Shown here: positions 1-64,000 of the stretch, piece after piece
Position numbering within the stretch: position 1 is the stretch's first letter
Layout of the letters: every line of letters begins with the position of its first letter
Assembly: GCF_007860095.1 (NCBI RefSeq)
Contig: NZ_SJPT01000001.1
Coordinates: 124,544-188,543 of the forward strand
Source of the DNA: Novipirellula galeiformis
GTDB lineage: Bacteria; Planctomycetota; Planctomycetia; Pirellulales; Pirellulaceae
Direction: 5' to 3'
DNA length: 64,000 nt
Made by a program: the position numbers and the translations under genes
Notes under the pieces: generated by a model
Database searches by the model: none
What the model was told of the DNA's origin: nothing
What the model saw: the letters and a program-made list of their open reading frames with translations, nothing else

Positions 1-1
1 C

Positions 2-586
2 GCGATCGAGCACCTCTGTGACGATTTTGGGTCACAGGTGCAAGGGATCGAGTCGTTCATCAGCAGTTTGCTAAAGATCGGCTTAGACGAAGAGATGCGA
101 TGTTCGATCGAATTAGAAGTCATGGCGATGCACGTTGACAACGAACTTTTGAGCCCAGCGGAAGTAGCCGCCGCGGTAGAAAAATCGATCCCCTACGGGC
201 ATGCCGCTGAACCCGAATTGTTTGATACGGTCACTCGCGAATTAAAAAACCGGACCCAAGCAAATCGCAAAGCTTCCCTTTCAGGTTTCATTAATTACCT
301 CAGGGAAAGTGATCGCGATGAGGGAGATTTGAAAGAACGGTTAGAGCAACAAGCGAGGCAACTTAACCAAATCGATCGCCTGGAATGGGAATCGATTCTT
401 GACGACCCACAGGACGTTCGCTTGAACGAGCGTCAAACCGAACGTTTGGTTCAGCTGATGTTAGCTGCCCCCGAAAAGTCACTGTTTCGCACTCCGGGGC
501 ACCAGGATGGCATTCATCCTCCGGTAGCGCTGCGGATTCTCTATCTCTGGCAAAATCGAAATAGTACGACCGAGTTGAGCCTGTAG
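2..586 (+). CDS. Hypothetical protein, 5'-truncated by the window edge
   Basis: The frame is open from the first bases of the window, so the true start lies upstream; a GTG at 38 is only an internal candidate. About 194 residues are visible. They are charged, probably mostly helical, rich in Glu, Arg and Leu, with no signal peptide or membrane segment. The piece from about residue 75 to 130 has heptad-like Leu/charged spacing and could be a coiled coil. I recognise no family. It ends with TAG at 584. A dispersed repeat and the convergent ilvA gene follow. The reading frame is confident, the function is unknown. Confidence 0.6.
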   Translation, partial: AIEHLCDDFGSQVQGIESFISSLLKIGLDEEMRCSIELEVMAMHVDNELLSPAEVAAAVEKSIPYGHAAEPELFDTVTRELKNRTQANRKASLSGFINYLRESDRDEGDLKERLEQQARQLNQIDRLEWESILDDPQDVRLNERQTERLVQLMLAAPEKSLFRTPGHQDGIHPPVALRILYLWQNRNSTTELSL

Positions 587-686
587 AAACGCAATGGCGT
601 CGCGAAACTCATGCCGAGTTCCGCTCCCTTCCCGGTCGCCCCAAGCCCTTGGCGACATGCACCACGCCAAGGGGTGCTCTTATTCC

Positions 687-779
687 TAGAGCATTTTTAA
701 TTTCCCTGTAACGAACGTCGCCAGACGGCAGACCACGTTTTGGCAAACGTAGCTACGGCTTGAATCCCACGTCATTTTT
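687..779. repeat. Dispersed repeat, copy A
   Basis: A segment of about 93 bp starting with TAGAGCATTTTTAA and ending with CCCACGTCATTTTT. It shares its layout and most of its bases with a copy at 59439-59531 and, in reverse orientation, with 63603-63676. The best-conserved core reads AACGTAGCTACGGCTTGA. It lies between a gene end and the 3' end of ilvA. No ORF is carried. The spacer 587-788 holds nothing else that I recognise. Confidence 0.65.
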
Positions 780-788
780 CAAATGACT

Positions 789-2093
789 CTAAACCAGCAA
801 TTCGAACAGCATGCGTTGTTCGTTAATGATTTGGTATTCGATGTGGCTGGCGTTCATCCGTGCGATCAACGCATCGTAGTCTTCCGCCTTGGCGATTTGG
901 ATGCCCACCAGCGCCGGACCGGTTTCACGGTTGTGCTTCTTGGTGTACTCGAAGTGAGTGATGTCGTCGGTCGGCCCCAGCACGTTGTTCAAAAAATCGC
1001 GTAGCGCACCGGCTCGCTGCGGAAATTTGATCACAAAATAGTGCTGAAGTCCTTCGTACAATAAGGCGCGGTCGCGAATTTCTTCGGTGCGATTAATATC
1101 GTTGTTACTGCCGCTGACGATACAGACGACCGTTTTACCTTTGATCTCGGCTTTGATTTGCTCGAGTGCGGCGATCGCCAGCGCACCGGCTGGTTCGACG
1201 ACCAAGCCTTCATCGTTATAGAGCCGCAGCATCTCGCTACAAACTTTGCCTTCGGGCACGAGCAACATCTTGTGAATCACTTGCTGGGCAATCGCGAAGT
1301 TCAGATCGCCAACGCGTTTGACGGCCGCTCCATCAACAAAATTATCAATGCTGTCGAGCGTGACCACCTTGCCCTGTTTCAAGCTTTCATACATGGCCGG
1401 CGCCCCCGACGGCTCGACGCCGATCACCTTCGTCGACGGCGAGCATTGGTGAAAATAACTTCCCAATCCCGAGATCAGCCCCCCACCGCCGACTGCGACC
1501 AAAACAAAATCGATCGGGTCGGGGTGGTCTTCGAGGATTTCGAGCCCCACGGTCCCTTGACCTGCGATGATCCCGGGATCGTCAAAGGGAGGCACGTAGG
1601 TCAGCCCTTCGGAGGTCGCCTTGTGAGCTTCGGCAGCCGCATCATCAAAGGTGTCGCCAACGAGGATGACCTCAACATATGCTTTCCCGAACAAACGAAC
1701 CTTGTCGACCTTTTGCTTGGGCGTCACCATCGGCATATAAATTCGCCCTTGGATCTGCATTGCATTGCAGGCGTACGCGAAGCCTTGCGCGTGATTGCCT
1801 GCGCTCGCACACACCACACCGGCCGCCCGCTGGGCTTCGGTCAATTGCGTCATGCGGTTGTACGCCCCCCGAATCTTGTAGCTGCGTACGTCCTGCAAAT
1901 CCTCTCGCTTGAGCAACACGTTGGCATCAAAGGCAAGCGACAAACGCGTGCTCGGCAACAACGGCGTCCGGCGAACGATCGCGCGAATCCGCTTTTCGGC
2001 CGCGTGAATCGACTGGACGCTCGCGAGCACCGAGGGGTTGTGATCGATCAACGTTTCTAGATCTTCAAGGTTAGTAGGAATGGAGCTCGCCAT
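789..2093 (-). CDS. ilvA: Threonine dehydratase (threonine ammonia-lyase), biosynthetic type
   Basis: PLP enzyme deaminating L-threonine to 2-oxobutanoate, the entry step of isoleucine synthesis, in the cytoplasm. The PLP lysine is K73 in SYKIRGAYNRM, the SAGNHAQG motif follows near residue 95, and the phosphate-cupping glycine loop VGGGGLISG is near residue 200. The C-terminal 90 residues (from about YFVIKFPQRAGALRDF) form a single ACT-like regulatory domain. At 434 residues it matches the short one-regulatory-domain form (about 420 residues) rather than the 514-residue E. coli IlvA with two domains. Isoleucine feedback control is expected from the family. It stands alone, without other ilv genes in the window. 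The start has no strong Shine-Dalgarno sequence but matches the family length. Confidence 0.93.
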   Translation of the reverse strand: MASSIPTNLEDLETLIDHNPSVLASVQSIHAAEKRIRAIVRRTPLLPSTRLSLAFDANVLLKREDLQDVRSYKIRGAYNRMTQLTEAQRAAGVVCASAGNHAQGFAYACNAMQIQGRIYMPMVTPKQKVDKVRLFGKAYVEVILVGDTFDDAAAEAHKATSEGLTYVPPFDDPGIIAGQGTVGLEILEDHPDPIDFVLVAVGGGGLISGLGSYFHQCSPSTKVIGVEPSGAPAMYESLKQGKVVTLDSIDNFVDGAAVKRVGDLNFAIAQQVIHKMLLVPEGKVCSEMLRLYNDEGLVVEPAGALAIAALEQIKAEIKGKTVVCIVSGSNNDINRTEEIRDRALLYEGLQHYFVIKFPQRAGALRDFLNNVLGPTDDITHFEYTKKHNRETGPALVGIQIAKAEDYDALIARMNASHIEYQIINEQRMLFELLV

Positions 2094-2238
2094 GGATTGA
2101 ATTCAATCCTCATGTGACCGAGCAAATGAGAATTGGGAAACGGCGAAGGATTAAGGAAAGACGATCCCCCCAACCCTCATTGGATCATCCTCGAGCCAAA
2201 TCGGCTAGCGAGCGGGACACCTCCCCCGTCCACTGGGT

Positions 2239-2463
2239 TCACCCCAGCACGGTCGGGTGCGAGACGTCCGGTGGGGCTCCTTCGTCGCACTTTTTGCACG
2301 TTAGCAACATGCCCAATCGTGAATCACGCCCCTCGGCGGTCGTGACCCACAATCGACTGACCAGCGGTGGATCGTGGCGGACATGTTGGTTGTGGCCACA
2401 GGCTAATTCTGCCACCCAATGAGATTGGTCGTCGGTGTGGAATCCAGTAATGGGCTGCTGCAT
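2239..2463 (-). CDS. DUF3565 family small protein
   Basis: A 74-residue protein with the pattern of DUF3565: an N-terminal GFHTDDQSHWVAELACGH, then QHVRHDPP and a C-terminal CKKCDEG. The Cys-Gly-His and CxxC elements together could bind a metal, which is my inference. The family is small, cytoplasmic and functionally uncharacterised. It precedes the fxsA-like gene on the same strand order but is separated from it by 63 bp, so co-transcription is possible. The last ten or so residues extend past the usual family end. Confidence 0.8.
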   Translation of the reverse strand: MQQPITGFHTDDQSHWVAELACGHNQHVRHDPPLVSRLWVTTAEGRDSRLGMLLTCKKCDEGAPPDVSHPTVLG

Positions 2464-2526
2464 CGCAAATGATTGTGATTGTGGTGTTGTGAAGCTCGGC
2501 TCCCTCGCGATGAGAAGCTACGATCA

Positions 2527-3024
2527 TCATTGCGTTTTATGAAACGACGTGGCGTCAATCGTCTTTGAGCTGCCTCGCTCGCTTTGGACATAGTGCGGCG
2601 AACTCGAGTCGGCCGGACTGGGAGGCATCTCGTCAGTGCCACCAGCATGGAATACCTGGACGTTCATCGAACCGATGAAGCGACTGAGCACAAAACGGCG
2701 AATCAGGTCTCGGCCTGCGGGGACCAACATCATGAACCCTACCCCATCGGTCAAAAGTCCAGGCGTCAACAACATCGCGGCCGCGAACACGATCATCAAT
2801 CCGTCTTGGATTTCACGGCTTGGCATGCGTCCTTCGGACAACGCCGATTGGAAACGAAACCACGCGATGGCGCCTTCTCGTCGAGCCAGATACGAACCGA
2901 GAATCCCGGTACCGATGACAATGGCCAAAGCCACCAACACGCTGGTCGCATCGGCCAACGCAAGCATCAAATAGAGCTCGACAATCGGAATCAGAATGAA
3001 CGCAGCGAGCAGCCGAAAAAACAT
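2527..3024 (-). CDS. fxsA: FxsA family membrane protein
   Basis: FxsA is a small inner-membrane protein known in E. coli for relieving F-plasmid exclusion of phage T7; its general role is unknown. The N-terminus has a hydrophobic segment (FRLLAAFILIPIVELYLMLA), a second membrane segment follows (LVALAIVIGTGILGSYLA), then the family-typical linker with a Gln/Arg-rich stretch and a third and fourth hydrophobic segment ending in LTPGLLTDGVGFMML, the FxsA signature. I start at the ATG at 3024 (165 residues) because the N-terminal 23 residues of the longest frame are polar and precede a typical FxsA N-terminus. The C-terminal tail is polar and disordered-looking. Confidence 0.85.
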   Translation of the reverse strand: MFFRLLAAFILIPIVELYLMLALADATSVLVALAIVIGTGILGSYLARREGAIAWFRFQSALSEGRMPSREIQDGLMIVFAAAMLLTPGLLTDGVGFMMLVPAGRDLIRRFVLSRFIGSMNVQVFHAGGTDEMPPSPADSSSPHYVQSERGSSKTIDATSFHKTQ

Positions 3025-3218
3025 TGTTTTTATAAACCTGTTATGCGGTATGCGGGGATTTTTTTCGTCAATTGGGCATCGCAAGCGCTTCAATCACTCC
3101 GCGACGTCCCTCTTCGCGTCCAACTCCGGTCGACCATCCCCCGCCATTTTGGCACCGAATTGCAATCCCTCGCCCTAGGGTTGCAGGTTCCGTGCCAAGC
3201 GGTCACGAGGTCATGAGG

Positions 3219-4592
3219 TCAATCCCGGTAGATCCAAGGATGCGTGTCCGGGGATGCACGGCTCACCACCCCCACGATATCGTCAATCGGCACTGGACCA
3301 AACTCACGACTATCGACCGAAATGGGCACATTGTCACCGACAACAAAACACTCGTTAGCTCCGAGTTGCCGCGGATAGTTCGCTCCGGAATCCCGCTGCC
3401 GCAAACGATACTCGACCGACCGCTGGACGATCAACGCTCTCAGCTGAATCCCCTCGACAACATCCCCCGTCCGTGCCGGAATGTCGTGCACTCGAATCGC
3501 AATCGGCGTTTGGGCGGTGAGGACGGCAGGGGCGATCGCGTCCAACGGAACCAATCCCGCCGCGTCGACGATTCGGATCGTCCTCGATTCGTTTGCAGCG
3601 AGTGTCTGTATTGCCACGCGGATCCCCGCGTCAGTAAAGAAAGCGACTTCGACCCGCGCAGCCGACGCAAGGGTAACGGCAATCGCAAGCTGGTCGACCG
3701 GGTCGAGTTGGCGGATCACGTCGACGTTACAGGGGTAGTCGTCGTAGATCGCACTTGGCCGCGAATGTTGATGGACCGCTTGATGGTGATAAACGAGCCA
3801 ATCGACAACGCCGTCGTTTGCACGGGATGTCCAATGCCCCTTGCTTCGCGCCCAGTTGGACGCGTCCGCAGCGGGGGACCAGCGTGATTCCGTTCGCCGT
3901 CGATCGACGTCGACATCGATCAACGGAGCCGCGGATGGGAAGTTCGTTGCCTCGAGAATCGCTTCGAGTCGACTGCCGTTGACGAGCAAACGTCGCTGAT
4001 CCACCGCGACGCGATCCCCCGGCAAGCCGAGAATGCGCTTGACCCGCATACGTCCGTCGATGTTCACAGCCACGACATCACCGATCGCCAAGGATGACGT
4101 TGCGGTGACTTGGATCAGATCTCCGGGTTCGTGGTTGACCAAGTTCGGATCCCGGCTGAGCTCGATTTCGTGGCCACAGTGCCAACACTTGATCGAGCGC
4201 GCGGGCGTTGCCTGCGCCGCCAACCTCAATTCGGAAATCTTCGTTTCGCTCTCGCAATCGGGGCAACTCACGGTGCGGTGGTCACCGTAAAATGTCGGAG
4301 CCATCGAAAACCCGCGGACGCGAAAAATCGGATCTCGTGCGTTCCATCGAAACCCGACCATCCCAATCACTCCCATCGCAATCGCGAATGCCACGATCGC
4401 AAAAACCCTTTGTGGAGGGGGCGGATCGTTTTTTTCGCGGGGGGAGATCACGTCGTTATCTGATTTTGGAGGTTGGATTGCGAGCCGGCCATTTCGGCGT
4501 CGAAAGTGTACAAACATAACGTTAGCATCGTGACACATCCGTGATGCGAGCGATTCTTTTCCACAATCTGCGAGGGAATGAGCAAATTCCAT
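3219..4592 (-). CDS. lepB: Signal peptidase I (S26) variant with zinc-ribbon and large insert
   Basis: Membrane protease that cleaves signal peptides from exported proteins. One membrane anchor lies at about residues 62-82. The nucleophile is S96 in the RGFSMAPTF box, the general base is K185 in VKRILGLPGD, and the C-terminal ECFVVGDNVPISVDSREFG box completes the S26 fold. Two insertions are unusual. Between the Ser and Lys boxes sits a four-cysteine CPDC...CWHC zinc-ribbon-like module (C110, C113, C136, C139). Between residues about 200 and 400 there is a region that I do not recognise. At 457 residues it is much longer than typical LepB (about 180-320). The start is uncertain; ATG at 4517 is an alternative and also precedes the anchor. 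Confidence 0.82.
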   Translation of the reverse strand: MEFAHSLADCGKESLASRMCHDANVMFVHFRRRNGRLAIQPPKSDNDVISPREKNDPPPPQRVFAIVAFAIAMGVIGMVGFRWNARDPIFRVRGFSMAPTFYGDHRTVSCPDCESETKISELRLAAQATPARSIKCWHCGHEIELSRDPNLVNHEPGDLIQVTATSSLAIGDVVAVNIDGRMRVKRILGLPGDRVAVDQRRLLVNGSRLEAILEATNFPSAAPLIDVDVDRRRTESRWSPAADASNWARSKGHWTSRANDGVVDWLVYHHQAVHQHSRPSAIYDDYPCNVDVIRQLDPVDQLAIAVTLASAARVEVAFFTDAGIRVAIQTLAANESRTIRIVDAAGLVPLDAIAPAVLTAQTPIAIRVHDIPARTGDVVEGIQLRALIVQRSVEYRLRQRDSGANYPRQLGANECFVVGDNVPISVDSREFGPVPIDDIVGVVSRASPDTHPWIYRD

Positions 4593-4956
4593 CGGGGGTA
4601 AAATCGCCAGTATTTCATGCGATAACGCGTCGGTTCCTCATCTTGAGTGATCATCGCCCAAGCCTCAGATACGCCTAACGCCACAGCGATCAAAAAGTTA
4701 TAGTTAGCCCATCATTTCAGCAAATGATGGCTATCGTCTTGCGGATGATTGAGTCCTTTATCTTACTGCACTCGCGAACCTTTCTGCGATCGTTCTCTTT
4801 TCCAACTAACTGCAAATGCCCCAGTCGAACTCGTCCCACCGTCATGCGAACGATACGGAAGCTTCCTCCCCGGTTCAAAACGATTCGCAGGATCGATTTG
4901 CGAAAAAAACTCAGTCGGAAGTCGAGCCGGGTGGCAATTTAAAAACGAGGGGACGG
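4593..4956. other. Intergenic spacer between divergent lepB-like and fabH genes
   Basis: This 364-bp spacer must contain promoters for both divergent genes. The longest fabH frame extends into it from 4816, but that extension is polar, low in conservation-type features and lacks a Shine-Dalgarno sequence, so I treat it as non-coding or leader. I see no convincing sigma-70 boxes. Confidence 0.4.
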
Positions 4957-5982
4957 ATGGGTAAAGTTGCGGGCGTTCGCGTCGCCGCCACCGGCTCGTA
5001 TGTCCCTGATGAAATCGTCACCAACGAGGACTTGGCGGCACTGGGCTGTGACAGCGAATGGATTGTGCGGCGGACCGGGATTAAGCAGCGTCGCCGCGCC
5101 GCAGACGACCAAGCGACCAGCGATTTTTGCTATCAGGCGGCCCTGCGTTGCTTGCGATCGGCGAATTTGGATCCCAGCGACGTCGACTTGATCATCGTTG
5201 CCACCATGACCCCCGACTACCCCACACCTTCGACCGCATGCCAAGTGCAACGGATGCTCGGTTCGGTCGCCCCGGCCATGGACGTTAACGCCGCCTGCGC
5301 GGGATTCATGTACGGGATGATTACGGCCAGCCAGTTTGTGGCGGCAGGCAACAGTCGCTGTGCATTGGTGATCGGTGCCGATTTGATGAGCCGAACGGTC
5401 GATCCGACGGATGTAAAAACCTATCCCTTGTTCGGCGATGGAGCGGGAGCGGTGATTTTGACACCAGCGGACTGCGCCGAGAGTGATGAAGGTGCCCCCA
5501 CAGCTGAATCCTTTCATGAGCAAGGGATTTTGTCATATCAACTTGGCAGCGAAGGGTGCGGCGGCACCATGCTTAGCATTCAAGCGGGGGGCACGCGTCG
5601 AGCATTGACCCCGGAAGCCTACGCCGAAGGGGCTCATTACTTAACGATGGATGGGCGAGGGGTGTTCAAATGGGCGGTTCGCTTGTTCGACGAAAGTGCA
5701 AAACAGGTCCTCGATGACGCTGGCATCGCGGCCGATCAATTGGCACTTGTGGTACTTCACCAAGCGAACCAACGCATTATCGATTCGGCCGTTGCCGACC
5801 TCGACATCGCGCCGCGCGACGTGTTCGTCAACCTCGACCGCTATGGCAATACGTCTGCCGCCAGTATCCCGCTAGCCTTGGACGAAGCGGTCCAAGCGGG
5901 GCGAATCAATCGCGGCGATCTGGTGCTGCTGTGCGGGTTTGGCGCGGGACTCGCCTGGGGCACCGCACTGCTTCGATGGTAG
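4957..5982 (+). CDS. fabH: 3-oxoacyl-[acyl-carrier-protein] synthase III (KAS III)
   Basis: Condenses acetyl-CoA with malonyl-ACP to start fatty-acid synthesis in the cytoplasm. The thiolase-fold triad is visible: C114 in NAACAGF, H268 in VVLHQANQRI and N298 in YGNTSAAS. The C-terminal GFGAGLAWG motif is typical. The 341-residue length matches the family once translation is started at ATG 4957, which has a purine-rich GAGGGG sequence just upstream; the longest frame would add 47 unmatched residues. The region around EGAPTAESFHEQG is a family-variable loop, slightly longer than in E. coli. No other fatty-acid genes are adjacent. Confidence 0.93.
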   Translation: MGKVAGVRVAATGSYVPDEIVTNEDLAALGCDSEWIVRRTGIKQRRRAADDQATSDFCYQAALRCLRSANLDPSDVDLIIVATMTPDYPTPSTACQVQRMLGSVAPAMDVNAACAGFMYGMITASQFVAAGNSRCALVIGADLMSRTVDPTDVKTYPLFGDGAGAVILTPADCAESDEGAPTAESFHEQGILSYQLGSEGCGGTMLSIQAGGTRRALTPEAYAEGAHYLTMDGRGVFKWAVRLFDESAKQVLDDAGIAADQLALVVLHQANQRIIDSAVADLDIAPRDVFVNLDRYGNTSAASIPLALDEAVQAGRINRGDLVLLCGFGAGLAWGTALLRW

Positions 5983-6511
5983 CAACCGTTGGCTCCTCAG
6001 GCCTCCTGTTACCGCCTCGATTCCAAGCTCTCAGCGATGCTCTCGACCGCTCCGATGCTCTCGACCGCTCCACCGGGCAGTATTCTCCAATGCGGGTTTT
6101 CTGGCACGGGAGTGTGCGAGGACAGTCCCGCCAACGAGATGCGGGGGGCCGATCGGAATCAGCACACGCGTTGCCTGCGGGCGGGATCGTTGTCAGCTAG
6201 TCGGATCGCAATGGAAATGGGCCTAAGCGATTGGACTCGCCAAGCAGCGTCGCCGGGCTAGGCCGACGGTAGGTTACCCCGCTTGAAACCCGGCATGCCG
6301 GGAATGAATCCCCGAATCACGCAACGAGCTATAGGCTCACCTATCCTAAGCAACGATTCCTAAGCAACGATCGTTTAGCGAGATCGGGCCCTGAGCGAAT
6401 CGGGAAGCACTCGAAGTGCTACCGATTTCGATTGACAGGCAAGATTGCCCGTCGTGCTTAAGAAGAAATGACCGGCAAGGGGGTGATCGCGACGGGATGG
6501 TCAAACCAAAA
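5983..6511. other. Gene-free spacer with short tandem and palindromic repeats
   Basis: No convincing gene. It contains an 18-bp tandem duplication (6036-6071, GATGCTCTCGACCGCTCC), a 14-bp tandem duplication (6344-6371, TCCTAAGCAACGAT), a perfect 14-bp palindrome CCCGGCATGCCGGG (6289-6302) and a small hairpin AGCACT-CGA-AGTGCT (6406-6420). The frames open here are short, Arg/Ser-rich and look like artefacts. Confidence 0.55.
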
Positions 6512-6586
6512 GCCCGCCGAAGTCCCCCGGGACTTTGGTCTTAACGATTTATCGCGTCACTCTCAGAAATTTGAGAGCAGGCGGGC
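6512..6586 (-). terminator. Multi-stem structured region, possible terminator of the DUF6800-like gene
   Basis: An outer stem GCCCGCC (6512-6518) pairs with GGCGGGC (6580-6586). Inside it lie an AAGTCC/GGACTT hairpin (about 6520-6535) and a CTCTCA/TGAGAG hairpin (6560-6577), giving a three-way junction layout. Read on the minus strand, the outer stem ends in GGCGGGC followed by TTTTGG, close behind the stop of the small minus-strand gene at 6589. This fits a 3' end signal, though the T-run is short; an independent structured RNA is an alternative. Confidence 0.4.
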
Positions 6587-6588
6587 AA

Positions 6589-6771
6589 TTAAGCCTTCAA
6601 GCCTTCGCGCTCGATGATCACGTCAGCGCCGGGAGTCATACGGCGAAGTTTTCGAATCACTTCCGCTTTTTCCATCGTGCCCTTCTTTGCTCGTTCGATC
6701 AAATTACGGGTCTTTTTGCGACGTTTGCGAAGACGACGGATCTCACGGACGCGTTCAATACCAGATGGCAT
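6589..6771 (-). CDS. DUF6800-like basic mini-protein
   Basis: A 60-residue, very basic protein beginning MPSGIERVREIRRLRKRRKK and ending in PGADVIIEREGLKA. I recognise the pattern from a small conserved planctomycete family (DUF6800 by recollection). The charge and length suggest nucleic-acid or ribosome binding, which is inference. A GGAG sequence lies 11 bp before the ATG. It follows topA on the same strand with a 197-bp gap, so it could be in the same transcript or have its own promoter. Confidence 0.75.
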   Translation of the reverse strand: MPSGIERVREIRRLRKRRKKTRNLIERAKKGTMEKAEVIRKLRRMTPGADVIIEREGLKA

Positions 6772-6968
6772 TCGGGGTTACTCCAGGAATCGGAAAGTGT
6801 GGTTGGGTGTCGATTTAAGTTCGAAGGGTTGGATTTTAGCGTGCAATGCACGTGAAAGCGATACCGCTGTTGATTTCAAATCACGGTTTGATGGCGGCGG
6901 CAAAACACGCCCTACGTTTTGGCGATGCAACCCGGACGAGCGAACCATGCGGCCCGCTCGGGATGGCA

Positions 6969-9716
6969 TTAAGACTCGTTCTTGGCAACGCCTTTTTTCT
7001 TGGCGGTTGCCTTCTTGGCGGCCTTCTTTTTCGCAGTTTTCTTTTTCGCGGTCTTTTTCTTGGCGGCTTTCTTTTTCGGAGCCGCTCCTTTTTTCTTGGT
7101 GGCTTTCTTCTTTTTCTTCTTCGTCGGCCCCTTCGCAGCCCGTTCGGCCAACAAATCAAGCGCCGCTTCGAACGTCATCTCGGCCGCGTCCATGCCCTTT
7201 CTCAGCGAGGCGTTCGTTTCGCCGTCGGTGACATAAGGCCCAAATCGACCTTCCAGAATTTTGACTTCGCCCTCGGTAATCGGAGATGGCTTTTCAAATT
7301 TCTTGATCGGTTCCTTGGGCGCCGCACGGCCGCGCGTTTTGGGTTGCTTCAAAAGCGTGATCGCTTCCTCGAGCGTGACCTCCAACGGCGAAACGCCGGC
7401 GGGCAACGAGCGAGTGTCCTTTTCGCACTTGATGTACGGTCCATAGCGGCCATCAAACGCTTGAATCGGCTCACCATTTTCAGGGTTATTGCCGAGCGTT
7501 CGCGGTAGCGTCAACAATTGGCAGGCCATTTCCAAGGTCAAGTCGCTGACCTCCATGCCCTTGAGTAGCGATTGGTTACGTTTTTCCTCGTCGTCGTTTT
7601 CGCCGAGTTGGATGTAGGCGCCAAAGCGGCCCACTTTGACGTAAATCGGCTTGCCCGTTTCGGGGTGGATCCCAATCGGTTCGTCTTCGACCTGGCTCTG
7701 CTCGATCAACTCCAACGCTTTGGCAAGGTTGATTTCATCGGGCGCCAAGCCATCGGGAATCGAGCCGCGTCGCTCCCCTTGTTCAATGAACGGGCCGTAC
7801 TTGCCGACTCGCACAAAGACCTCCTCGCGAAACTCACCTTCGGTCGGCGTTCCCATCGAGAACATTGCCGTGACGCGAGGGTCGATTTCTTCGACCTTCG
7901 CTTCCAATCGCTTCTTCAAACCGATCGAGCTATGGTCGTCGACAAGAGTGCTGTCGGCGTCCCCAAAATAGAATCGCTTGAGATACTCGAGACGCTCCGC
8001 TTCTTTGCGGCTAATGGTGTCGAGAAAGTCTTCCATCTGGGCGGTGAACTCGTAATCCACCAACGGCCCGAGATGCGTTTCCAATAGGCGAATCACGCTA
8101 AATGCAGTCCAACTTGGGACTAGCGCGTTCCCCTTTTTGTAGACGTAATCACGTTTTTGAATCGTATCGATGATCGAAGCAAACGTACTCGGACGCCCGA
8201 TCCCCTTCTCTTCAAGCGTTCGCGTCAGCGAGGCTTCGCTGAAACGAGCAGGCGGCTGAGTGGTGTGTCCCTTGGGATCCAACTGCTTTGCGTCAAGCGG
8301 ATCCTGTTCAGACATCGCCGGCAGCAACCGTTCTTTGTTTGCCAATTCGGCTTCGGGATCATCGCTGCCCTCGACGTACGCACGCAAAAAGCCTTCGAAC
8401 AAGATGCTCGTTCCACTAGCCGTGAACGTCGCGCCGCCGCCTTCGATCGTCACGCCGATACGTTGCTTCTTGGCGTCGGCCATCTGGCACGCGATCGTAC
8501 GCTTCCAAATCAATTCGAAGATGCGGAATTGGTCCGAATCGAGTTCACCGCGAACCGCCTCGGGCAAACGGAACGGGGTGCCTGCGGGACGAATCGCTTC
8601 GTGAGCCTCTTGAGCGTTTTTGACCTTGTTGGCGTACACGCGGACACTCGGGTGCAAGAACGAATCGCCATACTCGCTGCGCACCAAATTGCGTGATGCA
8701 TCGAGCGCTTCTTTGCTAAGCGTAGTCGAGTCGGTACGCATGTAAGTGATGTAACCGTTTTCATACAACCGCTGAGCCGCTTGCATCGTCCGCCGAGCGG
8801 TAAAGCCCATTTTGCGGTTCGCTTCCTGCTGCAGCGTACTGGTGGTAAACGGAGCCTTGGGACGCTCGGTGAACGGTTTGACTTCGACTTTGGTGACCTT
8901 GAATTCCGCGCCGCGAAGTCGCTCAGCCAATGCGTTCGCTTCGGCTTCGGTCATTTGCAGCAGGTCGGGATTTTTCAATTTTCCGTTTTCGGAATCAAAA
9001 TCTTTCCCCGATGGGATTTTACGGCCATCAAGCGAAGCCAACGTCGCCGAAAACGAGTCCTTGTTCCTCGTATCAAAGACCGCTTCGAGATCCCAGTAAG
9101 TCGAGTCGACAAACGCAATCCGCTCGCGTTCGCGTTGAACGATCAACCGCACCGCGACACTCTGGACTCGCCCGGCACTCAATCCACGCCCCACTTTCTT
9201 CCACAGCAACTGCGAAACGTCGTAGCCGTAGAGTCGGTCGAGGATGCGGCGGGTTTCTTGGGCGTCGACCAGCCCGCCGTCGATTTCGCGAGGGTTTTCA
9301 ATCGCGTTTTGAATCGCATCCTTGGTGATTTCATGGAAAACGAGTCGATGAACCGGTACTTTCGGCTTCAAGATCTCGTGTAAATGCCAACTGATCGCTT
9401 CTCCTTCGCGGTCTTCGTCCGTCGCGAGATAGAGGCTGTCGGCATCTTTTAAAGCGGCTTTGAGCTTGCTGACCTGCTTTTTCTTGTCGTCCGGAACGAT
9501 ATAGATCGGCTCAAAGTCGTTTTCCGTATTCACCCCGAGATAGGCCCAAGGTTCTTTTTTGTATTTTTCCGGCATCTCTTTCGCACCCCCGGGGAGGTCC
9601 CGGATATGCCCAATACTTGCTTCGACTTGGTAGCCTTTGCCCAAGTATTTCGAGATCGTGCGTGCTTTGGCTGGTGATTCGACAATCACCAAACTTTTGC
9701 CCGTGCTTTTAGCCAT
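6969..9716 (-). CDS. topA: DNA topoisomerase I with lysine-rich tail
   Basis: Type IA topoisomerase relaxing negative supercoils. The TOPRIM domain opens with SLVIVESPAKARTI and carries the acidic pair D100/D102 in ATDEDREGE. The nucleophile is Y325 in GYITYMRTDS. After the catalytic core (to about residue 600) there are four topoisomerase C-terminal repeats, each with a G(K/R)(Y/F)GPF/AYI motif (near residues 640, 705, 770 and 820), instead of the four-cysteine zinc fingers of E. coli TopA. The last 50 or so residues are a Lys/Ala tail of histone-H1/SWIM type. Length 915 fits planctomycete and actinobacterial TopA. Transcribed divergently from the PpiD-like gene. Confidence 0.95.
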   Translation of the reverse strand: MAKSTGKSLVIVESPAKARTISKYLGKGYQVEASIGHIRDLPGGAKEMPEKYKKEPWAYLGVNTENDFEPIYIVPDDKKKQVSKLKAALKDADSLYLATDEDREGEAISWHLHEILKPKVPVHRLVFHEITKDAIQNAIENPREIDGGLVDAQETRRILDRLYGYDVSQLLWKKVGRGLSAGRVQSVAVRLIVQRERERIAFVDSTYWDLEAVFDTRNKDSFSATLASLDGRKIPSGKDFDSENGKLKNPDLLQMTEAEANALAERLRGAEFKVTKVEVKPFTERPKAPFTTSTLQQEANRKMGFTARRTMQAAQRLYENGYITYMRTDSTTLSKEALDASRNLVRSEYGDSFLHPSVRVYANKVKNAQEAHEAIRPAGTPFRLPEAVRGELDSDQFRIFELIWKRTIACQMADAKKQRIGVTIEGGGATFTASGTSILFEGFLRAYVEGSDDPEAELANKERLLPAMSEQDPLDAKQLDPKGHTTQPPARFSEASLTRTLEEKGIGRPSTFASIIDTIQKRDYVYKKGNALVPSWTAFSVIRLLETHLGPLVDYEFTAQMEDFLDTISRKEAERLEYLKRFYFGDADSTLVDDHSSIGLKKRLEAKVEEIDPRVTAMFSMGTPTEGEFREEVFVRVGKYGPFIEQGERRGSIPDGLAPDEINLAKALELIEQSQVEDEPIGIHPETGKPIYVKVGRFGAYIQLGENDDEEKRNQSLLKGMEVSDLTLEMACQLLTLPRTLGNNPENGEPIQAFDGRYGPYIKCEKDTRSLPAGVSPLEVTLEEAITLLKQPKTRGRAAPKEPIKKFEKPSPITEGEVKILEGRFGPYVTDGETNASLRKGMDAAEMTFEAALDLLAERAAKGPTKKKKKKATKKKGAAPKKKAAKKKTAKKKTAKKKAAKKATAKKKGVAKNES

Positions 9717-10090
9717 ACAAAAAAACGACGTGGTATAGGGTTAGACGAAATGGACCAAAACGAAGTACAACAGTCAGTATGCAATAACCAATAACACAGT
9801 AGGTTATGGTTGCGAATGAAATACTCGCCTTGACCCTCTAATTTAAGGGGCGATACGCTTCGCAGTTGGTTGGCAACGCTTGTCGCAAATGCGACTGCTT
9901 GCTGACAGAGAGTTGGTCGATTGCGGCTCGTTGTCAAGATCACTCTCGATGCGATTGCAGCTATTTGCAGTCTTCAACCGAGTGATTTTTTTTAGAAAAT
10001 TTACGGAAACACCCACGGACAATCCTGTAAAGCGTTGAAAAATCAGCACTTTGCGTCCTCGCCAGAAAAAGAAGCCAGAAAGAGTCTGCT
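9717..10090. other. Intergenic spacer between divergent topA and PpiD-like genes
   Basis: A relatively AT-rich 374-bp spacer that must hold both promoters. The open frames in it are short and uncharacteristic. I see no clear operator, riboswitch or repeat. Confidence 0.4.
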
Positions 10091-12745
10091 ATGAACAACA
10101 GTCCGTTCGAAATCTTTCGCAAGAACCTAAAGCCACTCATGGTCCTGCTGATCATGCTGGCAATGTTCTCATTTGTCGTGCTCCCTGCACTTGATACCTA
10201 CCTGCGTCAAGGTGCGGGAGGTGGGGGAGATACGAAGCTTGCCAGTTTCGATGGTATCGAAATTTCTCAGAATCGCGTTTCCTACATGACTCAGAATCAT
10301 CAATCGATGGTTCGTTTTTTGCGAGAACTGGCCGAGCGAACGATCCTCGAGGGTGGATCCCCTAAAACGCCAGGCTTCCGCTACGACGAGCAAAACAAAC
10401 GGGTCGGAGCGCTCGGAATCAGTGAGATGCCGAGTGAGCAATTGTCGCTGAAGACGATGCAGTTTGCCTCCGAAGCGAACAAGGCTGGCTTCGAACTCGA
10501 CAATGCCGCGATCGGGGCTTGGTTGAACATGTTCGTCGACAACCGATTTAGCGACAAGCAAATCGACGCGATGTTGATGGAAAGCACTCGAAACCAAATG
10601 GGTCGCGTGCACCTCTACGAACAATTGCGAATGCACCTGTTAGCCGACATCTATAACCGAACGGGCTTTGCGGTCGTGGCCGCAGGCCAAATGCCGATCA
10701 TGACGCCAGCCGAAGAGTGGAACAATTTCTTGAAGCTCAACCGCGAAGCGACCGTGACCGCCTACGGGATCCCCGTGGAAACCTTCGTCAGCAAGACGGA
10801 TGCCAATCCAAGCGAATCGGACATTCAAGCGATGTACGAAGAGGGCAAGGATACCGACCCTAATGACCAATCACCCCGACCGGCGTTCCATCGCCAATAC
10901 ACCGCCCAATTCGAATACCTAGTCGGCGACCTGCAATCGTTTATCGATGCCGAAGCGGTCAAGTTTAGCGAAGAAGAATTGCGTGCTGAGTACGAGCGTC
11001 GACTCGCCGGCGGCGACTTCAAGTTGCCAGTTGATCCTGCGGAACAAGCTGCTGCGGATGCAACCATGTCAGATGACCTCGAAACCGAAGCGGATACCGT
11101 CGAAGTCAAAGTTGAAGAGATGGAGGCTAAACCGGCCGACGCCCCCGCAGCCAAGGAAGATGCAGCCAAGGAAGACGCAAAACCGGAGGCAAAAAAACCG
11201 GAGGCCAAGGAGGAAGTGAAGAAAGAGGAGCCTGCGAAAGCAGACAGCGAAGAAGCTAAAAACAGCGAAGAATCGGCACCTGAATCCGATGCAACGAGCG
11301 AAGAAACTCCAGCCGATGAAGACAAGACATCACGTCGCCGCCCCATGAACACGGCTAATTCCGCCGTTCGCTTGGTTGCCTTTCAAGAGGCCAGCGACGA
11401 ACCCGCTGACGACGTGAGCAAGGAAACACCCGCGGAACCGAAGCCCGAAGAAAAGCCTGAAGCGAAACCGGCCGATGCTGCTCCGAGCGATGAGAAGCCA
11501 GCGGAGAAGCCAGCCGAGAAGCCGAAAAGCGATGACAAGCCAGCGGACAAACCGAAGGCCGCTGACAAACCGGCTGAAGAAGCGAAACCGGAGATGAAGG
11601 AAGCTCCTGCAAAAGAAGCTCCTGCAAAAGAAGCTCCCGCAAAGGAAGAACCCGCTAAGGAAGAACCTGCGGACGCGAAGGAAACGCCCAAAGCCGAGAT
11701 GGCTGCCGAGGCTAAGCCAGCAGAGACCAAGCCAGCCGCAGAGAAGAAACCGGAAACGGAGTCGTTTGAAGCGGTACGAGAGCAGATTGCCGACTCGCTT
11801 GCTCGTCCAATCGCGGAAGCCAATATGAACAAAGCGATGGCCGAAATGTTTTCGCAAATGCGTCGCTACTTCAACCAGCACGCGATCCACAGCAGTGATA
11901 AACGAAACGGCTTGGAGGTCGAAGAACTGGCCCCGTTTGATTTGAAGAAGCTCGGAGAATCCTTTGGATTCCGCTACCAAAAAATCGGTTCCAACACGGA
12001 GTTTTCGATTGAAGCCGAGCCGATCGCACAATCGCTCGAAGTCGGCTCACAACAACTCAGCCGAGGCCCCTCGTTCACCTCGTTCATGTACGGTGGCCAA
12101 ACTCAAATGGGCCCTGTGCCACGGCAATTGCTATACTCGCCGCTGCGTACCGTCGATGACCGCGGTGGGAAAACCTACATCTCTTGGAAGACTGGAGAGC
12201 AAAAGGCGTACACGCCGAAGCTGGAAGAGGTTCGTGATGAGGTGATCGCGGCGATTCGTTTTCGCGAAGCGCGAAAACTCGCTCTGGAAGCCGCCGTTGA
12301 ATTGGCTGATAAAGCGAACAAGGACGGCCTCGAATTGAGCGAACTTGTCCCTGCCGAAAACAAAGACGACGTTCAATCTGGTTTAGGACCGTTTAGTTGG
12401 ATGGATTCGTTTGGCTTCCAAGGGGCCTCGATTGGCAACGTGCCGGAACTTAATTCGGTGGGTCAAGAGTTCATGAAGGCCGTATTCACGTCCGAAGTCG
12501 GCGAGTACGCCGTGGCCATGAACTTGCCGGAAAGCGTGGTCTATGTTGCCAAACCGACCAACTTTCAACCGAGCATGGACGATCTAAAGGCACTTTTCCA
12601 AAATCCGCGTGAGCGAATGATGGCGATGCTTGCCGGAGGCGGTTCGACAAACGAAGTCGTCCAAGGCTTCTACGAAGCGGTGGACAAGCGAACCGACTTT
12701 TCCTACGCACGTGAACCCGAAGCCGACGACGACTCGCAGTTCTAA
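10091..12745 (+). CDS. PpiD/SurA-like membrane-anchored periplasmic protein with KPAE-rich linker
   Basis: One N-terminal membrane anchor (residues about 15-36, VLLIMLAMFSFVVLPALD) leads into an extracytoplasmic part. Residues 40-315 resemble the SurA_N/PpiD chaperone region (ending SEEELRAEYERR, the usual lead-in to a parvulin domain). The expected parvulin domain is not visible; instead residues about 318-556 are a low-complexity linker of Lys, Pro, Ala, Glu and Asp with KEAPA-type repeats. The C-terminal part resumes PpiD-like features (PKLEEVRDEVIAAIRFREAR). Role inferred: periplasmic folding or envelope chaperone without isomerase activity. 884 residues is longer than E. coli PpiD (623). 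Followed by a strong terminator. Confidence 0.65.
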   Translation: MNNSPFEIFRKNLKPLMVLLIMLAMFSFVVLPALDTYLRQGAGGGGDTKLASFDGIEISQNRVSYMTQNHQSMVRFLRELAERTILEGGSPKTPGFRYDEQNKRVGALGISEMPSEQLSLKTMQFASEANKAGFELDNAAIGAWLNMFVDNRFSDKQIDAMLMESTRNQMGRVHLYEQLRMHLLADIYNRTGFAVVAAGQMPIMTPAEEWNNFLKLNREATVTAYGIPVETFVSKTDANPSESDIQAMYEEGKDTDPNDQSPRPAFHRQYTAQFEYLVGDLQSFIDAEAVKFSEEELRAEYERRLAGGDFKLPVDPAEQAAADATMSDDLETEADTVEVKVEEMEAKPADAPAAKEDAAKEDAKPEAKKPEAKEEVKKEEPAKADSEEAKNSEESAPESDATSEETPADEDKTSRRRPMNTANSAVRLVAFQEASDEPADDVSKETPAEPKPEEKPEAKPADAAPSDEKPAEKPAEKPKSDDKPADKPKAADKPAEEAKPEMKEAPAKEAPAKEAPAKEEPAKEEPADAKETPKAEMAAEAKPAETKPAAEKKPETESFEAVREQIADSLARPIAEANMNKAMAEMFSQMRRYFNQHAIHSSDKRNGLEVEELAPFDLKKLGESFGFRYQKIGSNTEFSIEAEPIAQSLEVGSQQLSRGPSFTSFMYGGQTQMGPVPRQLLYSPLRTVDDRGGKTYISWKTGEQKAYTPKLEEVRDEVIAAIRFREARKLALEAAVELADKANKDGLELSELVPAENKDDVQSGLGPFSWMDSFGFQGASIGNVPELNSVGQEFMKAVFTSEVGEYAVAMNLPESVVYVAKPTNFQPSMDDLKALFQNPRERMMAMLAGGGSTNEVVQGFYEAVDKRTDFSYAREPEADDDSQF

Positions 12746-12805
12746 CCCGATTCGATTCAGCGAGCGTGACTCCTCCCGCTCAACGGACGATTGAACATTG
12801 CCCCC

Positions 12806-12837
12806 CCCTCCGAGTGCCCAGCACTCGGAGGGTTTTT
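12806..12837 (+). terminator. Intrinsic terminator of the PpiD-like gene
   Basis: Perfect 12-bp stem CCCTCCGAGTGC / GCACTCGGAGGG with a 3-base loop, followed by TTTTT. It lies 61 bp past the stop. The rest of the spacer up to 13063 holds no gene that I can support. Confidence 0.92.
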
Positions 12838-13063
12838 CTTTGCGCCAAAACGAGCGCCACCCCATCGGACAAATCGCCGCGACGGCGGGTTTGAATTTGT
12901 CTTTGCCCGGCTGATTGCCGTTGGCCACTTCGTCTGCACGCTGTTGGTGAAATGCCACTCTGGTGTATAACAACCACCGCGACGTGTTGCCTTGACGACG
13001 TCGCTTAACGAAGCGTGAATTCAGAAGGCGGAATTCAAATCCCCTAAGCTCAGGAGGCTGGCA

Positions 13064-16000
13064 ATGTTCTCATCACAAGTACCCGGAATGCAAAGTAGCG
13101 AGATCGAAAAAGCGGAACTACAACGCGCATTGGGGTGGGACCGTGATCTCTCAAATGATCCAGCTGCCAAAGAAAATTTACGAAATTACATCACCTTGCA
13201 ACTCGCATCCGCGGGGCTGTTGCCACCCGACAGCGAACAAGACCAATCGATGACGACCTTCTCGGCCGGCATCTTAGAGAGTTTGCGTGAGAAGAATCGA
13301 TTATTGTCCGAGTACCGTGCTCCGGTCGACTCGCGAGTGGAAACATTCCTGAATGAATACTTCGCCGACGTGATCGATGGCGACCCGTTACGTTTGCCTG
13401 GCCGCACGTTGACGCTGGACCGCCATGGCATGTCGCGGGAGATGAGCTTGCCAGCGGGCGGATACGAATTCAAGAACGACTTGGTCAGCTCCTATCGCTG
13501 CTTTAATGGCGTGTTGAATAACCCGCGTTCGGATCGGCGAACCACTGCGGGGACGTTTCATGTGGTCGAGGGCGGGTTACCCATCCCCAACGACAAACGG
13601 ATCGTACCCAAACGCGTTTTTGCCAATCTGTTCCGCGCCGCCATGACACCGCCGGACGACTTGATGGTGTTGCCCTACACGGCGACATCGGAAAAGCCTG
13701 CGTTGACCTGGGTATCGCTTTTGATGAGGCCGATCGTGTGCCCCGAGGTCCCAGGGTTTTGTGCCCAAAAGACGATGGAGACTCGCTTTTTTGCACCAGG
13801 CTCGCTGATCAGTAACCTCGATTTTGTCGAAACGATTTTTGGCAATGCGGGCGATCCGCTCAGCAGCCGAAACGACGCGGGGTTGGACGTACTGCATTGG
13901 AGCGGACATACCGGGTGTGTGATTTTGGCAACGCACCTAACCAACATGACCAAGCAAGAACTCGGACTGCCACATTACGACGATGCCACGGATCGACAAC
14001 GTCGCGATGCAATGTGCTGGAAAGACCCATCCGAGAAGTACAACGACGGCAGTGCGTTCAAGTTGACGTGCCGCGACGAGTCGGGCGTGATTGTGACGCT
14101 GATCGCCGATAACTATTACGGCTACTGCAAAAAAGAAGTCAAAACGCAACTCAGCTATGCGACCAATTTGATGGGTGGCTGCGAAGAGGAGCATTCTGGC
14201 GGTGCTCTGGCGTTCGCCTCCTACTCACTCGGTGACGAATTCCAAGTCAACAGCCGCCGCTACAACGGACGTCGGTTCTCGGACGTAGCTCGCGACTACA
14301 CCTCGTTTATCGATATTCAACCTGAGGGCTACGGCATCGACCGACTCGATCCGTGTGTGATTTACATCCCCGAGAATGCAAAAGTAACGTTGATCGAACG
14401 CTGCGTAATGTGGACGCACAACGGCCAACTACAACGCATCCCGCTCTCGCCTGCTAACGTTTACATCGCACCGAGTGGCTACAAAATCCGACTCGAAAAA
14501 CATCCTGCCGCACCGTCGTGGCGATTGATCGGGTCAGCCGGTGAAGGCATTTTTTGTCACAAACCATGCACGGTTAGCGGTGGCGGAAAAAGCGAAATTA
14601 GCAAAAGCCTCCGCGACTACATGTTGTATGGACCGATCTTCGTCACCGATCGTGAAGCGGATTTCGCGAAACTCGACGAGATTTTTTCGCGTTCCTATCA
14701 TGACCGCTGGTCCCAGGAATATACCGGACGCACCGATTACTCCGAGCGACCCAGCCGCCGAGTCCTCGACCCCAAGCGAAGTCTCGGCAGTGTGATTCAA
14801 TTATTGACTCCGTCACCCGATTACAACGACGACTACAACAAGTGGTTGCGTGCCATTCCAGAACACGTTTATTCGATGGCGTTGATCATCAAACGGTTCA
14901 TCCGATCGGGAATGGAACAAAACTGGCACGAGCATTTTGGCGTCGACATCGTCAACGGTTCGGCCGGACATGAACTCAAAATAGGCGACCGCGCGTTGGT
15001 CGGAACCTACTTGCGAGTCGGTTGGGACGACCATCGATGGCGAACCTTCAAGCTACGTCAAGACTTTATCGCTGCGGACAAGGTCCAACGCGAAGACGAC
15101 ATTAGCGTTAGTGTCGTCGTGCCTGCGGAAGTCTTGGGCGATGTGGGCAAAGCGGTCACGCCATCGGCGAGCTACAAGTTCGTGGAAAATTGTGAATACC
15201 GATTGTTCCAGCGTCCCGATGACGCGGTGCACCGTGGATTGGACAAGCAAACCGAACTCGATCTTTCGCGTCCGGGTAGCTTTATCAGTAACTTTGAACC
15301 ATTAACAACCACGCAAGCTCGCGAGATCGTGGACGACGCGATCGAATTCGACAAGTTCACAGGACCGATGGAATCGCTGTTGCTCGAAGCGGCCAAGTCT
15401 CGCAATGGCTACGTGGTTAGCACCGCAGATCCACGGATCGTCGATGGGGCGCGAACCAAGAACCCACGCTATTTGCAGGACCGACCAGACATGGTTAACG
15501 CGCGCGACAGCTATGTCGCAATGCGAGGAACCCAATTGCATCGTTGCTTACCCGAGGATGCTCCGGTGCATTTCCCCGTCGGCGCCGTGCTTTCCGGACG
15601 TCGCAACAATCCACCGGATCCGGTTGCCGGATTCCGTTCGCTCGCGGTCTATTCCCCGCTGCACTATCAAGAGCTGCCTGAGTTGTTGATGGATTACATT
15701 TGTTCGTTGACCGGCAAAAGCCCCAGTACAACCGGCGCGGGCAGCGAAGGAGCGTTAACCAAAGGACCGTTTAACGCCTTGATGCCCTCAGTGGATCTGA
15801 ATTCCGCGGTCGTCTCGATGATCTTGACCGGCCTTGGCGGCTTCAGCACCGCGGCGGGTCACGTCGGACCTCGTTTCGAAGTGGGACACGATATTTCATT
15901 GCTGATTCCTGAAGTTTGGTGCCGACTTGGCCCCGAAGAACGCGATCCGGCAGCGATGATCCAAGGCAAGATGCTGGAAAAGATCGAAGACTTTGACCAC

Positions 16001-16621
16001 GGCGATTTGCGGGTTCCGGCCAGCCGATTGGGCTACCGTATTACCACACGTTTCGTAAGAACCTATCTTGCTCGCGTGTTTGACAATCCCTCGAAGGTGT
16101 TTACACCTGAGATCCTACAACCTGAGTTGCAAGACATCGATTCCTACGTCGACGGCATCCTGCATATCGCCGAAGCTCAAAAACGCGTTGCATTGTCGTA
16201 CATGGAAGACGGTGGCTACGAATTGGCGTGCCCTCCGTTGCAAGCCATTTTGAACATCATGGCCTATGGTGAACACGAAGGGAAACTCGCCAGCGATCCT
16301 GAAATTCGTGAAATGTTCACGCGTGATGCCCTGCTCAAAAGCGATTGGTACGCCCGTCGTTTGCAAAAGAAACAAAATCGCGATATCGAACATTGGCGAG
16401 CCTTCGAAGAACGGCTCAAAGCGAGCCTCGCCGACTCAACCCAAAGTGATTCCTCGACCGATTTGCAATTGCCCAACCGCTTAGGGTACGCATCCGAGAT
16501 GCGCGCCCATGCAGAGTCGAGCGACTACTTGGAAGAACTTGTGGGCACACTCGGAGCGGATCCCATGCGTCCAAGCCTGACCGACCCTTCCATGGTCAAC
16601 CGCATAGCCAGCGATCGCTAG
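13064..16621 (+). CDS. Candidate pyrophosphate-dependent phosphoenolpyruvate carboxykinase (PPi-PEPCK-like)
   Basis: A 1185-residue soluble protein with no signal peptide or membrane segment. Its size (about 130 kDa) matches the PPi-type PEP carboxykinases described from Propionibacterium freudenreichii and Entamoeba, and several stretches recall that family: SGHTGCVILA, ADNYYGYCKKEVKTQLSYA, and the P-loop-like glycine motif VSGGGKSEISKS at about residues 503-514. That family interconverts oxaloacetate plus PPi with PEP plus phosphate and CO2. The assignment is from memory of family features, not alignment. A perfect AGGAGG at 13052-13057 sits 6 bases before the ATG, suggesting strong expression. 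It is monocistronic, with its own terminator. Otherwise it would be a large conserved protein of unknown function. Confidence 0.6.
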   Translation: MFSSQVPGMQSSEIEKAELQRALGWDRDLSNDPAAKENLRNYITLQLASAGLLPPDSEQDQSMTTFSAGILESLREKNRLLSEYRAPVDSRVETFLNEYFADVIDGDPLRLPGRTLTLDRHGMSREMSLPAGGYEFKNDLVSSYRCFNGVLNNPRSDRRTTAGTFHVVEGGLPIPNDKRIVPKRVFANLFRAAMTPPDDLMVLPYTATSEKPALTWVSLLMRPIVCPEVPGFCAQKTMETRFFAPGSLISNLDFVETIFGNAGDPLSSRNDAGLDVLHWSGHTGCVILATHLTNMTKQELGLPHYDDATDRQRRDAMCWKDPSEKYNDGSAFKLTCRDESGVIVTLIADNYYGYCKKEVKTQLSYATNLMGGCEEEHSGGALAFASYSLGDEFQVNSRRYNGRRFSDVARDYTSFIDIQPEGYGIDRLDPCVIYIPENAKVTLIERCVMWTHNGQLQRIPLSPANVYIAPSGYKIRLEKHPAAPSWRLIGSAGEGIFCHKPCTVSGGGKSEISKSLRDYMLYGPIFVTDREADFAKLDEIFSRSYHDRWSQEYTGRTDYSERPSRRVLDPKRSLGSVIQLLTPSPDYNDDYNKWLRAIPEHVYSMALIIKRFIRSGMEQNWHEHFGVDIVNGSAGHELKIGDRALVGTYLRVGWDDHRWRTFKLRQDFIAADKVQREDDISVSVVVPAEVLGDVGKAVTPSASYKFVENCEYRLFQRPDDAVHRGLDKQTELDLSRPGSFISNFEPLTTTQAREIVDDAIEFDKFTGPMESLLLEAAKSRNGYVVSTADPRIVDGARTKNPRYLQDRPDMVNARDSYVAMRGTQLHRCLPEDAPVHFPVGAVLSGRRNNPPDPVAGFRSLAVYSPLHYQELPELLMDYICSLTGKSPSTTGAGSEGALTKGPFNALMPSVDLNSAVVSMILTGLGGFSTAAGHVGPRFEVGHDISLLIPEVWCRLGPEERDPAAMIQGKMLEKIEDFDHGDLRVPASRLGYRITTRFVRTYLARVFDNPSKVFTPEILQPELQDIDSYVDGILHIAEAQKRVALSYMEDGGYELACPPLQAILNIMAYGEHEGKLASDPEIREMFTRDALLKSDWYARRLQKKQNRDIEHWRAFEERLKASLADSTQSDSSTDLQLPNRLGYASEMRAHAESSDYLEELVGTLGADPMRPSLTDPSMVNRIASDR

Positions 16622-16646
16622 GCACTCGCTCTCACTTATATCAACT

Positions 16647-16684
16647 AAAACGGCATGACGGTCACCGTCGTGCCGTTTTTTCTT
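16647..16684 (+). terminator. Intrinsic terminator of the PEPCK-like gene
   Basis: Stem AACGGCATGACGG / CCGTCGTGCCGTT (one G-T pair) with loop TCA and a T-rich tail TTTTTTCTTTT. It starts 26 bp past the stop codon. The minus-strand sulfur operon ends convergently about 100 bp further on. Confidence 0.9.
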
Positions 16685-16782
16685 TTCCGAGCCTTCGTTT
16701 CGTTTGTTTGCAAGCGTAGCGAAACTGCGTTTGCGTGCACGAAGTTAATCAACCTAGCTCTGGGGCACGCTCGCAATACCGC

Positions 16783-17388
16783 TTAACGCACTGCGAACAT
16801 TTCGACAATGGCCAAAACGATACCGAGAACAACAGCCTGGGCCAGCACGACCAGCGTCCGATTGGCGTGGATCCAATCATGCAACGTAAGCTTGCCTCGG
16901 TCACCGATTCTGTCGAGATGACGGCTGATCCAACCGGATGCTTCAGCGAACAAATACGATCCCACCACCATTCCGAGCATCATGAACAGGGCGTCGTAGT
17001 TTCCTTGCCCCAGTGCGGCGGCCCCGGTTCCGGGACAATAAGCTGAGAGGGCGAAACCAACGCCAAACAGCAGACCGCCGAGCGCGTTCGAAGCGTAGCG
17101 TGTCGGTTTGACATGCAGTTGAACCCAACCCATGCGATGCAGAAAATGAATGCCGATTGAACCGACCACGACCGCGGATAACATGACTTTTAATACGGTA
17201 AAGTCCTCGAGCAGCAATTGACCGATCAAAACATGGTATTTTGCAACGCCCCCCTTCTGCAGCAGAAAACCAAAGATGATGCCGAACATCAGACCTAGCG
17301 CAAGGGTTTGCCCCGAGGCAGCCGCAGGCAGTTTTTGCGTTTCGACGGGTGGGGTTTCCGGTTCAATCTCTGGGGTCGTGGTCGCCAT
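16783..17388 (-). CDS. YeeE/YedE family transporter half (sulfur compound uptake), second subunit
   Basis: Small integral membrane protein with about four hydrophobic segments: LALGLMFGIIFGFLLQKG, a segment around VMLSAVVVGSIGIHFL, GGLLFGVGFALSAYCPG and a C-terminal segment near VLAQAVVLGIVLAIVEM. The YeeE-type cysteine motif is SAYCPGTGAAALGQG. YeeE/YedE proteins take up thiosulfate or related sulfur species; in many bacteria they are split into two half-size subunits, as here. It is the last gene of a three-gene operon, 37 bp after the other half, with AGGGAG before the ATG. Substrate is inferred from the neighbouring persulfide dioxygenase. Confidence 0.85.
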   Translation of the reverse strand: MATTTPEIEPETPPVETQKLPAAASGQTLALGLMFGIIFGFLLQKGGVAKYHVLIGQLLLEDFTVLKVMLSAVVVGSIGIHFLHRMGWVQLHVKPTRYASNALGGLLFGVGFALSAYCPGTGAAALGQGNYDALFMMLGMVVGSYLFAEASGWISRHLDRIGDRGKLTLHDWIHANRTLVVLAQAVVLGIVLAIVEMFAVR

Positions 17389-17425
17389 GGTTTTCTCCCT
17401 TGCAAGCTCTAAGTCTTATTTCGAT

Positions 17426-17983
17426 CTAAACGGCAAACATCAACATCGCAGCAATGATGCCGCCGATGAAAAAGCAGATTGCCGAAACCCACGAACCGAT
17501 CGCAAGTTGCAACGTCCCGCTAATGCCATGCCCGCTGGTACATCCACCCGCCATGCGAGCTCCGAAAGCCATCATGATCCCGCCCACCAGCGCGACTGCC
17601 ATTCGCAACGTCGCACTGTCGGTGCCGAACCGATCCTGCCACATCTCCGGCAGCAATCGGCCCGTCAATTCACTACCACTCCAAGCCGCTAGAAACGCGC
17701 CGAGAATGACGCCAACGACCAACATCAATTCCCAGCCAATCCGTGGCGGATTGCTCTGGAAATATTTCAGCGATCGAGTGTGCTGAGGGGCGACTCGCTC
17801 GCCGATCATGCCAGCAACGCGGGCGTACGCAGTCGATGCGCCTATCGGCTTCTTCGAGAAATAGAAGGTCAACATCGAAAGCACGCCGATTAAGCCGCCC
17901 ACTAGATAAGGTGACCAAGCGGGTCCTGAGTATTGCAGCGGGTCGACGACAGCTAACATCGGAGCGGTTGTGGCGGACATCAT
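17426..17983 (-). CDS. YeeE/YedE family transporter half (sulfur compound uptake), first subunit
   Basis: A 185-residue membrane protein with four predicted hydrophobic segments and the family cysteine signature ARMAGGCTSGHGISG near residues 144-158. An SGS/ELTGRLLPEM loop precedes the third segment. Together with the downstream half it would form one full YeeE/YedE-like channel, or two half-units that dimerise. It lies 65 bp downstream of the persulfide dioxygenase-rhodanese gene and 37 bp upstream of its partner, so the three are almost certainly one transcript. Role inferred: moving thiosulfate, sulfite or sulfide-derived species across the inner membrane. Confidence 0.87.
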   Translation of the reverse strand: MMSATTAPMLAVVDPLQYSGPAWSPYLVGGLIGVLSMLTFYFSKKPIGASTAYARVAGMIGERVAPQHTRSLKYFQSNPPRIGWELMLVVGVILGAFLAAWSGSELTGRLLPEMWQDRFGTDSATLRMAVALVGGIMMAFGARMAGGCTSGHGISGTLQLAIGSWVSAICFFIGGIIAAMLMFAV

Positions 17984-18048
17984 GATCGTTTCTTCGCGTT
18001 GAAAGGGACTATAGAGTTGCGTCGTTGAGATGCGAATTGCTTCTCTAC

Positions 18049-19443
18049 TTACTTCTCAGCGGGAAACCCCGCCGCGGACCATGCACTCCAACTGCCGGGC
18101 ACATTGGAGACGTCTTTAAATCCTCGCGATCGCATCAAACTCGCCGCGATACTCGCCCGGTAACCGCTGGCACAGTAGGTTGCGTACGGTGTTTCTTTGT
18201 CGAGTCCTGTGATTCGATCCCGCATCTCTCCAATGAAATGGTGCTGGGCACCCGGGATGTGTCCTGATTTCCATTCTTCGGGTGAACGGACATCCAAGAT
18301 TTTCAAAGGCGATCCATTGGTTTGCTGTGCTCGCAACTCGGCGACTGGGATTTGCGACAAACTCTCGATCGGTAGTCCGGCCATCTCCCAGGCCTTCATT
18401 CCTCCCGCCAAGTAGCCAGCGAATTGAGCATGCCCAGTGCGGACGATCAAACGCTGGATCGATTCTGCATCGCGATCCTCATCGAGAACCAACAGGAGCC
18501 GTTGATCAAGATCAAACATTTGGCCAACCCATGCGGACATTTCAGGACGATTGCCGATGTTGATCGCCCCCGGCACGTGGCCGCCACCAAACGCCAGCAT
18601 TGATCGCGTATCGATGATACTCAAGCCCGGTTCACGAGCCACTTTGCGGAATTCATCCGGCGGCAATGCGGCAATCGTAGGCAGACGCGACATCACGGCG
18701 GGACCCGCTGAGTTGACTTTCTTCAGCTCCGCGTAATGCCAAGGAGCCGGCGGGGCGTCTTCCACAACAAATTTGCGAAACGCGTCAAAATTGGGGAATT
18801 TCAGAAACGTATTGGTTCTTCGCTCATACCCGATCGTGCTGACCAATCGATCTCCGATGTCCGCGCCACAGGCGGACCCCGCACCATGGCCTGGGTAGAT
18901 CGCGACGAAATCATCAAGGCTCAGAAAGTAGTCGTACAGCGTCGCATACAATTTTTCCGCAAGCGCACCGGTCTCAGCGGCGCCAAGCAAATCGGGACGC
19001 CCAGCGGACCCCACGAACAATGAGTCTCCCGTGAACACCGCCCAGGGTGTGTCCGCATGCTTGCTTTCGCACACTTCGTACGCGAGGTGCTCTGGCGTAT
19101 GTCCCGGTGTATGCCGAGCGGTCAACAGGAATGAACCAAAGTCAAACTGCTGACCATCAAAGACGGGTTCCCCATCGAATTGGTAGTTGGCTTGCTCTCC
19201 GCTGAGATAGATCTTTGCGGTACCAACTTGGTCGGCAAGCGACCGACTTCCACTCACAAAATCAGCGTGAATGTGCGTTTCGAAAATATGAGTAATCGAA
19301 AGTCCATGTTCTCGAGCAAGCTGCAAATAGATCTCCACATCGGTGCGTGGATCAATCACCGCCGCATGCCCGGTCGCAGTGTCTCCTACCAAGTAAGAAA
19401 GTTGTGCAATGCCATCGGTGAGGATGGATTCAAGAACGAACAT
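18049..19443 (-). CDS. Persulfide dioxygenase (ETHE1-like MBL) fused to two rhodanese domains
   Basis: The N-terminal metallo-beta-lactamase domain (1-240) has metal ligands H57, H59 and D61 in THIHADF, H115 in HTPGHTPEH and D140 in FTGDSLFVG, the ETHE1 pattern oxidising glutathione or protein persulfide to sulfite. A first rhodanese domain (about 258-350) lacks a catalytic cysteine: its active-loop position reads VLDEDRDAES. A second (about 370-464) keeps C424 in the CASGYR loop. PDO-rhodanese fusions act in sulfide detoxification; sulfite made by the PDO and persulfide carried by the rhodanese can give thiosulfate. First gene of the operon with the two YeeE/YedE halves. GGGAGA precedes the ATG. 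Confidence 0.92.
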   Translation of the reverse strand: MFVLESILTDGIAQLSYLVGDTATGHAAVIDPRTDVEIYLQLAREHGLSITHIFETHIHADFVSGSRSLADQVGTAKIYLSGEQANYQFDGEPVFDGQQFDFGSFLLTARHTPGHTPEHLAYEVCESKHADTPWAVFTGDSLFVGSAGRPDLLGAAETGALAEKLYATLYDYFLSLDDFVAIYPGHGAGSACGADIGDRLVSTIGYERRTNTFLKFPNFDAFRKFVVEDAPPAPWHYAELKKVNSAGPAVMSRLPTIAALPPDEFRKVAREPGLSIIDTRSMLAFGGGHVPGAINIGNRPEMSAWVGQMFDLDQRLLLVLDEDRDAESIQRLIVRTGHAQFAGYLAGGMKAWEMAGLPIESLSQIPVAELRAQQTNGSPLKILDVRSPEEWKSGHIPGAQHHFIGEMRDRITGLDKETPYATYCASGYRASIAASLMRSRGFKDVSNVPGSWSAWSAAGFPAEK

Positions 19444-19733
19444 CGTTATCTCCCTGGATCGAGTCTCGCACCGCCGAATGTAAAGGTGCCATCAAAACGC
19501 CTCGCGTTTTCAGGTCGAAGGCAGAGCAAGAGGCGTCCGACCTTTCAATCGCATCTACTTCAACCGCTCCATGGCTAGGACTTGGTGCTTCGAAACGACA
19601 TTGACGCAATTTCCGTTCCGTGATTTTGGACCAGCCGGAGATGATGTGAAAAACGCGAGTACCGATGAAGGTGCGTGGCATTGGAGCGTGATTGCGAACG
19701 GTCAGGAGATATTGCAACATGAGAGCGGGACCC
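19444..19733. other. Spacer upstream of the sulfur operon
   Basis: About 290 bp between the start of the persulfide dioxygenase gene and the terminator of the next minus-strand gene. It must contain the operon promoter. I see no clear ArsR/BigR-type inverted operator and no gene. Confidence 0.35.
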
Positions 19734-19764
19734 AAAAAAAGGGCGGCTCATTTGAACCGCCCTT
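19734..19764 (-). terminator. Intrinsic terminator of the YXWXGXW protein gene
   Basis: On the minus strand the sequence reads AAGGGCGG-(hairpin)-CCGCCCTT followed by TTTTT, a strong stem with a long T-run. It lies 77 bp past the stop codon at 19841 and explains the 3' end of that gene. Confidence 0.92.
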
Positions 19765-19840
19765 CACCTCAACCGACCTTGACCGAAGATTTACGATCAA
19801 CGGTTTCATCGATCCTCGATTCGAAGATTCGTTTGGGGTA

Positions 19841-21880
19841 CTACCCGCCCAAAACCCCTCCGAGCACATCGCTTACCGCATTGCCGCCACCGGTCGCCCC
19901 TTCGGTCGCCCTGTTCAATGCGCCTTCAACGGACGGTGCCACCGAGTCGCTGGCTTTGGGGTTGCGGGCACCTGGACGGACGCCACCTTTGCCATCGAGA
20001 GCCGGGTTGCTCGGCAGCAAGCCTCGAGGGCCATTCGGACCTTCAGGAACTTGAATGCCTCGCTTGCCCGGCGTGTTGTTTCGCTCACGCGCCGGGGTCC
20101 CCGCGGGAGCATTGGGTTGGATTCTCGAACCGTCGACGCGCGGACGATTGGGCAGGTTGCGTTTGAAGTCACGTGGCGTCGGAGACGGCCAATCCTGGGG
20201 ACGTGCCGGTCGCATGGCATTGGCCGGATCAACTTGCCGATTGGCATCGCGTTGCTCGTTGGCTCGTGAATTGCCTCGGTTTAAAACATCGCGAGCCGCC
20301 TCGCCCAAGTTCGATGCCCGGTCGCGAGTCGCCTCACCCAAATTCGGCGCCGCGTCGTTGTCGCGAGTTGCTCGCTCTACGGCGCGGCCCGGTAGCCGCA
20401 GTCGTCCGCGTCCCTCGGCGTTAGCTCGTTGCTGAACCTCACCGCGATTTGCGTCACGCTTCTTCTCCGAGCCTTCACTTAAGGGAGCCGAGCGATCAAT
20501 ATTGGCCTCCGCCTTGGTGGCGACATCAAGGTTTAACTCCGGTGCATCCACACTGCCACGATCGTCTAATTTGCTTTCGATGGAGAGCCGATCGCGTTCG
20601 AGTCGTCGTAGCGGATCAAGAGAGTCGCGGACTCGCTTAACCTCATCCTGTCCGAGTCGCTGTAAATTCCAGTTCGAGTCACCGGAATTAGCTAAATCGC
20701 TTAACACATCGCCCACGGAGCTTAGTCGTAAGGTTGTCGGATCAATTTGCGCGTCCCGGTTTTGTCGCACGAAGTCTCGTTGCGCCGCGATCGTTCGGGC
20801 GGGACGATAGCGTTCATCCCTTTCGAACGTTTGATACTGGTTCGTAATCCAGCTAATCAAATTCGTATCGTTGCCACGTCGTGACCGATAGCTGTAGTGC
20901 GAATAGAAAGGATCATAGTGACCTTGCCCGCGATAATGCGTCGCCCAAGGTTGATAGTGATTGGCATACCGCGATCCGTAATAGTCACCAAAGTAGTAAT
21001 GGCTATGGCTGGGGCGGGTAAACAGATGGACAAACAAACCAATCCCTGTGTCGATCGTATACCGTGGTCGATACGAGTACCCCGCATTCCGATACAGAGG
21101 TTGCGAATAGTAAACGGGCGTGAATGCAACGCCGCGATGGGCGACGTCATAGTCCCAATAGCCGGCTTGGTAAACACATCCACGCGGCGTCCAAACGTAC
21201 TGGGCTGGAATCCAAACCCAATTTTCTTGTCCGACCGACCAAAAACCGGGCTGCCATTGGTAATCGTTCGACCGATATACCCAGTTGCCTGGGATGTAAA
21301 AATAGTTTTCGCCGGGCGCGGGCGAGGCTGGCCCTTGTTCGAGCGACTCCGGTGGCGATGGTAGGTAGTCGACATTCGCTACTTCGCTGCGCGCCCAAAA
21401 GCCTCCTACGTACTGGTAGCCTTCGGCCTGCGAGTGCCAATAGCCTGGCACCCATTGCTGGCCCGGCGGCAAGTCACGCCACACGCCACTGACCCAAATG
21501 AAATCATCTCGCTCATCATCCCAACCCCAATAGCCTGGAATCCACACCACGTCCTTACCCGAGGGACGGTATTCGGGCGGCAATTCGTCGATCGGCTCTG
21601 GCGGCTCTTTTGCAACCACCGGCCCGGGGATGGGATCGACCTTGTACGGTCCTGCAAACGCTTCATGCAACGGACCTCTTGTCAGATATTCAATGCCTTC
21701 GGAGAAGTCCGACTTGGCATCCTCAAAAGTCGCACTGTTGGGTGCCGGACGATTGTCGCCCACTTCGACCGTCGGTGTCGGCGGTTGCGCGAAACTCTGC
21801 GACGCAAAGGTGATGGGGACAATCAAACCGGCGCCTAACACAAGCACGCCGAAACGGTTGCGGAAGTCTAGGTATGTCAC
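19841..21880 (-). CDS. Exported YXWXGXW-repeat protein
   Basis: A 679-residue protein with a Sec-type N-terminus (VLVLGAGLIVPITFASQSFA, cleavage likely after residue 31). Residues about 100-260 hold repeated aromatic W(V/I)xGxW units such as WIPGYWGW, WVPGYWH, YVGGFWA, FYIPGNW and WQPGFW, the YXWXGXW repeat found in exported bacterial proteins. A Tyr/His/Ser-rich segment follows (260-340). The C-terminal half is polar, Arg/Asn/Asp/Pro-rich and probably disordered. Function unknown; location periplasmic or surface is inferred from the signal peptide. It is monocistronic with a strong terminator. The nucleotide composition looks like its neighbours. Confidence 0.83.
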   Translation of the reverse strand: MTYLDFRNRFGVLVLGAGLIVPITFASQSFAQPPTPTVEVGDNRPAPNSATFEDAKSDFSEGIEYLTRGPLHEAFAGPYKVDPIPGPVVAKEPPEPIDELPPEYRPSGKDVVWIPGYWGWDDERDDFIWVSGVWRDLPPGQQWVPGYWHSQAEGYQYVGGFWARSEVANVDYLPSPPESLEQGPASPAPGENYFYIPGNWVYRSNDYQWQPGFWSVGQENWVWIPAQYVWTPRGCVYQAGYWDYDVAHRGVAFTPVYYSQPLYRNAGYSYRPRYTIDTGIGLFVHLFTRPSHSHYYFGDYYGSRYANHYQPWATHYRGQGHYDPFYSHYSYRSRRGNDTNLISWITNQYQTFERDERYRPARTIAAQRDFVRQNRDAQIDPTTLRLSSVGDVLSDLANSGDSNWNLQRLGQDEVKRVRDSLDPLRRLERDRLSIESKLDDRGSVDAPELNLDVATKAEANIDRSAPLSEGSEKKRDANRGEVQQRANAEGRGRLRLPGRAVERATRDNDAAPNLGEATRDRASNLGEAARDVLNRGNSRANEQRDANRQVDPANAMRPARPQDWPSPTPRDFKRNLPNRPRVDGSRIQPNAPAGTPARERNNTPGKRGIQVPEGPNGPRGLLPSNPALDGKGGVRPGARNPKASDSVAPSVEGALNRATEGATGGGNAVSDVLGGVLGG

Positions 21881-22548
21881 GGTACATCCTCAGAAGCAAA
21901 AACAGGAAGAAATGCCAGCGGTGCTTTCGCACGAGCGCCTTCAACATGACGTGAGCTGGCACGTACATCTTGCACGCTCATGCAACGCCTGTTCCTTTTC
22001 AACGAATGTTCCTTCGTAGAAACCGACCCGACACACCCTCAAGTGCCATCGGACGTTACGAAACCCATGTTTTAAAATGATCTAGGGGTGGCCCCGCTTT
22101 TCTACATGCTGCTCGTCCTGCGACCACGTTGACGCCCCTACGATCACGCCGAGGCCTAGTCTCCGATAGCGGCTGATGCATTGGCACGCAAACTGCGTCG
22201 CAAGTACAGCGAAAAGAGCCGCCCAGACATGACCGCCGAAACGTTGCATGATGCTCCAGTCGTTTACACAGGCTTTGTTGTGGCACAGGCTTTTTCGTGG
22301 CACAAGCTTTTTTGTGGCACGGGCGTTTTCGTGGCACGGGCGCTGCAGCGGATCGGGCGACGCAGCGGCGACAAAATTCAGTCCAACCTGCAACCGATAA
22401 CAAGTCGACTCGCATTGTCCGATCAAAGATTGCTTTGGACCCGCTGATTGCTTACCCAAGCATCGGTTGAGTTCGGAGGTCGGCTCGATGCTTCGTCTCC
22501 TATCCACTCCGCCTTTCCACTTTTCCTATCCAACTCACGAGCAAATCG
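21881..22548. other. Gene-free spacer with tandem repeat
   Basis: The 668 bp between the YXWXGXW gene start and the small zinc-ribbon gene hold no convincing gene. Frames that look open (for example on the minus strand over 22056-22507) owe their length to translation through the 17-bp tandem repeat at 22280-22347. Confidence 0.5.
22280..22347. repeat. 17-bp tandem repeat, four copies
   Basis: GTGGCAC starts at 22280, 22297, 22314 and 22331, an exact 17-bp period. Each unit is GTGGCAC followed by an (A/G)GGC or AAGC and a T-run, with the fourth unit diverging at its end. On the opposite strand the unit reads GTGCCACGAAAAAGC. Confidence 0.85.
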
Positions 22549-22722
22549 ATGACCGCCCCACTGAACCACGTGACCTGTCCCCATTGTGGAAACGACGTGG
22601 ATGATCGAGCTCCCGCGTGCCCCAAGTGCGGCGAGAAGATCTACGTCATCTCACCGGGCGACATCACCCCCACCCGACATCCCCCCGACAATACGCCGTC
22701 CCCCCGCAACGATGACCAATGA
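22549..22722 (+). CDS. Small zinc-ribbon protein
   Basis: A 57-residue protein encoded by ATG 22549 to TGA 22720. Its first half is a textbook treble-clef/zinc-ribbon: CPHCGNDV, then CPKCGEKIYV, two CxxC knuckles 13 residues apart. The second half is a Pro/Asp-rich tail (SPGDITPTRHPP) likely disordered. Such zinc-ribbon mini-proteins often act as stand-alone or interaction modules; no specific role can be assigned. The ORF stands between a repeat-bearing spacer and a Gfo/Idh/MocA gene. The cysteine pattern makes a chance ORF unlikely. Confidence 0.72.
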   Translation: MTAPLNHVTCPHCGNDVDDRAPACPKCGEKIYVISPGDITPTRHPPDNTPSPRNDDQ

Positions 22723-23059
22723 CCGTCCGCTCTGGATCGGTGGGCGTTTGATCAAGGGGAAGATGCGCCATAGGAGGGGCTCCATCGAAGGCATCTCCCA
22801 GGTCGTCTAATTGGTAGCCCAGCGTCATTCATGTCTGGTCCACTCATCTGGCCGACTCATCTGGCCCACTCACTTGATCACCCGTTCTCTTGATCACCCG
22901 TTCACGTGTTTGAATGCATGATACAGCGATCGAAAGGGGCTGTAGCGGCCGTAATCATCGAAAATCGGCCTCCCTCTCCCCCTCGCCCTCGATTTCCAGG
23001 TAAACTAGGAAAGTTGATTTCCCACCTATTTTCCGAACCTACCCTGGAAACGATTCAGT
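22723..23059. other. Spacer with two short tandem duplications
   Basis: Contains ACTCATCTGGCC repeated with a 13-bp period (22842-22867) and CTTGATCACCCGTTC repeated with a 16-bp period (22873-22903). It should also contain the promoter of the downstream oxidoreductase. No gene is supported. Confidence 0.5.
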
Positions 23060-24586
23060 ATGCCAAAACTATCTCGACGTCAATTCACCTCGGCCGCCGC
23101 GGCGACGATGGCCGCCGCTTCGCTGCCACGTCCGCAGCGTCACGCACACGCAGTCAGCCCCAATGAAAAACTTGGGGTTTGTGTTGTTGGGGTCAATAGC
23201 CGCGGCAACGAGCATATTCGCGGTTTCAATCACGATCCTCGTACCGAGATCCGTGCGATCGTCGATATCGACGAAAGCGTCGGCAAGCAACGTGTCGCTC
23301 GGGTCAGCGAGATGCAGGGCAGCAAGCCTGAGTTCTTTACCGATGTGCGTGATGCACTCGAAATGCAAGGACTCGACATCCTCACCTGTGCCACTCCTAA
23401 CCACTGGCACGCGCTGATGGGTGTGTGGGCGATGCAAGCCGGGAAGGACGTCTATATCGAAAAACCGATTAGCCATAACATCCACGAAGGTCGTGCTCTC
23501 GTCGCCGCTGCCCAAAAGTACGGACGCATGTTCCAAACCGGAACGCAGTCACGCAGTAGCAGCGCTTGCCAAGATGCGGTCAAGTTCATTGCCGAAGGTG
23601 GGATTGGGGAAGTCAATTTTGCTCGCGGATTGTGCTACAAACGACGCAAGTCGATTGGCCCATTGGGCGACTATCCGATTCCTGAAAAAGTCAACTTTGA
23701 CTTGTGGAGCGGTCCGGCATCCTTCACCGACCCGAAAGTCACTCGCCAACGTTTTCACTACGATTGGCACTGGCAACGCCATTACGGCAACGGCGATTTA
23801 GGCAACCAAGGCCCTCACCAAACCGACATTGCACGATGGGGCTTGAACCTCAATCGACATCCCAATTCGATCATCACCTACGGTGGTCGATTGGGTTACC
23901 AAGCCGAGCGCAAAGACCCCAATTACGTCGATGCCGGAGACACCGGAAACACCGAGATCTCGATCTACGATTACGGTGATAAATGCATCGTCTTCGAAAC
24001 CCTCGGTCTGGATTGCTCGACAACATCGGGTGACGAGATCGATACCTTCTTTGGTGCTGGAAAGGGCAACAAGATCGGCGTCATTTTCTACGGCACCGAA
24101 GGCTACATTGCTCAAACGACCTACGCGCACTGCACCGTGTTCGACAAGAACAAAAAGAAGGTCAAGGAGTTCCGGGCGAAGGGCAATGTGGGCGACGACC
24201 ACTTCGCGAACTTCATCGATGCCTGCAAATCTCGCGATGCCTCGAAATTGAACGCCGATGCATTGACCGGTCACTTGTCAGCCGGTGTCAGCCATCTGGG
24301 GAACATTTCGTACTACCTCGGTGAAGACAACCGGGCATCGGTCGAAGAGATCAGCAACGCCATCGCGAAGGTCAAGAGTCTCGATGACAATCAAGCGACG
24401 CTTGAACGAACGGCCCAACATTTGACCGCCAATGGTGTCGATCTCGCCAAGACTCCAATGTCACTCGGCGCGTCCTTGAAGTTTGACCCCGAAACCGAAC
24501 GCTTCATCGATAACGATGCGGCAAACGCCATGTTGACACGAGAGTATCGCAGCGGTTTCGAAGTGCCGTCGGCCGAGAACGTGTAA
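23060..24586 (+). CDS. Gfo/Idh/MocA family oxidoreductase, twin-arginine exported
   Basis: NAD(P)-dependent dehydrogenase-type protein acting on sugars or cyclitols in characterised relatives. The N-terminus has a Tat motif (LSRRQFTSAAAATMAAASL), a Rossmann segment (KLGVCVVGVNSRGNEH; glycines slightly atypical), and the Gfo/Idh EKP motif (VYIEKPISHNIHEGR) near residues 138-152. The C-terminal alpha/beta domain contains GNGDLGNQGPHQTDIARW, the conserved active-site stretch. 508 residues is long for the superfamily but normal for Tat-exported planctomycete members. It appears monocistronic, with a strong terminator downstream. Substrate unknown. One of three such genes in this window. Confidence 0.9.
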   Translation: MPKLSRRQFTSAAAATMAAASLPRPQRHAHAVSPNEKLGVCVVGVNSRGNEHIRGFNHDPRTEIRAIVDIDESVGKQRVARVSEMQGSKPEFFTDVRDALEMQGLDILTCATPNHWHALMGVWAMQAGKDVYIEKPISHNIHEGRALVAAAQKYGRMFQTGTQSRSSSACQDAVKFIAEGGIGEVNFARGLCYKRRKSIGPLGDYPIPEKVNFDLWSGPASFTDPKVTRQRFHYDWHWQRHYGNGDLGNQGPHQTDIARWGLNLNRHPNSIITYGGRLGYQAERKDPNYVDAGDTGNTEISIYDYGDKCIVFETLGLDCSTTSGDEIDTFFGAGKGNKIGVIFYGTEGYIAQTTYAHCTVFDKNKKKVKEFRAKGNVGDDHFANFIDACKSRDASKLNADALTGHLSAGVSHLGNISYYLGEDNRASVEEISNAIAKVKSLDDNQATLERTAQHLTANGVDLAKTPMSLGASLKFDPETERFIDNDAANAMLTREYRSGFEVPSAENV

Positions 24587-24643
24587 GCGAATGCAAACGC
24601 TTGATTGGGCAGAGGCTTCCTGAGTTCAATCATCAACGCAACG

Positions 24644-24676
24644 AACCCTCCCGTAAAAAATGCGGGAGGGTTTTTT
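24644..24676 (+). terminator. Intrinsic terminator of the Gfo/Idh/MocA gene
   Basis: Perfect 10-bp stem AACCCTCCCG / CGGGAGGGTT with a 9-base loop and a TTTTTT tail, 58 bp after the stop. The remaining spacer to 24960 shows no gene; it must carry the promoter of the MYG1-like gene. Confidence 0.93.
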
Positions 24677-24960
24677 CGTGCCCTGCAGGTTTGGGTCAGG
24701 TTTCGTTGAGCCCTCTGTCAACAAAAAAAGGCCTGCCCCGTTTGCGTGATTCTGCCGGACCTCGCAGGATACAATCAGCCTACCTCGCCTACATATCATC
24801 CTTGGACATTTGAGTCATGCCGTGAAAACATCCGGTGCACGCTTCCGGTGGATGAGCCCTGGGTACTTCCCAATGCCACAGGTTCCCTCCATTTGTTTTG
24901 TCGATATGTTTTGTGCTTGTTGATTCCGAACTTGCTTCCAAATTTGAATAACGCGACATC

Positions 24961-25836
24961 ATGACCATGCAGCTAATCGTGACCCATCCGGGCGGCGCCC
25001 ACAAAGACGATTTCCTCGCCTGCAGTCTGCTGGCTCATTTGCACGGTGTTCCGATTCAACGCCGCGAGCCAACGGACCAGGACTTGGCCGAACCATCGAT
25101 CTGCGTCGTCGACGTAGGTGGGTCGCACGATCCAGAACGAAACAACTTTGACCATCACCAGTTCCCTCGCGATGCTCCGCCACTTTGTGCCTTATCACTT
25201 GTGCTCCAAAGCATGTGTCTTTACGAAGACGCGTTATCGTTCTGTGCCTGGCTTCGTCCAGCGGAATGGCTTGATACGTTAGGGCCAAACGAAACCGCCA
25301 AGTTGATGGGGATTCCGCGTAAGGCATTGGGAGAGCTAAATTCTCCGCTCGATATTACTTTGCTAAACCGGTTCGCAAAGCACACAGAACTCAATCCGAA
25401 AAATCCTGTCTACCAAATCATGTGCATGGTGGGGGAAGATATCGTCAACTACTTGCGCTCTTTGCGGCAGCGTCTGGACTACCTGAAAGAGCATGGTCAG
25501 TACTGGTCGATTGAAACCGATGGCGAACCGATTCAAGCTTTGTTCCTGGAAAAAAGTGACATGCTTGCAGAAGATCCTTCGTTTGGGGTCTACGCGTTCA
25601 TCGAGAGCGAAGGAAAGGAAAACGAGGTTCAGGCGTTGGTATGTCCTGATCGGCGGGGCGGCGGATACGGACTGTCGCGTTACAACGACAACCAACGTTT
25701 AGATTTTTCGCAAATCGAGTCCCACGATGAAGTTCGATTTGCGCATAAGCGTGGCTTTGTCGCAAAAGTCTCCACGACGGATCCGACGCGGCTGAAGGAA
25801 CTGTTGAAACGCGCCGTTGTCAAAATTGGCAACTAA
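24961..25836 (+). CDS. MYG1-like (UPF0160) DHH-type metal-dependent hydrolase
   Basis: Related to the MYG1 family: an N-terminal THPGGAHKDDFLAC motif corresponds to the family's THxGxxHxDxxLA, and VDVGGSHDPERNNFDHHQ contains the DHH metal-binding signature. Eukaryotic MYG1 is a 3'-5' RNA exonuclease; bacterial members are uncharacterised. The central part is helical and the C-terminal part (from about residue 195) has the family's basic strand region. 291 residues is somewhat shorter than the eukaryotic form. The encoded protein has no signal peptide, so it acts in the cytoplasm. It is followed directly by repeats bounding the RAYT element, with no clear terminator. Confidence 0.8.
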   Translation: MTMQLIVTHPGGAHKDDFLACSLLAHLHGVPIQRREPTDQDLAEPSICVVDVGGSHDPERNNFDHHQFPRDAPPLCALSLVLQSMCLYEDALSFCAWLRPAEWLDTLGPNETAKLMGIPRKALGELNSPLDITLLNRFAKHTELNPKNPVYQIMCMVGEDIVNYLRSLRQRLDYLKEHGQYWSIETDGEPIQALFLEKSDMLAEDPSFGVYAFIESEGKENEVQALVCPDRRGGGYGLSRYNDNQRLDFSQIESHDEVRFAHKRGFVAKVSTTDPTRLKELLKRAVVKIGN

Positions 25837-25843
25837 AGCCAAT

Positions 25844-25908
25844 CATTTAATTGGTGCCACCCACGAATAAGCATTTAATTCAGAGCATTTAAGTGGTGCC
25901 ACCCACCA
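25844..25908. repeat. Left flanking repeats of the RAYT gene
   Basis: Two direct copies: CATTTAATTGGTGCCACCCA at 25844 and CATTTAAGTGGTGCCACCCA at 25886, 42 bp apart. Their GGTGCCA(C/T/G)CCA core recurs in inverted orientation downstream of the transposase gene (TGGATGGCACC twice per 325-bp unit; CATGGCTGGCACCAA once per unit), so the gene lies between inverted repeats, as REP/RAYT elements do. Confidence 0.75.
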
Positions 25909-25983
25909 AAATTTGACAGGTAGCGTGTTCCCCGGGTCTAATGACAGTAGTCGATTCGTCCCTCGAAGTCTCGGAGGTGTCCG

Positions 25984-27138
25984 ATGACGCGACCGCCTCG
26001 TGCCGAACAATTCACGCCCGATGAAGTGTGTATCGTCCATGCAGTACAGCGTTGTGTTAGACGTGCGTACCTTGCAGGCGTCGATCCAATCAGTGGCAAA
26101 GACTATTCCAATCGCCGTGAATGGATCCGCAGGCGAATGGAAGCTTTGGCGTCGGTTCTTGCCATTGACGTGCTCTCCTACGCCGTCATGAGCAACCATA
26201 TGCACCTGATTCTCCGCAACCGGCCCGATGTGGTGGCCGATTGGACCGACAACGAAGTCGCCCTCCGCTGGCTCAAAGTCTTTCCAGGCCGTCGACTCGA
26301 AGAGCACCTGGCCGAACCGACCGAAATTGACGTCCAGACGCTTTGCCGCGACAAGACGCGATTGACCACCATTCGGCAACGTTTATCAGACATCTCGTGG
26401 TTCATGCGAGCACTCTCTGAGCCGATTGCCCGCAGGGCCAACAAGGTTGACGAGTGTACCGGGCATTTTTGGGAGGGGCGTTTTAAAGCCCAACGCATCG
26501 TTGACGATGCCGGCCTGTTGGCCTGCAGCATGTACATCGACCTGAACCCAGTTAGGGCTGCGATGGCTGATTCCCCCGACCATTCGCCACACACCTCGGC
26601 ATTCGACCGCATCGAAGCGGGAAAGGGCAAGGAGATCGAATCGGCGGCCTTCGATTTGATCCCCGTTCCGACCGCAGAGGCAGGAAAGAAGCTCTGTGAA
26701 ACACCGCTCGACGAACTACATCAGCAGCGACGTGTCAAACGTCACAAATCGACTGGACGCAAGGTGCTTCGCGACGGTTGGCTTGCTCCTTTGACGCTCC
26801 AACCGAACACGCTTTCGACCGATCCCCAAACACATAAGGCAGGCTTTCGCAGCAGCGACCGCGGTTTTCTGAGTCTTTCGCTGGGAGACTATTTGCGTCT
26901 ACTGCGCTGGACCGCCCGGCAGGGCGTCGGCGGAAAGAAGCTTCCTGCGGCGTTGGCGAAAATACTAACCGCGTTAGGCATTGATGCGTCGATGTGGCGT
27001 GACTTGGTTTGGCACTGGAAGCAACATTTCGGCAAGTCGTCTTGTGTGGGGCGACCAGAATCGATGCGTGCCAATGCAGAGCGAACGGGGCACCATTGGC
27101 ATCGCGGTCAAACAAGTGCATCGTCTTGCTTCGTTTGA
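25984..27138 (+). CDS. REP-associated tyrosine transposase-like protein (RAYT, Y1 HUH)
   Basis: Single-strand DNA transposase family that processes flanking palindromic repeats. The HUH metal motif is H72-M-H74 in AVMSNHMHLIL. The nucleophile is probably Y184 in MYIDLNPVRA, aligning with the catalytic tyrosine of E. coli RayT. The family GHFWEGRFKAQ motif lies near residues 159-169. Residues after about 215 form an extra C-terminal region not present in the 165-residue E. coli protein; this longer form is common in marine bacteria. It is flanked by inverted GGTGCCA-type repeats and followed by a perfect 325-bp tandem duplication. It may be domesticated rather than mobile. Frame is intact. Confidence 0.87.
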   Translation: MTRPPRAEQFTPDEVCIVHAVQRCVRRAYLAGVDPISGKDYSNRREWIRRRMEALASVLAIDVLSYAVMSNHMHLILRNRPDVVADWTDNEVALRWLKVFPGRRLEEHLAEPTEIDVQTLCRDKTRLTTIRQRLSDISWFMRALSEPIARRANKVDECTGHFWEGRFKAQRIVDDAGLLACSMYIDLNPVRAAMADSPDHSPHTSAFDRIEAGKGKEIESAAFDLIPVPTAEAGKKLCETPLDELHQQRRVKRHKSTGRKVLRDGWLAPLTLQPNTLSTDPQTHKAGFRSSDRGFLSLSLGDYLRLLRWTARQGVGGKKLPAALAKILTALGIDASMWRDLVWHWKQHFGKSSCVGRPESMRANAERTGHHWHRGQTSASSCFV

Positions 27139-27169
27139 TGGGCCAGAAGTCGTAGCAAGAGCTGGAATT

Positions 27170-27819
27170 TTTACTCTGGTGCATTCGCAAAGATTTATTG
27201 ACGACGAAAGCACTGCCTAGAAGCAATGCGGAGGTCTTCTCGGAACACAGAGTACGCCCACTCGGTGTGAAAGGTCACATGCAATCATTGAAAACACGCG
27301 AGGATTGCGACAGTAGTATTCCAACACTTTAATGGATGGCACCGTTCAGACCGTTCAGCAGTTCAGCACCGATCAGCACAAGCACTTTAATGGATGGCAC
27401 CGTTCAGGACCCGTTCAGGACGTAACAGTGTTGTGGCATAAACCCACTCAATATCGCGATTTAGTGCCATTCATGGCTGGCACCAACAATTCTATTTACT
27501 CTGGTGCATTCGCAAAGATTTATTGACGACGAAAGCACTGCCTAGAAGCAATGCGGAGGTCTTCTCGGAACACAGAGTACGCCCACTCGGTGTGAAAGGT
27601 CACATGCAATCATTGAAAACACGCGAGGATTGCGACAGTAGTATTCCAACACTTTAATGGATGGCACCGTTCAGACCGTTCAGCAGTTCAGCACCGATCA
27701 GCACAAGCACTTTAATGGATGGCACCGTTCAGGACCCGTTCAGGACGTAACAGTGTTGTGGCATAAACCCACTCAATATCGCGATTTAGTGCCATTCATG
27801 GCTGGCACCAACAATTCTA
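27170..27819. repeat. Perfect 325-bp tandem duplication
   Basis: Copy 1 is 27170-27494 and copy 2 is 27495-27819; every base I compared matches, with the first mismatches immediately outside. Each unit contains two copies of CACTTTAATGGATGGCACCG (first copy: 27325 and 27383) separated by a GTTCAG-rich stretch, and one ATTCATGGCTGGCACCAA. No gene lies inside. Identity this complete implies a recent event or active copy correction. It fills nearly all of the spacer between the RAYT gene and the next gene. Confidence 0.95.
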
Positions 27820-27826
27820 ACAATTA

Positions 27827-28228
27827 CTAGAAGCCCATGGTTTTGAAATCGGCTTTCAAAGACTGGACATCCGATTGGGCCAGCGCGGATGCATTATCCC
27901 GTTGGTAATCGGCCAAGTACTTCATTTGCTTAGAGATCTCTTGTTTCCAACCTTCAATCTTTTTCATCGCCTTGTCGCCGTTAGTCAGTTCGTCCTTGTT
28001 CTTTTTAAGGGCGACGAATTTGGTCATGGCTTTGTTTAGTTTATCGAGCTTCTCGAAGTAGCTTCCAAGCGTTTTTGCGGATGGACTGGTGGTGTAGGCT
28101 TTTTGAGCTTTTTGTAGCGAATCAATAGTCGGACCGACGTCCGCCTTAGCAAATAGTTTTGATTTACTAAGGTGGTGATCGGTTTTAAAGGTCTTCCATT
28201 GGGATCGAGTCAGAGTGATCTTGGCCAT
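27827..28228 (-). CDS. Hypothetical helical, lysine-rich protein
   Basis: A 133-residue cytoplasmic protein starting MAKITLTRSQWKTFK, about one fifth Lys, with Gln, Ala and Asp in the rest; long amphipathic helices are likely throughout, with no Cys and no membrane segment. I do not recognise the family. Its stop codon lies only 7 bp from the end of the 325-bp duplication, so the duplication could affect its 3' end but not its frame. Base composition is more AT-rich than the neighbours, which may mean acquisition from elsewhere. The start is supported by the ATG and by GAAATCTCACC-type spacing only weakly. Confidence 0.6.
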   Translation of the reverse strand: MAKITLTRSQWKTFKTDHHLSKSKLFAKADVGPTIDSLQKAQKAYTTSPSAKTLGSYFEKLDKLNKAMTKFVALKKNKDELTNGDKAMKKIEGWKQEISKQMKYLADYQRDNASALAQSDVQSLKADFKTMGF

Positions 28229-28581
28229 GGTGAAATCTCAGTGAAAAATGGGGAATTGAAGCATGGTTTGCTCGCGTTATGTATCCCGTCCAGCGGACCT
28301 TGCCAGACGTGGTTGGATCCATCCTGCGAATGCAGACATTCAACGATGGAGTTAAGAGGCAGGGCAAACCAAAAACTTGACACGAGTTGACCTTCAACCA
28401 CCAGACCGATGTTGCAAGCGGGATACCGCTCCGTACCGGCGTGTTTTTCTTAACGTCTTTTGGAGCCTCGCCTGACCTCGATCCAGACTCGGGGGTTCAT
28501 GCTTCGCCTCTGCTTGCTCACTCCATGCACGCATTCAAACCCTAATCCCGAAATGGCCCCCCCGGCGAAGCCCGCTCGCTC
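28229..28581. other. Spacer without a supported gene
   Basis: 353 bp between the small lysine-rich gene (start) and the PHP gene (stop). The short frames here have no family features. I see no clear hairpin terminator for the PHP gene. Confidence 0.35.
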
Positions 28582-29859
28582 TCAATCCAGGTCGGATTCG
28601 GATTGTTTCCAACCGACCGGTTGGGTCCATGCTTGCTGTTTTTGATTCTTGAACGAGGGGTCGGTGTGCGGCTTGCTGCTGGTGATTACGGCGCGCACGT
28701 AAAGCTCCTTTCCGGTCAACGTGTACTCCGGCGCGGGCTCGTCGGAGGTCGCCACGACCACTCCGATACGATGTTCATCCACCACTCCATCCTTTGCTTT
28801 GAGCGTGGCGACAAACTGAGTCTGGTACGTTGTGTCGGGTTCCGCCGCGATCTCCAGCGACAACGTTCGCGATGCTTCGCTAAAACCCACATCGACAAGA
28901 GTCACGCCGCTGGATGCATAAAAGTCGCCACGTTTCATCGCTCGAATCAAATGCTCTGGTGTGAGGTACTTGCTGCGCACCATCACCCAACCCCGTCCAG
29001 GCCGCGAGCCAGCTTTGCCGTGGTACTCGTGCGAATCATCGGTGGCGATCCCCATCAGCGGCGGAACGTTTAACGAGGTACGCCGAATCGCATTGGCGAT
29101 ATCCCACATCCGCTCGATGCTTGGATGATCGTCATCACCGAGTTGGTTGACGCCGGGATGTCCGTTGTAGACTTCAAAGAAGCGTTCGGAGACCACGGCC
29201 GCTAAATCCTCGGCCGTGATCGCGTAGTGGAAGTTCGGATGATTCACATGTGGCAACACCTGGCGCCCATGCTGTTTCTCATGTTCTAAGATCGCACGGA
29301 GATTGTTTTCAATCGCTTGACGAACGGTATCGCCGCCCATCGGTTTCAACACTTCCGCCAAATTCGTCGCGTTGATATGGACCGGTTTTCCTTCGGCGCT
29401 GTCGCTAATCTCTTCGGCCGGAATCAAAATGAACTTGCCCGCCTGCTCGACCAGATAACGGAACTCATCGAGCGGTTTCAAACGCACTTCGTGATTCTTG
29501 CTACCCGGCTCTCCTTGAGTTTCGACCCAAGCATCGCCAAAGCGTTGACGGTAGCGATCCAGGATTCCCTCGTCCGCACGCGCGAGCACCGTGGACATGG
29601 GCATCCAACGCATCCCTTCGCTGAGCACGTTGTGATCCGTCAGCGCCAAGAAATTGTAGTCCCGCTGGCGATACCAATCCGAAATCATTTCCGGGAATTG
29701 GTCACCATCACTCCATAGCGAATGAGTGTGTAAATTGCCCTTCCACCAGCGTGGTTCGGGGTTGGCGTGGGATGACTCTTGCCCCTGCGCATGGAGCATC
29801 GTTGCCCCACAAAGCAGTGAGACACAAAACAGACTCAGGGAAATCCAGGGTTTCAACAT
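28582..29859 (-). CDS. Exported PHP-domain phosphoesterase-like protein
   Basis: Sec signal peptide at 1-24 (LSLFCVSLLCGATMLHA). The PHP metal-binding motifs follow in order: GNLHTHSLWSDGD (about 41-53), LTDHN (about 75), PAEEI (about 148), HVNHPNFH (about 203) and ATDDSHEYH (about 274). These give the trinuclear metal site of PHP phosphoesterases (histidinol phosphatase/polymerase PHP type). The C-terminal 90 residues look like a beta-sandwich. Substrate unknown; extracytoplasmic action is inferred from the signal peptide. It lies one base after the stop-proximal end of the tandem hydrolase gene upstream, so the two are probably co-transcribed. Confidence 0.85.
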   Translation of the reverse strand: MLKPWISLSLFCVSLLCGATMLHAQGQESSHANPEPRWWKGNLHTHSLWSDGDQFPEMISDWYRQRDYNFLALTDHNVLSEGMRWMPMSTVLARADEGILDRYRQRFGDAWVETQGEPGSKNHEVRLKPLDEFRYLVEQAGKFILIPAEEISDSAEGKPVHINATNLAEVLKPMGGDTVRQAIENNLRAILEHEKQHGRQVLPHVNHPNFHYAITAEDLAAVVSERFFEVYNGHPGVNQLGDDDHPSIERMWDIANAIRRTSLNVPPLMGIATDDSHEYHGKAGSRPGRGWVMVRSKYLTPEHLIRAMKRGDFYASSGVTLVDVGFSEASRTLSLEIAAEPDTTYQTQFVATLKAKDGVVDEHRIGVVVATSDEPAPEYTLTGKELYVRAVITSSKPHTDPSFKNQKQQAWTQPVGWKQSESDLD

Positions 29860-29860
29860 G

Positions 29861-32236
29861 CTACTTAGGCTCCGGCCAATTCAGGTGTTTGTGTAAAAAG
29901 GAAAAGGTGCCTAGTCCACGGATGGTATGCGGACCATTGAAGAATTCGATTTCAGTCAAGTCGCCCAGTCCGATCTCGTCATAGTGACGCCGCACCTTGG
30001 AGTATTCCATCGCCACCCACTCATCGGGTCCGACACCATCGCGATGCCCTCGCTCGACCATGAACGGCCGCGGAGTCATCATACAAGCCAGCTCTGCATA
30101 GCTGGACACATTTCCCATATTCCACTCCCAAATTTCATATTCACCCACGAACACGTAACTTGACGTGAAGACATTGCTTGTCGTTTTGGCGATCCAGTCG
30201 TTGAAGTCCGCCGAACAAATCGACAACGCGTATCCGGGCACAAAGGGTGGGACGCGCATCGCGGTTTTGCCGCCGTACGAGATTCCATAGAAACCAATCC
30301 GCTGGGGATCGACATGCGGCAAAGTGGAAAGCCACTCTAACGTTCGCGCGTGTTGCGGAATGATGTAGCTAAACAGGGACCGTTTCAGCGGGTTCGATTT
30401 CAATTGAATGGCGCGGAACTCGTCATGACCTCGAAAAGGACTTTGCGGCGAGTAAACAATGAATCCACGCATCGCTAATTCAGCGGCAAATCCACGCTTG
30501 AGGAACAGATCGGTGTGTTGCTCAAGCGTCCAAGCGGGCGTCCCCTCTAAGCCATGCTGACACACCACGACGGGACGTCGCTCGCCAGGTTTCAGATCGG
30601 TCGGCAGCAACAAATAGCCGCCCGCAACCACATCGGGAAAGACATCCAACATGACTTCGTAAACGGTGAATTGATCTTCCTCGATGATCAGCCGCGAGCG
30701 TGGATTAAGCGGCATGGTCGGCGTTGGGAGTCGACCGATCACCTCATCGTAAAATTCATCACGATACGACTGGGCGGTTTTCAACCAGGATGTGACATTC
30801 GATCGATTGGCGTTTTTCCAGTGTTTTTCCCGTATCTTTGGACTCAGACGCACCAAGTGTTGGTTTCGTTCAATGAGCTCATTGAGCTGCCTTGCTTGTC
30901 GAGCCGATGCATCGGGTAACTCGCGATGCTGCCTCAACTTCTCGGGTTTTGCCGGGGATGCATTCAGCTTGACTCCACTCAGTAACGACTCGACCGCCGC
31001 ATCGCTGGCTGCGGGACCATGGCCATCACCACTGATAACCAATTGAATTTGTGCTTCGTGCTTCAGCGAACGGTAATGCGTCTGAGCGCGCCCGAACTCC
31101 TCACGAACGGCATCGAGGGCGGGCGTTTTGATTCGCCCTGGAGCCGCGGCATTTCGGCGTCCCGGCCGAACTTTTGGAGGCCCATCGACTTGAGGCGCGC
31201 GACACGCTTCGATCGTGAGTCGACGCGGCGCGATCAGACTGGCGATGTCCGCGTCGGCGAATTCCGTTAACAAACTCCAAACATTGCGATAAATCGGCTC
31301 ACGCCACAATGCTTCGCGATCGTCAAAGTACCCACACACCATCGTTGAATCGACCCGCGTGTCAATCGCAGCAGTATAGAAGGCCAACAATCCGCCTTCA
31401 CCGACCCCGACGACACCGATGGGTCGTGTCACTTGATTGGCGACATCCTGCACGACAAAATTGTCGATCGCGGCACGCACCTTCTGGACTTCGTATCCAA
31501 TCACATGACGTCCGATCTCGAACGAGGTGCGATAAACAAACTCGCGATGCGGCAAATTGGTATAGGCAACGCTGGGGTTTCCCGAAAATTCGTCGTCGCG
31601 GTTAATTAACGTCGGGATTAAGACTTCGCATCCCTGTTGCACTAATGCGAGCGCCAACTCAACGGCGTCGGCACCTTCACTTAGCCCCACAAATGCTTCG
31701 GGACTCCAATCGGCGTCGGGGATAGCCACAACGCTGGCGACCGACTCTCGTCCGGCGGGCGACAACAACAACCCTTCGCCGGTCACCCCATCTAACACGG
31801 GCCAGCGGACTTCGCGGACCGTGCACTCCGCTGAACTGGCCAATATCGGTAATCCCGATTGGAAGTCCTTCTGAGTCACGATCATTTCAAACCCCGTCGC
31901 ATCCACGCGTGGCTCAACCGCACCGATGATCTCTTGAAAGCGGTTGCGATGATCACTAATGCTGCGTTGGTAATTTGCCAAGGAAGAAAAATCACGCTGC
32001 CAATTCTGTTCGCGCATCTCGGATGAACGACTTAGTTCACGATCAGCAAAACGGTTGATTCCGCGGACCATGAATTCATCGAGTGGTTCGTTGAGTTCCA
32101 ATGGTTGCGTATTGGGCAGCGATTGAGGGAGCGGCGTGTTGTTTTCGGCGAGCGTCGGCGTTGCGGCCAGGAACATCGAAACAATGACAGCGGTGGCACT
32201 GGAAAGTTTGCCAAGGCAGGAGGTCGGAGAATACAT
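29861..32236 (-). CDS. Exported tandem alpha/beta-hydrolase (acetyl xylan esterase-like)
   Basis: Signal peptide after the ATG at 32236 (SSATAVIVSMFLAATPTLA); the longer GTG-started frame adds 14 residues before it. The protein has two alpha/beta-hydrolase-type halves. The C-terminal half (from about residue 500) carries VVVCQHGLEGTPAW as an oxyanion region and the nucleophile elbow GFYGISYGG with Ser. The N-terminal half has the equivalent elbow GVVGVGEGG, where Glu replaces the nucleophilic Ser, so it is probably inactive. The C-terminal half resembles AXE1-type esterases. Partner gene: the PHP protein immediately downstream. Likely role: de-esterifying an extracellular glycan, by inference. 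Confidence 0.78.
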   Translation of the reverse strand: MYSPTSCLGKLSSATAVIVSMFLAATPTLAENNTPLPQSLPNTQPLELNEPLDEFMVRGINRFADRELSRSSEMREQNWQRDFSSLANYQRSISDHRNRFQEIIGAVEPRVDATGFEMIVTQKDFQSGLPILASSAECTVREVRWPVLDGVTGEGLLLSPAGRESVASVVAIPDADWSPEAFVGLSEGADAVELALALVQQGCEVLIPTLINRDDEFSGNPSVAYTNLPHREFVYRTSFEIGRHVIGYEVQKVRAAIDNFVVQDVANQVTRPIGVVGVGEGGLLAFYTAAIDTRVDSTMVCGYFDDREALWREPIYRNVWSLLTEFADADIASLIAPRRLTIEACRAPQVDGPPKVRPGRRNAAAPGRIKTPALDAVREEFGRAQTHYRSLKHEAQIQLVISGDGHGPAASDAAVESLLSGVKLNASPAKPEKLRQHRELPDASARQARQLNELIERNQHLVRLSPKIREKHWKNANRSNVTSWLKTAQSYRDEFYDEVIGRLPTPTMPLNPRSRLIIEEDQFTVYEVMLDVFPDVVAGGYLLLPTDLKPGERRPVVVCQHGLEGTPAWTLEQHTDLFLKRGFAAELAMRGFIVYSPQSPFRGHDEFRAIQLKSNPLKRSLFSYIIPQHARTLEWLSTLPHVDPQRIGFYGISYGGKTAMRVPPFVPGYALSICSADFNDWIAKTTSNVFTSSYVFVGEYEIWEWNMGNVSSYAELACMMTPRPFMVERGHRDGVGPDEWVAMEYSKVRRHYDEIGLGDLTEIEFFNGPHTIRGLGTFSFLHKHLNWPEPK

Positions 32237-32564
32237 CGAGCTACGTTTCAGTTGGAGATTATCGTGACGGTCAACCACATTGAAGCAGCCATTCTAGCTG
32301 CTTCCCCCACAACGTGGGGCTGGCGTCACGCCGCGCATGCGGAGCCAATCGTCCGCCCTTGTCGATTTCCCGGACCAATGCGACGGCGGAGTCATTTACG
32401 AACAAATCGTGCGGAGGGAGGAATTGCAAAAATGCCGTGATAGCCCACGAAACGGACACAACTTGATTGTGTCACGGTATTGGGCGGCTTACAATTATGA
32501 CTCCCTTCGGCGACCTGCTAGTCGTTCCTGCCCTCTTCCCCCGATCGTGAAACGAGCTGATTTG
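32237..32564. other. Divergent promoter region
   Basis: Spacer between the divergent tandem hydrolase and ceramidase-like genes. A longer reading of the plus-strand gene from 32337 exists but its 76 extra residues precede the signal peptide and look unlike coding sequence. No operator is obvious. Confidence 0.4.
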
Positions 32565-33995
32565 ATGATGCATTCGCAATCTATGCACCTTCGTCGGCGG
32601 ATGATGTTGCTTGGCAGTTGGTTTGGCTTTTTTTCATTGCTTCTTTCGTCTGCAGCAACGCAGGCCGAAGACAGCGGCGGAGCCCCGCATGCCGCGTTGA
32701 GACCACTTTCACTCGCGACGTTTGATATCGACGCCACCCCTCCACTGGGATCGATGATGGCATACGATCGCGTGCAAGGCCTCGGCGAACTTGGGTTGCG
32801 ATGCCGCGGTGTTGTCATTTTGGGCGTGGGCGAGCCGATCGTGTTGTGTGCAGTCGATTGGATCGGGATTGGCAACCAAAGCCACGATGTTTTTCGTGAA
32901 CAGATCGCTAAGGCGGCAGGCACGACGCCATCGCGTGTTGCGGTCCACACGCTGCATCAACATGATGCTCCACGATGTGACTTCGGCGCCGAATCGCTGC
33001 TAAATCAAGTTGGTGTCTCCGATTTGGGCGCTTACGATGGCACTTACGCACGCGAAATGCTTGGTCGACTTGGCGCTGCGATTCAACAGGCGATTCCCAA
33101 TGCCAAGCCGATCACCCATGCCGGATTCGGCACGGCCGACGTCAAAAAAGTTGCTTCCAATCGTCGTATCCAGGACGAGTCCGGCCAGGTCGTTTCCACT
33201 CGCTACACCGCGACGCGCAATGCAAAACTACGCGCCCTGCCCGAAGGAATCATTGATGCGCAACTGAGTTCGCTGTCGTTTTGGAACAACGACACACCGC
33301 TGGCGGTACTCAGCTACTACGCATGCCATCCGCAAAGTTATTACCGGACCGGAATTCCCAGTCCCGACTTTCCTGGGATTGCTCGATTTATCCGTAGCCA
33401 GGATGCTCCGGGACCACTTTACCTGCATTTCAATGGCGCTGGTGGCAACATCGGTGCCGGTAAATACAACGATGGTTCCAAAGCGAACCGCTTGATCTTA
33501 GCTCAGCGGGTGGCCGATGCGATGCGTGAATCCTTCGAAAACACTTCGAAGTTCAAGATCACTGCCGACGAGATCGCATGGACCACGGTCGGCGTCGCCA
33601 TGCCTGTGGCAACGCACTTGGATCGCGAAACGTTGACCCAGGGGCTTTCCCAGCCCGGCGGCGGACATCCTAACAAATTGGCCTGGTTGCTCCGCTGCGA
33701 AATGGGACACACGGTAGAACTCGGGTGCTTAGCCGTGGGTGATACCCGAGTGTTGCATATGCCGGGTGAGCTGTTTGTGGAATACCAACTTGCCGCAAAA
33801 GCAATGCGTCCCGATTTAAAGGTTGCCATGGCGGCCTACGGCGATTATGGACCAGGCTACATTGGTACCGCCGAAGCATATGGGCAAGGCGGGTATGAGA
33901 CCAGCGAACGGGCATCTAATGTAGCGTCTCAAGTCGAAACCGTTCTGATGACCGGAATAAAAACACTACTCGAAAAGACGGAGTCGTCTAAGTGA
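32565..33995 (+). CDS. Exported neutral/alkaline ceramidase-like hydrolase (N-terminal domain type)
   Basis: I start at ATG 32565, which puts a signal peptide (MLLGSWFGFFSLLLSSAATQA) at the N-terminus. The mature part matches the neutral/alkaline non-lysosomal ceramidase N-terminal domain as seen in planctomycetes: a DIDATPP opening, the metal motif HTLHQHDAP, and YYACHPQSYYR with the paired His. No C-terminal immunoglobulin-like ceramidase domain is present; 476 residues against about 650-750 for true ceramidases. The real substrate need not be ceramide. Its stop overlaps the start region of the CxxCH haem protein, so both are one transcript. Confidence 0.8.
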   Translation: MMHSQSMHLRRRMMLLGSWFGFFSLLLSSAATQAEDSGGAPHAALRPLSLATFDIDATPPLGSMMAYDRVQGLGELGLRCRGVVILGVGEPIVLCAVDWIGIGNQSHDVFREQIAKAAGTTPSRVAVHTLHQHDAPRCDFGAESLLNQVGVSDLGAYDGTYAREMLGRLGAAIQQAIPNAKPITHAGFGTADVKKVASNRRIQDESGQVVSTRYTATRNAKLRALPEGIIDAQLSSLSFWNNDTPLAVLSYYACHPQSYYRTGIPSPDFPGIARFIRSQDAPGPLYLHFNGAGGNIGAGKYNDGSKANRLILAQRVADAMRESFENTSKFKITADEIAWTTVGVAMPVATHLDRETLTQGLSQPGGGHPNKLAWLLRCEMGHTVELGCLAVGDTRVLHMPGELFVEYQLAAKAMRPDLKVAMAAYGDYGPGYIGTAEAYGQGGYETSERASNVASQVETVLMTGIKTLLEKTESSK

Positions 33996-36454
33996 TCTCT
34001 ATGTTTCAATTACGCATCACCGCATGTGCAGTGTTTGCTCTAGCGATAGCGACTGGGTCGCATGATGTTGCGGCGGAGGATGTCGATTACGCGAGCGAAT
34101 TGCCGCGTATCGCCCCCACGGAACCCGACGATGTGATGTCGACGTTCACCGTGGCCGATGGGTTTGCAATGCAACGCGTCGCAGCAGAACCGTTGCTGGC
34201 CAGCCCCGTGGCGATCGAATGGGATGCCGATGGCGCCATGTTTGTCTGCGAAATGCGTGGCTATAGCGAAAACCGTGATGACGGTATCTCCAGCATCGCT
34301 CGCTTGACCGATACCAATGGTGACGGCAAGTATGACACTCGCACGGAGTACGCGAGCGGATTGCTATGGCCCACGGCGTTGTTCCCCTATGACGGTGGAC
34401 TGTTTGTTGGCGATGCCCCCGACCTGTTCTACATGAAAGACACCGACGGCGATGGAAAGGCCGACCTGAAGCAGCGAGTGTTGACCGGCTTCGGCACCTC
34501 GAATGTGCAGGGTTTGATGAATTCATTCCGCTGGGGACTCGATAATCGCATTCACATCGCTTGCGGCAGCGTGGCGGGTGATATCCGCTTGCCGCACGCC
34601 GGTCCCGATGGAGCAAGTGTTAGTATTCGCGGTCGCGACATCGCCCTCAATCCACGCACCTATCAATTTGAACTGACCAGCGGTGCAGCACAGCACGGAA
34701 CGAGTTTTGATGATTGGGGCCGAAAATTTGTCTCCTCTAACAGCGATCACATTCAACAAGTGATGTACCAAGACTCGGACATCGCGCGGAATCCCTACGT
34801 CGTTCCTCCACCGTCACGGATTTCGATCGCTGCGGATGGACCGCAAGCGGAAGTGTATCGCACCAGCCCCGTCGAACCGTGGCGTATCGTGCGCACGCGA
34901 TTGCGTGTTTCCGGCAAAGTCAAAGGCGTGGTCGAAGGAGGCGGTCGAGCGGCGGGCTACTTCACCGGCGCTACCGGAGTGACGATTTATCGTGGCGATG
35001 CTTGGCCCGAGAAATGGAGAGGCTATGCGATCGTTGGTGATGTGGGCAGCAATCTAATCCATCGTAAAAAACTCGACCTGAACGGTTTGGAGTTCATCGC
35101 CAAACGGATCGATGAGAAGAGTGAGTTTGTGACATCGAGCGACATCTGGTTTCGCCCTGCCCAATTCGCCAATGCCCCCGACGGCACTCTACATGTGATC
35201 GATGTTTATCGTGAAGTGATTGAACATCCATTGTCGTTGCCTGCGGAGATCAAGAAGCATCTCGATTTGACCGCGGGTCGCGATCGCGGCCGCATTTACC
35301 GCATTGTGCCCACCGGATTCAAACCTCGCCCGTTCACCCCGCTGAGCGGATTTTCGACATCCGAATTGGTCCAAACGCTAGCTCATGCAAACGCGTGGCA
35401 CCGCGAAACCGCAGCACGTTTGCTGTTTGAACGCCAAGATCCGTCGGCGATTGGCCAGCTGAAAAAGCTCGCCTCGGACAGCTCATCGCCGCTCGGACGG
35501 ATGCATGCGTTGTATGCCCTTAGCGGGATGAAGGCTTTGGACGAACCGACGTTAACAGCTCGATTGAGTGATTCGCACCCTCAAGTTCGCCGGCATGCGG
35601 TGCGGTTGTGTGACGAGATCGAGTTTACCCCCGCGTTGGTAAACCAGCTTTCGCAATTGACCGACGATCCATCGATGGAAGTCCGCTACCAGTTAGCGTT
35701 CACTTTGGCATCGACTCGCGGCGATATTCGCATCGACAGCTTGGCCAAAATCCTGCGTCAGAATCCGGAGGATCGCTGGGTGCGTGCGGCGGTACAAACT
35801 GCGATTGGAAGCGACGCGGAAGGTTTGATGAACTTGCTAAGCCAGGACCCTTCGTTTGCAGGCGCATCGGCTGACGCGTTCATAAAACAGCTTTCCGACC
35901 AGATCGCGGCTCGCAAACGTAACAAGGGAGCCGACTCCAAAGATTCTCCGCAAGCGAAGATGACGACCCAAGCGAAGGCTCGCACCCCTGAAGCGATCGC
36001 AGCCCGACAAGCGATTGTAGCGAAGTATCAAGACGCGCTATCGATGACCAGCGATATCGAACGTGGACGTGAACACTTCAAAAAGCATTGCAGTACTTGC
36101 CATCGTGTTGACGAAGTTGGCCATGAGATTGGGCCCAACTTGGCAAACATCAAAGCGCGAGGCGAGGATACCGTGTTGACTGCGGTGCTCGATCCCAACC
36201 GCGAAGTGAACCCGCAATACATCAACTACATCGTGTCGACGCTCGATGGCGAAGTTTTGTCGGGAATGATCATCGATGAAGGTGCGACAAGTCTGACGCT
36301 GCGGCGTGCGGACAACGTCACCGCGACCGTGTTGCGAATCGACATCGACGAGCTGAAAAGCACCGGATTGTCGATCATGCCCGAAGGTTTTGAAGATGCG
36401 ATGGACAAGCAAGCCGTCGCAGACTTGATCGCCTACTTGATGCAGGCGTCGTAG
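33992..36454 (+). CDS. PVC-type haem-binding CxxCH protein (membrane-bound dehydrogenase type)
   Basis: Signal peptide (ITACAVFALAIATGSHDVAA), then a six-bladed-propeller dehydrogenase-like domain (FTVADGFAMQRVAAEPLL, near residues 50-440), a HEAT-repeat region (about 445-640), and a C-terminal cytochrome c-type module with HCSTCH at about residue 700 and the partner PEGFEDAM motif near the end. This is the planctomycete domain order of TIGR02604/TIGR02603. It likely passes electrons from an oxidised sugar or alcohol to the membrane chain, by family inference. GTG 33992 overlaps the previous stop as GTGA; ATG at 34001 is the more conventional start. Confidence 0.87.
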   Translation: MISMFQLRITACAVFALAIATGSHDVAAEDVDYASELPRIAPTEPDDVMSTFTVADGFAMQRVAAEPLLASPVAIEWDADGAMFVCEMRGYSENRDDGISSIARLTDTNGDGKYDTRTEYASGLLWPTALFPYDGGLFVGDAPDLFYMKDTDGDGKADLKQRVLTGFGTSNVQGLMNSFRWGLDNRIHIACGSVAGDIRLPHAGPDGASVSIRGRDIALNPRTYQFELTSGAAQHGTSFDDWGRKFVSSNSDHIQQVMYQDSDIARNPYVVPPPSRISIAADGPQAEVYRTSPVEPWRIVRTRLRVSGKVKGVVEGGGRAAGYFTGATGVTIYRGDAWPEKWRGYAIVGDVGSNLIHRKKLDLNGLEFIAKRIDEKSEFVTSSDIWFRPAQFANAPDGTLHVIDVYREVIEHPLSLPAEIKKHLDLTAGRDRGRIYRIVPTGFKPRPFTPLSGFSTSELVQTLAHANAWHRETAARLLFERQDPSAIGQLKKLASDSSSPLGRMHALYALSGMKALDEPTLTARLSDSHPQVRRHAVRLCDEIEFTPALVNQLSQLTDDPSMEVRYQLAFTLASTRGDIRIDSLAKILRQNPEDRWVRAAVQTAIGSDAEGLMNLLSQDPSFAGASADAFIKQLSDQIAARKRNKGADSKDSPQAKMTTQAKARTPEAIAARQAIVAKYQDALSMTSDIERGREHFKKHCSTCHRVDEVGHEIGPNLANIKARGEDTVLTAVLDPNREVNPQYINYIVSTLDGEVLSGMIIDEGATSLTLRRADNVTATVLRIDIDELKSTGLSIMPEGFEDAMDKQAVADLIAYLMQAS

Positions 36455-36499
36455 TGCGACCGCCCGGTTTCGGCAATCGATGATTGCCCAAACGATGCA

Positions 36500-36544
36500 A
36501 CCCTAAAGCGTCCCGATCCGAGCGGCGTTTTAGGGTCTTTTTTT
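36500..36544 (+). terminator. Intrinsic terminator of the ceramidase-like/CxxCH operon
   Basis: An 11-bp stem ACCCTAAAGCG / CGTTTTAGGGT (one G-T pair) around a 15-base loop, followed by CTTTTTTT. It lies 46 bp past the stop and close to the convergent DUF6807 gene end. Confidence 0.85.
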
Positions 36545-36584
36545 GCGTCAGCGTCAATTGCTCGGGCGGCTATTACTCGGGCAG

Positions 36585-37505
36585 CTATCGTTCGACCGTA
36601 TACGCCCGAGCATTGCCACCCTTGACGAGCTTTAACGGTGGGCGAGCATGGAAGTCCTTTTCTACCGTCGCCGCGACGGCCGGGTCGATGGCCCCTGCAT
36701 GGGCATGCAACAAATACCGCCACGTCGTTGGCTTTTCTTTGTAGAGCATCACCGGGGCATCGCGACAAATCGAGGCGCCCATCCAACCGTCGTCACGCAC
36801 ATGCCACTTGCTCGGAAACGTGCTGTTGCTGGGATGGTCAAAGTACGTGATCCCCTCGACCACTCCGTCGTCAATCGAGCCGCTGTAATCGATCCAAGCC
36901 GAGGGCAGTCCAAACAGATTCTTCTCGGACTGCTTTCCGTTCGTCCCCGTAATCACACCATCACCAAAGTGCACCGATATCGGCTTGGCAACCCGAACGG
37001 CCAGCAAGCCAAAATTTGATTGTCCTAGTTCCAGAGATTCAGCCACGGAGGTCAACGACGTTTGGATTTCAAAAAACAATCCGTCGTCGGGCGCCGGGCC
37101 GATGGCGACCATGACTTGTTGGCGAATCAGTGGCTGGGGATCGTGACCGTCCAACCATTCGAGCTCCACCGCCATCCGCGCTTCCGCGTCACCATCGTCG
37201 TAGGCCATCCACCGTGTTTGGCGAATTTGCGTGCCATCGTTATCGCCCCAGAAATTGATCCCAAGCACCTTATGATGAGCGAACCAAATGGAGCGGTGAT
37301 GATCATGGTCCGGCGCACCGGGATGCCCCATCCGCGTCAACGGTAAACCGGAGGGTCCGATCAGAGGAAAGAAAAAGGGCCGCGGCGAATCTTCGCCTGC
37401 GTGCCAGCGAAGTCGCTCACGCCCATCAACCCCAAAGGCAACTTGTCGGTTAGGAAGGGGGACGATTTGACAGCGAGGTGATTTCGTAAACATCGTTTGA
37501 TTCAA
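36585..37505 (-). CDS. DUF6807 (PmoA-like) family protein
   Basis: 306 residues of the DUF6807 family (formerly labelled methane oxygenase PmoA, a misnomer). Family features seen: RPFFFPLIGPSG, TRMGHPGAPDHDHHRSIWFAHH with the conserved His cluster (about residues 60-78), and a C-terminal WRYLLHAHAGA. The fold is an all-beta domain. There is no signal peptide, so this copy is probably cytoplasmic, unlike the exported DUF6807 at 54743. Function unknown; the family is frequent beside Gfo/Idh/MocA genes. It is convergent with the CxxCH gene. A second copy in this window is only distantly similar. Confidence 0.85.
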   Translation of the reverse strand: MNQTMFTKSPRCQIVPLPNRQVAFGVDGRERLRWHAGEDSPRPFFFPLIGPSGLPLTRMGHPGAPDHDHHRSIWFAHHKVLGINFWGDNDGTQIRQTRWMAYDDGDAEARMAVELEWLDGHDPQPLIRQQVMVAIGPAPDDGLFFEIQTSLTSVAESLELGQSNFGLLAVRVAKPISVHFGDGVITGTNGKQSEKNLFGLPSAWIDYSGSIDDGVVEGITYFDHPSNSTFPSKWHVRDDGWMGASICRDAPVMLYKEKPTTWRYLLHAHAGAIDPAVAATVEKDFHARPPLKLVKGGNARAYTVER

Positions 37506-37714
37506 ATGCGAAGGGGAGCGAGCGGATTGAAAGCCGAAACGGTTCAGCGTCCCGCAGAGGGTATGCCCGGATGAGATCTTGTAAAACCACCGTCACAACG
37601 TCGTGGCCAATCATGCTCAGCCATCGAGTCAGGGCGGCCAGCGAATCCATGTGCGTCACCGCGATTAACCGTGATCACCGGCTCGCATGAGCGATCACGA
37701 GCGGGGCACGTCAC

Positions 37715-39061
37715 TTAGGCGAATAAATCGTGAACGACCTTGGCGTTTTCAGGGCCGGTTAGACGGTGATGACGGCCGCCATGTTCGAATGTCAAATTCG
37801 CGTGATCGAGCCCGAGTGCGTGCAATATCGTAGCATGCAAGTCACGAAAATGCACTTTATCCTCGACGGCTCGAGCCCCCGTTTCGTTGGTTTTCCCGTG
37901 CGTGTAGCCTGCCTTAACTCCGCCGCCCGCTAACCAAAACGTAAACCCGTTGTGGTTATGGCCCGTTTGATCCTTGCCATCATCGGGGACCAAACCCGGA
38001 CGCCCGAATTCGCCTCCCCAAACCACCAACGTGTCCGCCAACAAGCCTCGCGCCGCGAGATCTTCGAGCAAGGCTGCGACCGGCGCGTCGATGGTTTCGC
38101 AGTTCGCTTTTAAATCCCGCCGGTGATGATTATGTTGGTCCCATCCGCCATGGTTCACCTCAATAAATCGCACTCCCGCTTCGGCGAAACGTCGCGCCAA
38201 CAAGCATTGGCGACCAAAATCAGTGGGCCGACACGTTCCGATCGAGAGTTTCTTTCCAACGCGATACCGTTTTAGCGTGGCCTCGGTTTCGTTGCTCAAA
38301 TCAAGCAACTCCGGAGCGGTGGATTGCATGCGAAACGCAAGCTCCATCGACTCGATCACACCTTCGAGTTCCGCATCACCAGGCCGATTCGCGAAGTGAT
38401 CACGATTCATCGTTTGTACGAAATCAAGCTGACTGCGTTTGATCTCGGTGGGCAGATGTGATCCTTCGATATCTCGGATCGTCGCCCTCGACATATCTTC
38501 GCCATTGGTCCCAATCGGGGTGCCGGCGAATTCGGTTGGCAAAAAGACGCTTGAGTAAACGGAGGGCTTCGCCGCATTGAGACTAACAAAGCCTGGCAAA
38601 TTGGCGTTTTCGGTCCCCAACCCGTAAGAAATCCAGGAGCCCATGCTTGGGCGTTTTCGGAGTTTTTCGCCGGTATGCAGTTGCAGAAACGATTGGGCAT
38701 GATTGCCAGTATCGGCGTGCATGCCGTTGATGACACAGAGCCGATCGGCATGCTTGGCGGTTTCCGGTAGCAGCTCCGAAATCCACAGCCCACTCTCCCC
38801 ACGCTGAGCAAAGGAAAATACCGAACCGGGATGCTTTTTCTTTCCCGTTTGTGGTTTGTAGTCGAACGTGTCCATTTGAGCAGGGCCACCGCTCATGCAA
38901 AGGAAGATCACACGTTTGGCACGTGGTCCAATCGCGACATCGTTGCTCCGAGCCGTCGCATCCATCGCTAGGGCACGGGTCGGGAATTGACACAGCGACT
39001 GCAGCGCCAAATGACCAAACCCACAGGATGCGGTTTGCAGCATGGTTCGTCTTGAAATCAT
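37715..39061 (-). CDS. DUF1501 family protein
   Basis: DUF1501 proteins have an alkaline-phosphatase/sulfatase-like fold. The N-terminus is a twin-arginine signal ([20 protein letters not shown]), using ATG 39061; the longer frame adds 22 residues that lie across the 3' end of the upstream gene. Conserved stretches include [21 protein letters not shown] (near residue 50), [17 protein letters not shown], and [12 protein letters not shown] (near residue 290) and [10 protein letters not shown], each with putative metal-binding His/Asp/Glu. It follows the DUF1549/DUF1553 gene by 8 bp. This paired order is one of the most common in Planctomycetes. Biochemical role unknown. Confidence 0.92.
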
Positions 39062-39069
39062 AGCCGGTC

Positions 39070-42045
39070 CTAATCCACGTATCGAAATTCGTTCGTCATC
39101 AATAACGCCTGGCACGCACTCGCCCAAGCTTTCATCGTCGGTTCGGCGACACTTGTTTGCTGCGGCGACACCGCATCACCCGCTCGCTGAATCAGATTCA
39201 GCAGCTGCGTCACTTCAAATTCGCTCGCTTCACGCTGTAACACGACGGCAAACGCATGTTGCGCCCGTCGTCGCTCGTCGCTTGGCTCGTCCCGAAACAA
39301 TCTCGCTGCCAAATGCTCCGCCTGGTCGACGACAAAATCACTGTTCAGCAGGAACAAGGCTTGCGTCGGAAGGGTCGTGTTTTCACGCATTCCCATCACC
39401 CCGACCGCATCGGGCAGATCAAACGCAGCCAAGGGCTTCGGTGCCGCATGCCGGAGCATGCACAGATAGAGACTGCGGTGATTACTTTTACGGTGCAGAT
39501 CGGTCGAATTCCCCGGCGGCCAATTGATCAACACATCCACGTCCTCAATCGCCGAACCCTGCTGTGGCGAATAAGCGAGCGTGCCGCTGACGGCCAACAT
39601 GCTATCGCGGAGCGATTCGGCATCCAACCGTCGACGATGGTGCCGAGCGATCAGTTGATTATCGGGATCCTGATCCCGATGCTCCGCATCGCAGTGACTA
39701 TCCAATTGGTAGGTACGTGTGAGCACGATCGAGCGAATCAATCGTTTGATTGACCAATTTTGGCGCACGAATCGCTCGGCCAGATGATCCAGTAACTCGG
39801 GATGAGTCGGCCGTGCGCCGTAGACACCGAAATCATCGGGCGTTGCCACAATGCCTTGGCCAAACAGATGCAACCAAATGCGGTTGACCATCACACGAGC
39901 GGTTTGAGGATGCTCGGGATCGGTCAACCACTGGGCCAACGCGGCTCGGCCACTTTGACTCTCGGCGATCGTGATTCCATTGAGATCGGAGTCCGCTGCG
40001 CCATCTCTGGTGCGATACGCGGTCAAGGTTCCGCGTGGAACGAGCGGCCCAAGTTTGCTGCCCTCGCCATTGATATGAATTTTACAATCGACGGGTTTAG
40101 TCTTTTCACGAACTCCCATCGCAAATCCGATGGGCCGCGACGGGGCGATTCCTCGCGGTTGCCCCGAATCCGCGTGCAACTTGATTGCCTCGCCGTCCGT
40201 GAGAGCACGGGAAAACAATGCAAACTCGCCAACATTCCCGTCCAGCGGCGAGAAGTGGTCACTGCGGTCAGCCAGACAAAACTCGGCATTATCTCCCACG
40301 CTCGATTTCAATTTCTCATCGATCTCCAATTGACCGTTGAGAAACACTTTCATTTGCTCTCCGGCGCGAACCATCACGACATGGTTCCAACTTCCCGCAG
40401 GGATCACACTGGCCCCAACCACCGATTTCTTCACCGCGCCGCCACTGTGCACAAACAATTGCCCAATGCGTGCCACTTTGTGATTGCCACCAATCCCCAA
40501 GTGATCTCCTGGCAATCCGCTATCGCCCATCTTGCCTCGCGAAAACAGATACGCCGTGACTGCTCGAACCTGATTCCCGAGCGTGTTCCGGAACCAGAAG
40601 GAAACCGAATACGAATCACTCGGCTGATCCAATTTGCCGACGAATCGATTCTCTTTCACCGTCGCAAATTCGCTGGCCGAATAGCTGGCGGGACCGTGCG
40701 CTACGAGTCCATCCGGAGCGGTATCGAAGCGAACGTGCAACGTTGGTTTCAAAGCAGCGATCGCAGCGGAGTAGGACTCCGGAAACGTGGGCGACGCCGT
40801 GCGGTCGACCGAGGCTTCGTTCTCGGTGCTCTCATTCCAGACCGATTTCAATTCATGAAGCGGAGTCGGCGGTGCCGTCAGCCCTTCGTTGCCTGCGGCG
40901 CCATACAGCGTTTCGCTGCTTGAAAAAATGCCTGCTAAAGCGTAATAGTCGCGTGTTGGGATCGGATCGTGCTTGTGATCATGACAGCGAGCACAAGCGA
41001 CGCTCAACCCCATCACGGCGGTGCACACCACATTGATCTGGTCATCGACCACATCCATGGCAAAATTGCGGTTCATCGCGACAGCCGGCTTGGATCCAAT
41101 CGCCAAAAACCCGGTGGCAACAAGTTGAGCATTGCGTTGCGAGGCGGACGACGCAGGCAACAAATCACCCGCGATTTGCTCGCTCAAAAATCGATCATAC
41201 GGCAGGTCGTTGTTCATCGCGTCCACGACGTAATCTCGATAACGCCACGCATGCGGGAAGGTCGCGTTTCGCCCCAAACCATCGTCGCCGTTGGATTCAC
41301 CGTAACGTGCAACGTCAAGCCAATGGCGTGCCCAACGTACTCCGAACTGAGGGCTTGCCAACAACGAATCAACAAGCCGCTCGGTAGCCTTGCCGCCGCT
41401 ACGGTTGTGTTCCGCCGTAAACGCATCGAGTTGGGCGGTTGTCGGAGGCAAACCGACGAGATCATGGTACAGACGGCGGACGAGTGTCCGGGGATTTGCG
41501 TCCCGCGTTGGCGTCAGCCCCGCATCTTCGATTTTGGCTAAGACGAAATGATCGATCGGGTCGCGAGCCCACTCGGGATTCGTCGTCGTAGGGATTGCCA
41601 CCTCTTTCCTAGGAAAGAACGACCATAGCGCCTCGAGGTCCACCGCGTCGGACGTGGCTCTTGGCGGCTCGTCCGTTCGCGGATCATAGGCACCAAGCGA
41701 AATCCACTTCACAAAGTCGTTGATCACGGACTCAGGAAGCGGTGCATCGGGCGGCATTTCTAAATCGTTGTGGCGAAGCGATTCGATGATCAAACTTTGC
41801 TCGGGATGCCCGGGCAATAGCACCGGTCCCGATTCGCCGCCGGTTAACATCCCATCGCGACTATCTAGACGCAGTTTTCCACCCAATTCAGCGGAATCGG
41901 CCGAATGGCATTCATAACAGTGGGTCACCAACACGGGACGAATCTTGTTCTCGAAGAACGTCCCCGGTTCCACGGCGGTTAGCTGGCAGTCGGACGCGGC
42001 GAAAACCATCGCCAACCACAATAAGTGGCGGATGCTTGGAATCAT
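39070..42045 (-). CDS. PSCyt1/DUF1549/DUF1553 protein with LamG insert
   Basis: Planctomycete-specific multidomain cytochrome protein. Signal peptide at 1-24, then the PSCyt1 haem site C43-Y-E-C46-H47 ([11 protein letters not shown]), DUF1549 (about 150-350, with [19 protein letters not shown]), a LamG/concanavalin-like insert (about 440-640, [20 protein letters not shown]), and DUF1553 (about 690-985, with [15 protein letters not shown]-type motif and the [22 protein letters not shown]). 991 residues is typical. Together with the DUF1501 gene 8 bp downstream it forms a two-gene operon. Probable extracytoplasmic location; role in electron transfer or polymer degradation is inferred by the field but unproven. 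Confidence 0.93.
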
Positions 42046-42467
42046 GATGGCGGGACGGAACGGGAGGGGAGACGGTCAGGTGGGGGGGCTTATTCTCCCG
42101 CATCGGCTGGCACAATGCAAACAATTTTGCTTCCCAAAACCGCTTGTCCGCAAAATTTTTGAATTATCCTTGCATACCGAGCCCTTGCGATCGTGACCTG
42201 AGCAACAATGACCGGGGCAAAGTGTGACCAGTGCAACCGTGACCGGGGCGTTTGCCAAGATCCGCTCGCCTTTTGCCATCTCGGGGTGACATCGTGATCG
42301 AAGATCGCAATCGCCGGCGTCTCGATGAGCGGCGTCTCGATGAGCGGCCCTGCTTTACTCACACCTAGCCCGGTCATACGATGTCGCCCCCTCGGCGTTA
42401 AGCTTGTGTCATCAGCGTTAACCTCGTGAAAACGATCTTTCAATCCTTTTTTAAGAAGTGCAATCCC
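42046..42467. other. Spacer with 15-bp tandem duplication
   Basis: 422 bp with no supported gene. GGCGTCTCGATGAGC occurs twice in tandem at 42316-42345. Three short GTGACC-type repeats with a CCGGGGC neighbour lie near 42195-42250. The promoter of the yceI-like operon is expected here. Confidence 0.45.
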
Positions 42468-43049
42468 ATGCGACGTTTTTCTTTTGTGTGTGCCCTGACG
42501 CTCGTGGTCGGAACGCTCCTCGGCGGCAACCAGTCTTGCTCCGCGGCAGACGTCTATGACTACGACCTCGTGCATTCGTCGGTCAGCTTCAAGGCCCGGC
42601 ATCTCGATATCAGCTGGATTCATGGACGTTTCAATGAGGTCTCAGGCCAGTTTTCGCTCGACCGTGAAGACCCAGCGAAGTCGACGTTCTCCTTGACCAT
42701 CAATGTCGATAGCGTTGACACCGCCAACGAAAAACGCGACGAGCATCTGCGACAACCCGATTACTTCGATACGAAGCAATTCCCCACCATCGAATTTCGC
42801 AGTACAAGCACCAAGCCGATCGAAGGCGGATACGAAGTCACCGGTGATTTCACGATGCATGGGACAACCCGTTCGATCACGATCGTCTTGATGGGTGGCG
42901 AAGAGCATGATTTCAAGAAGGTCAAACGCGTCGCGTTCTCAACCGAACTCGCTCTCAAGCGTAGCGATTACGGTTTCGACAAAAACGCGATCGGGCCGAT
43001 CGGCGACAAGGCGTTGATCATGATCGATTGCGAAGGCGTTAAGAAATAA
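42468..43049 (+). CDS. YceI family periplasmic protein
   Basis: Periplasmic lipocalin-like protein binding polyisoprenoid-type lipids in characterised members. Start at ATG 42468 places the signal peptide (FSFVCALTLVVGTLLGGNQS) at the N-terminus; the longer GTG form adds 14 residues. Mature features: YDLVHSSVSFKARHLDISW, the YceI first strand pattern, DTANEKRDEHLRQPDYFD(T) near the middle, and FTMHGTTRSITI. At 193 residues it is the usual length. It is followed after 4 bp by a membrane protein gene, so the two form a small operon. Role in envelope lipid or stress response is inferred from the family. Confidence 0.88.
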   Translation: MRRFSFVCALTLVVGTLLGGNQSCSAADVYDYDLVHSSVSFKARHLDISWIHGRFNEVSGQFSLDREDPAKSTFSLTINVDSVDTANEKRDEHLRQPDYFDTKQFPTIEFRSTSTKPIEGGYEVTGDFTMHGTTRSITIVLMGGEEHDFKKVKRVAFSTELALKRSDYGFDKNAIGPIGDKALIMIDCEGVKK

Positions 43050-43053
43050 AGGG

Positions 43054-43962
43054 ATGCCCGAGCCGCTACTGTACTGCAAGGCGATGGGAGCCGCCGCGAT
43101 CGTCAGTGCCTTAATCGTGCTGGCGATTGCGAGTCTTCGACGCGTTCCTGCAACGTGGCTGAATGGTGTCTGTGTGGCTGCGGTGGGCGCCGGTCTTGCG
43201 AGCGGCTTTACCGTGCTTTCATTGCGATTCGTATGGCCGCCGCTCAGCGGCCTGGATCGGTTGTTGACGATCATCTTGCCAGCCACGCTTGCCATCGAAT
43301 GGGTGGCCGGACATCGGCGTCTTCCACGCTGGGGTGCCTGGGCGATGCGACTATCCATCGCCGCCGCTGCGCCGCGTGTTTTGTTGCATGGTTCGGTATA
43401 CCTGAGTGAGTCCAGCGAGTGGACGGGGTGGCAAACTCACACGATTTTACTGCTTCTCGGCGTGCTGCTCTGTGTCGTGTGGGGCTTGCTTTCCCAGTTG
43501 TCAACACGAGCGGCGGGCGTTTCGATTCCACTTGCCTTGGCAATGACGATCCAATCGGCAGGGGTAACGGTGATGGTGGCCGGTTACATCAAAGGCGGCG
43601 CCGCGGCGATTCCCTTGGCATCATCGCTGGTAGCGACATCCATCGCTGCCGCCTGGATCGCCAAACGTCGTGATGCGGCCCTGAACTCAAGCTCCTCCGT
43701 CGTCATTGGTATCGCCGTGGTAGGGTTGTTTGGGATCCTCTTTATCGGCCGTTTTTTTGGCCGCATCTCCAGCGAGGCTGCCCTGACGATGATGCTCGCC
43801 CCCTTGCTTTGCTGGGTGTCCGAGACGCCGCTGTTACGCCATCGGAAACCCTGGATCATCGGGGCGTTCCGCTTGGGGACCGTTGCGATTCCATTGCTCG
43901 TGCTGTTGGCCGCAGCGAAACGTGATTTCGACCGTGATATCGCTCCGATGCTCGGTCCATAA
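43054..43962 (+). CDS. Hypothetical multi-pass membrane protein
   Basis: 302 residues, highly hydrophobic, with about eight predicted membrane segments (for example AAAIVSALIVLAIASL, LLTIILPATLAIEWV, TILLLLGVLLCVVWGLL, VVIGIAVVGLFGILFIG). I recognise no family signature, and no charged residues inside the segments suggest a transporter. It begins 4 bp after the yceI stop, with TAAAGGG before the ATG, so it is probably translated from the same mRNA. The combination suggests a partnership with the lipid-binding YceI protein, which is inference only. Confidence 0.7.
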   Translation: MPEPLLYCKAMGAAAIVSALIVLAIASLRRVPATWLNGVCVAAVGAGLASGFTVLSLRFVWPPLSGLDRLLTIILPATLAIEWVAGHRRLPRWGAWAMRLSIAAAAPRVLLHGSVYLSESSEWTGWQTHTILLLLGVLLCVVWGLLSQLSTRAAGVSIPLALAMTIQSAGVTVMVAGYIKGGAAAIPLASSLVATSIAAAWIAKRRDAALNSSSSVVIGIAVVGLFGILFIGRFFGRISSEAALTMMLAPLLCWVSETPLLRHRKPWIIGAFRLGTVAIPLLVLLAAAKRDFDRDIAPMLGP

Positions 43963-44143
43963 ATCAGGATCATTCGGTGTAATCCCCCCTTAGTCGAAGC
44001 GGGTCAGCCGAGGGTGTTTCGAGAACCGCAGCTCATTTTCCGGAACGGCCTTTCCGATAGGTTCAGGGGCGATGAACGAAGGAACGGGTAAAAGGATTCA
44101 AATTCAATGGTGATCCAGCACAGCCGGTTTTGATTTGGTTAGA

Positions 44144-45538
44144 ATGGGTCCTCCTACCACCCCCTCCCTTCTAACCCCCAAACGGAACATCACCTTGGTA
44201 ACCTCACCGAATCGTCGTTCGTTTATTAAATCTGCATCCATTGCTGGTGCCGCGATTTCGCTTCCCGCACTGCAATATTCACGCGTCTATGGAGCCAACA
44301 GCCGACTGGGAATCGCCAGTGTCGGAACCGGTGGCAAAGGCTGGAGCGATTTGGTCGGAGTGGCGGCCAGCCCCGAAGTCCAAGTGATTGCCGTGTGCGA
44401 TATTGACAGTTCGGCGGGACATCTGGGCCGCGCTGCAGAAAGGTACTCCGACGCACGCCAATACGACGACTGGCGAAAAGTGCTTGATAAGTCAAACGAG
44501 ATCCAAGGCGTGATGGTCTCCACACCCGACTTCATGCATGCCCCAATTTCGTTGGCGGCGATGCAATTGGGCAAACATGTGTTTTGCCAAAAACCGCTTA
44601 CGCACACGGTTTTCGAAGCGCGTCAAATGAAGGCTGCGGCCAACAAATATGACGTGGTGACCCAGATGTGCAATCAAATCCAATCGCATTCCGCCTATCG
44701 CACGGCGGTACACATGGTGCACACCGGGATGATTGGCAAAGTCAAAGAAGTTCATTCATGGCAATCCGGAACCCCGGCGTGGCCACGGCACATTCCGACC
44801 CCTAAGGGGAACGACCCCGTGCCAGCGAATGTAAACTGGGACTTGTGGCAAGGCGTTGCTGCGGAACGCGCCTATAAAGCGGGCATGTACCATCCGTTCA
44901 ACTGGCGCGGTTGGCAAGCCTATGGCACCGGGCAACTTGGGGACTTTGGTTGCCATATTTTGGACCCCGTTTTCAAATCGCTCAAACTTGGATCGCCGAA
45001 CAAACTAACCGCCACAGCGCCAAAGTTGTTCCCTGAGTCTTGGACCGATCAAGCCACCGTGCGCTACGAATTTCCCGGGACCGAGTATACCGTTGGCCCG
45101 ACCCTGCGAGTCACTTGGTACGATGGCGCGGGTGTCCGTCCGCCGCGTGAGAATTTGACCGGCATTCCCGCCGACGAAAAACTGCCCGGCGCCGGTTCCG
45201 TTCTCATCGGCGAGAAAGGATCGCTCGTGATTCCGCACGTCGCGATGCCCAAACTATACCCGGAAGCAAACTTCCCAGCTGATAAGTTGCCTGTGATTGA
45301 AGGTGTCAACCACTACACGCAATGGGCTGACGCTTGTCGCGGTGTCGGTGAAACGACATCGCACTTCGACTACGCGGGACCGCTCACTGAGACCGTTTTG
45401 CTGGGTACGATCGGCATTCGTTTCCCCGGTCAAAACCTCGATTGGGACGCCGAGTCGCTGAAGATCACCAACAACGCGAAGGCCCAAGAGTTCATCACCA
45501 AGCCGTACCGTCAAGGCTGGGAACCTGCTTGGGTGTAG
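44144..45538 (+). CDS. Gfo/Idh/MocA family oxidoreductase, twin-arginine exported
   Basis: Second such gene in the window. Tat motif near the N-terminus (SPNRRSFIKSASIAGAAI). The Rossmann segment is RLGIASVGTGGKGWSDLVG, the EKP-equivalent motif is here VFCQKPLTHTVFEAR, with Gln-Lys-Pro rather than Glu-Lys-Pro, and the active-site region is GTGQLGDFGCHILDP. I start at ATG 44144; the longest frame begins three codons earlier with TTG. Length 464 is typical of the exported planctomycete form. It is monocistronic with a strong terminator. Substrate unknown, likely a sugar derivative. Confidence 0.9.
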   Translation: MGPPTTPSLLTPKRNITLVTSPNRRSFIKSASIAGAAISLPALQYSRVYGANSRLGIASVGTGGKGWSDLVGVAASPEVQVIAVCDIDSSAGHLGRAAERYSDARQYDDWRKVLDKSNEIQGVMVSTPDFMHAPISLAAMQLGKHVFCQKPLTHTVFEARQMKAAANKYDVVTQMCNQIQSHSAYRTAVHMVHTGMIGKVKEVHSWQSGTPAWPRHIPTPKGNDPVPANVNWDLWQGVAAERAYKAGMYHPFNWRGWQAYGTGQLGDFGCHILDPVFKSLKLGSPNKLTATAPKLFPESWTDQATVRYEFPGTEYTVGPTLRVTWYDGAGVRPPRENLTGIPADEKLPGAGSVLIGEKGSLVIPHVAMPKLYPEANFPADKLPVIEGVNHYTQWADACRGVGETTSHFDYAGPLTETVLLGTIGIRFPGQNLDWDAESLKITNNAKAQEFITKPYRQGWEPAWV

Positions 45539-45592
45539 CCGAACGCGTCGCCCAGACACGCTTGAAGCGTTAACTCGCTTGGGAAGCGATCC

Positions 45593-45630
45593 GCCGATTT
45601 GTGGCATTTGAAACCGCAAATCGGCGTTTT
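45593..45630 (+). terminator. Intrinsic terminator of the second Gfo/Idh/MocA gene
   Basis: A 12-bp stem GCCGATTTGTGG / CCGCAAATCGGC (one G-T pair), loop of about nine bases, then GTTTT. It starts 55 bp after the stop and 45 bp before the convergent protease gene ends. Confidence 0.85.
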
Positions 45631-45674
45631 AACCTCGTTTCAACGAAGTCAGCCTGCGAGCTGCCGCGATCCTT

Positions 45675-46790
45675 TTACGGCCGGTAGATATTGTCGACAT
45701 GCTGTCGTGATTTGCCTTTGCGAATTGCCGATTGGATCATCATCCACTCGCCGATATTTTCCAGCGTGATGATCCCCGTCAAACGCTCGTCTCGCACCAC
45801 TGGCATTGTCGAGCACTCCGCTTGCTGCATCCGCAGAAACGTGTCTTGCAACATGTCGCGTTCATCGACCGTGCCACATCCCTCGCGCATGATCGATGTC
45901 ACGAGTGTGTCCTGACGCCCTTCGGCCAACGCCGCGACGAGATCGCTCCGTGTCAATATTCCAAGGAATTTGCCCTGGTTCACCACGGGAAAGTCTTGCT
46001 GTTGGCCTTCGAGCAACTCTTGGACAACGTCTTCTAAGCGAGTGTCGTACGCAACGGTCCGAAATTGAGTCACCATCGCCTCACGGACCGGCACGCCCGC
46101 TAGCAACGAACGCATCTGGGCCATTTGAGCTTCCTGCTGGGCGCCGATGTAGACGAACAGGGCGATGAAGAGCAGAAAAGGATTGAAAAATAATCCAAGG
46201 ATGCCAAAGCCAATCGCCATGATTTGGCCAACGCTCGCAGCCGCTTGCGTCGCTCGCACATAATCCATTCGCTGTGCCAGTAGCGCACGCAGCACGCGAC
46301 CGCCATCCATCGGGAATGCCGGCAGCAGATTGAAAACCACCAAGACGATATTCACGTACAACAGCTTCTCTAAAAATCCGCTGCCTAGCCGTGGCACATC
46401 ACTGAGCGAACTGACGCCCGAACCAAGGTACACGGGAATCATTAACAAGGCCGCGATCACCACATTGACAGCGGGCCCGGCCAATGCGACCAACAATTCC
46501 TGTTTGGGATCCTCGGGCATGCGCTCTAGCCGAGCGACGCCGCCAATCGGCAACAAGGTGATATCGCGCGTACGAATCCCGTAATGACGCGCCGTCAACG
46601 CGTGACCAAATTCATGCAGCACCACACAACCAAAAATGGCGAGTACAAACCCAATCCCCGTGATCGCCACCACCAAGCTATTGCCTTGCAAAACATGAAT
46701 GCCGATCAACCAAGCGATCAGAATAGCGAACGTCCAGTGGATAAAAACATCGATCCCAGCAATCCGCGCAAGCTTGAATGACCCATTCAT
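45675..46790 (-). CDS. Site-2-type zinc metalloprotease with CBS pair (M50)
   Basis: Intramembrane protease. The HEFGH zinc motif is H59-E60-x-x-H63 in VVLHEFGHALTAR, and the third ligand is D162 in NLLPAFPMDGGRVLRAL. Several membrane segments surround it. The C-terminal 150 residues hold two CBS motifs (near MVTQFRTVAYDTRLEDVVQ and MREGCGTVDERDMLQD), which in this protease family may sense nucleotides. 371 residues matches the CBS-containing S2P type (Rip-like). Substrates in other bacteria are anti-sigma factors or membrane-bound regulators; none is linked to it here. It is alone on the minus strand with a strong start ATG. Confidence 0.9.
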   Translation of the reverse strand: MNGSFKLARIAGIDVFIHWTFAILIAWLIGIHVLQGNSLVVAITGIGFVLAIFGCVVLHEFGHALTARHYGIRTRDITLLPIGGVARLERMPEDPKQELLVALAGPAVNVVIAALLMIPVYLGSGVSSLSDVPRLGSGFLEKLLYVNIVLVVFNLLPAFPMDGGRVLRALLAQRMDYVRATQAAASVGQIMAIGFGILGLFFNPFLLFIALFVYIGAQQEAQMAQMRSLLAGVPVREAMVTQFRTVAYDTRLEDVVQELLEGQQQDFPVVNQGKFLGILTRSDLVAALAEGRQDTLVTSIMREGCGTVDERDMLQDTFLRMQQAECSTMPVVRDERLTGIITLENIGEWMMIQSAIRKGKSRQHVDNIYRP

Positions 46791-47475
46791 TTTCCAACTT
46801 TTCAGTGACGGGTGAGAGGGAGAAACGGCGTTTCGTGCCGCCTCCTAAATTCACTTGCAATTGGAGTGCCATAAATCCCGTTTTGACGCAGTCCTCTACC
46901 GATCGTAGGCAAATTTCCTGATCTCAACCTAGACCGGCATATTTTTTGGAAATGGAGACTGCGATACGATCGGTTCCGCGCAAAAATTTCACTTGAGGGG
47001 CGATTTCGCACGCTGCCGCATAGCTAAACCAGAACATCCTGCACAGATTCGGGAAGCGGTCGAGCCCGCAAACAACGATCCACTGGATTGCGATTGATCG
47101 AACATGACGACGCGTGGCGAACTCAATTCGCACCAATTTTGCAATCCCAAGGCTTCCAAACCAGCGACGTGCCATACGGCATCGAGACGTTGGAACTCGC
47201 AACGCAACGTGTTTTGCCTGGGCCGGATTCTGGCTGCGACTGACCGTGATCTCGCCAAGGATGTCGATGCCAAACCATTTCGTGAAGACCGCGATTACTG
47301 CCTCGCTGTGTCGACGATTGAGGTGCCGCTGTGGCTACGGACTGCGAGAGTAAGCGGTTTGCGAGAGTAAGCGGTGCGAGACAAAGATGGCATCCGCAGC
47401 GAAGAATGCATCGCTTAGCGAGTCACTCGCGCCGCTTTGTCGTTCGGATACCCATTTTTCATTCGGACGACCGTC
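46791..47475. other. 685-bp spacer without a supported gene
   Basis: Frames across this region on both strands are rich in rare-looking Arg/Ser/Cys strings and lack family features. A 17-bp imperfect tandem duplication of GCGAGAGTAAGCGGT lies at 47344-47375. The spacer must also carry the promoter of the protease gene. Confidence 0.45.
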
Positions 47476-47778
47476 TCACTTTGGCACGTTTAGACGGTTA
47501 CTGATCTGTTCAATCGGCTGCAGATTGCGAATCAATTCCTGGGCCACTTGCTTCATGTAGAACGAGGGCACTTGTCCGCTGAGGACCAGCACGCCTTCGT
47601 GGAATCGACATTGAACCTGCCGAATCGCCGAGTAGGGACATGTGCGAAATCGCTCGGTTGCGATCCTGGTCACATCTCGGGCCGATGTGCAAGGAGCATC
47701 GTTGGGGTGAGTCGGTATCTCGTTTCGCAGGGCAGCGATATCAATCGAACGGGTAGGGGCAACGATCGTTTCGATCAC
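47476..47778 (-). CDS. BON-domain protein
   Basis: The C-terminal 60 residues form a BON domain: PYSAIRQVQCRFHEGVLVL then SGQVPSFYMKQVAQELIRN. BON domains bind phospholipid and occur in periplasmic osmotic-shock-type proteins. I start at GTG 47778 because GGAG lies 8 bases before it; a longer frame from a GTG at 47835 lacks such a signal. The resulting 100-residue protein has no clear signal peptide and its N-terminal part is variable, so cytoplasmic or peripheral location is possible. It is transcribed alone, upstream of nothing on the same strand but a 685-bp spacer. Confidence 0.82.
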   Translation of the reverse strand: MIETIVAPTRSIDIAALRNEIPTHPNDAPCTSARDVTRIATERFRTCPYSAIRQVQCRFHEGVLVLSGQVPSFYMKQVAQELIRNLQPIEQISNRLNVPK

Positions 47779-47916
47779 GTCTAGTCTCCGTATGGAAATG
47801 GATCCGTATTGAAATGGAAGCGAAACCAACGGCACTCATCACCGCAACGAAACCACATCAGCGTTTGGGGCACACGCGAGTGTCATTCGTGGGAGAGTTT
47901 TCAAGGAAAACTCGTT

Positions 47917-47944
47917 TAACGGGGCTACGATAACGGGGCTACAA
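47917..47944. repeat. 14-bp tandem duplication
   Basis: TAACGGGGCTAC(G/A)A occurs twice in a row at 47917-47930 and 47931-47944, immediately adjoining the terminator hairpin at 47941-47986. Confidence 0.8.
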
Positions 47945-47986
47945 AAAAGCCTCACCGCAAAGATTATTTTGCAATGAGGCTTGGTC
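47941..47986 (-). terminator. Intrinsic terminator of the ANTAR regulator gene
   Basis: On the minus strand: AAGCCTCA, an inner GCAAAA/TTTTGC-like pairing, TGAGGCTT, then TTTTGT. The stem is about 14 bp counting both helices. It is about 180 bp past the stop at 48166. It could also serve as a bidirectional hairpin. The rest of the spacer 47779-48165 shows no gene. Confidence 0.7.
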
Positions 47987-48165
47987 ATCACCCGTCTTTC
48001 CTGTCACTCATCAACAGGTAATTCAAATGTAGCGATGGCTTGCCGAGGGTCAAGAAGAATATTTTTGGTTGGCTACGACGGGCTCGATCCAAGCGACCGC
48101 AAACCGCGTAAGCGATGCGTGTATTGCTACTGGGTATTTCTATTCCGGCTTTCTGTTTCGTGTTC

Positions 48166-48756
48166 CTACTCTGCGGTAAAAGTTTCTTCGGCCGCGATGA
48201 TGCTCCGCGCTGCGTCGGCCAATTTCTGATTCTTGTTTTGAGAGATCTTTTGCAAGCGTTTAAAAGCGTCCGGTTCGCTCAGCCCCACACGGTACATCAA
48301 GATTCCTTTGGCGCGTTCAATCAGTTTGCGGTCGGTGAGCGACTTGGCCAAATTGTCGGCTTGCTGTTCAAGCATGCGAAACTCGTGAAACCGCCGGCTT
48401 GCCAAGATAATCGCGGTGGCCAAATCGGGTTGCTTGATCGGTTTAGCCAAATAGGCGAGCACGTGGTTCTGTAATGCCCGGTCAATGTCTGCGGCGTCAT
48501 GGCGAGCCGAAACGAGAATGATCGGCATCGGCACCTCCTCGCGAAGCATCTCCGCCGCCGCCAAACCATCGATCCCAGGCATTGGAATGTCAGTAATCAG
48601 CAAATCGGGCTTCTTCGATCGACACTGCTCCACCAGTTCATTTCCGTTGCAGGCCAACACCACTAAGTCGTGGCCAAGTTGGCGAAGCGTCCCCTCGTAC
48701 CAATGACGCATCAAGGGTTCAGCATCAGCCACAGCGATTCTCAACGGGCGAGGCAT
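48166..48756 (-). CDS. ANTAR-domain response regulator
   Basis: A receiver domain (residues 1-120; phospho-acceptor D56 in LLITDIPMPGIDG, conserved Lys in LAKPI near 105) is joined to an ANTAR RNA-binding domain (LTDRKLIERAKGILMYRVG and then EPDAFKRLQKIS). ANTAR proteins bind paired hexaloop hairpins in leader RNAs and prevent transcription termination, classically in nitrogen assimilation (NasT, AmiR). ATG at 48756 has GAGGAG eight bases upstream; a TTG one codon earlier is the other option. There is no adjacent histidine kinase or nitrate gene, so it is an orphan. Targets cannot be named. Confidence 0.92.
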   Translation of the reverse strand: MPRPLRIAVADAEPLMRHWYEGTLRQLGHDLVVLACNGNELVEQCRSKKPDLLITDIPMPGIDGLAAAEMLREEVPMPIILVSARHDAADIDRALQNHVLAYLAKPIKQPDLATAIILASRRFHEFRMLEQQADNLAKSLTDRKLIERAKGILMYRVGLSEPDAFKRLQKISQNKNQKLADAARSIIAAEETFTAE

Positions 48757-49061
48757 CAATGTCTCCTCGATAGCAACACGATCGATTCCGTGCCCCGTGA
48801 TGGTCTCAGTTCATCGCATTCAACGGCGGGAATACATGACAGCAAATTGTGCAATTGCCATACCCAAACCAACTTCGCTTGTTTTCAATGCAGCCAAACT
48901 GCGGCGACAAAAAGCCCTCCCGGGGTTTGGGAATCCTCGCACGCAGCTAGCATTGCGATTGGCCGCTGCCGCCGAGACACGACCACGGAAGATTAGCGCC
49001 GCTGGGACCGAAACGCTAACCCAATGGACGCCGTCGACTCCGGCGGCCTACACACACACCT

Positions 49062-49124
49062 AGCTCAGGGACTCAACAGCTCAGGGACTCAACAGCTCAG
49101 GGACTCAACAGCCCAGAACTCAAC
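49062..49124. repeat. 16-bp tandem repeat, three exact copies plus one degenerate
   Basis: AGCTCAGGGACTCAAC at 49062, 49078 and 49094, followed by AGCCCAGAACTCAAC at 49110. It lies in the 550-bp spacer 48757-49306, which has no supported gene and also contains the regulator's promoter. Confidence 0.92.
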
Positions 49125-49306
49125 GGTCTGAGACTCCAAAGGTACGAGCGAAAGCATTCCACAGCGTCGCGATTAAACCTTGCCCGCGACCTTCAACCTT
49201 TTCTCGGCTGTCGCTAGGACACCAACCAAAGCGATCGTCACTGATCACCACCCACTTGGCACCGCCCACAAGGCGTTTTGAATGAGAAATCGACTCCGAA
49301 AACTCA

Positions 49307-51283
49307 TCATGGGCTCGGCCGCAATAAAGAGCTTGGATCGGTTGCGATCCACGGTGGGATTCCCTGCAGCTCCACAAAATAATCTTCCATTGTCCCGCTT
49401 GCGGGTTTTGAAATTCGCAGCGTCCAGATCTCACCTTCGCCGGAAGCGGGAGCGCCAACATATTGTTCAGGAACGGTGATGGCCGAGTTCTCCCACACCT
49501 TCGTCCCCTTTGGATTCAAAATCGCAGCACCGACCGATTCCGTCCCTTCCCCAAACACTTTAACGCCAAACGCTTTGGTGCCCGCCGGAACGTAGAAGTA
49601 CAAATCCCCACGCGAATGAATAAACCACATCCGCCCCTTTTCACCGCCGAACAACGCGGGAACATTCGAGGACAATAGTTGGAACTTGTTCAGTCCACAC
49701 TGGATTGGAATTCGATACAGTCCCGTTTCCGGCGCGACAAAACTCAGCGACGCTTCGGATTGGAATGGAACCTCCCCCACGCTCAGCGTTTCGCCTCCGG
49801 GCGCAGTAGCCTTAACGACGATCGGCTGCCCTTTGTTGCTTCCCACCTGCAGATGGCTCAACGTCAACTTCACATCGCTGCCGCGTTGAGCGTACAACAC
49901 GAGCGTCCCCCATCGACGTTGGTTCCATGGTTGATGCGCAAACGTCGAGACGTTCCCCCTGGTTTCTAACGGAATAAATTCGGTCTTCGCGGTTTCATAT
50001 TTAGGGAACCGCTTGAACCGATTGCCAGGGTGCAACTTGTCTAGCCAATCGGGCGTGATCTCTAAGGACGATTCCTTCTCGCCGCTGCGGACTCGAAACC
50101 GTCCACTAACGTCGACGAGCTTCAGGTCGCCCGCAGCATCTTGGTACTTGATCACGGGACGTTGCTGCGGATCCTCGATCACGCAGTCCTCAAAATGCAC
50201 CCCACCGAAGTCGCCTTGGTCGCCGACACCGGATTGCAGCAAGATGGTTGGGACATTTGGCTCTCCTTCGTCCGGCTTGAGTCGGCAACGAACAAAACAT
50301 ACTTTTGCTCCCGTCGTTGGCTTGCGACTCAACCTGACCGCCGGGCCATTCCCGCCCGAGAAATCACAATCGATGAACTCAACCGTGCCTGCCACCGGCC
50401 CTTGCCCTCGTCCCTCTCCATTAACGAAGGAAAGCGAGGTTCGGTTGGAACCACGAGCCACACAATTCTCAAGACGAATCGAAATCGGCTCCGATTTCGC
50501 TGACAAGTTGGGAAGATAAAAGAGGTATCCGCTTCCTTGATTGTTCTCGGAGACGCAGTTTCGCAGCACACAATTCACAAGTTTTTCGCGGGCATGATTT
50601 GGCTCGAAATCAATGCCTGCCATCGGAGCCGTGCCCGAGGTGTTTCGCGTGATCGTGTTTTCGATCAACAGATTCTCTGCCGTAATGATGCTGATTCCTT
50701 GACGGTGGTGATCTTCGAGGAGCACGTCCAAAATATGGATATTCTTGTTCGTGACGCCAGCGGATCCGGCACCCAAATAGATACCGTCGCCGCCACTTTC
50801 CGCCATGGTTAATCCCGACACCTTTACATTGGAACAGCCCTTGATCTGCAGCGTGTTCCGCCATTCCGCCTTCGTATAAGGTGGTTTGGCGTAATCATCA
50901 CGATGCATTCGAAAGGTCGCTCCGTAACCGGTGATCGTCACATTACGTTTGTTGACAACGCTTAGCAACGAAGCAGTGGATCCCTTGAATTCTCCTTTTT
51001 TCGCCTGCAGCACGACACCTTTTTCGAACACCAATTCCTGGTCGCTGGCCGCCAAAAGCGGCGTCACGACCCACGGGCGTCCCATGTCTTCGATGATGAC
51101 TCGCTTCGCACCGGAGTTGATTGCGTCTTGGATACTGGAGGTGGAATCTTCGGGATCAAAGCCCCACCAAGAAACGCGTGCTTCGGTCCGTTTCCCAGAT
51201 TTCACCTCATCGATGGCCGATTGATTCAAACCACCGACCAGCATCACCGTAGTCAAAAATCCAGTAAACGCGGTCACCATCAT
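49307..51283 (-). CDS. Exported right-handed parallel beta-helix protein
   Basis: A 658-residue protein with a probable N-terminal signal (FTGFLTTVMLVGGLNQS). Residues about 40-400 have a repeating beta-helix (pectate-lyase-like) pattern: SSIQDAINSGAKRVIIED, NVTITGYGATFRMH, NVKVSGLTMAESGGDGIYLG, NLLIENTITRNTSG and ENCVARGSNRTSLS. The C-terminal 200 residues appear to be beta-sandwich domains. Polysaccharide lyases and glycoside hydrolases of this fold act on pectin-like or sulfated polymers, but no catalytic set can be assigned here. Divergent from the ceramidase-like gene at 51756. Likely secreted and polysaccharide-active, by fold inference. Confidence 0.78.
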   Translation of the reverse strand: MMVTAFTGFLTTVMLVGGLNQSAIDEVKSGKRTEARVSWWGFDPEDSTSSIQDAINSGAKRVIIEDMGRPWVVTPLLAASDQELVFEKGVVLQAKKGEFKGSTASLLSVVNKRNVTITGYGATFRMHRDDYAKPPYTKAEWRNTLQIKGCSNVKVSGLTMAESGGDGIYLGAGSAGVTNKNIHILDVLLEDHHRQGISIITAENLLIENTITRNTSGTAPMAGIDFEPNHAREKLVNCVLRNCVSENNQGSGYLFYLPNLSAKSEPISIRLENCVARGSNRTSLSFVNGEGRGQGPVAGTVEFIDCDFSGGNGPAVRLSRKPTTGAKVCFVRCRLKPDEGEPNVPTILLQSGVGDQGDFGGVHFEDCVIEDPQQRPVIKYQDAAGDLKLVDVSGRFRVRSGEKESSLEITPDWLDKLHPGNRFKRFPKYETAKTEFIPLETRGNVSTFAHQPWNQRRWGTLVLYAQRGSDVKLTLSHLQVGSNKGQPIVVKATAPGGETLSVGEVPFQSEASLSFVAPETGLYRIPIQCGLNKFQLLSSNVPALFGGEKGRMWFIHSRGDLYFYVPAGTKAFGVKVFGEGTESVGAAILNPKGTKVWENSAITVPEQYVGAPASGEGEIWTLRISKPASGTMEDYFVELQGIPPWIATDPSSLLRPSP

Positions 51284-51755
51284 CGTCGTCGCTCTCGAAA
51301 TTACGGATCAGCGCAGAGCATTTGCTCACGCATTGGAGTGGGGGGGCAGTGTGGTCCGCAATTTACATCGGGACCTTCGAAAGCCACCGATGCAGGAGAA
51401 TACCAACGCGAATCAGGCTGACATCATACATGAAGCCTTCACGACCGTGTTTGCCTTGGCCGGCCCCGTTTTTTGAGATGCGGTTCCATTTTATTGCGAC
51501 GCGGACGCCGACGCGTTAACATGGTGGCGGGATTCGTGGCCCCCGTGCTTCCTGCTAAGGGGCGTTTCCCGCCTCTCCCGATCAAGCCATCTTCAGACAC
51601 AGGCCGCACGTGCGGTCCCCCTACCAAGACGAGCCCCGCGTTGGTGATCCATCGCAATGATGGGCGCCGAACTCCCACAGCCCCAAGCATCTCGGACGAC
51701 TTCAATATCGCTCCGAGCGAATGCTGCTTTCCCTTCCCCCTGAGAACATCAAGCC
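51284..51755. other. Divergent promoter spacer
   Basis: 472 bp between the divergent beta-helix and ceramidase-like genes. The open frames are short and atypical. No operator or repeat is clear. Confidence 0.4.
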
Positions 51756-53210
51756 ATGAATTTGTCCCCACGATTTGGGTTGCGACTTGCCCTCACCATC
51801 GTTGGCTCACTGAGTCTGTTGGTTACCGGAGTCTCGGCCGCCGATGCGCCGAGCAAGGTGCTTCGCGCTGGTGCGTTTGCGATCGACATTACTCCGACGG
51901 AGTTCCCGGTCAGTTCGGCGGGCAGCATGACGCACCGGACGGCGAATCAAGCTCATGACCCGTTACATGCACGCTGCCTTGTGCTGGACAATGGCGAGAC
52001 AAAGATTGCGTTGGTGACGTGCGACAGTTGCATGATCCCACGTGAAATTTATGACGCCGCCAAGCAACAAGCGTCTAAAGCGACCGGCATCCCCACCAGC
52101 AACATGCTTTGTTCGGCAACGCATACGCACACCGCCGTGTCGGCTGCACCCACATTTCAGAGCCTGGTTCAGGAAGACTACATCGAATTCCTTGCGCAAC
52201 GCATTGCCGAGGGGATCATCCAAGCTCACTCACAACTCGAACCCGCACGCATCGGTTGGGCGGTCGGCAACAATCCTCGCCAGGTTCACAACCGCCGCTG
52301 GTATTTGCGTCCCGGAACGGAGATCGTCGATCCGTTTGGTCGTGGCACGGACAAAGTTCGCATGAACCCACCGCGTAACAAAAAAGTTTTGTTGCAGCCC
52401 GCCGGACCGGTTGATCCCCAGGTTCCCGTGTTGGCGGTTAAAGCCCTTGACGGTCGGCCGATCGCGGTGTGGGCGAACTATTCGTTGCATTACGTCGGTG
52501 GAGTGCCAGGAGATTCACTATCAGCAGATTATTTTGGTGAGTTCGCGAGACAATTCGCTGGACTGATCGATGCCAAGGACGCGAGTCCTGCTTTCGTCGC
52601 TGCGATGACCAACGGCACGAGTGGTGACATCAACAACATCAACTTTTACGAAGGTAGCGATCGCCAGCAACCATTTGAACAAATTCGTTTGGTGGCGGCC
52701 GACGTCGCGGAATCCGCACGCGTGGCGTATCAACGCACGGTATTCGAAGATTGGATCCCGCTGCGGATGCAAGAAACCGAAATCGAGCTTGGCGTCCGCC
52801 GTCCCGATGAGAAAGAGTTGGCTCGCGCGAAAGAACTGCTCGAGGCGGCTGGCCCCGGTCCTTATCGCAAGATGGACTTGATTTATGCCAACGAAACGTT
52901 GGATATGGCAAAGTATCCCGCTACGGTCAAAGTCAAGTTGCAAGCGATTCGGATTGGTGACCTCGGAATCGTGAGCAGTCCATGTGAAACGTTTGTCGAG
53001 ACCGGATTGGCGATCAAGAAGCACAGCCCGCTGAAGCCCACCTTCACGATCGAACTCGCCAATGGCTACAACGGCTACCTGCCGACACCTGAGCAACACG
53101 CCTTGGGGGGCTATGAGACTTATCGTGCCAAATCGAGCTACCTCGCTATCGATGCCGAACCTCAGATTCGGAAAACGTTGCTGGAATTGTTAGCGGAGGT
53201 CGCTAAATAA
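51756..53210 (+). CDS. Exported neutral/alkaline ceramidase-like hydrolase (N-terminal domain type)
   Basis: Second member of the family in this window, related in layout to the one at 32565. Signal peptide at 1-28 (LRLALTIVGSLSLLVTGVSA). Features: a FAIDITPTEFPVS opening, CSATHTHTAVSAAPTF with the metal-binding His pair, LHYVGGVPG and FVAAMTNGTSGDINNINF. There is no C-terminal ceramidase domain; 484 residues. Head of a run of plus-strand genes with a Gfo/Idh/MocA oxidoreductase (about 220 bp after), DUF6807, beta-helix and GDPD genes. Substrate unknown; amide or ester bond hydrolysis in a glycolipid or similar is inferred. Confidence 0.8.
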   Translation: MNLSPRFGLRLALTIVGSLSLLVTGVSAADAPSKVLRAGAFAIDITPTEFPVSSAGSMTHRTANQAHDPLHARCLVLDNGETKIALVTCDSCMIPREIYDAAKQQASKATGIPTSNMLCSATHTHTAVSAAPTFQSLVQEDYIEFLAQRIAEGIIQAHSQLEPARIGWAVGNNPRQVHNRRWYLRPGTEIVDPFGRGTDKVRMNPPRNKKVLLQPAGPVDPQVPVLAVKALDGRPIAVWANYSLHYVGGVPGDSLSADYFGEFARQFAGLIDAKDASPAFVAAMTNGTSGDINNINFYEGSDRQQPFEQIRLVAADVAESARVAYQRTVFEDWIPLRMQETEIELGVRRPDEKELARAKELLEAAGPGPYRKMDLIYANETLDMAKYPATVKVKLQAIRIGDLGIVSSPCETFVETGLAIKKHSPLKPTFTIELANGYNGYLPTPEQHALGGYETYRAKSSYLAIDAEPQIRKTLLELLAEVAK

Positions 53211-53432
53211 TCGCAGCTTCGCTCGCGATGGATCCTGTCGAGACGCGTCTGCGATGACGTGGGGATTTGCTCACCCGTCGTCGCACACGCGTTGGGTTTG
53301 GACAGTTGAAATCATGCGAATCAATTTTGGCGTCCCGCTCGCAACGAATGCGCGACGACCGCCCCCCACCGCCACGCTACACGTTTGCGTGGCCCACTCA
53401 CTCCGCTCCTCCACAGATTAAGGCATTACGTT

Positions 53433-54746
53433 TTGGATTCATTGAACCGTCGTGATCTCCTCCGTAACGCGGCGTTGACCGGTGTCGGAGTTTATCTCTC
53501 GAGCCCCTCCTCTTCGGCGCTCAGTGCGTCCCCGAATGAGAAGCTCAACATCGCCTGTGTGGGACTGGGCAATCAGGGGCAACACAACTTAGGACTGGTC
53601 CAAAGCCAGAACATCGTTGCGTTGTGTGATGTTGATGACGAACGAACCGCGATGTTCGGGGCGAAGTACCCCGCAGCCAAACGGTTCGCCGATTTCCGAG
53701 TCATGCTCGACAAAATGAGCCCCGAGATCGATGCGGTCGTCGTCACCACGCCGAATCATACTCATGCGACCATTGCCGTGGCGGCAATGAAGGCTGGCAA
53801 GCATTGCTATTGTGAAAAACCACTTGCTCATTCGATTCATGAAGTCCGTGAGATGCAGCGGGTCGCCACGGAGCAGAATGTGGTCAGCCAAATGGGAACA
53901 CAAAACCATGCGGGTTCGAATTACCGACGCGTGGTCGAATTGGTGCAATCCGGTGCGATCGGCGCCGTAAGGAAGGTGCATGTTTGGTTCGGACGCCCCG
54001 GCGGTTGGCGGCGATTCAAACATCTGGTGGACCGGCCGACCGAGAAGACTCCCATCCCAAAAAACCTGAACTGGGATCTGTGGGTCGGTCCCGCTCCGAT
54101 GCAGAACTTCCATCCGGTATACCATCCTCATGATTGGCACTATTGGTGGGATTTCGGCAATGGCACGATCGGCAACATGGCCTGTCATTATCTCGACTTG
54201 GTTTTCTGGGCGTTGAATCTTTCCGCGCCTACCGCCGTCGAAGCGGTCGGCCCCAAAGTGCATCCGGATTCAACTCCCTTTTGGCTCGAATGTCATTGGC
54301 AGTTCCCGCAGCGTCAGGCACGTTCGCCTGTGGAGGTTGTCTGGCACCATGGACGCGGATGTCCGCAAGCGGTGCAGGATCTTGGCGTGCCCGCAGCGGA
54401 GAATGGGGTGTTGTTCGTGGGAGACGACGGATTGCTAATGGCCGACTACGACACGCACGCCCTGTTACCAGAGAATCAGTTCCGCGATTTCACGCGTCCT
54501 GAGCCGACGATTCCTGAATCCATTGGCTGCCATCGTCGCGAATGGTTCGAAGCGTGTAAGGGGAATGGTCAAGCGCTGTGCGACTTTGATTACGCGGCGC
54601 CGCTGACCGAGACCGTACTGTTAGGAAACATTGCTTTTCGCGTGGGAGGCAAAATCCAATGGGACTCCGCACGGATGACCGCGACGAACACGGACCAAGT
54701 CGACCGCTATCTGCAACGCGAATATCGTAAAGGTTGGACACTATGA
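53433..54746 (+). CDS. Gfo/Idh/MocA family oxidoreductase
   Basis: Third of this family in the window. A twin-arginine motif (LNRRDLLRNAALTGVGVYL) opens the sequence. Rossmann segment: KLNIACVGLGNQGQHN. Active-site motif: CYCEKPLAHSIHEVREM (Glu-Lys-Pro conserved) and NGTIGNMACHYLDLVFWAL. I propose the TTG at 53433 as start, after an AAGG at 53419, although the longest frame starts at TTG 53385; both give the Tat signal. The TGA stop overlaps the ATG of the DUF6807 gene, so the pair is translationally coupled. Likely exported and sugar-oxidising. Confidence 0.9.
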   Translation: MDSLNRRDLLRNAALTGVGVYLSSPSSSALSASPNEKLNIACVGLGNQGQHNLGLVQSQNIVALCDVDDERTAMFGAKYPAAKRFADFRVMLDKMSPEIDAVVVTTPNHTHATIAVAAMKAGKHCYCEKPLAHSIHEVREMQRVATEQNVVSQMGTQNHAGSNYRRVVELVQSGAIGAVRKVHVWFGRPGGWRRFKHLVDRPTEKTPIPKNLNWDLWVGPAPMQNFHPVYHPHDWHYWWDFGNGTIGNMACHYLDLVFWALNLSAPTAVEAVGPKVHPDSTPFWLECHWQFPQRQARSPVEVVWHHGRGCPQAVQDLGVPAAENGVLFVGDDGLLMADYDTHALLPENQFRDFTRPEPTIPESIGCHRREWFEACKGNGQALCDFDYAAPLTETVLLGNIAFRVGGKIQWDSARMTATNTDQVDRYLQREYRKGWTL

Positions 54747-56005
54747 AGACACGCACCCCACGTTTTCAAAGCACACGATGGGCCACCGTCTTGTTGCTTG
54801 GTTTGGTTTGCGTCCCCATCGGCGCTGCGGTCGAGAGTATTGCCGCCGAGCCGATCACGCTGGAATTGTCCACAGGCGATTTCGCTTGTGAAAACACCAT
54901 CGTCGAAATGGCATTGCCGCCGGCGATGGCCGAACACGATCATTTTACCCTCACACAGATCGACTCAGGCAAACGCGTTCCCGTTCAACTCGACCGTCAC
55001 GGCGACCAAGCGAAGCTCGTCTGGATTGTACGGGACAAATTGCAGGCGGGCTCCGTTCGTCAATACAGCCTAGCGCCCGCCACCGCGTCACCCGATCGGG
55101 ACCGCGTCACGGTCACCGACGACGGTAAACGCGTGACGGTAAGTGCCGGCAAGAAAACGGTGTTCAGCTACAACCATGCCACGGTGCCTTCACCCGATCC
55201 CAAACAACCCTACTACGCCCGCAGCGGCTACATCCATCCCTTGTACAATCCCTCGGGCCATATCGTCACGGACGACTTCAATCCAGATCACGCGCACCAA
55301 CACGGGATCATGATGGCATGGCGAAAGATGACGTTTGAAGGCCGCGAAACCAACGGTTGGGACCAAAAAGCGGGACTCGGCAAGATCGAGCATGCCGAGA
55401 TCGAAGCCTACGGCGGAGGTCCGGTGTTTGGCTTCTTCAAGGTCCGGCTGCGTCACATCGATCTGACGGCTGCGGATGAACCGGCAACCGTGCTCAACGA
55501 AACTTGGTACGTACGCACCTACGCACTCAATGACGCGTTCCAGTTCGACATCACTTCAACACAATCCTGTGCTTCGCAGGAACCCGTTTCGATCGACACC
55601 ATTCACTATGGCGGGATGACGATCCGTGGGAACGCACAGTGGCACAAACTTGGTAACTTTGACTGCTTGACCAGCGAAGGCAAAACAAAGCAGGATGGTA
55701 ACCAGTCGCGACCTCATTGGGTCGACATGTTCGGCCAACTCGCCGGTCAAACCACGGGCACGCTGATCATGGACCACAAAAGCAACTTTCGCTTTCCCCA
55801 GCCGGTTCGTTTGCATCCCACGATGCCGTACTTCTGTTTCACCCCGGCATCGCTCGGGGCGTTCACCATTCAACCCGAAACCCCCTATGTGTCGCGATAC
55901 CGGTTCTACGTTCACGACGGCTCGCTCGCTGCGAGCATCGCCGATCGATTGTGGAACCAGTACTCGAATCCTCCCCAAGTTCAAATCACTCAATCGATTA
56001 ACTGA
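54743..56005 (+). CDS. Exported DUF6807 (PmoA-like) protein
   Basis: 420 residues with a signal peptide (TVLLLGLVCVPIGAAVESIA). Family features: YYARSGYIHPLYNPSGHIVT, then FNPDHAHQHGIMMAWRKM, the conserved His cluster at about residues 190-200, and PYFCFTPASLGAF near the C-terminus. It begins inside the stop of the oxidoreductase gene (ATGA), so the two products are made in tandem and probably work together. Next gene: beta-helix protein after 56 bp. Function unknown; an extracytoplasmic sugar or lactone-related role is guessed from context. Confidence 0.87.
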   Translation: MKTRTPRFQSTRWATVLLLGLVCVPIGAAVESIAAEPITLELSTGDFACENTIVEMALPPAMAEHDHFTLTQIDSGKRVPVQLDRHGDQAKLVWIVRDKLQAGSVRQYSLAPATASPDRDRVTVTDDGKRVTVSAGKKTVFSYNHATVPSPDPKQPYYARSGYIHPLYNPSGHIVTDDFNPDHAHQHGIMMAWRKMTFEGRETNGWDQKAGLGKIEHAEIEAYGGGPVFGFFKVRLRHIDLTAADEPATVLNETWYVRTYALNDAFQFDITSTQSCASQEPVSIDTIHYGGMTIRGNAQWHKLGNFDCLTSEGKTKQDGNQSRPHWVDMFGQLAGQTTGTLIMDHKSNFRFPQPVRLHPTMPYFCFTPASLGAFTIQPETPYVSRYRFYVHDGSLAASIADRLWNQYSNPPQVQITQSIN

Positions 56006-56061
56006 AATCGCGACCATCGCGGAACCCCACCACATCAATTCAACCTGAGGCGTCTGAAACC

Positions 56062-57456
56062 ATGAGAGCTTGCTGTATTCTGATCCTGATTCATCTCCTG
56101 TCTCTGTCGGGTAGCTTGGCGGCAGGAACACTTGATCAAATTCCCCATTTGAAATCCTTGCCGGATGCGACCGAGGACTTGCAAAAGAAGATCGATGAGC
56201 ATGATGGCAACTTGTTGCTGGGAAACACCGATATTCTGCGCATCACGAAGCCACTTGTATTCGACCTCGCCAAGCACAAAGGGGTTGCCGTCAAAGCGGT
56301 GGGCGGAGTGACGATCGTCATGGATGGTCCCGGGCCAGCATTGCGTTTTGTGGGCTCGCACAAAGGGACGGCCTCCCCGTCGTCATTCGAGCCCGCGACC
56401 TGGAACGAGCGAATGCCGATCGTTTCTGGAATCGAGATTCTGGGGAATCATGAAGCGGCCGATGGAATCGAATTGGATCAAACCGTCGGGGCCATCGTCA
56501 GTCACGTTTCCGTTCGCTGGTGTCGCCACGGAGTCCATCTGGTCAACCGTAATCGCAACGTCCTGGTGTCCGATTGCAATCTCTACGAGAACTCCGGCGT
56601 CGGCATTTATCTGGACGATGTAAATCTTCATCAGATCAATGTCGGCACCTCCCACATCTCCTACAATCGCCAAGGCGGCATCGTCGTGCGAGATGGAAAC
56701 GTGCGAAACTTGCAAGTTTCTGGCTGCGATATCGAAGGCAACATGCCTGGGGATGACACTCCGACAAACACCGCCAATATCCTGATTGATGTTTCGGGGA
56801 CTCCCGACACACGTGCCAAGTCGATCGCCGAGATTTCAATCACCGGATGTACCATTCAGCACTCGGCGAACTATGGCGACGACGCGACCAAGACGGTCGC
56901 GCCCGGGGGCGCAAATATCCGCTTGGCTGGCAAGAAAATCTATCCGATCGATTCGGTGACCATCTCAGGAAACGTGCTCAGCGACACCACGACGAATATC
57001 GATATCCACCACGCAGTCGATGTCGCTATCAGCGCGAATAACTTTTTTGCACCGAAGCCCGTCAACCTACGCGTCCGCAATTCGCAACGGGTTGTCGTGT
57101 CGGGGAACACATTTAACCCACGGCAATTCAAACGTGAGGGAACGATTGTGTTCGAAGACTGTGCCGATTGCATCGTCTCGAATTCAACCATCCATCAATT
57201 CGCTACCGATGCCGGAGCTGTGATTCTGAACCGCTGCACTGGATTCTCTTTAAATGGACTCAATCTCAGCGATTGCGGTTCCGGCTTCGTGCTGAAGAAC
57301 ACCACCGACACGACCATTTCGAACTGTCGTGTCACTCGCACGACGACCGGTTCACCGGACATTGTGCTCGACAACAGCAACAAGAACATCTTGCTAAGTG
57401 GAAACGCCTTTGCCGGCGAGACGGTGATTGCATCCGAGGGTACCGTTGCCAACTAA
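56062..57456 (+). CDS. Exported right-handed parallel beta-helix protein
   Basis: 464 residues with signal peptide (CCILILIHLLSLSGSLAAG). Repeated beta-helix turns are visible: GIEILGNHEAADGIELDQ, VSHVSVRWCRHGVHLVNRN, NVLVSDCNLYENSGVGIYLD and NLQVSGCDIEGN, plus several NCIVSNSTI-type units. No catalytic residues can be assigned. A different protein from the beta-helix at 49307, which is longer and on the other strand. It follows DUF6807 by 56 bp and probably belongs to that operon. The likely role is polysaccharide binding or cleavage, by fold. Confidence 0.77.
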   Translation: MRACCILILIHLLSLSGSLAAGTLDQIPHLKSLPDATEDLQKKIDEHDGNLLLGNTDILRITKPLVFDLAKHKGVAVKAVGGVTIVMDGPGPALRFVGSHKGTASPSSFEPATWNERMPIVSGIEILGNHEAADGIELDQTVGAIVSHVSVRWCRHGVHLVNRNRNVLVSDCNLYENSGVGIYLDDVNLHQINVGTSHISYNRQGGIVVRDGNVRNLQVSGCDIEGNMPGDDTPTNTANILIDVSGTPDTRAKSIAEISITGCTIQHSANYGDDATKTVAPGGANIRLAGKKIYPIDSVTISGNVLSDTTTNIDIHHAVDVAISANNFFAPKPVNLRVRNSQRVVVSGNTFNPRQFKREGTIVFEDCADCIVSNSTIHQFATDAGAVILNRCTGFSLNGLNLSDCGSGFVLKNTTDTTISNCRVTRTTTGSPDIVLDNSNKNILLSGNAFAGETVIASEGTVAN

Positions 57457-57863
57457 GTCCCCTAAGCAACTTCGTATCGCAGCGATGGGGCTGCGATTGT
57501 GGTTGGTTTGGCCTTGCCGATCGATCTCTGAAGCGAATGCAGCAAGCATGGACTCGTCGTCGCAGGAACGATATCGCGTTCGCTTCGCCGCAACGGCGTG
57601 AAGTGTGTGTGAAAAACACATGAACGATCCGTGCAGACTGCAGCCCTGGACGAGCGGATCCAGGAGTCCCTGGAATGAGCGATACACTGCAAATAACGAG
57701 AAAAAGAACGATCTCCGCCCGGTGTCTTCAGTGTGAGAGGCCAGCCGCATCGGCGTCACACCGAGCGTGGTCGGGCATCGATGGCAAGCCATTGCTTGCT
57801 ATCCTCTTCTTTTCTTGAATGTTGACGAATCTGAATTTACACCCCCGAAAGTGAAGCCGCGAT
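57457..57863. other. Spacer before the GDPD gene
   Basis: 407 bp with no supported gene and no strong terminator for the operon upstream. A promoter for the GDPD fusion gene is expected. Confidence 0.35.
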
Positions 57864-59432
57864 ATGCAATTGATATCCACAAGAGTCAGGCAAGTGCTCG
57901 CCATCGCCCTCGTGCTGCCTTGGACCCTTATCGGGGCTGCCGATGCCGACGACCGTCCGTCCGACTCCGCCTCCTTTCGGGACAATGGGGTGACGGCCCA
58001 TCGGGGCAATTCCGCCGCGTTTCCTGAGAATACGATGGCGGCCTTTGAGAGTGCAATCGAAGCGGGTGCCGATTGGATCGAACTCGATATTTTCCGCAGC
58101 AATGATGGCAAGTTGGTCGTGATCCACGATAAGACCACCCAGCGAACCGGCGACAAGAACCTCAGCGTCACCGAGTCGAGCTACGATGAATTGAAGTCGG
58201 TGGATGTCGCCACCGATTTCCGCCGACGCACGGGCACGACGTTGACGGAAACACCCGCGGCGAAAATACCACTGCTCGAGGACGTGCTCCAGATGGTCAT
58301 GCAACAAGATCGAACACGAGTCTCAATTCAGCCCAAGATGGACTGTGTGGCCGACGCGGTCGCTTTGGTGAAACAGATGCACGCCGAGCGTTGGGTGGGT
58401 TTCAACGATGGCAATTTAAAGCTCATGTCCGAGGTGAAGCGGCTCGCTCCCGAGATCCAGGTGTTCTGGGATCGAGGTCCCGAGACAAATATCGATGACG
58501 ACATTCGTATCGCGAAACAACACGGTTTTGAATCGCTCGTCCTGCATTACAGCGGGATCACGCCCGAGAAGGTGCAAAAGATCTCCGCGGCTGGGATCCG
58601 AACGGGCGTTTGGACGGTCAATGACCGAGCGACGATGGAGAGATTGATCGGAATCGGAGTTGAGCGACTCTACACCGACGATCCCCGCATGTTGCTAAGC
58701 CTGAAAAAACAACGCGATCTGCGCAAAGTCACGTGCGAAGGAACTTACCCACAGCACCTGCAAGGCATCTGTGCAGATCATGCTGCGATCTATTGGAGTT
58801 TTACGACGAGGTTGGTGAAGACCGATCTCGACGGCAAGGTACTAAAGCAAATTTCGGTTGCAAATCATCATGGCGACCTCTGCTTTCACGATGGCAAGCT
58901 GTACATCGCAGTAAACCTCGGCAAGTTCAACGAACCCGCGGGCAAAGCTGATTCATGGGTGTACGTCTATGACGCCGATTCGCTCAAGGAACTGGCTCGG
59001 CACGAGGCCCAAGAGGCCGTCCATGGCGCCGGCGGTATCAGTTTTCGGGAGGGGCACTTCTTCGTCGTCGGCGGATTACCCGCCGGAGTCGACGAGAATT
59101 ACGTTTACGAATACGACGGCCAGTTCAATTTCGTAAAGAAGCATGTCATCCACAGTGGGTATACGTTGATGGGAATCCAGACGGCGACGTTTGCTCATGG
59201 TCGATGGTGGTTCGGTTGTTACGGCGAAACGAAGAAATTGCTCATCACCGATGAGAAGTTCCAGATGCTCGGTAGCTATCCGTTCCAATGTTCGCTTGGG
59301 ATTGAGGCCTGGAGCAACGGCCAACTACTCTCCGCAAGCGGACGATGCCGTAAAGGACATGGATGCAGCGGGGAGTTGCAGCTTGCGATCCCGCACGAAA
59401 CAGCCGGGCTGCAATACCGAGATGCTCAATAG
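57864..59432 (+). CDS. Glycerophosphodiester phosphodiesterase fused to a propeller-like domain
   Basis: Signal peptide (LAIALVLPWTLIGAADA). Residues about 42-285 are a GDPD domain: AHRGNSAAFPENTMAAF with HR and E, WIELDIFRSNDGKLVVIHD with metal ligands E, D and H. The later family position that normally reads EIK or similar is IQPK here, so one acidic ligand may be replaced. Family activity: hydrolysis of glycerophosphodiesters to glycerol-3-phosphate and alcohol. Residues about 300-522 look like a beta-propeller (repeated KLYIAVNLG, WVYVYDADSL, NYVYEYDGQF units). The fusion is unusual. Likely extracytoplasmic. The C-terminal half might bind the substrate. 522 residues against about 250-350 for plain GDPD. 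Confidence 0.82.
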   Translation: MQLISTRVRQVLAIALVLPWTLIGAADADDRPSDSASFRDNGVTAHRGNSAAFPENTMAAFESAIEAGADWIELDIFRSNDGKLVVIHDKTTQRTGDKNLSVTESSYDELKSVDVATDFRRRTGTTLTETPAAKIPLLEDVLQMVMQQDRTRVSIQPKMDCVADAVALVKQMHAERWVGFNDGNLKLMSEVKRLAPEIQVFWDRGPETNIDDDIRIAKQHGFESLVLHYSGITPEKVQKISAAGIRTGVWTVNDRATMERLIGIGVERLYTDDPRMLLSLKKQRDLRKVTCEGTYPQHLQGICADHAAIYWSFTTRLVKTDLDGKVLKQISVANHHGDLCFHDGKLYIAVNLGKFNEPAGKADSWVYVYDADSLKELARHEAQEAVHGAGGISFREGHFFVVGGLPAGVDENYVYEYDGQFNFVKKHVIHSGYTLMGIQTATFAHGRWWFGCYGETKKLLITDEKFQMLGSYPFQCSLGIEAWSNGQLLSASGRCRKGHGCSGELQLAIPHETAGLQYRDAQ

Positions 59433-59438
59433 AGCGGC

Positions 59439-59531
59439 TAGAGCATTCCTAATTTTGATGTCGCTCGTGTCACTAGGCGGTGGGACCGCGTTCTTGCGAA
59501 CGCAGCTACGGCTTGATTCCCACGTTATTTA
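59439..59531. repeat. Dispersed repeat, copy B
   Basis: Same orientation and layout as copy A at 687-779, starting TAGAGCATTCCTAA and ending CCCACGTTATTTA. The common core is GC(A/G)AACG(T/C)AGCTACGGCTT. It falls in the spacer between the convergent GDPD and dimethylformamidase-like genes. Confidence 0.65.
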
Positions 59532-59540
59532 GCCAGCGAG

Positions 59541-61031
59541 CTACGTTTGCCGCATGCGGTTAAGCACGTTGCGAGTGATTTGCTGTATCCTCGCGTCGGG
59601 ACCTTGTGGCGCGGTGTAGACCTTTGGACGCACATACCCAGGCGGCTCGGACAACCCGTCGGCCCACCAGCAAGTGGCCGCGTTGAAGACGAAGTTGTTC
59701 TTCGGGCCGGGGTAGACCGTGGCGGTGTATTCGCCACCATTGAGCTCTCCGGGGGCGGTTTGAGTGGGGCCGCGGGCGACGATTTCTAACCCCGGTATGT
59801 CGGCCGGGTCTCCATGCCATTCCCAGCCAATGACGCCTGGAATCGAATCACCAAGCTTCATCTGCGTTCCCGCGTACAACCAATGGTCCGGTTTACTGCA
59901 AATCCAATCGGCGCCGCCGGTAACAGGCCCCGTGCTGTGCGCGCCGATGAGTTCATTGGCATAGGGCCGCTCGTGCTTGAGCGACGACATCGAACTAAAT
60001 TCCCGCGTCCCTCCGGGCGGTCCGAATACGCCGACGCGGCGCAGCGAGCGAGTCTCGTCATCCCATTCGATGCGTCCGCAAACCGCATTTCCGGAGAAGA
60101 ATCCGACACTCACGCCCTCGGCAATCGCGGCCTGTAGATTGCGAAACATCTCAATCGTCCAATACTCGTCATGCCCGACGCTGAGGAAACCGTCGCCGCG
60201 AAGGGGCTGTTTGGCGTCGCGGTGCAAATCGGTGTTGGAAATGTAAGTCACGTCATAGCCCTCGCGTTCGAGCCAATACACGAAGGGGAATTCCCATAAG
60301 AAAAACTCCCCCGAGCCAATCGAAAGCGGGGCATCCGAAATCTGGCTATATTTCCCATAGGGACGATTGAAGCTGACTTGAGATTCGTTGCCCCAATGCC
60401 ATGGGTTTTTCCCATTGTCATAGAGCGAAAATTGCGAGGGCCAGCGGTTGTAGGCTTGCCAGGTATGGTCGCTGCACTGAAACACCAGCTCGGACTCCCG
60501 CGTATCGCGAACGATGAAGATCACATAGCTCTGCAAGCCTTCGTTTAACTCCGTCAACTTGCCGACGTAAACGCCGCTCACCCAATCCTCCGGAATACGC
60601 AATTCAAAACTAGCTGGCCACTGGCAATTCTGTAGTCGCCGCAGCCCCACCTTCGGCATCGCTTGTGCCGATCCCTGTAGTGTTTCGGTCGTGTGCACCA
60701 ATCGCCCGCCATCACCCCCGTAATATCCCAATCGATAGAACTCGATCGTAAACTCGCTCACCGGATCGGTGCTGACCATCACCTGCAATGTCTCACCGGC
60801 CATGATGCTGGCGTGGGAAACGTAGCCTTCGATCCACGGGCAACGGTACTTCGTGTCGGGATCGATACGCGTTTTGCTTAACATCCATTGTTGTGTTCCC
60901 GGCCTCGCGTTTTCCGCTTTCAGTACCGCAGAGGAACTCGCTGCGTGCGATGCGTGAGGGGGGAGTAACAACGAGGCGCCAGAAGCAGCGGCCAAGGTCA
61001 ACAATTGGCGACGATTGGGAAGTTGATTCAT
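59541..61031 (-). CDS. N,N-dimethylformamidase large-subunit-like protein, twin-arginine exported
   Basis: Start at ATG 61031 gives a Tat signal (NRRQLLTLAAASGASLLL); the longest frame adds 24 unrelated residues. The body shares features with the C-terminal region of N,N-dimethylformamidase beta subunit: EFYRLGYYGGDGGRLV, YNRWPSQFSLYDNGKNPW, FLWEFPFVYWLEREGYDVTY and SVGHDEYWTIEMFRNLQAAI. Relatives are widespread and most are not proven amidases. 496 residues. It follows the FGE-like gene on the same strand by 68 bp and is likely its operon partner. Catalytic residues cannot be assigned from memory with confidence. Confidence 0.82.
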   Translation of the reverse strand: MNQLPNRRQLLTLAAASGASLLLPPHASHAASSSAVLKAENARPGTQQWMLSKTRIDPDTKYRCPWIEGYVSHASIMAGETLQVMVSTDPVSEFTIEFYRLGYYGGDGGRLVHTTETLQGSAQAMPKVGLRRLQNCQWPASFELRIPEDWVSGVYVGKLTELNEGLQSYVIFIVRDTRESELVFQCSDHTWQAYNRWPSQFSLYDNGKNPWHWGNESQVSFNRPYGKYSQISDAPLSIGSGEFFLWEFPFVYWLEREGYDVTYISNTDLHRDAKQPLRGDGFLSVGHDEYWTIEMFRNLQAAIAEGVSVGFFSGNAVCGRIEWDDETRSLRRVGVFGPPGGTREFSSMSSLKHERPYANELIGAHSTGPVTGGADWICSKPDHWLYAGTQMKLGDSIPGVIGWEWHGDPADIPGLEIVARGPTQTAPGELNGGEYTATVYPGPKNNFVFNAATCWWADGLSEPPGYVRPKVYTAPQGPDARIQQITRNVLNRMRQT

Positions 61032-61099
61032 CAACGAGGCAATCCGGTTAGATAGTTTTAAGGAAGGGGAGTCAACGGTTTGGACACACGTCCTCGGGA

Positions 61100-62206
61100 T
61101 CAATGACTTGGTGGGTCCTGTTTTGGTACGCCCAGACAGATACGAAAGCCATCGCGTGAATCGGAGTAGGACGGACCTTGGAGCCCGAGGCGGACGGCAC
61201 AGCGGGCATTACCCGGGACATCGAAGTAATTACCGCCGCGGCAGACCGGGCGTGGATTCTCGCTGACAAAATACAGCTCTTCATGTCCACCTTGGGGGTC
61301 GAAATGATCGAGCACGACCTCCCACACGCCGCCACACATGTCGGCCAAACCGAAACCGTTACGGCCCCGTTCTGCGTAATGGTCCACCGGTGAAACGAAG
61401 GCAAACCCGTCGCTCCAGGGAGCATTGGCGAGCGGCCAAATTTTGTTTCGTCCCGGCAGAAAATCGACAGCCGAAATATTTAGCCGACCTTCACCGTCAC
61501 TGAGATCGTCGCCCCACCAGAAATAACTGCTTTCGCGGCCACCGCGACAAGCGTAAGCCCACTCGGCTTCCGTCGGCAAACGGTAAACGAGCCCCTCGGG
61601 TAGACGTCCGCTATCTCGTTCACGCTTCGTTAGCCAATCACAAAACGCCCGTCCATCATTCCAGCTAACGCAGACCACGGGATAGCAATCCCGCAACGGG
61701 AAACCGAAATTTGGATCACGCCAACTCTTCCCTTCCACCGAGATCCAAGGATGCGGCGGTGCCTTGGCGGTGATCTTCCACTGAGGATCAAACACCTGCG
61801 TCTTGCCGCCCGGTTTCTCCGCATCCGAAACGTAACCGGTGTCCTCGACGAAGCGTTTGAATTGCCCCACGCTGACTTCCGTGCGGCCCATCCAAAAGCC
61901 ATCTTTCACACGCATCAATCTCGGTTGCTCGCCTTCGTACGACTCACGCTCGGTGCCCGGCGTGGCTCCGCCTTCGATCCCCGTGGCCCAGGCACGCTCT
62001 TCGGCGGTGCTGCCCATCTTAAATTCGCCAGGCGGAATGTAGACCACCTCCAGCGATACGTGATCGTCCAAATCGAGTTGCTTGGTGGCCCCTTGCGCCG
62101 GCGGATCAGAGGCCCACGTGGTGCCCATGTGAATCGCCGCTAACAGGGGCGCGGTGAGCAATGCGATGGCACGAAAGCGTCGCACGAGCGTTGCATGTTT
62201 CCTCAC
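61100..62206 (-). CDS. Formylglycine-generating-enzyme-like (SUMF1 family) exported protein
   Basis: SUMF1/FGE-sulfatase-fold protein. Start at GTG 62206 is supported by AAGAAGGA just upstream and by a signal peptide (AIALLTAPLLAAIHMGTTWA) that then lies at the N-terminus. Features: EVVYIPPGEFKMGSTAEER, FWMGRTEVSVGQFKRFVE, VVCVSWNDGRAFCDWL, YRLPTEAEWAYACRGG, and the C-terminal CRGGNYFDVPGNARCAVRL. True FGEs have two cysteines in the segment after GGS; here only the later RCAVR cysteine remains, so formylglycine formation is unlikely. The protein may instead be a binding or non-catalytic member. 369 residues. Confidence 0.85.
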   Translation of the reverse strand: MRKHATLVRRFRAIALLTAPLLAAIHMGTTWASDPPAQGATKQLDLDDHVSLEVVYIPPGEFKMGSTAEERAWATGIEGGATPGTERESYEGEQPRLMRVKDGFWMGRTEVSVGQFKRFVEDTGYVSDAEKPGGKTQVFDPQWKITAKAPPHPWISVEGKSWRDPNFGFPLRDCYPVVCVSWNDGRAFCDWLTKRERDSGRLPEGLVYRLPTEAEWAYACRGGRESSYFWWGDDLSDGEGRLNISAVDFLPGRNKIWPLANAPWSDGFAFVSPVDHYAERGRNGFGLADMCGGVWEVVLDHFDPQGGHEELYFVSENPRPVCRGGNYFDVPGNARCAVRLGLQGPSYSDSRDGFRICLGVPKQDPPSH

Positions 62207-62627
62207 TTGGATTCCTTCTTGATGGAGATGTCGGTGGCGTGGTGGAGTGAGCGATGCCAAGAGGCCGAAGCCGTGGTCACCGAGACGCTTCTCGGGGATG
62301 CGTCGTTTGATGACCTTACCGCGCTGACCTCGCAGCACCGTTTGGACCACCATGATTGTAGCTTCTCTTTTTGCCGCCGTAGCGAGCCTCCGCGATCACG
62401 GCCGCACTTTGCCTGGACGGCCTAACTTTGCCTGGGCGGTCATCAACAAAGCCTGTTCGGTGGTGAAACCAACGAGGTGGTAGGTGCGATTTCAGCAGGG
62501 CTCGCGTTCGTGTATAAAGGGCTGCGCCACCGGCGTGTGCGGGTCGACGTACGGCCGAAACACGGCCGACGTGGCGTTGCCTGCGTCGTCCATCTTGCAT
62601 TGTTTATCTGACTTGGGGATTCATTTT
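62207..62627. other. Divergent promoter spacer with tandem duplication
   Basis: 421 bp between FGE-like and DUF808 genes. ACTTTGCCTGG(A/G)CGG is repeated with a 19-bp period at about 62406-62443. Longer frames reaching into this region are rejected as extensions of the real genes. Confidence 0.45.
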
Positions 62628-63593
62628 ATGGCCAGTGGTTTGTTGATGTTGCTGGACGACATTGCCACCATTCTCGACGACATCGCAATCCTGACCAAAG
62701 TCGCCGCAAAGAAAACCGCGGGTGTCTTGGGCGACGACTTGGCGCTCAACGCCCAACAGGTCACCGGCGTCGACGCGCGGCGTGAATTGCCCGTCGTCTG
62801 GGCGGTCGCGAAGGGCTCCCTTCTGAACAAAGCCATCCTGGTCCCCATCGCACTCGCGTTGAGCGCACTGGCCTCGTGGTCGATCACTCCCCTGCTGATT
62901 GTCGGTGGCTTGTACCTCTGTTTTGAAGGCGTTGAGAAACTCGCACACAAGTTCTTGCATCGCGAGTCGTCCGAACAGCACGAACAAGAATTGGGTGCCG
63001 CGTTAGCCAATCCAAACGTGGATATGGTGGCGATTGAGAAGGAGAAGATTCGCGGCGCGATCCGCACCGATTTCATTCTCTCCGCTGAAATTGTCGTGAT
63101 TACCTTGGGGACGGTCGCGACGTCTCCCATTGCCACCCGTTTGCTCGTCTTGGTGGCGATCTCCATCTTGATGACGGTCGGGGTTTACGGATTGGTCGCC
63201 GGGATTGTCAAAATTGACGATTTGGGGATGCGGTTGATTCGCACCGAATCGAAGTCCAATCAACGCAGTTTCCGTCAACTGCTCGGCTATGGAATGATCA
63301 CTTCAGCACCCTATTTGATGAAGTTCCTCTCGGTCGCCGGAACCGTGGCGATGTTCTTGGTCGGGGGCGGGATCCTCACCCATGGCATTCCGCCATTGCA
63401 CCATCTTGTCGAGTGGCTTGTCCATCCGCTCGCCGAGATTCACTCGACCGGAGCTTGGTTGTCGAGCATCGCAAAGATGATCCTCGACGCCCTACTGGGG
63501 TTGATCGCAGGAACGATCTGTTTGCTGATCGTCAGCCTCATTCAACGCTGGCGCGGACGCAATCAAGCGTCGCAAAACGAAGCGACGAGCTAG
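62628..63593 (+). CDS. DUF808 (YedI) family membrane protein
   Basis: Start at ATG 62628, with TTGGGGA 9 bases upstream, gives the typical N-terminus MASGLLMLLDDIATILDD; the longer frame adds 48 atypical residues. The family motif AKKTAGVLGDDLALNAQQVTG lies at about 30-50, then several membrane segments (AILVPIALALSALASW, FILSAEIVVITLGTVATSP, LLVLVAISILMTVGVYGLV, VAGTVAMFLVGGGIL, LGLIAGTICLLIVSL). About 321 residues. Function of the family is unknown. It stands alone at the end of the window; no terminator was found. Confidence 0.92.
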   Translation: MASGLLMLLDDIATILDDIAILTKVAAKKTAGVLGDDLALNAQQVTGVDARRELPVVWAVAKGSLLNKAILVPIALALSALASWSITPLLIVGGLYLCFEGVEKLAHKFLHRESSEQHEQELGAALANPNVDMVAIEKEKIRGAIRTDFILSAEIVVITLGTVATSPIATRLLVLVAISILMTVGVYGLVAGIVKIDDLGMRLIRTESKSNQRSFRQLLGYGMITSAPYLMKFLSVAGTVAMFLVGGGILTHGIPPLHHLVEWLVHPLAEIHSTGAWLSSIAKMILDALLGLIAGTICLLIVSLIQRWRGRNQASQNEATS

Positions 63594-63602
63594 AGCCTTT
63601 TG

Positions 63603-63676
63603 AGAAATGACGTAAGCTCTAAAAAAGTAGCTGCGTGCGCCAGAACGTGGTCTACCGCGAACGCGACGGTAGCTAC
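63603..63676. repeat. Dispersed repeat, copy C, reverse orientation
   Basis: Read as the reverse complement, this segment has the same layout as copies A and B (AAATGACGT, then GTAGCTGCGTGCGCCAGAAC, GTGGTCTACCG). Compared with copy A, its core GTAGCT(A/G)CGT(T/G)(T/G)GCC(A)(A/G)AAACGTGGTCT is the most similar. It is shorter and diverges at its end. Confidence 0.6.
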
Positions 63677-64000
63677 AGCAATGATGAAAAGTCGCTAGCG
63701 GTCAAGTCACCCGCGTGCGGCTCGGGCCTGGCTACGATCACACTGCACCGTAGAGACCCGCCTCATCCGCTGAACACTTCCAAAACTCAGCAGCGTATTT
63801 CCAACACTCAGCAACCGGCGATGCATCGGGCAATGCATCGGGACGGGGCCCCGTGGAAACGACAAGGCAGGGCCAAGATGCTTGTCCGTTCGGCTCGCGG
63901 GAAGGGATTTCCCCACGAGCCGGAATGATGCGGTGCGGCAACCCAGGACGTGCTGCTAAGCAGGTAGGCAGGAGTCTTTCGGTAGATTAGCCGTCTTGGC
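63677..64000. other. Distal spacer with short imperfect repeats
   Basis: No supported gene. TCCAAAACTCAGCAGC and TCCAACACTCAGCAAC lie in tandem near 63778-63815, and ATGCATCGGG occurs twice near 63822-63840. A minus-strand frame here (63738-63941) translates the repeats into WKYAAEFWKCSA-like peptide and is probably not a gene. Confidence 0.4.

Follow-up and report, generated by a model that had tools for sequence, protein, structure and literature searches.

The open reading frame at 13064..16621 on the + strand of the window, the whole stretch of 64,000 nucleotides that was analysed, almost certainly encodes a PPi-type PEP carboxykinase (PPi-PEPCK; PEP carboxytransphosphorylase, EC 4.1.1.38), and it appears to be an ordinary orthologue. 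Enzymes of this type interconvert PEP, CO2 and phosphate with oxaloacetate and PPi, and the original papers on the family are reportedly those of Chiba from 2015 and 2019. The catalytic activity of the window protein is predicted from its sequence. A guess made from raw sequence in an earlier note was confirmed at the level of sequence; the gene itself is unsurprising. The frame has 1185 codons for amino acids, begins with ATG and ends with TAG, in agreement with the earlier description of a 1185-residue protein at this place.

13064..16621, + strand: probable gene for PPi-type PEP carboxykinase (EC 4.1.1.38), based on the open reading frame, the match to 6k31 and 8e1u, and conserved positions

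The identity of the enzyme was assessed by a phmmer search against PDB sequences. Two entries were matched with E = 0, AiPEPCK (6k31) at 1096 bits and a PPi-dependent PEPCK (8e1u) at 1071 bits. The window protein shares 47.3% identity with 6k31 over 1160 aligned columns and 46.6% with 8e1u over 1138 columns. The match spans residues 29-1167 of 1185, and its C-terminal half was obtained again in a repeat search. Two further PDB rows are probably chance matches (E = 0.22 and 0.45). The earlier note had proposed a PPi-type PEPCK and had called for a full-length comparison with characterised enzymes of this type; similarity of about 47% identity over residues 29-1167 was found to both. The characterised enzymes compared were these two PDB sequences. 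The length of the window protein, 1185 aa, is close to that of 6k31 (1153 aa) and 8e1u (1131 aa) and lies in the range of about 1100-1200 aa taken for PPi-type PEPCK; nucleotide-type PEPCKs are about half this size.

The Pfam scan of the window protein gave one match, below cut-off at E 0.35 and taken as chance, and the NCBIfam scan gave none. This absence fits with a gap noted in an excerpt of a 2020 review, according to which InterPro has no described family for PPi-PEPCK (PMC8100219). Assignment to the ATP- or GTP-type PEPCKs, which share with the window protein the name of the reaction and nothing more, is contradicted by the sequence and is extremely improbable. The ATP-type models (PF01293, TIGR00224) were unmatched by the window protein in the Pfam and NCBIfam scans, as was the GTP-type model (PF00821) in the Pfam scan, and the ATP-PEPCK of the genome is a separate gene with a frame of at most 572 aa versus 1185 aa.

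For an alignment, 97 rows were prepared: the window protein, two PDB chains, 14 loci from relatives (L003-L016) and 80 loci from a profile scan. The 91 rows with at least 1050 columns each were kept. Those dropped were L045, L048 and L112, whose matches were cut at contig ends, L016, whose gene is divided between two frames, and L054 and L062. The residue of the window protein recurs at 171 positions in 99% or more of the 91 aligned homologues. The three motifs on which the earlier note had relied (residues 280-289, 348-362 and 504-515) proved near-invariant in the 91 homologues and near-identical in 6k31 and 8e1u. Two of the conserved segments are as follows.

14102..14149, + strand: IADNYYGYCKKEVKTQ, residues 347-362, likely active-site segment, a presumptive role
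14573..14608, + strand: VSGGGKSEISKS, residues 504-515, glycine/lysine-rich loop, presumed to bind phosphate

The IADNYYGYCKKEVKTQ segment is identical in 6k31 and has one change in 8e1u. The loop VSGGGKSEISKS sits in KPCTVSGGGKSEISKS in 70 of the 91 homologues, and both solved enzymes carry KPATVSGGGKSEISKS. The motifs DNYYGYCKKEVK, VSGGGKSEISK and GKSPSTTGAGSEGALTK, which were picked from our own alignment and not from the literature, were found in the window protein, with counts taken over the 91 homologues including both solved enzymes.

Comparison with two same-genus orthologues gave dN of ~0.077 and dS of ~1.6-1.8, rough figures with dS near saturation; they point to strong purifying selection on the gene. 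It is present in a single copy in its own genome. It is very unlikely that the window protein belongs to the PPi-PEPCK family with a lost or changed activity. The genome does carry an ATP-PEPCK, and the active status of the window protein is a prediction, but the strong purifying selection, the conserved motifs, the 171 near-invariant positions and the single copy all argue against such a change.

The sequence around the gene was examined for expression signals, with the following features.

12962..12971, + strand: GGTGTATAAC, candidate -10 element with a putative promoter role, unchanged in each of the three same-genus leaders
13015..13056, + strand: conserved leader block, GAATTC-N8-GAATTC followed by TCCCCTAAGCTCAGGAG, in which 40 of 42 columns do not vary among the three same-genus leaders
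13052..13057, + strand: Shine-Dalgarno sequence AGGAGG, read directly, with the AGGAG core kept in both same-genus genomes
16647..16679, + strand: terminator-like hairpin of 15 pairs with a T run, 3′ of the PPi-PEPCK gene

Six bases separate the Shine-Dalgarno sequence from the ATG. On the 5′ side, a hairpin of 12 pairs and a T run at 12806-12832 lies between the gene and the upstream + strand frame at 10091-12745, and the next large frames downstream are on the - strand. Since hairpins flank the gene and the downstream large frames lie on the opposite strand, the earlier label 'monocistronic' is reasonable and the gene is apparently a single-gene unit, although terminator-like sites in this region are about as numerous (7) as in shuffled sequence (mean 5.8). 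The leader block and GGTGTATAAC are kept across 3 of 3 same-genus genomes, despite synonymous sites near saturation. The block may be an operator or a leader element. A consensus promoter scan did not list GGTGTATAAC (12962-12971). The GAATTC pair was found in 3 of 89 extracted leaders (97 loci tried), all of the same genus; start codons elsewhere were guessed crudely, which makes the absence there weak. Two Rfam matches in the leader were far below gathering scores and were taken as chance.

The neighbours of the gene were determined by a Pfam scan of eight window frames. They comprise topoisomerase I, an 884-aa protein and, on the opposite strand, two sulfur-transport proteins and a rhodanese/metallo-beta-lactamase protein. 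No clear metabolic link to PPi-PEPCK was seen among the eight frames scanned. At 16783-19443 on the - strand, the two sulfur-transport proteins (PF04143) adjoin, each matching another part of the profile, next to the metallo-beta-lactamase/rhodanese fusion; this group is perhaps a cluster for sulfur or persulfide handling. The 884-aa protein (10091-12745, + strand) has a hydrophobic stretch near the N-terminus and a long Lys/Pro/Ala/Glu-rich stretch, and matched no Pfam family at E 0.001.

Scanning genome contigs with a profile yielded at least 547 confirmed relatives. The best 80 of these, which were kept, include Planctomycetota, Pseudomonadota (Methylomonas, Thiocystis and Thiocapsa among them) and Bacteroidota. 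When the 91 rows were placed in a quick maximum-likelihood tree, these three phyla required one change each, with supports of 99, 100 and 100, respectively; the tree is midpoint-rooted, 18 of its 91 rows have no group and 6 are of odd composition, and the best matches form an uneven sample. The branch with support 99 has the Planctomycetota homologues on one side. The window protein groups with the two orthologues from its genus, to which it is 88% identical, and Pirellulaceae including Stieleria and Rubripirellula are close by. It falls inside a clade of named Planctomycetota, which bears out the planctomycete origin that had been suggested from sequence alone. Among 241 genomes of the family, its own included, a PPi-PEPCK match was found in 152, some of the matches being fragments, and among 40 relatives, again with its own genome, in 15. 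In one same-family genome the match is split over two frames near residue 1032 (L016, L017), either by a broken gene or by a sequencing error.

The metabolic setting was examined in the genome assembly (7.40 Mb, 30 contigs, completeness 100, contamination 4.14). An ATP-PEPCK is present on contig C15 as an unbroken frame of 572 aa above the TIGR00224 cut-off; because the match covers residues 50-571, the true start is probably further inside the frame. At this level of contamination, a gene on another contig, such as this one, is not proven to be the organism's own; both same-genus genomes carry ATP-PEPCK too. Pyruvate carboxylase and PPDK are present, as is a membrane pyrophosphatase above the cut-offs of NCBIfam NF001954, NF001960 and TIGR01104. 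The genome search gave no match for GTP-PEPCK, for family I soluble pyrophosphatase or, in this assembly of 30 contigs, for PEP carboxylase. Both other same-genus genomes searched have PEP carboxylase, so its absence here reflects either loss of the gene in the recent past or a gap in the assembly. The one phosphofructokinase (PFK) carries GGDD and PKTIDND, which we take to be PPi-type signatures, and may be PPi-type; its best NCBIfam model is PPi-type (237.9 bits, far below the cut-off of 550) and the second is an ATP-type subfamily (170.8 against 253). Both types of PEPCK, PPi and ATP, thus occur in this genome, along with further enzymes linked to PPi. According to the earlier note, central carbon flux would be coupled to PPi instead of ATP or GTP. 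Because the genome also encodes an ATP-PEPCK with an unbroken frame, this claim is supported only in part. The implication that PPi has taken the place of ATP is overstated, and PPi-PEPCK seems, from the gene content, to add a PPi route beside the ATP one.

We infer that the two carboxykinases work side by side in this cell, and we tentatively prefer a division of labour between them. The ATP-type enzyme would make PEP for gluconeogenesis, and PPi-PEPCK would carboxylate PEP to oxaloacetate. The PPi released by it would serve a PPi-type phosphofructokinase as well as PPDK and the membrane pyrophosphatase. That carboxylation with formation of PPi is the favoured direction of PPi-PEPCK is our guess; the sequence cannot tell which of the two enzymes carries the flux, or in which direction. 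Against the division of labour, co-occurrence in the 241 genomes gives no support, the pyruvate carboxylase can supply oxaloacetate as well, and the PFK type is read from signature residues, with the NCBIfam PPi-type and ATP-type models both below cut-off.

A rather unlikely alternative, which concerns direction and not identity, is that PPi-PEPCK is mainly gluconeogenic and spends biosynthetic PPi to convert oxaloacetate to PEP, more cheaply than the ATP enzyme. Data from extracts of Methylotuvimicrobium alcaliphilum are called consistent with conversion of malate to PEP via malate dehydrogenase and PPi-PEPCK in an excerpt of PMC6860931. PPi may also be available in the cell, because no family I soluble pyrophosphatase was found in the genome. 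However, the ATP-PEPCK is already there for this direction, and the membrane pyrophosphatase competes for PPi.

A stronger form of the carboxylating role, in which PPi-PEPCK would be a main anaplerotic CO2-fixing enzyme in this planctomycete, apparently without PEP carboxylase, and PPi would be recycled via PPi-type PFK and an ion-pumping membrane pyrophosphatase, is doubtful. If it were true, anaplerosis would conserve energy rather than waste it. In the 241 family genomes (own genome included; 82 of them less complete or more contaminated), there are 152 with PPi-PEPCK and 140 with PEP carboxylase. Both were found in 94, PPi-PEPCK only in 58, PEP carboxylase only in 46 and neither in 43 (by subtraction). 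No avoidance was seen (Fisher p = 0.14, odds ratio 1.5, uncorrected for phylogeny), and replacement of PEP carboxylase by PPi-PEPCK is not supported. The anaplerotic role is thus a guess for this genome and no family rule. Likewise, PPi-PEPCK and ATP-PEPCK did not exclude each other in the 40 relatives including its own genome (both in 13, PPi-type only in 2, ATP-type only in 20, neither in 5).

The window protein was compared with the known enzymes. It has a similar length to AiPEPCK (6k31), which we take to be the Actinomyces israelii enzyme, and the same motifs; its residues 1-28 and 1168-1185 fall outside the match. The 8e1u enzyme, presumably from Propionibacterium freudenreichii, clusters with 6k31 in the tree, apart from the Planctomycetota and the window protein. 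The PPi-type PEPCK (6k31) is a homodimer according to a review excerpt. PPi-PEPCK is placed in limited yet diverse lineages, most holders having an ATP or GTP type as well, in the excerpt of PMC8100219.

No functional study of PPi-PEPCK in planctomycetes was found among the open-licence papers listed. As an annotation, the enzyme is already in print for the phylum, since excerpts of the species descriptions of Rosistilla, Thalassoglobus and Maioricimonas list it. The excerpt for Maioricimonas rarisocia lists a 4.1.1.38 enzyme, like our genome, but its table gives one locus tag to both this enzyme and gpmI, and the entry is doubtful (PMC7716917). For Thalassoglobus polymorphus, the excerpted table lists the 4.1.1.38 enzyme and not ATP-PEPCK (PMC7716918), whereas our genome has ATP-PEPCK. 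Planctomycetes that differ in whether they have PEP carboxylase and ATP-PEPCK would be good material for determining the direction of PPi-PEPCK in vivo. The excerpt on Rosistilla strains CA51, Mal33 and Poly24 lists PEP carboxylase, which was not found in our genome, together with PPi-type and ATP-type PEPCK, PPDK, pyruvate carboxylase and pfp (PMC7716947). Likened by listing and not by sequence, our genome resembles these strains in its PPi-type and ATP-type PEPCK, PPDK and pyruvate carboxylase.
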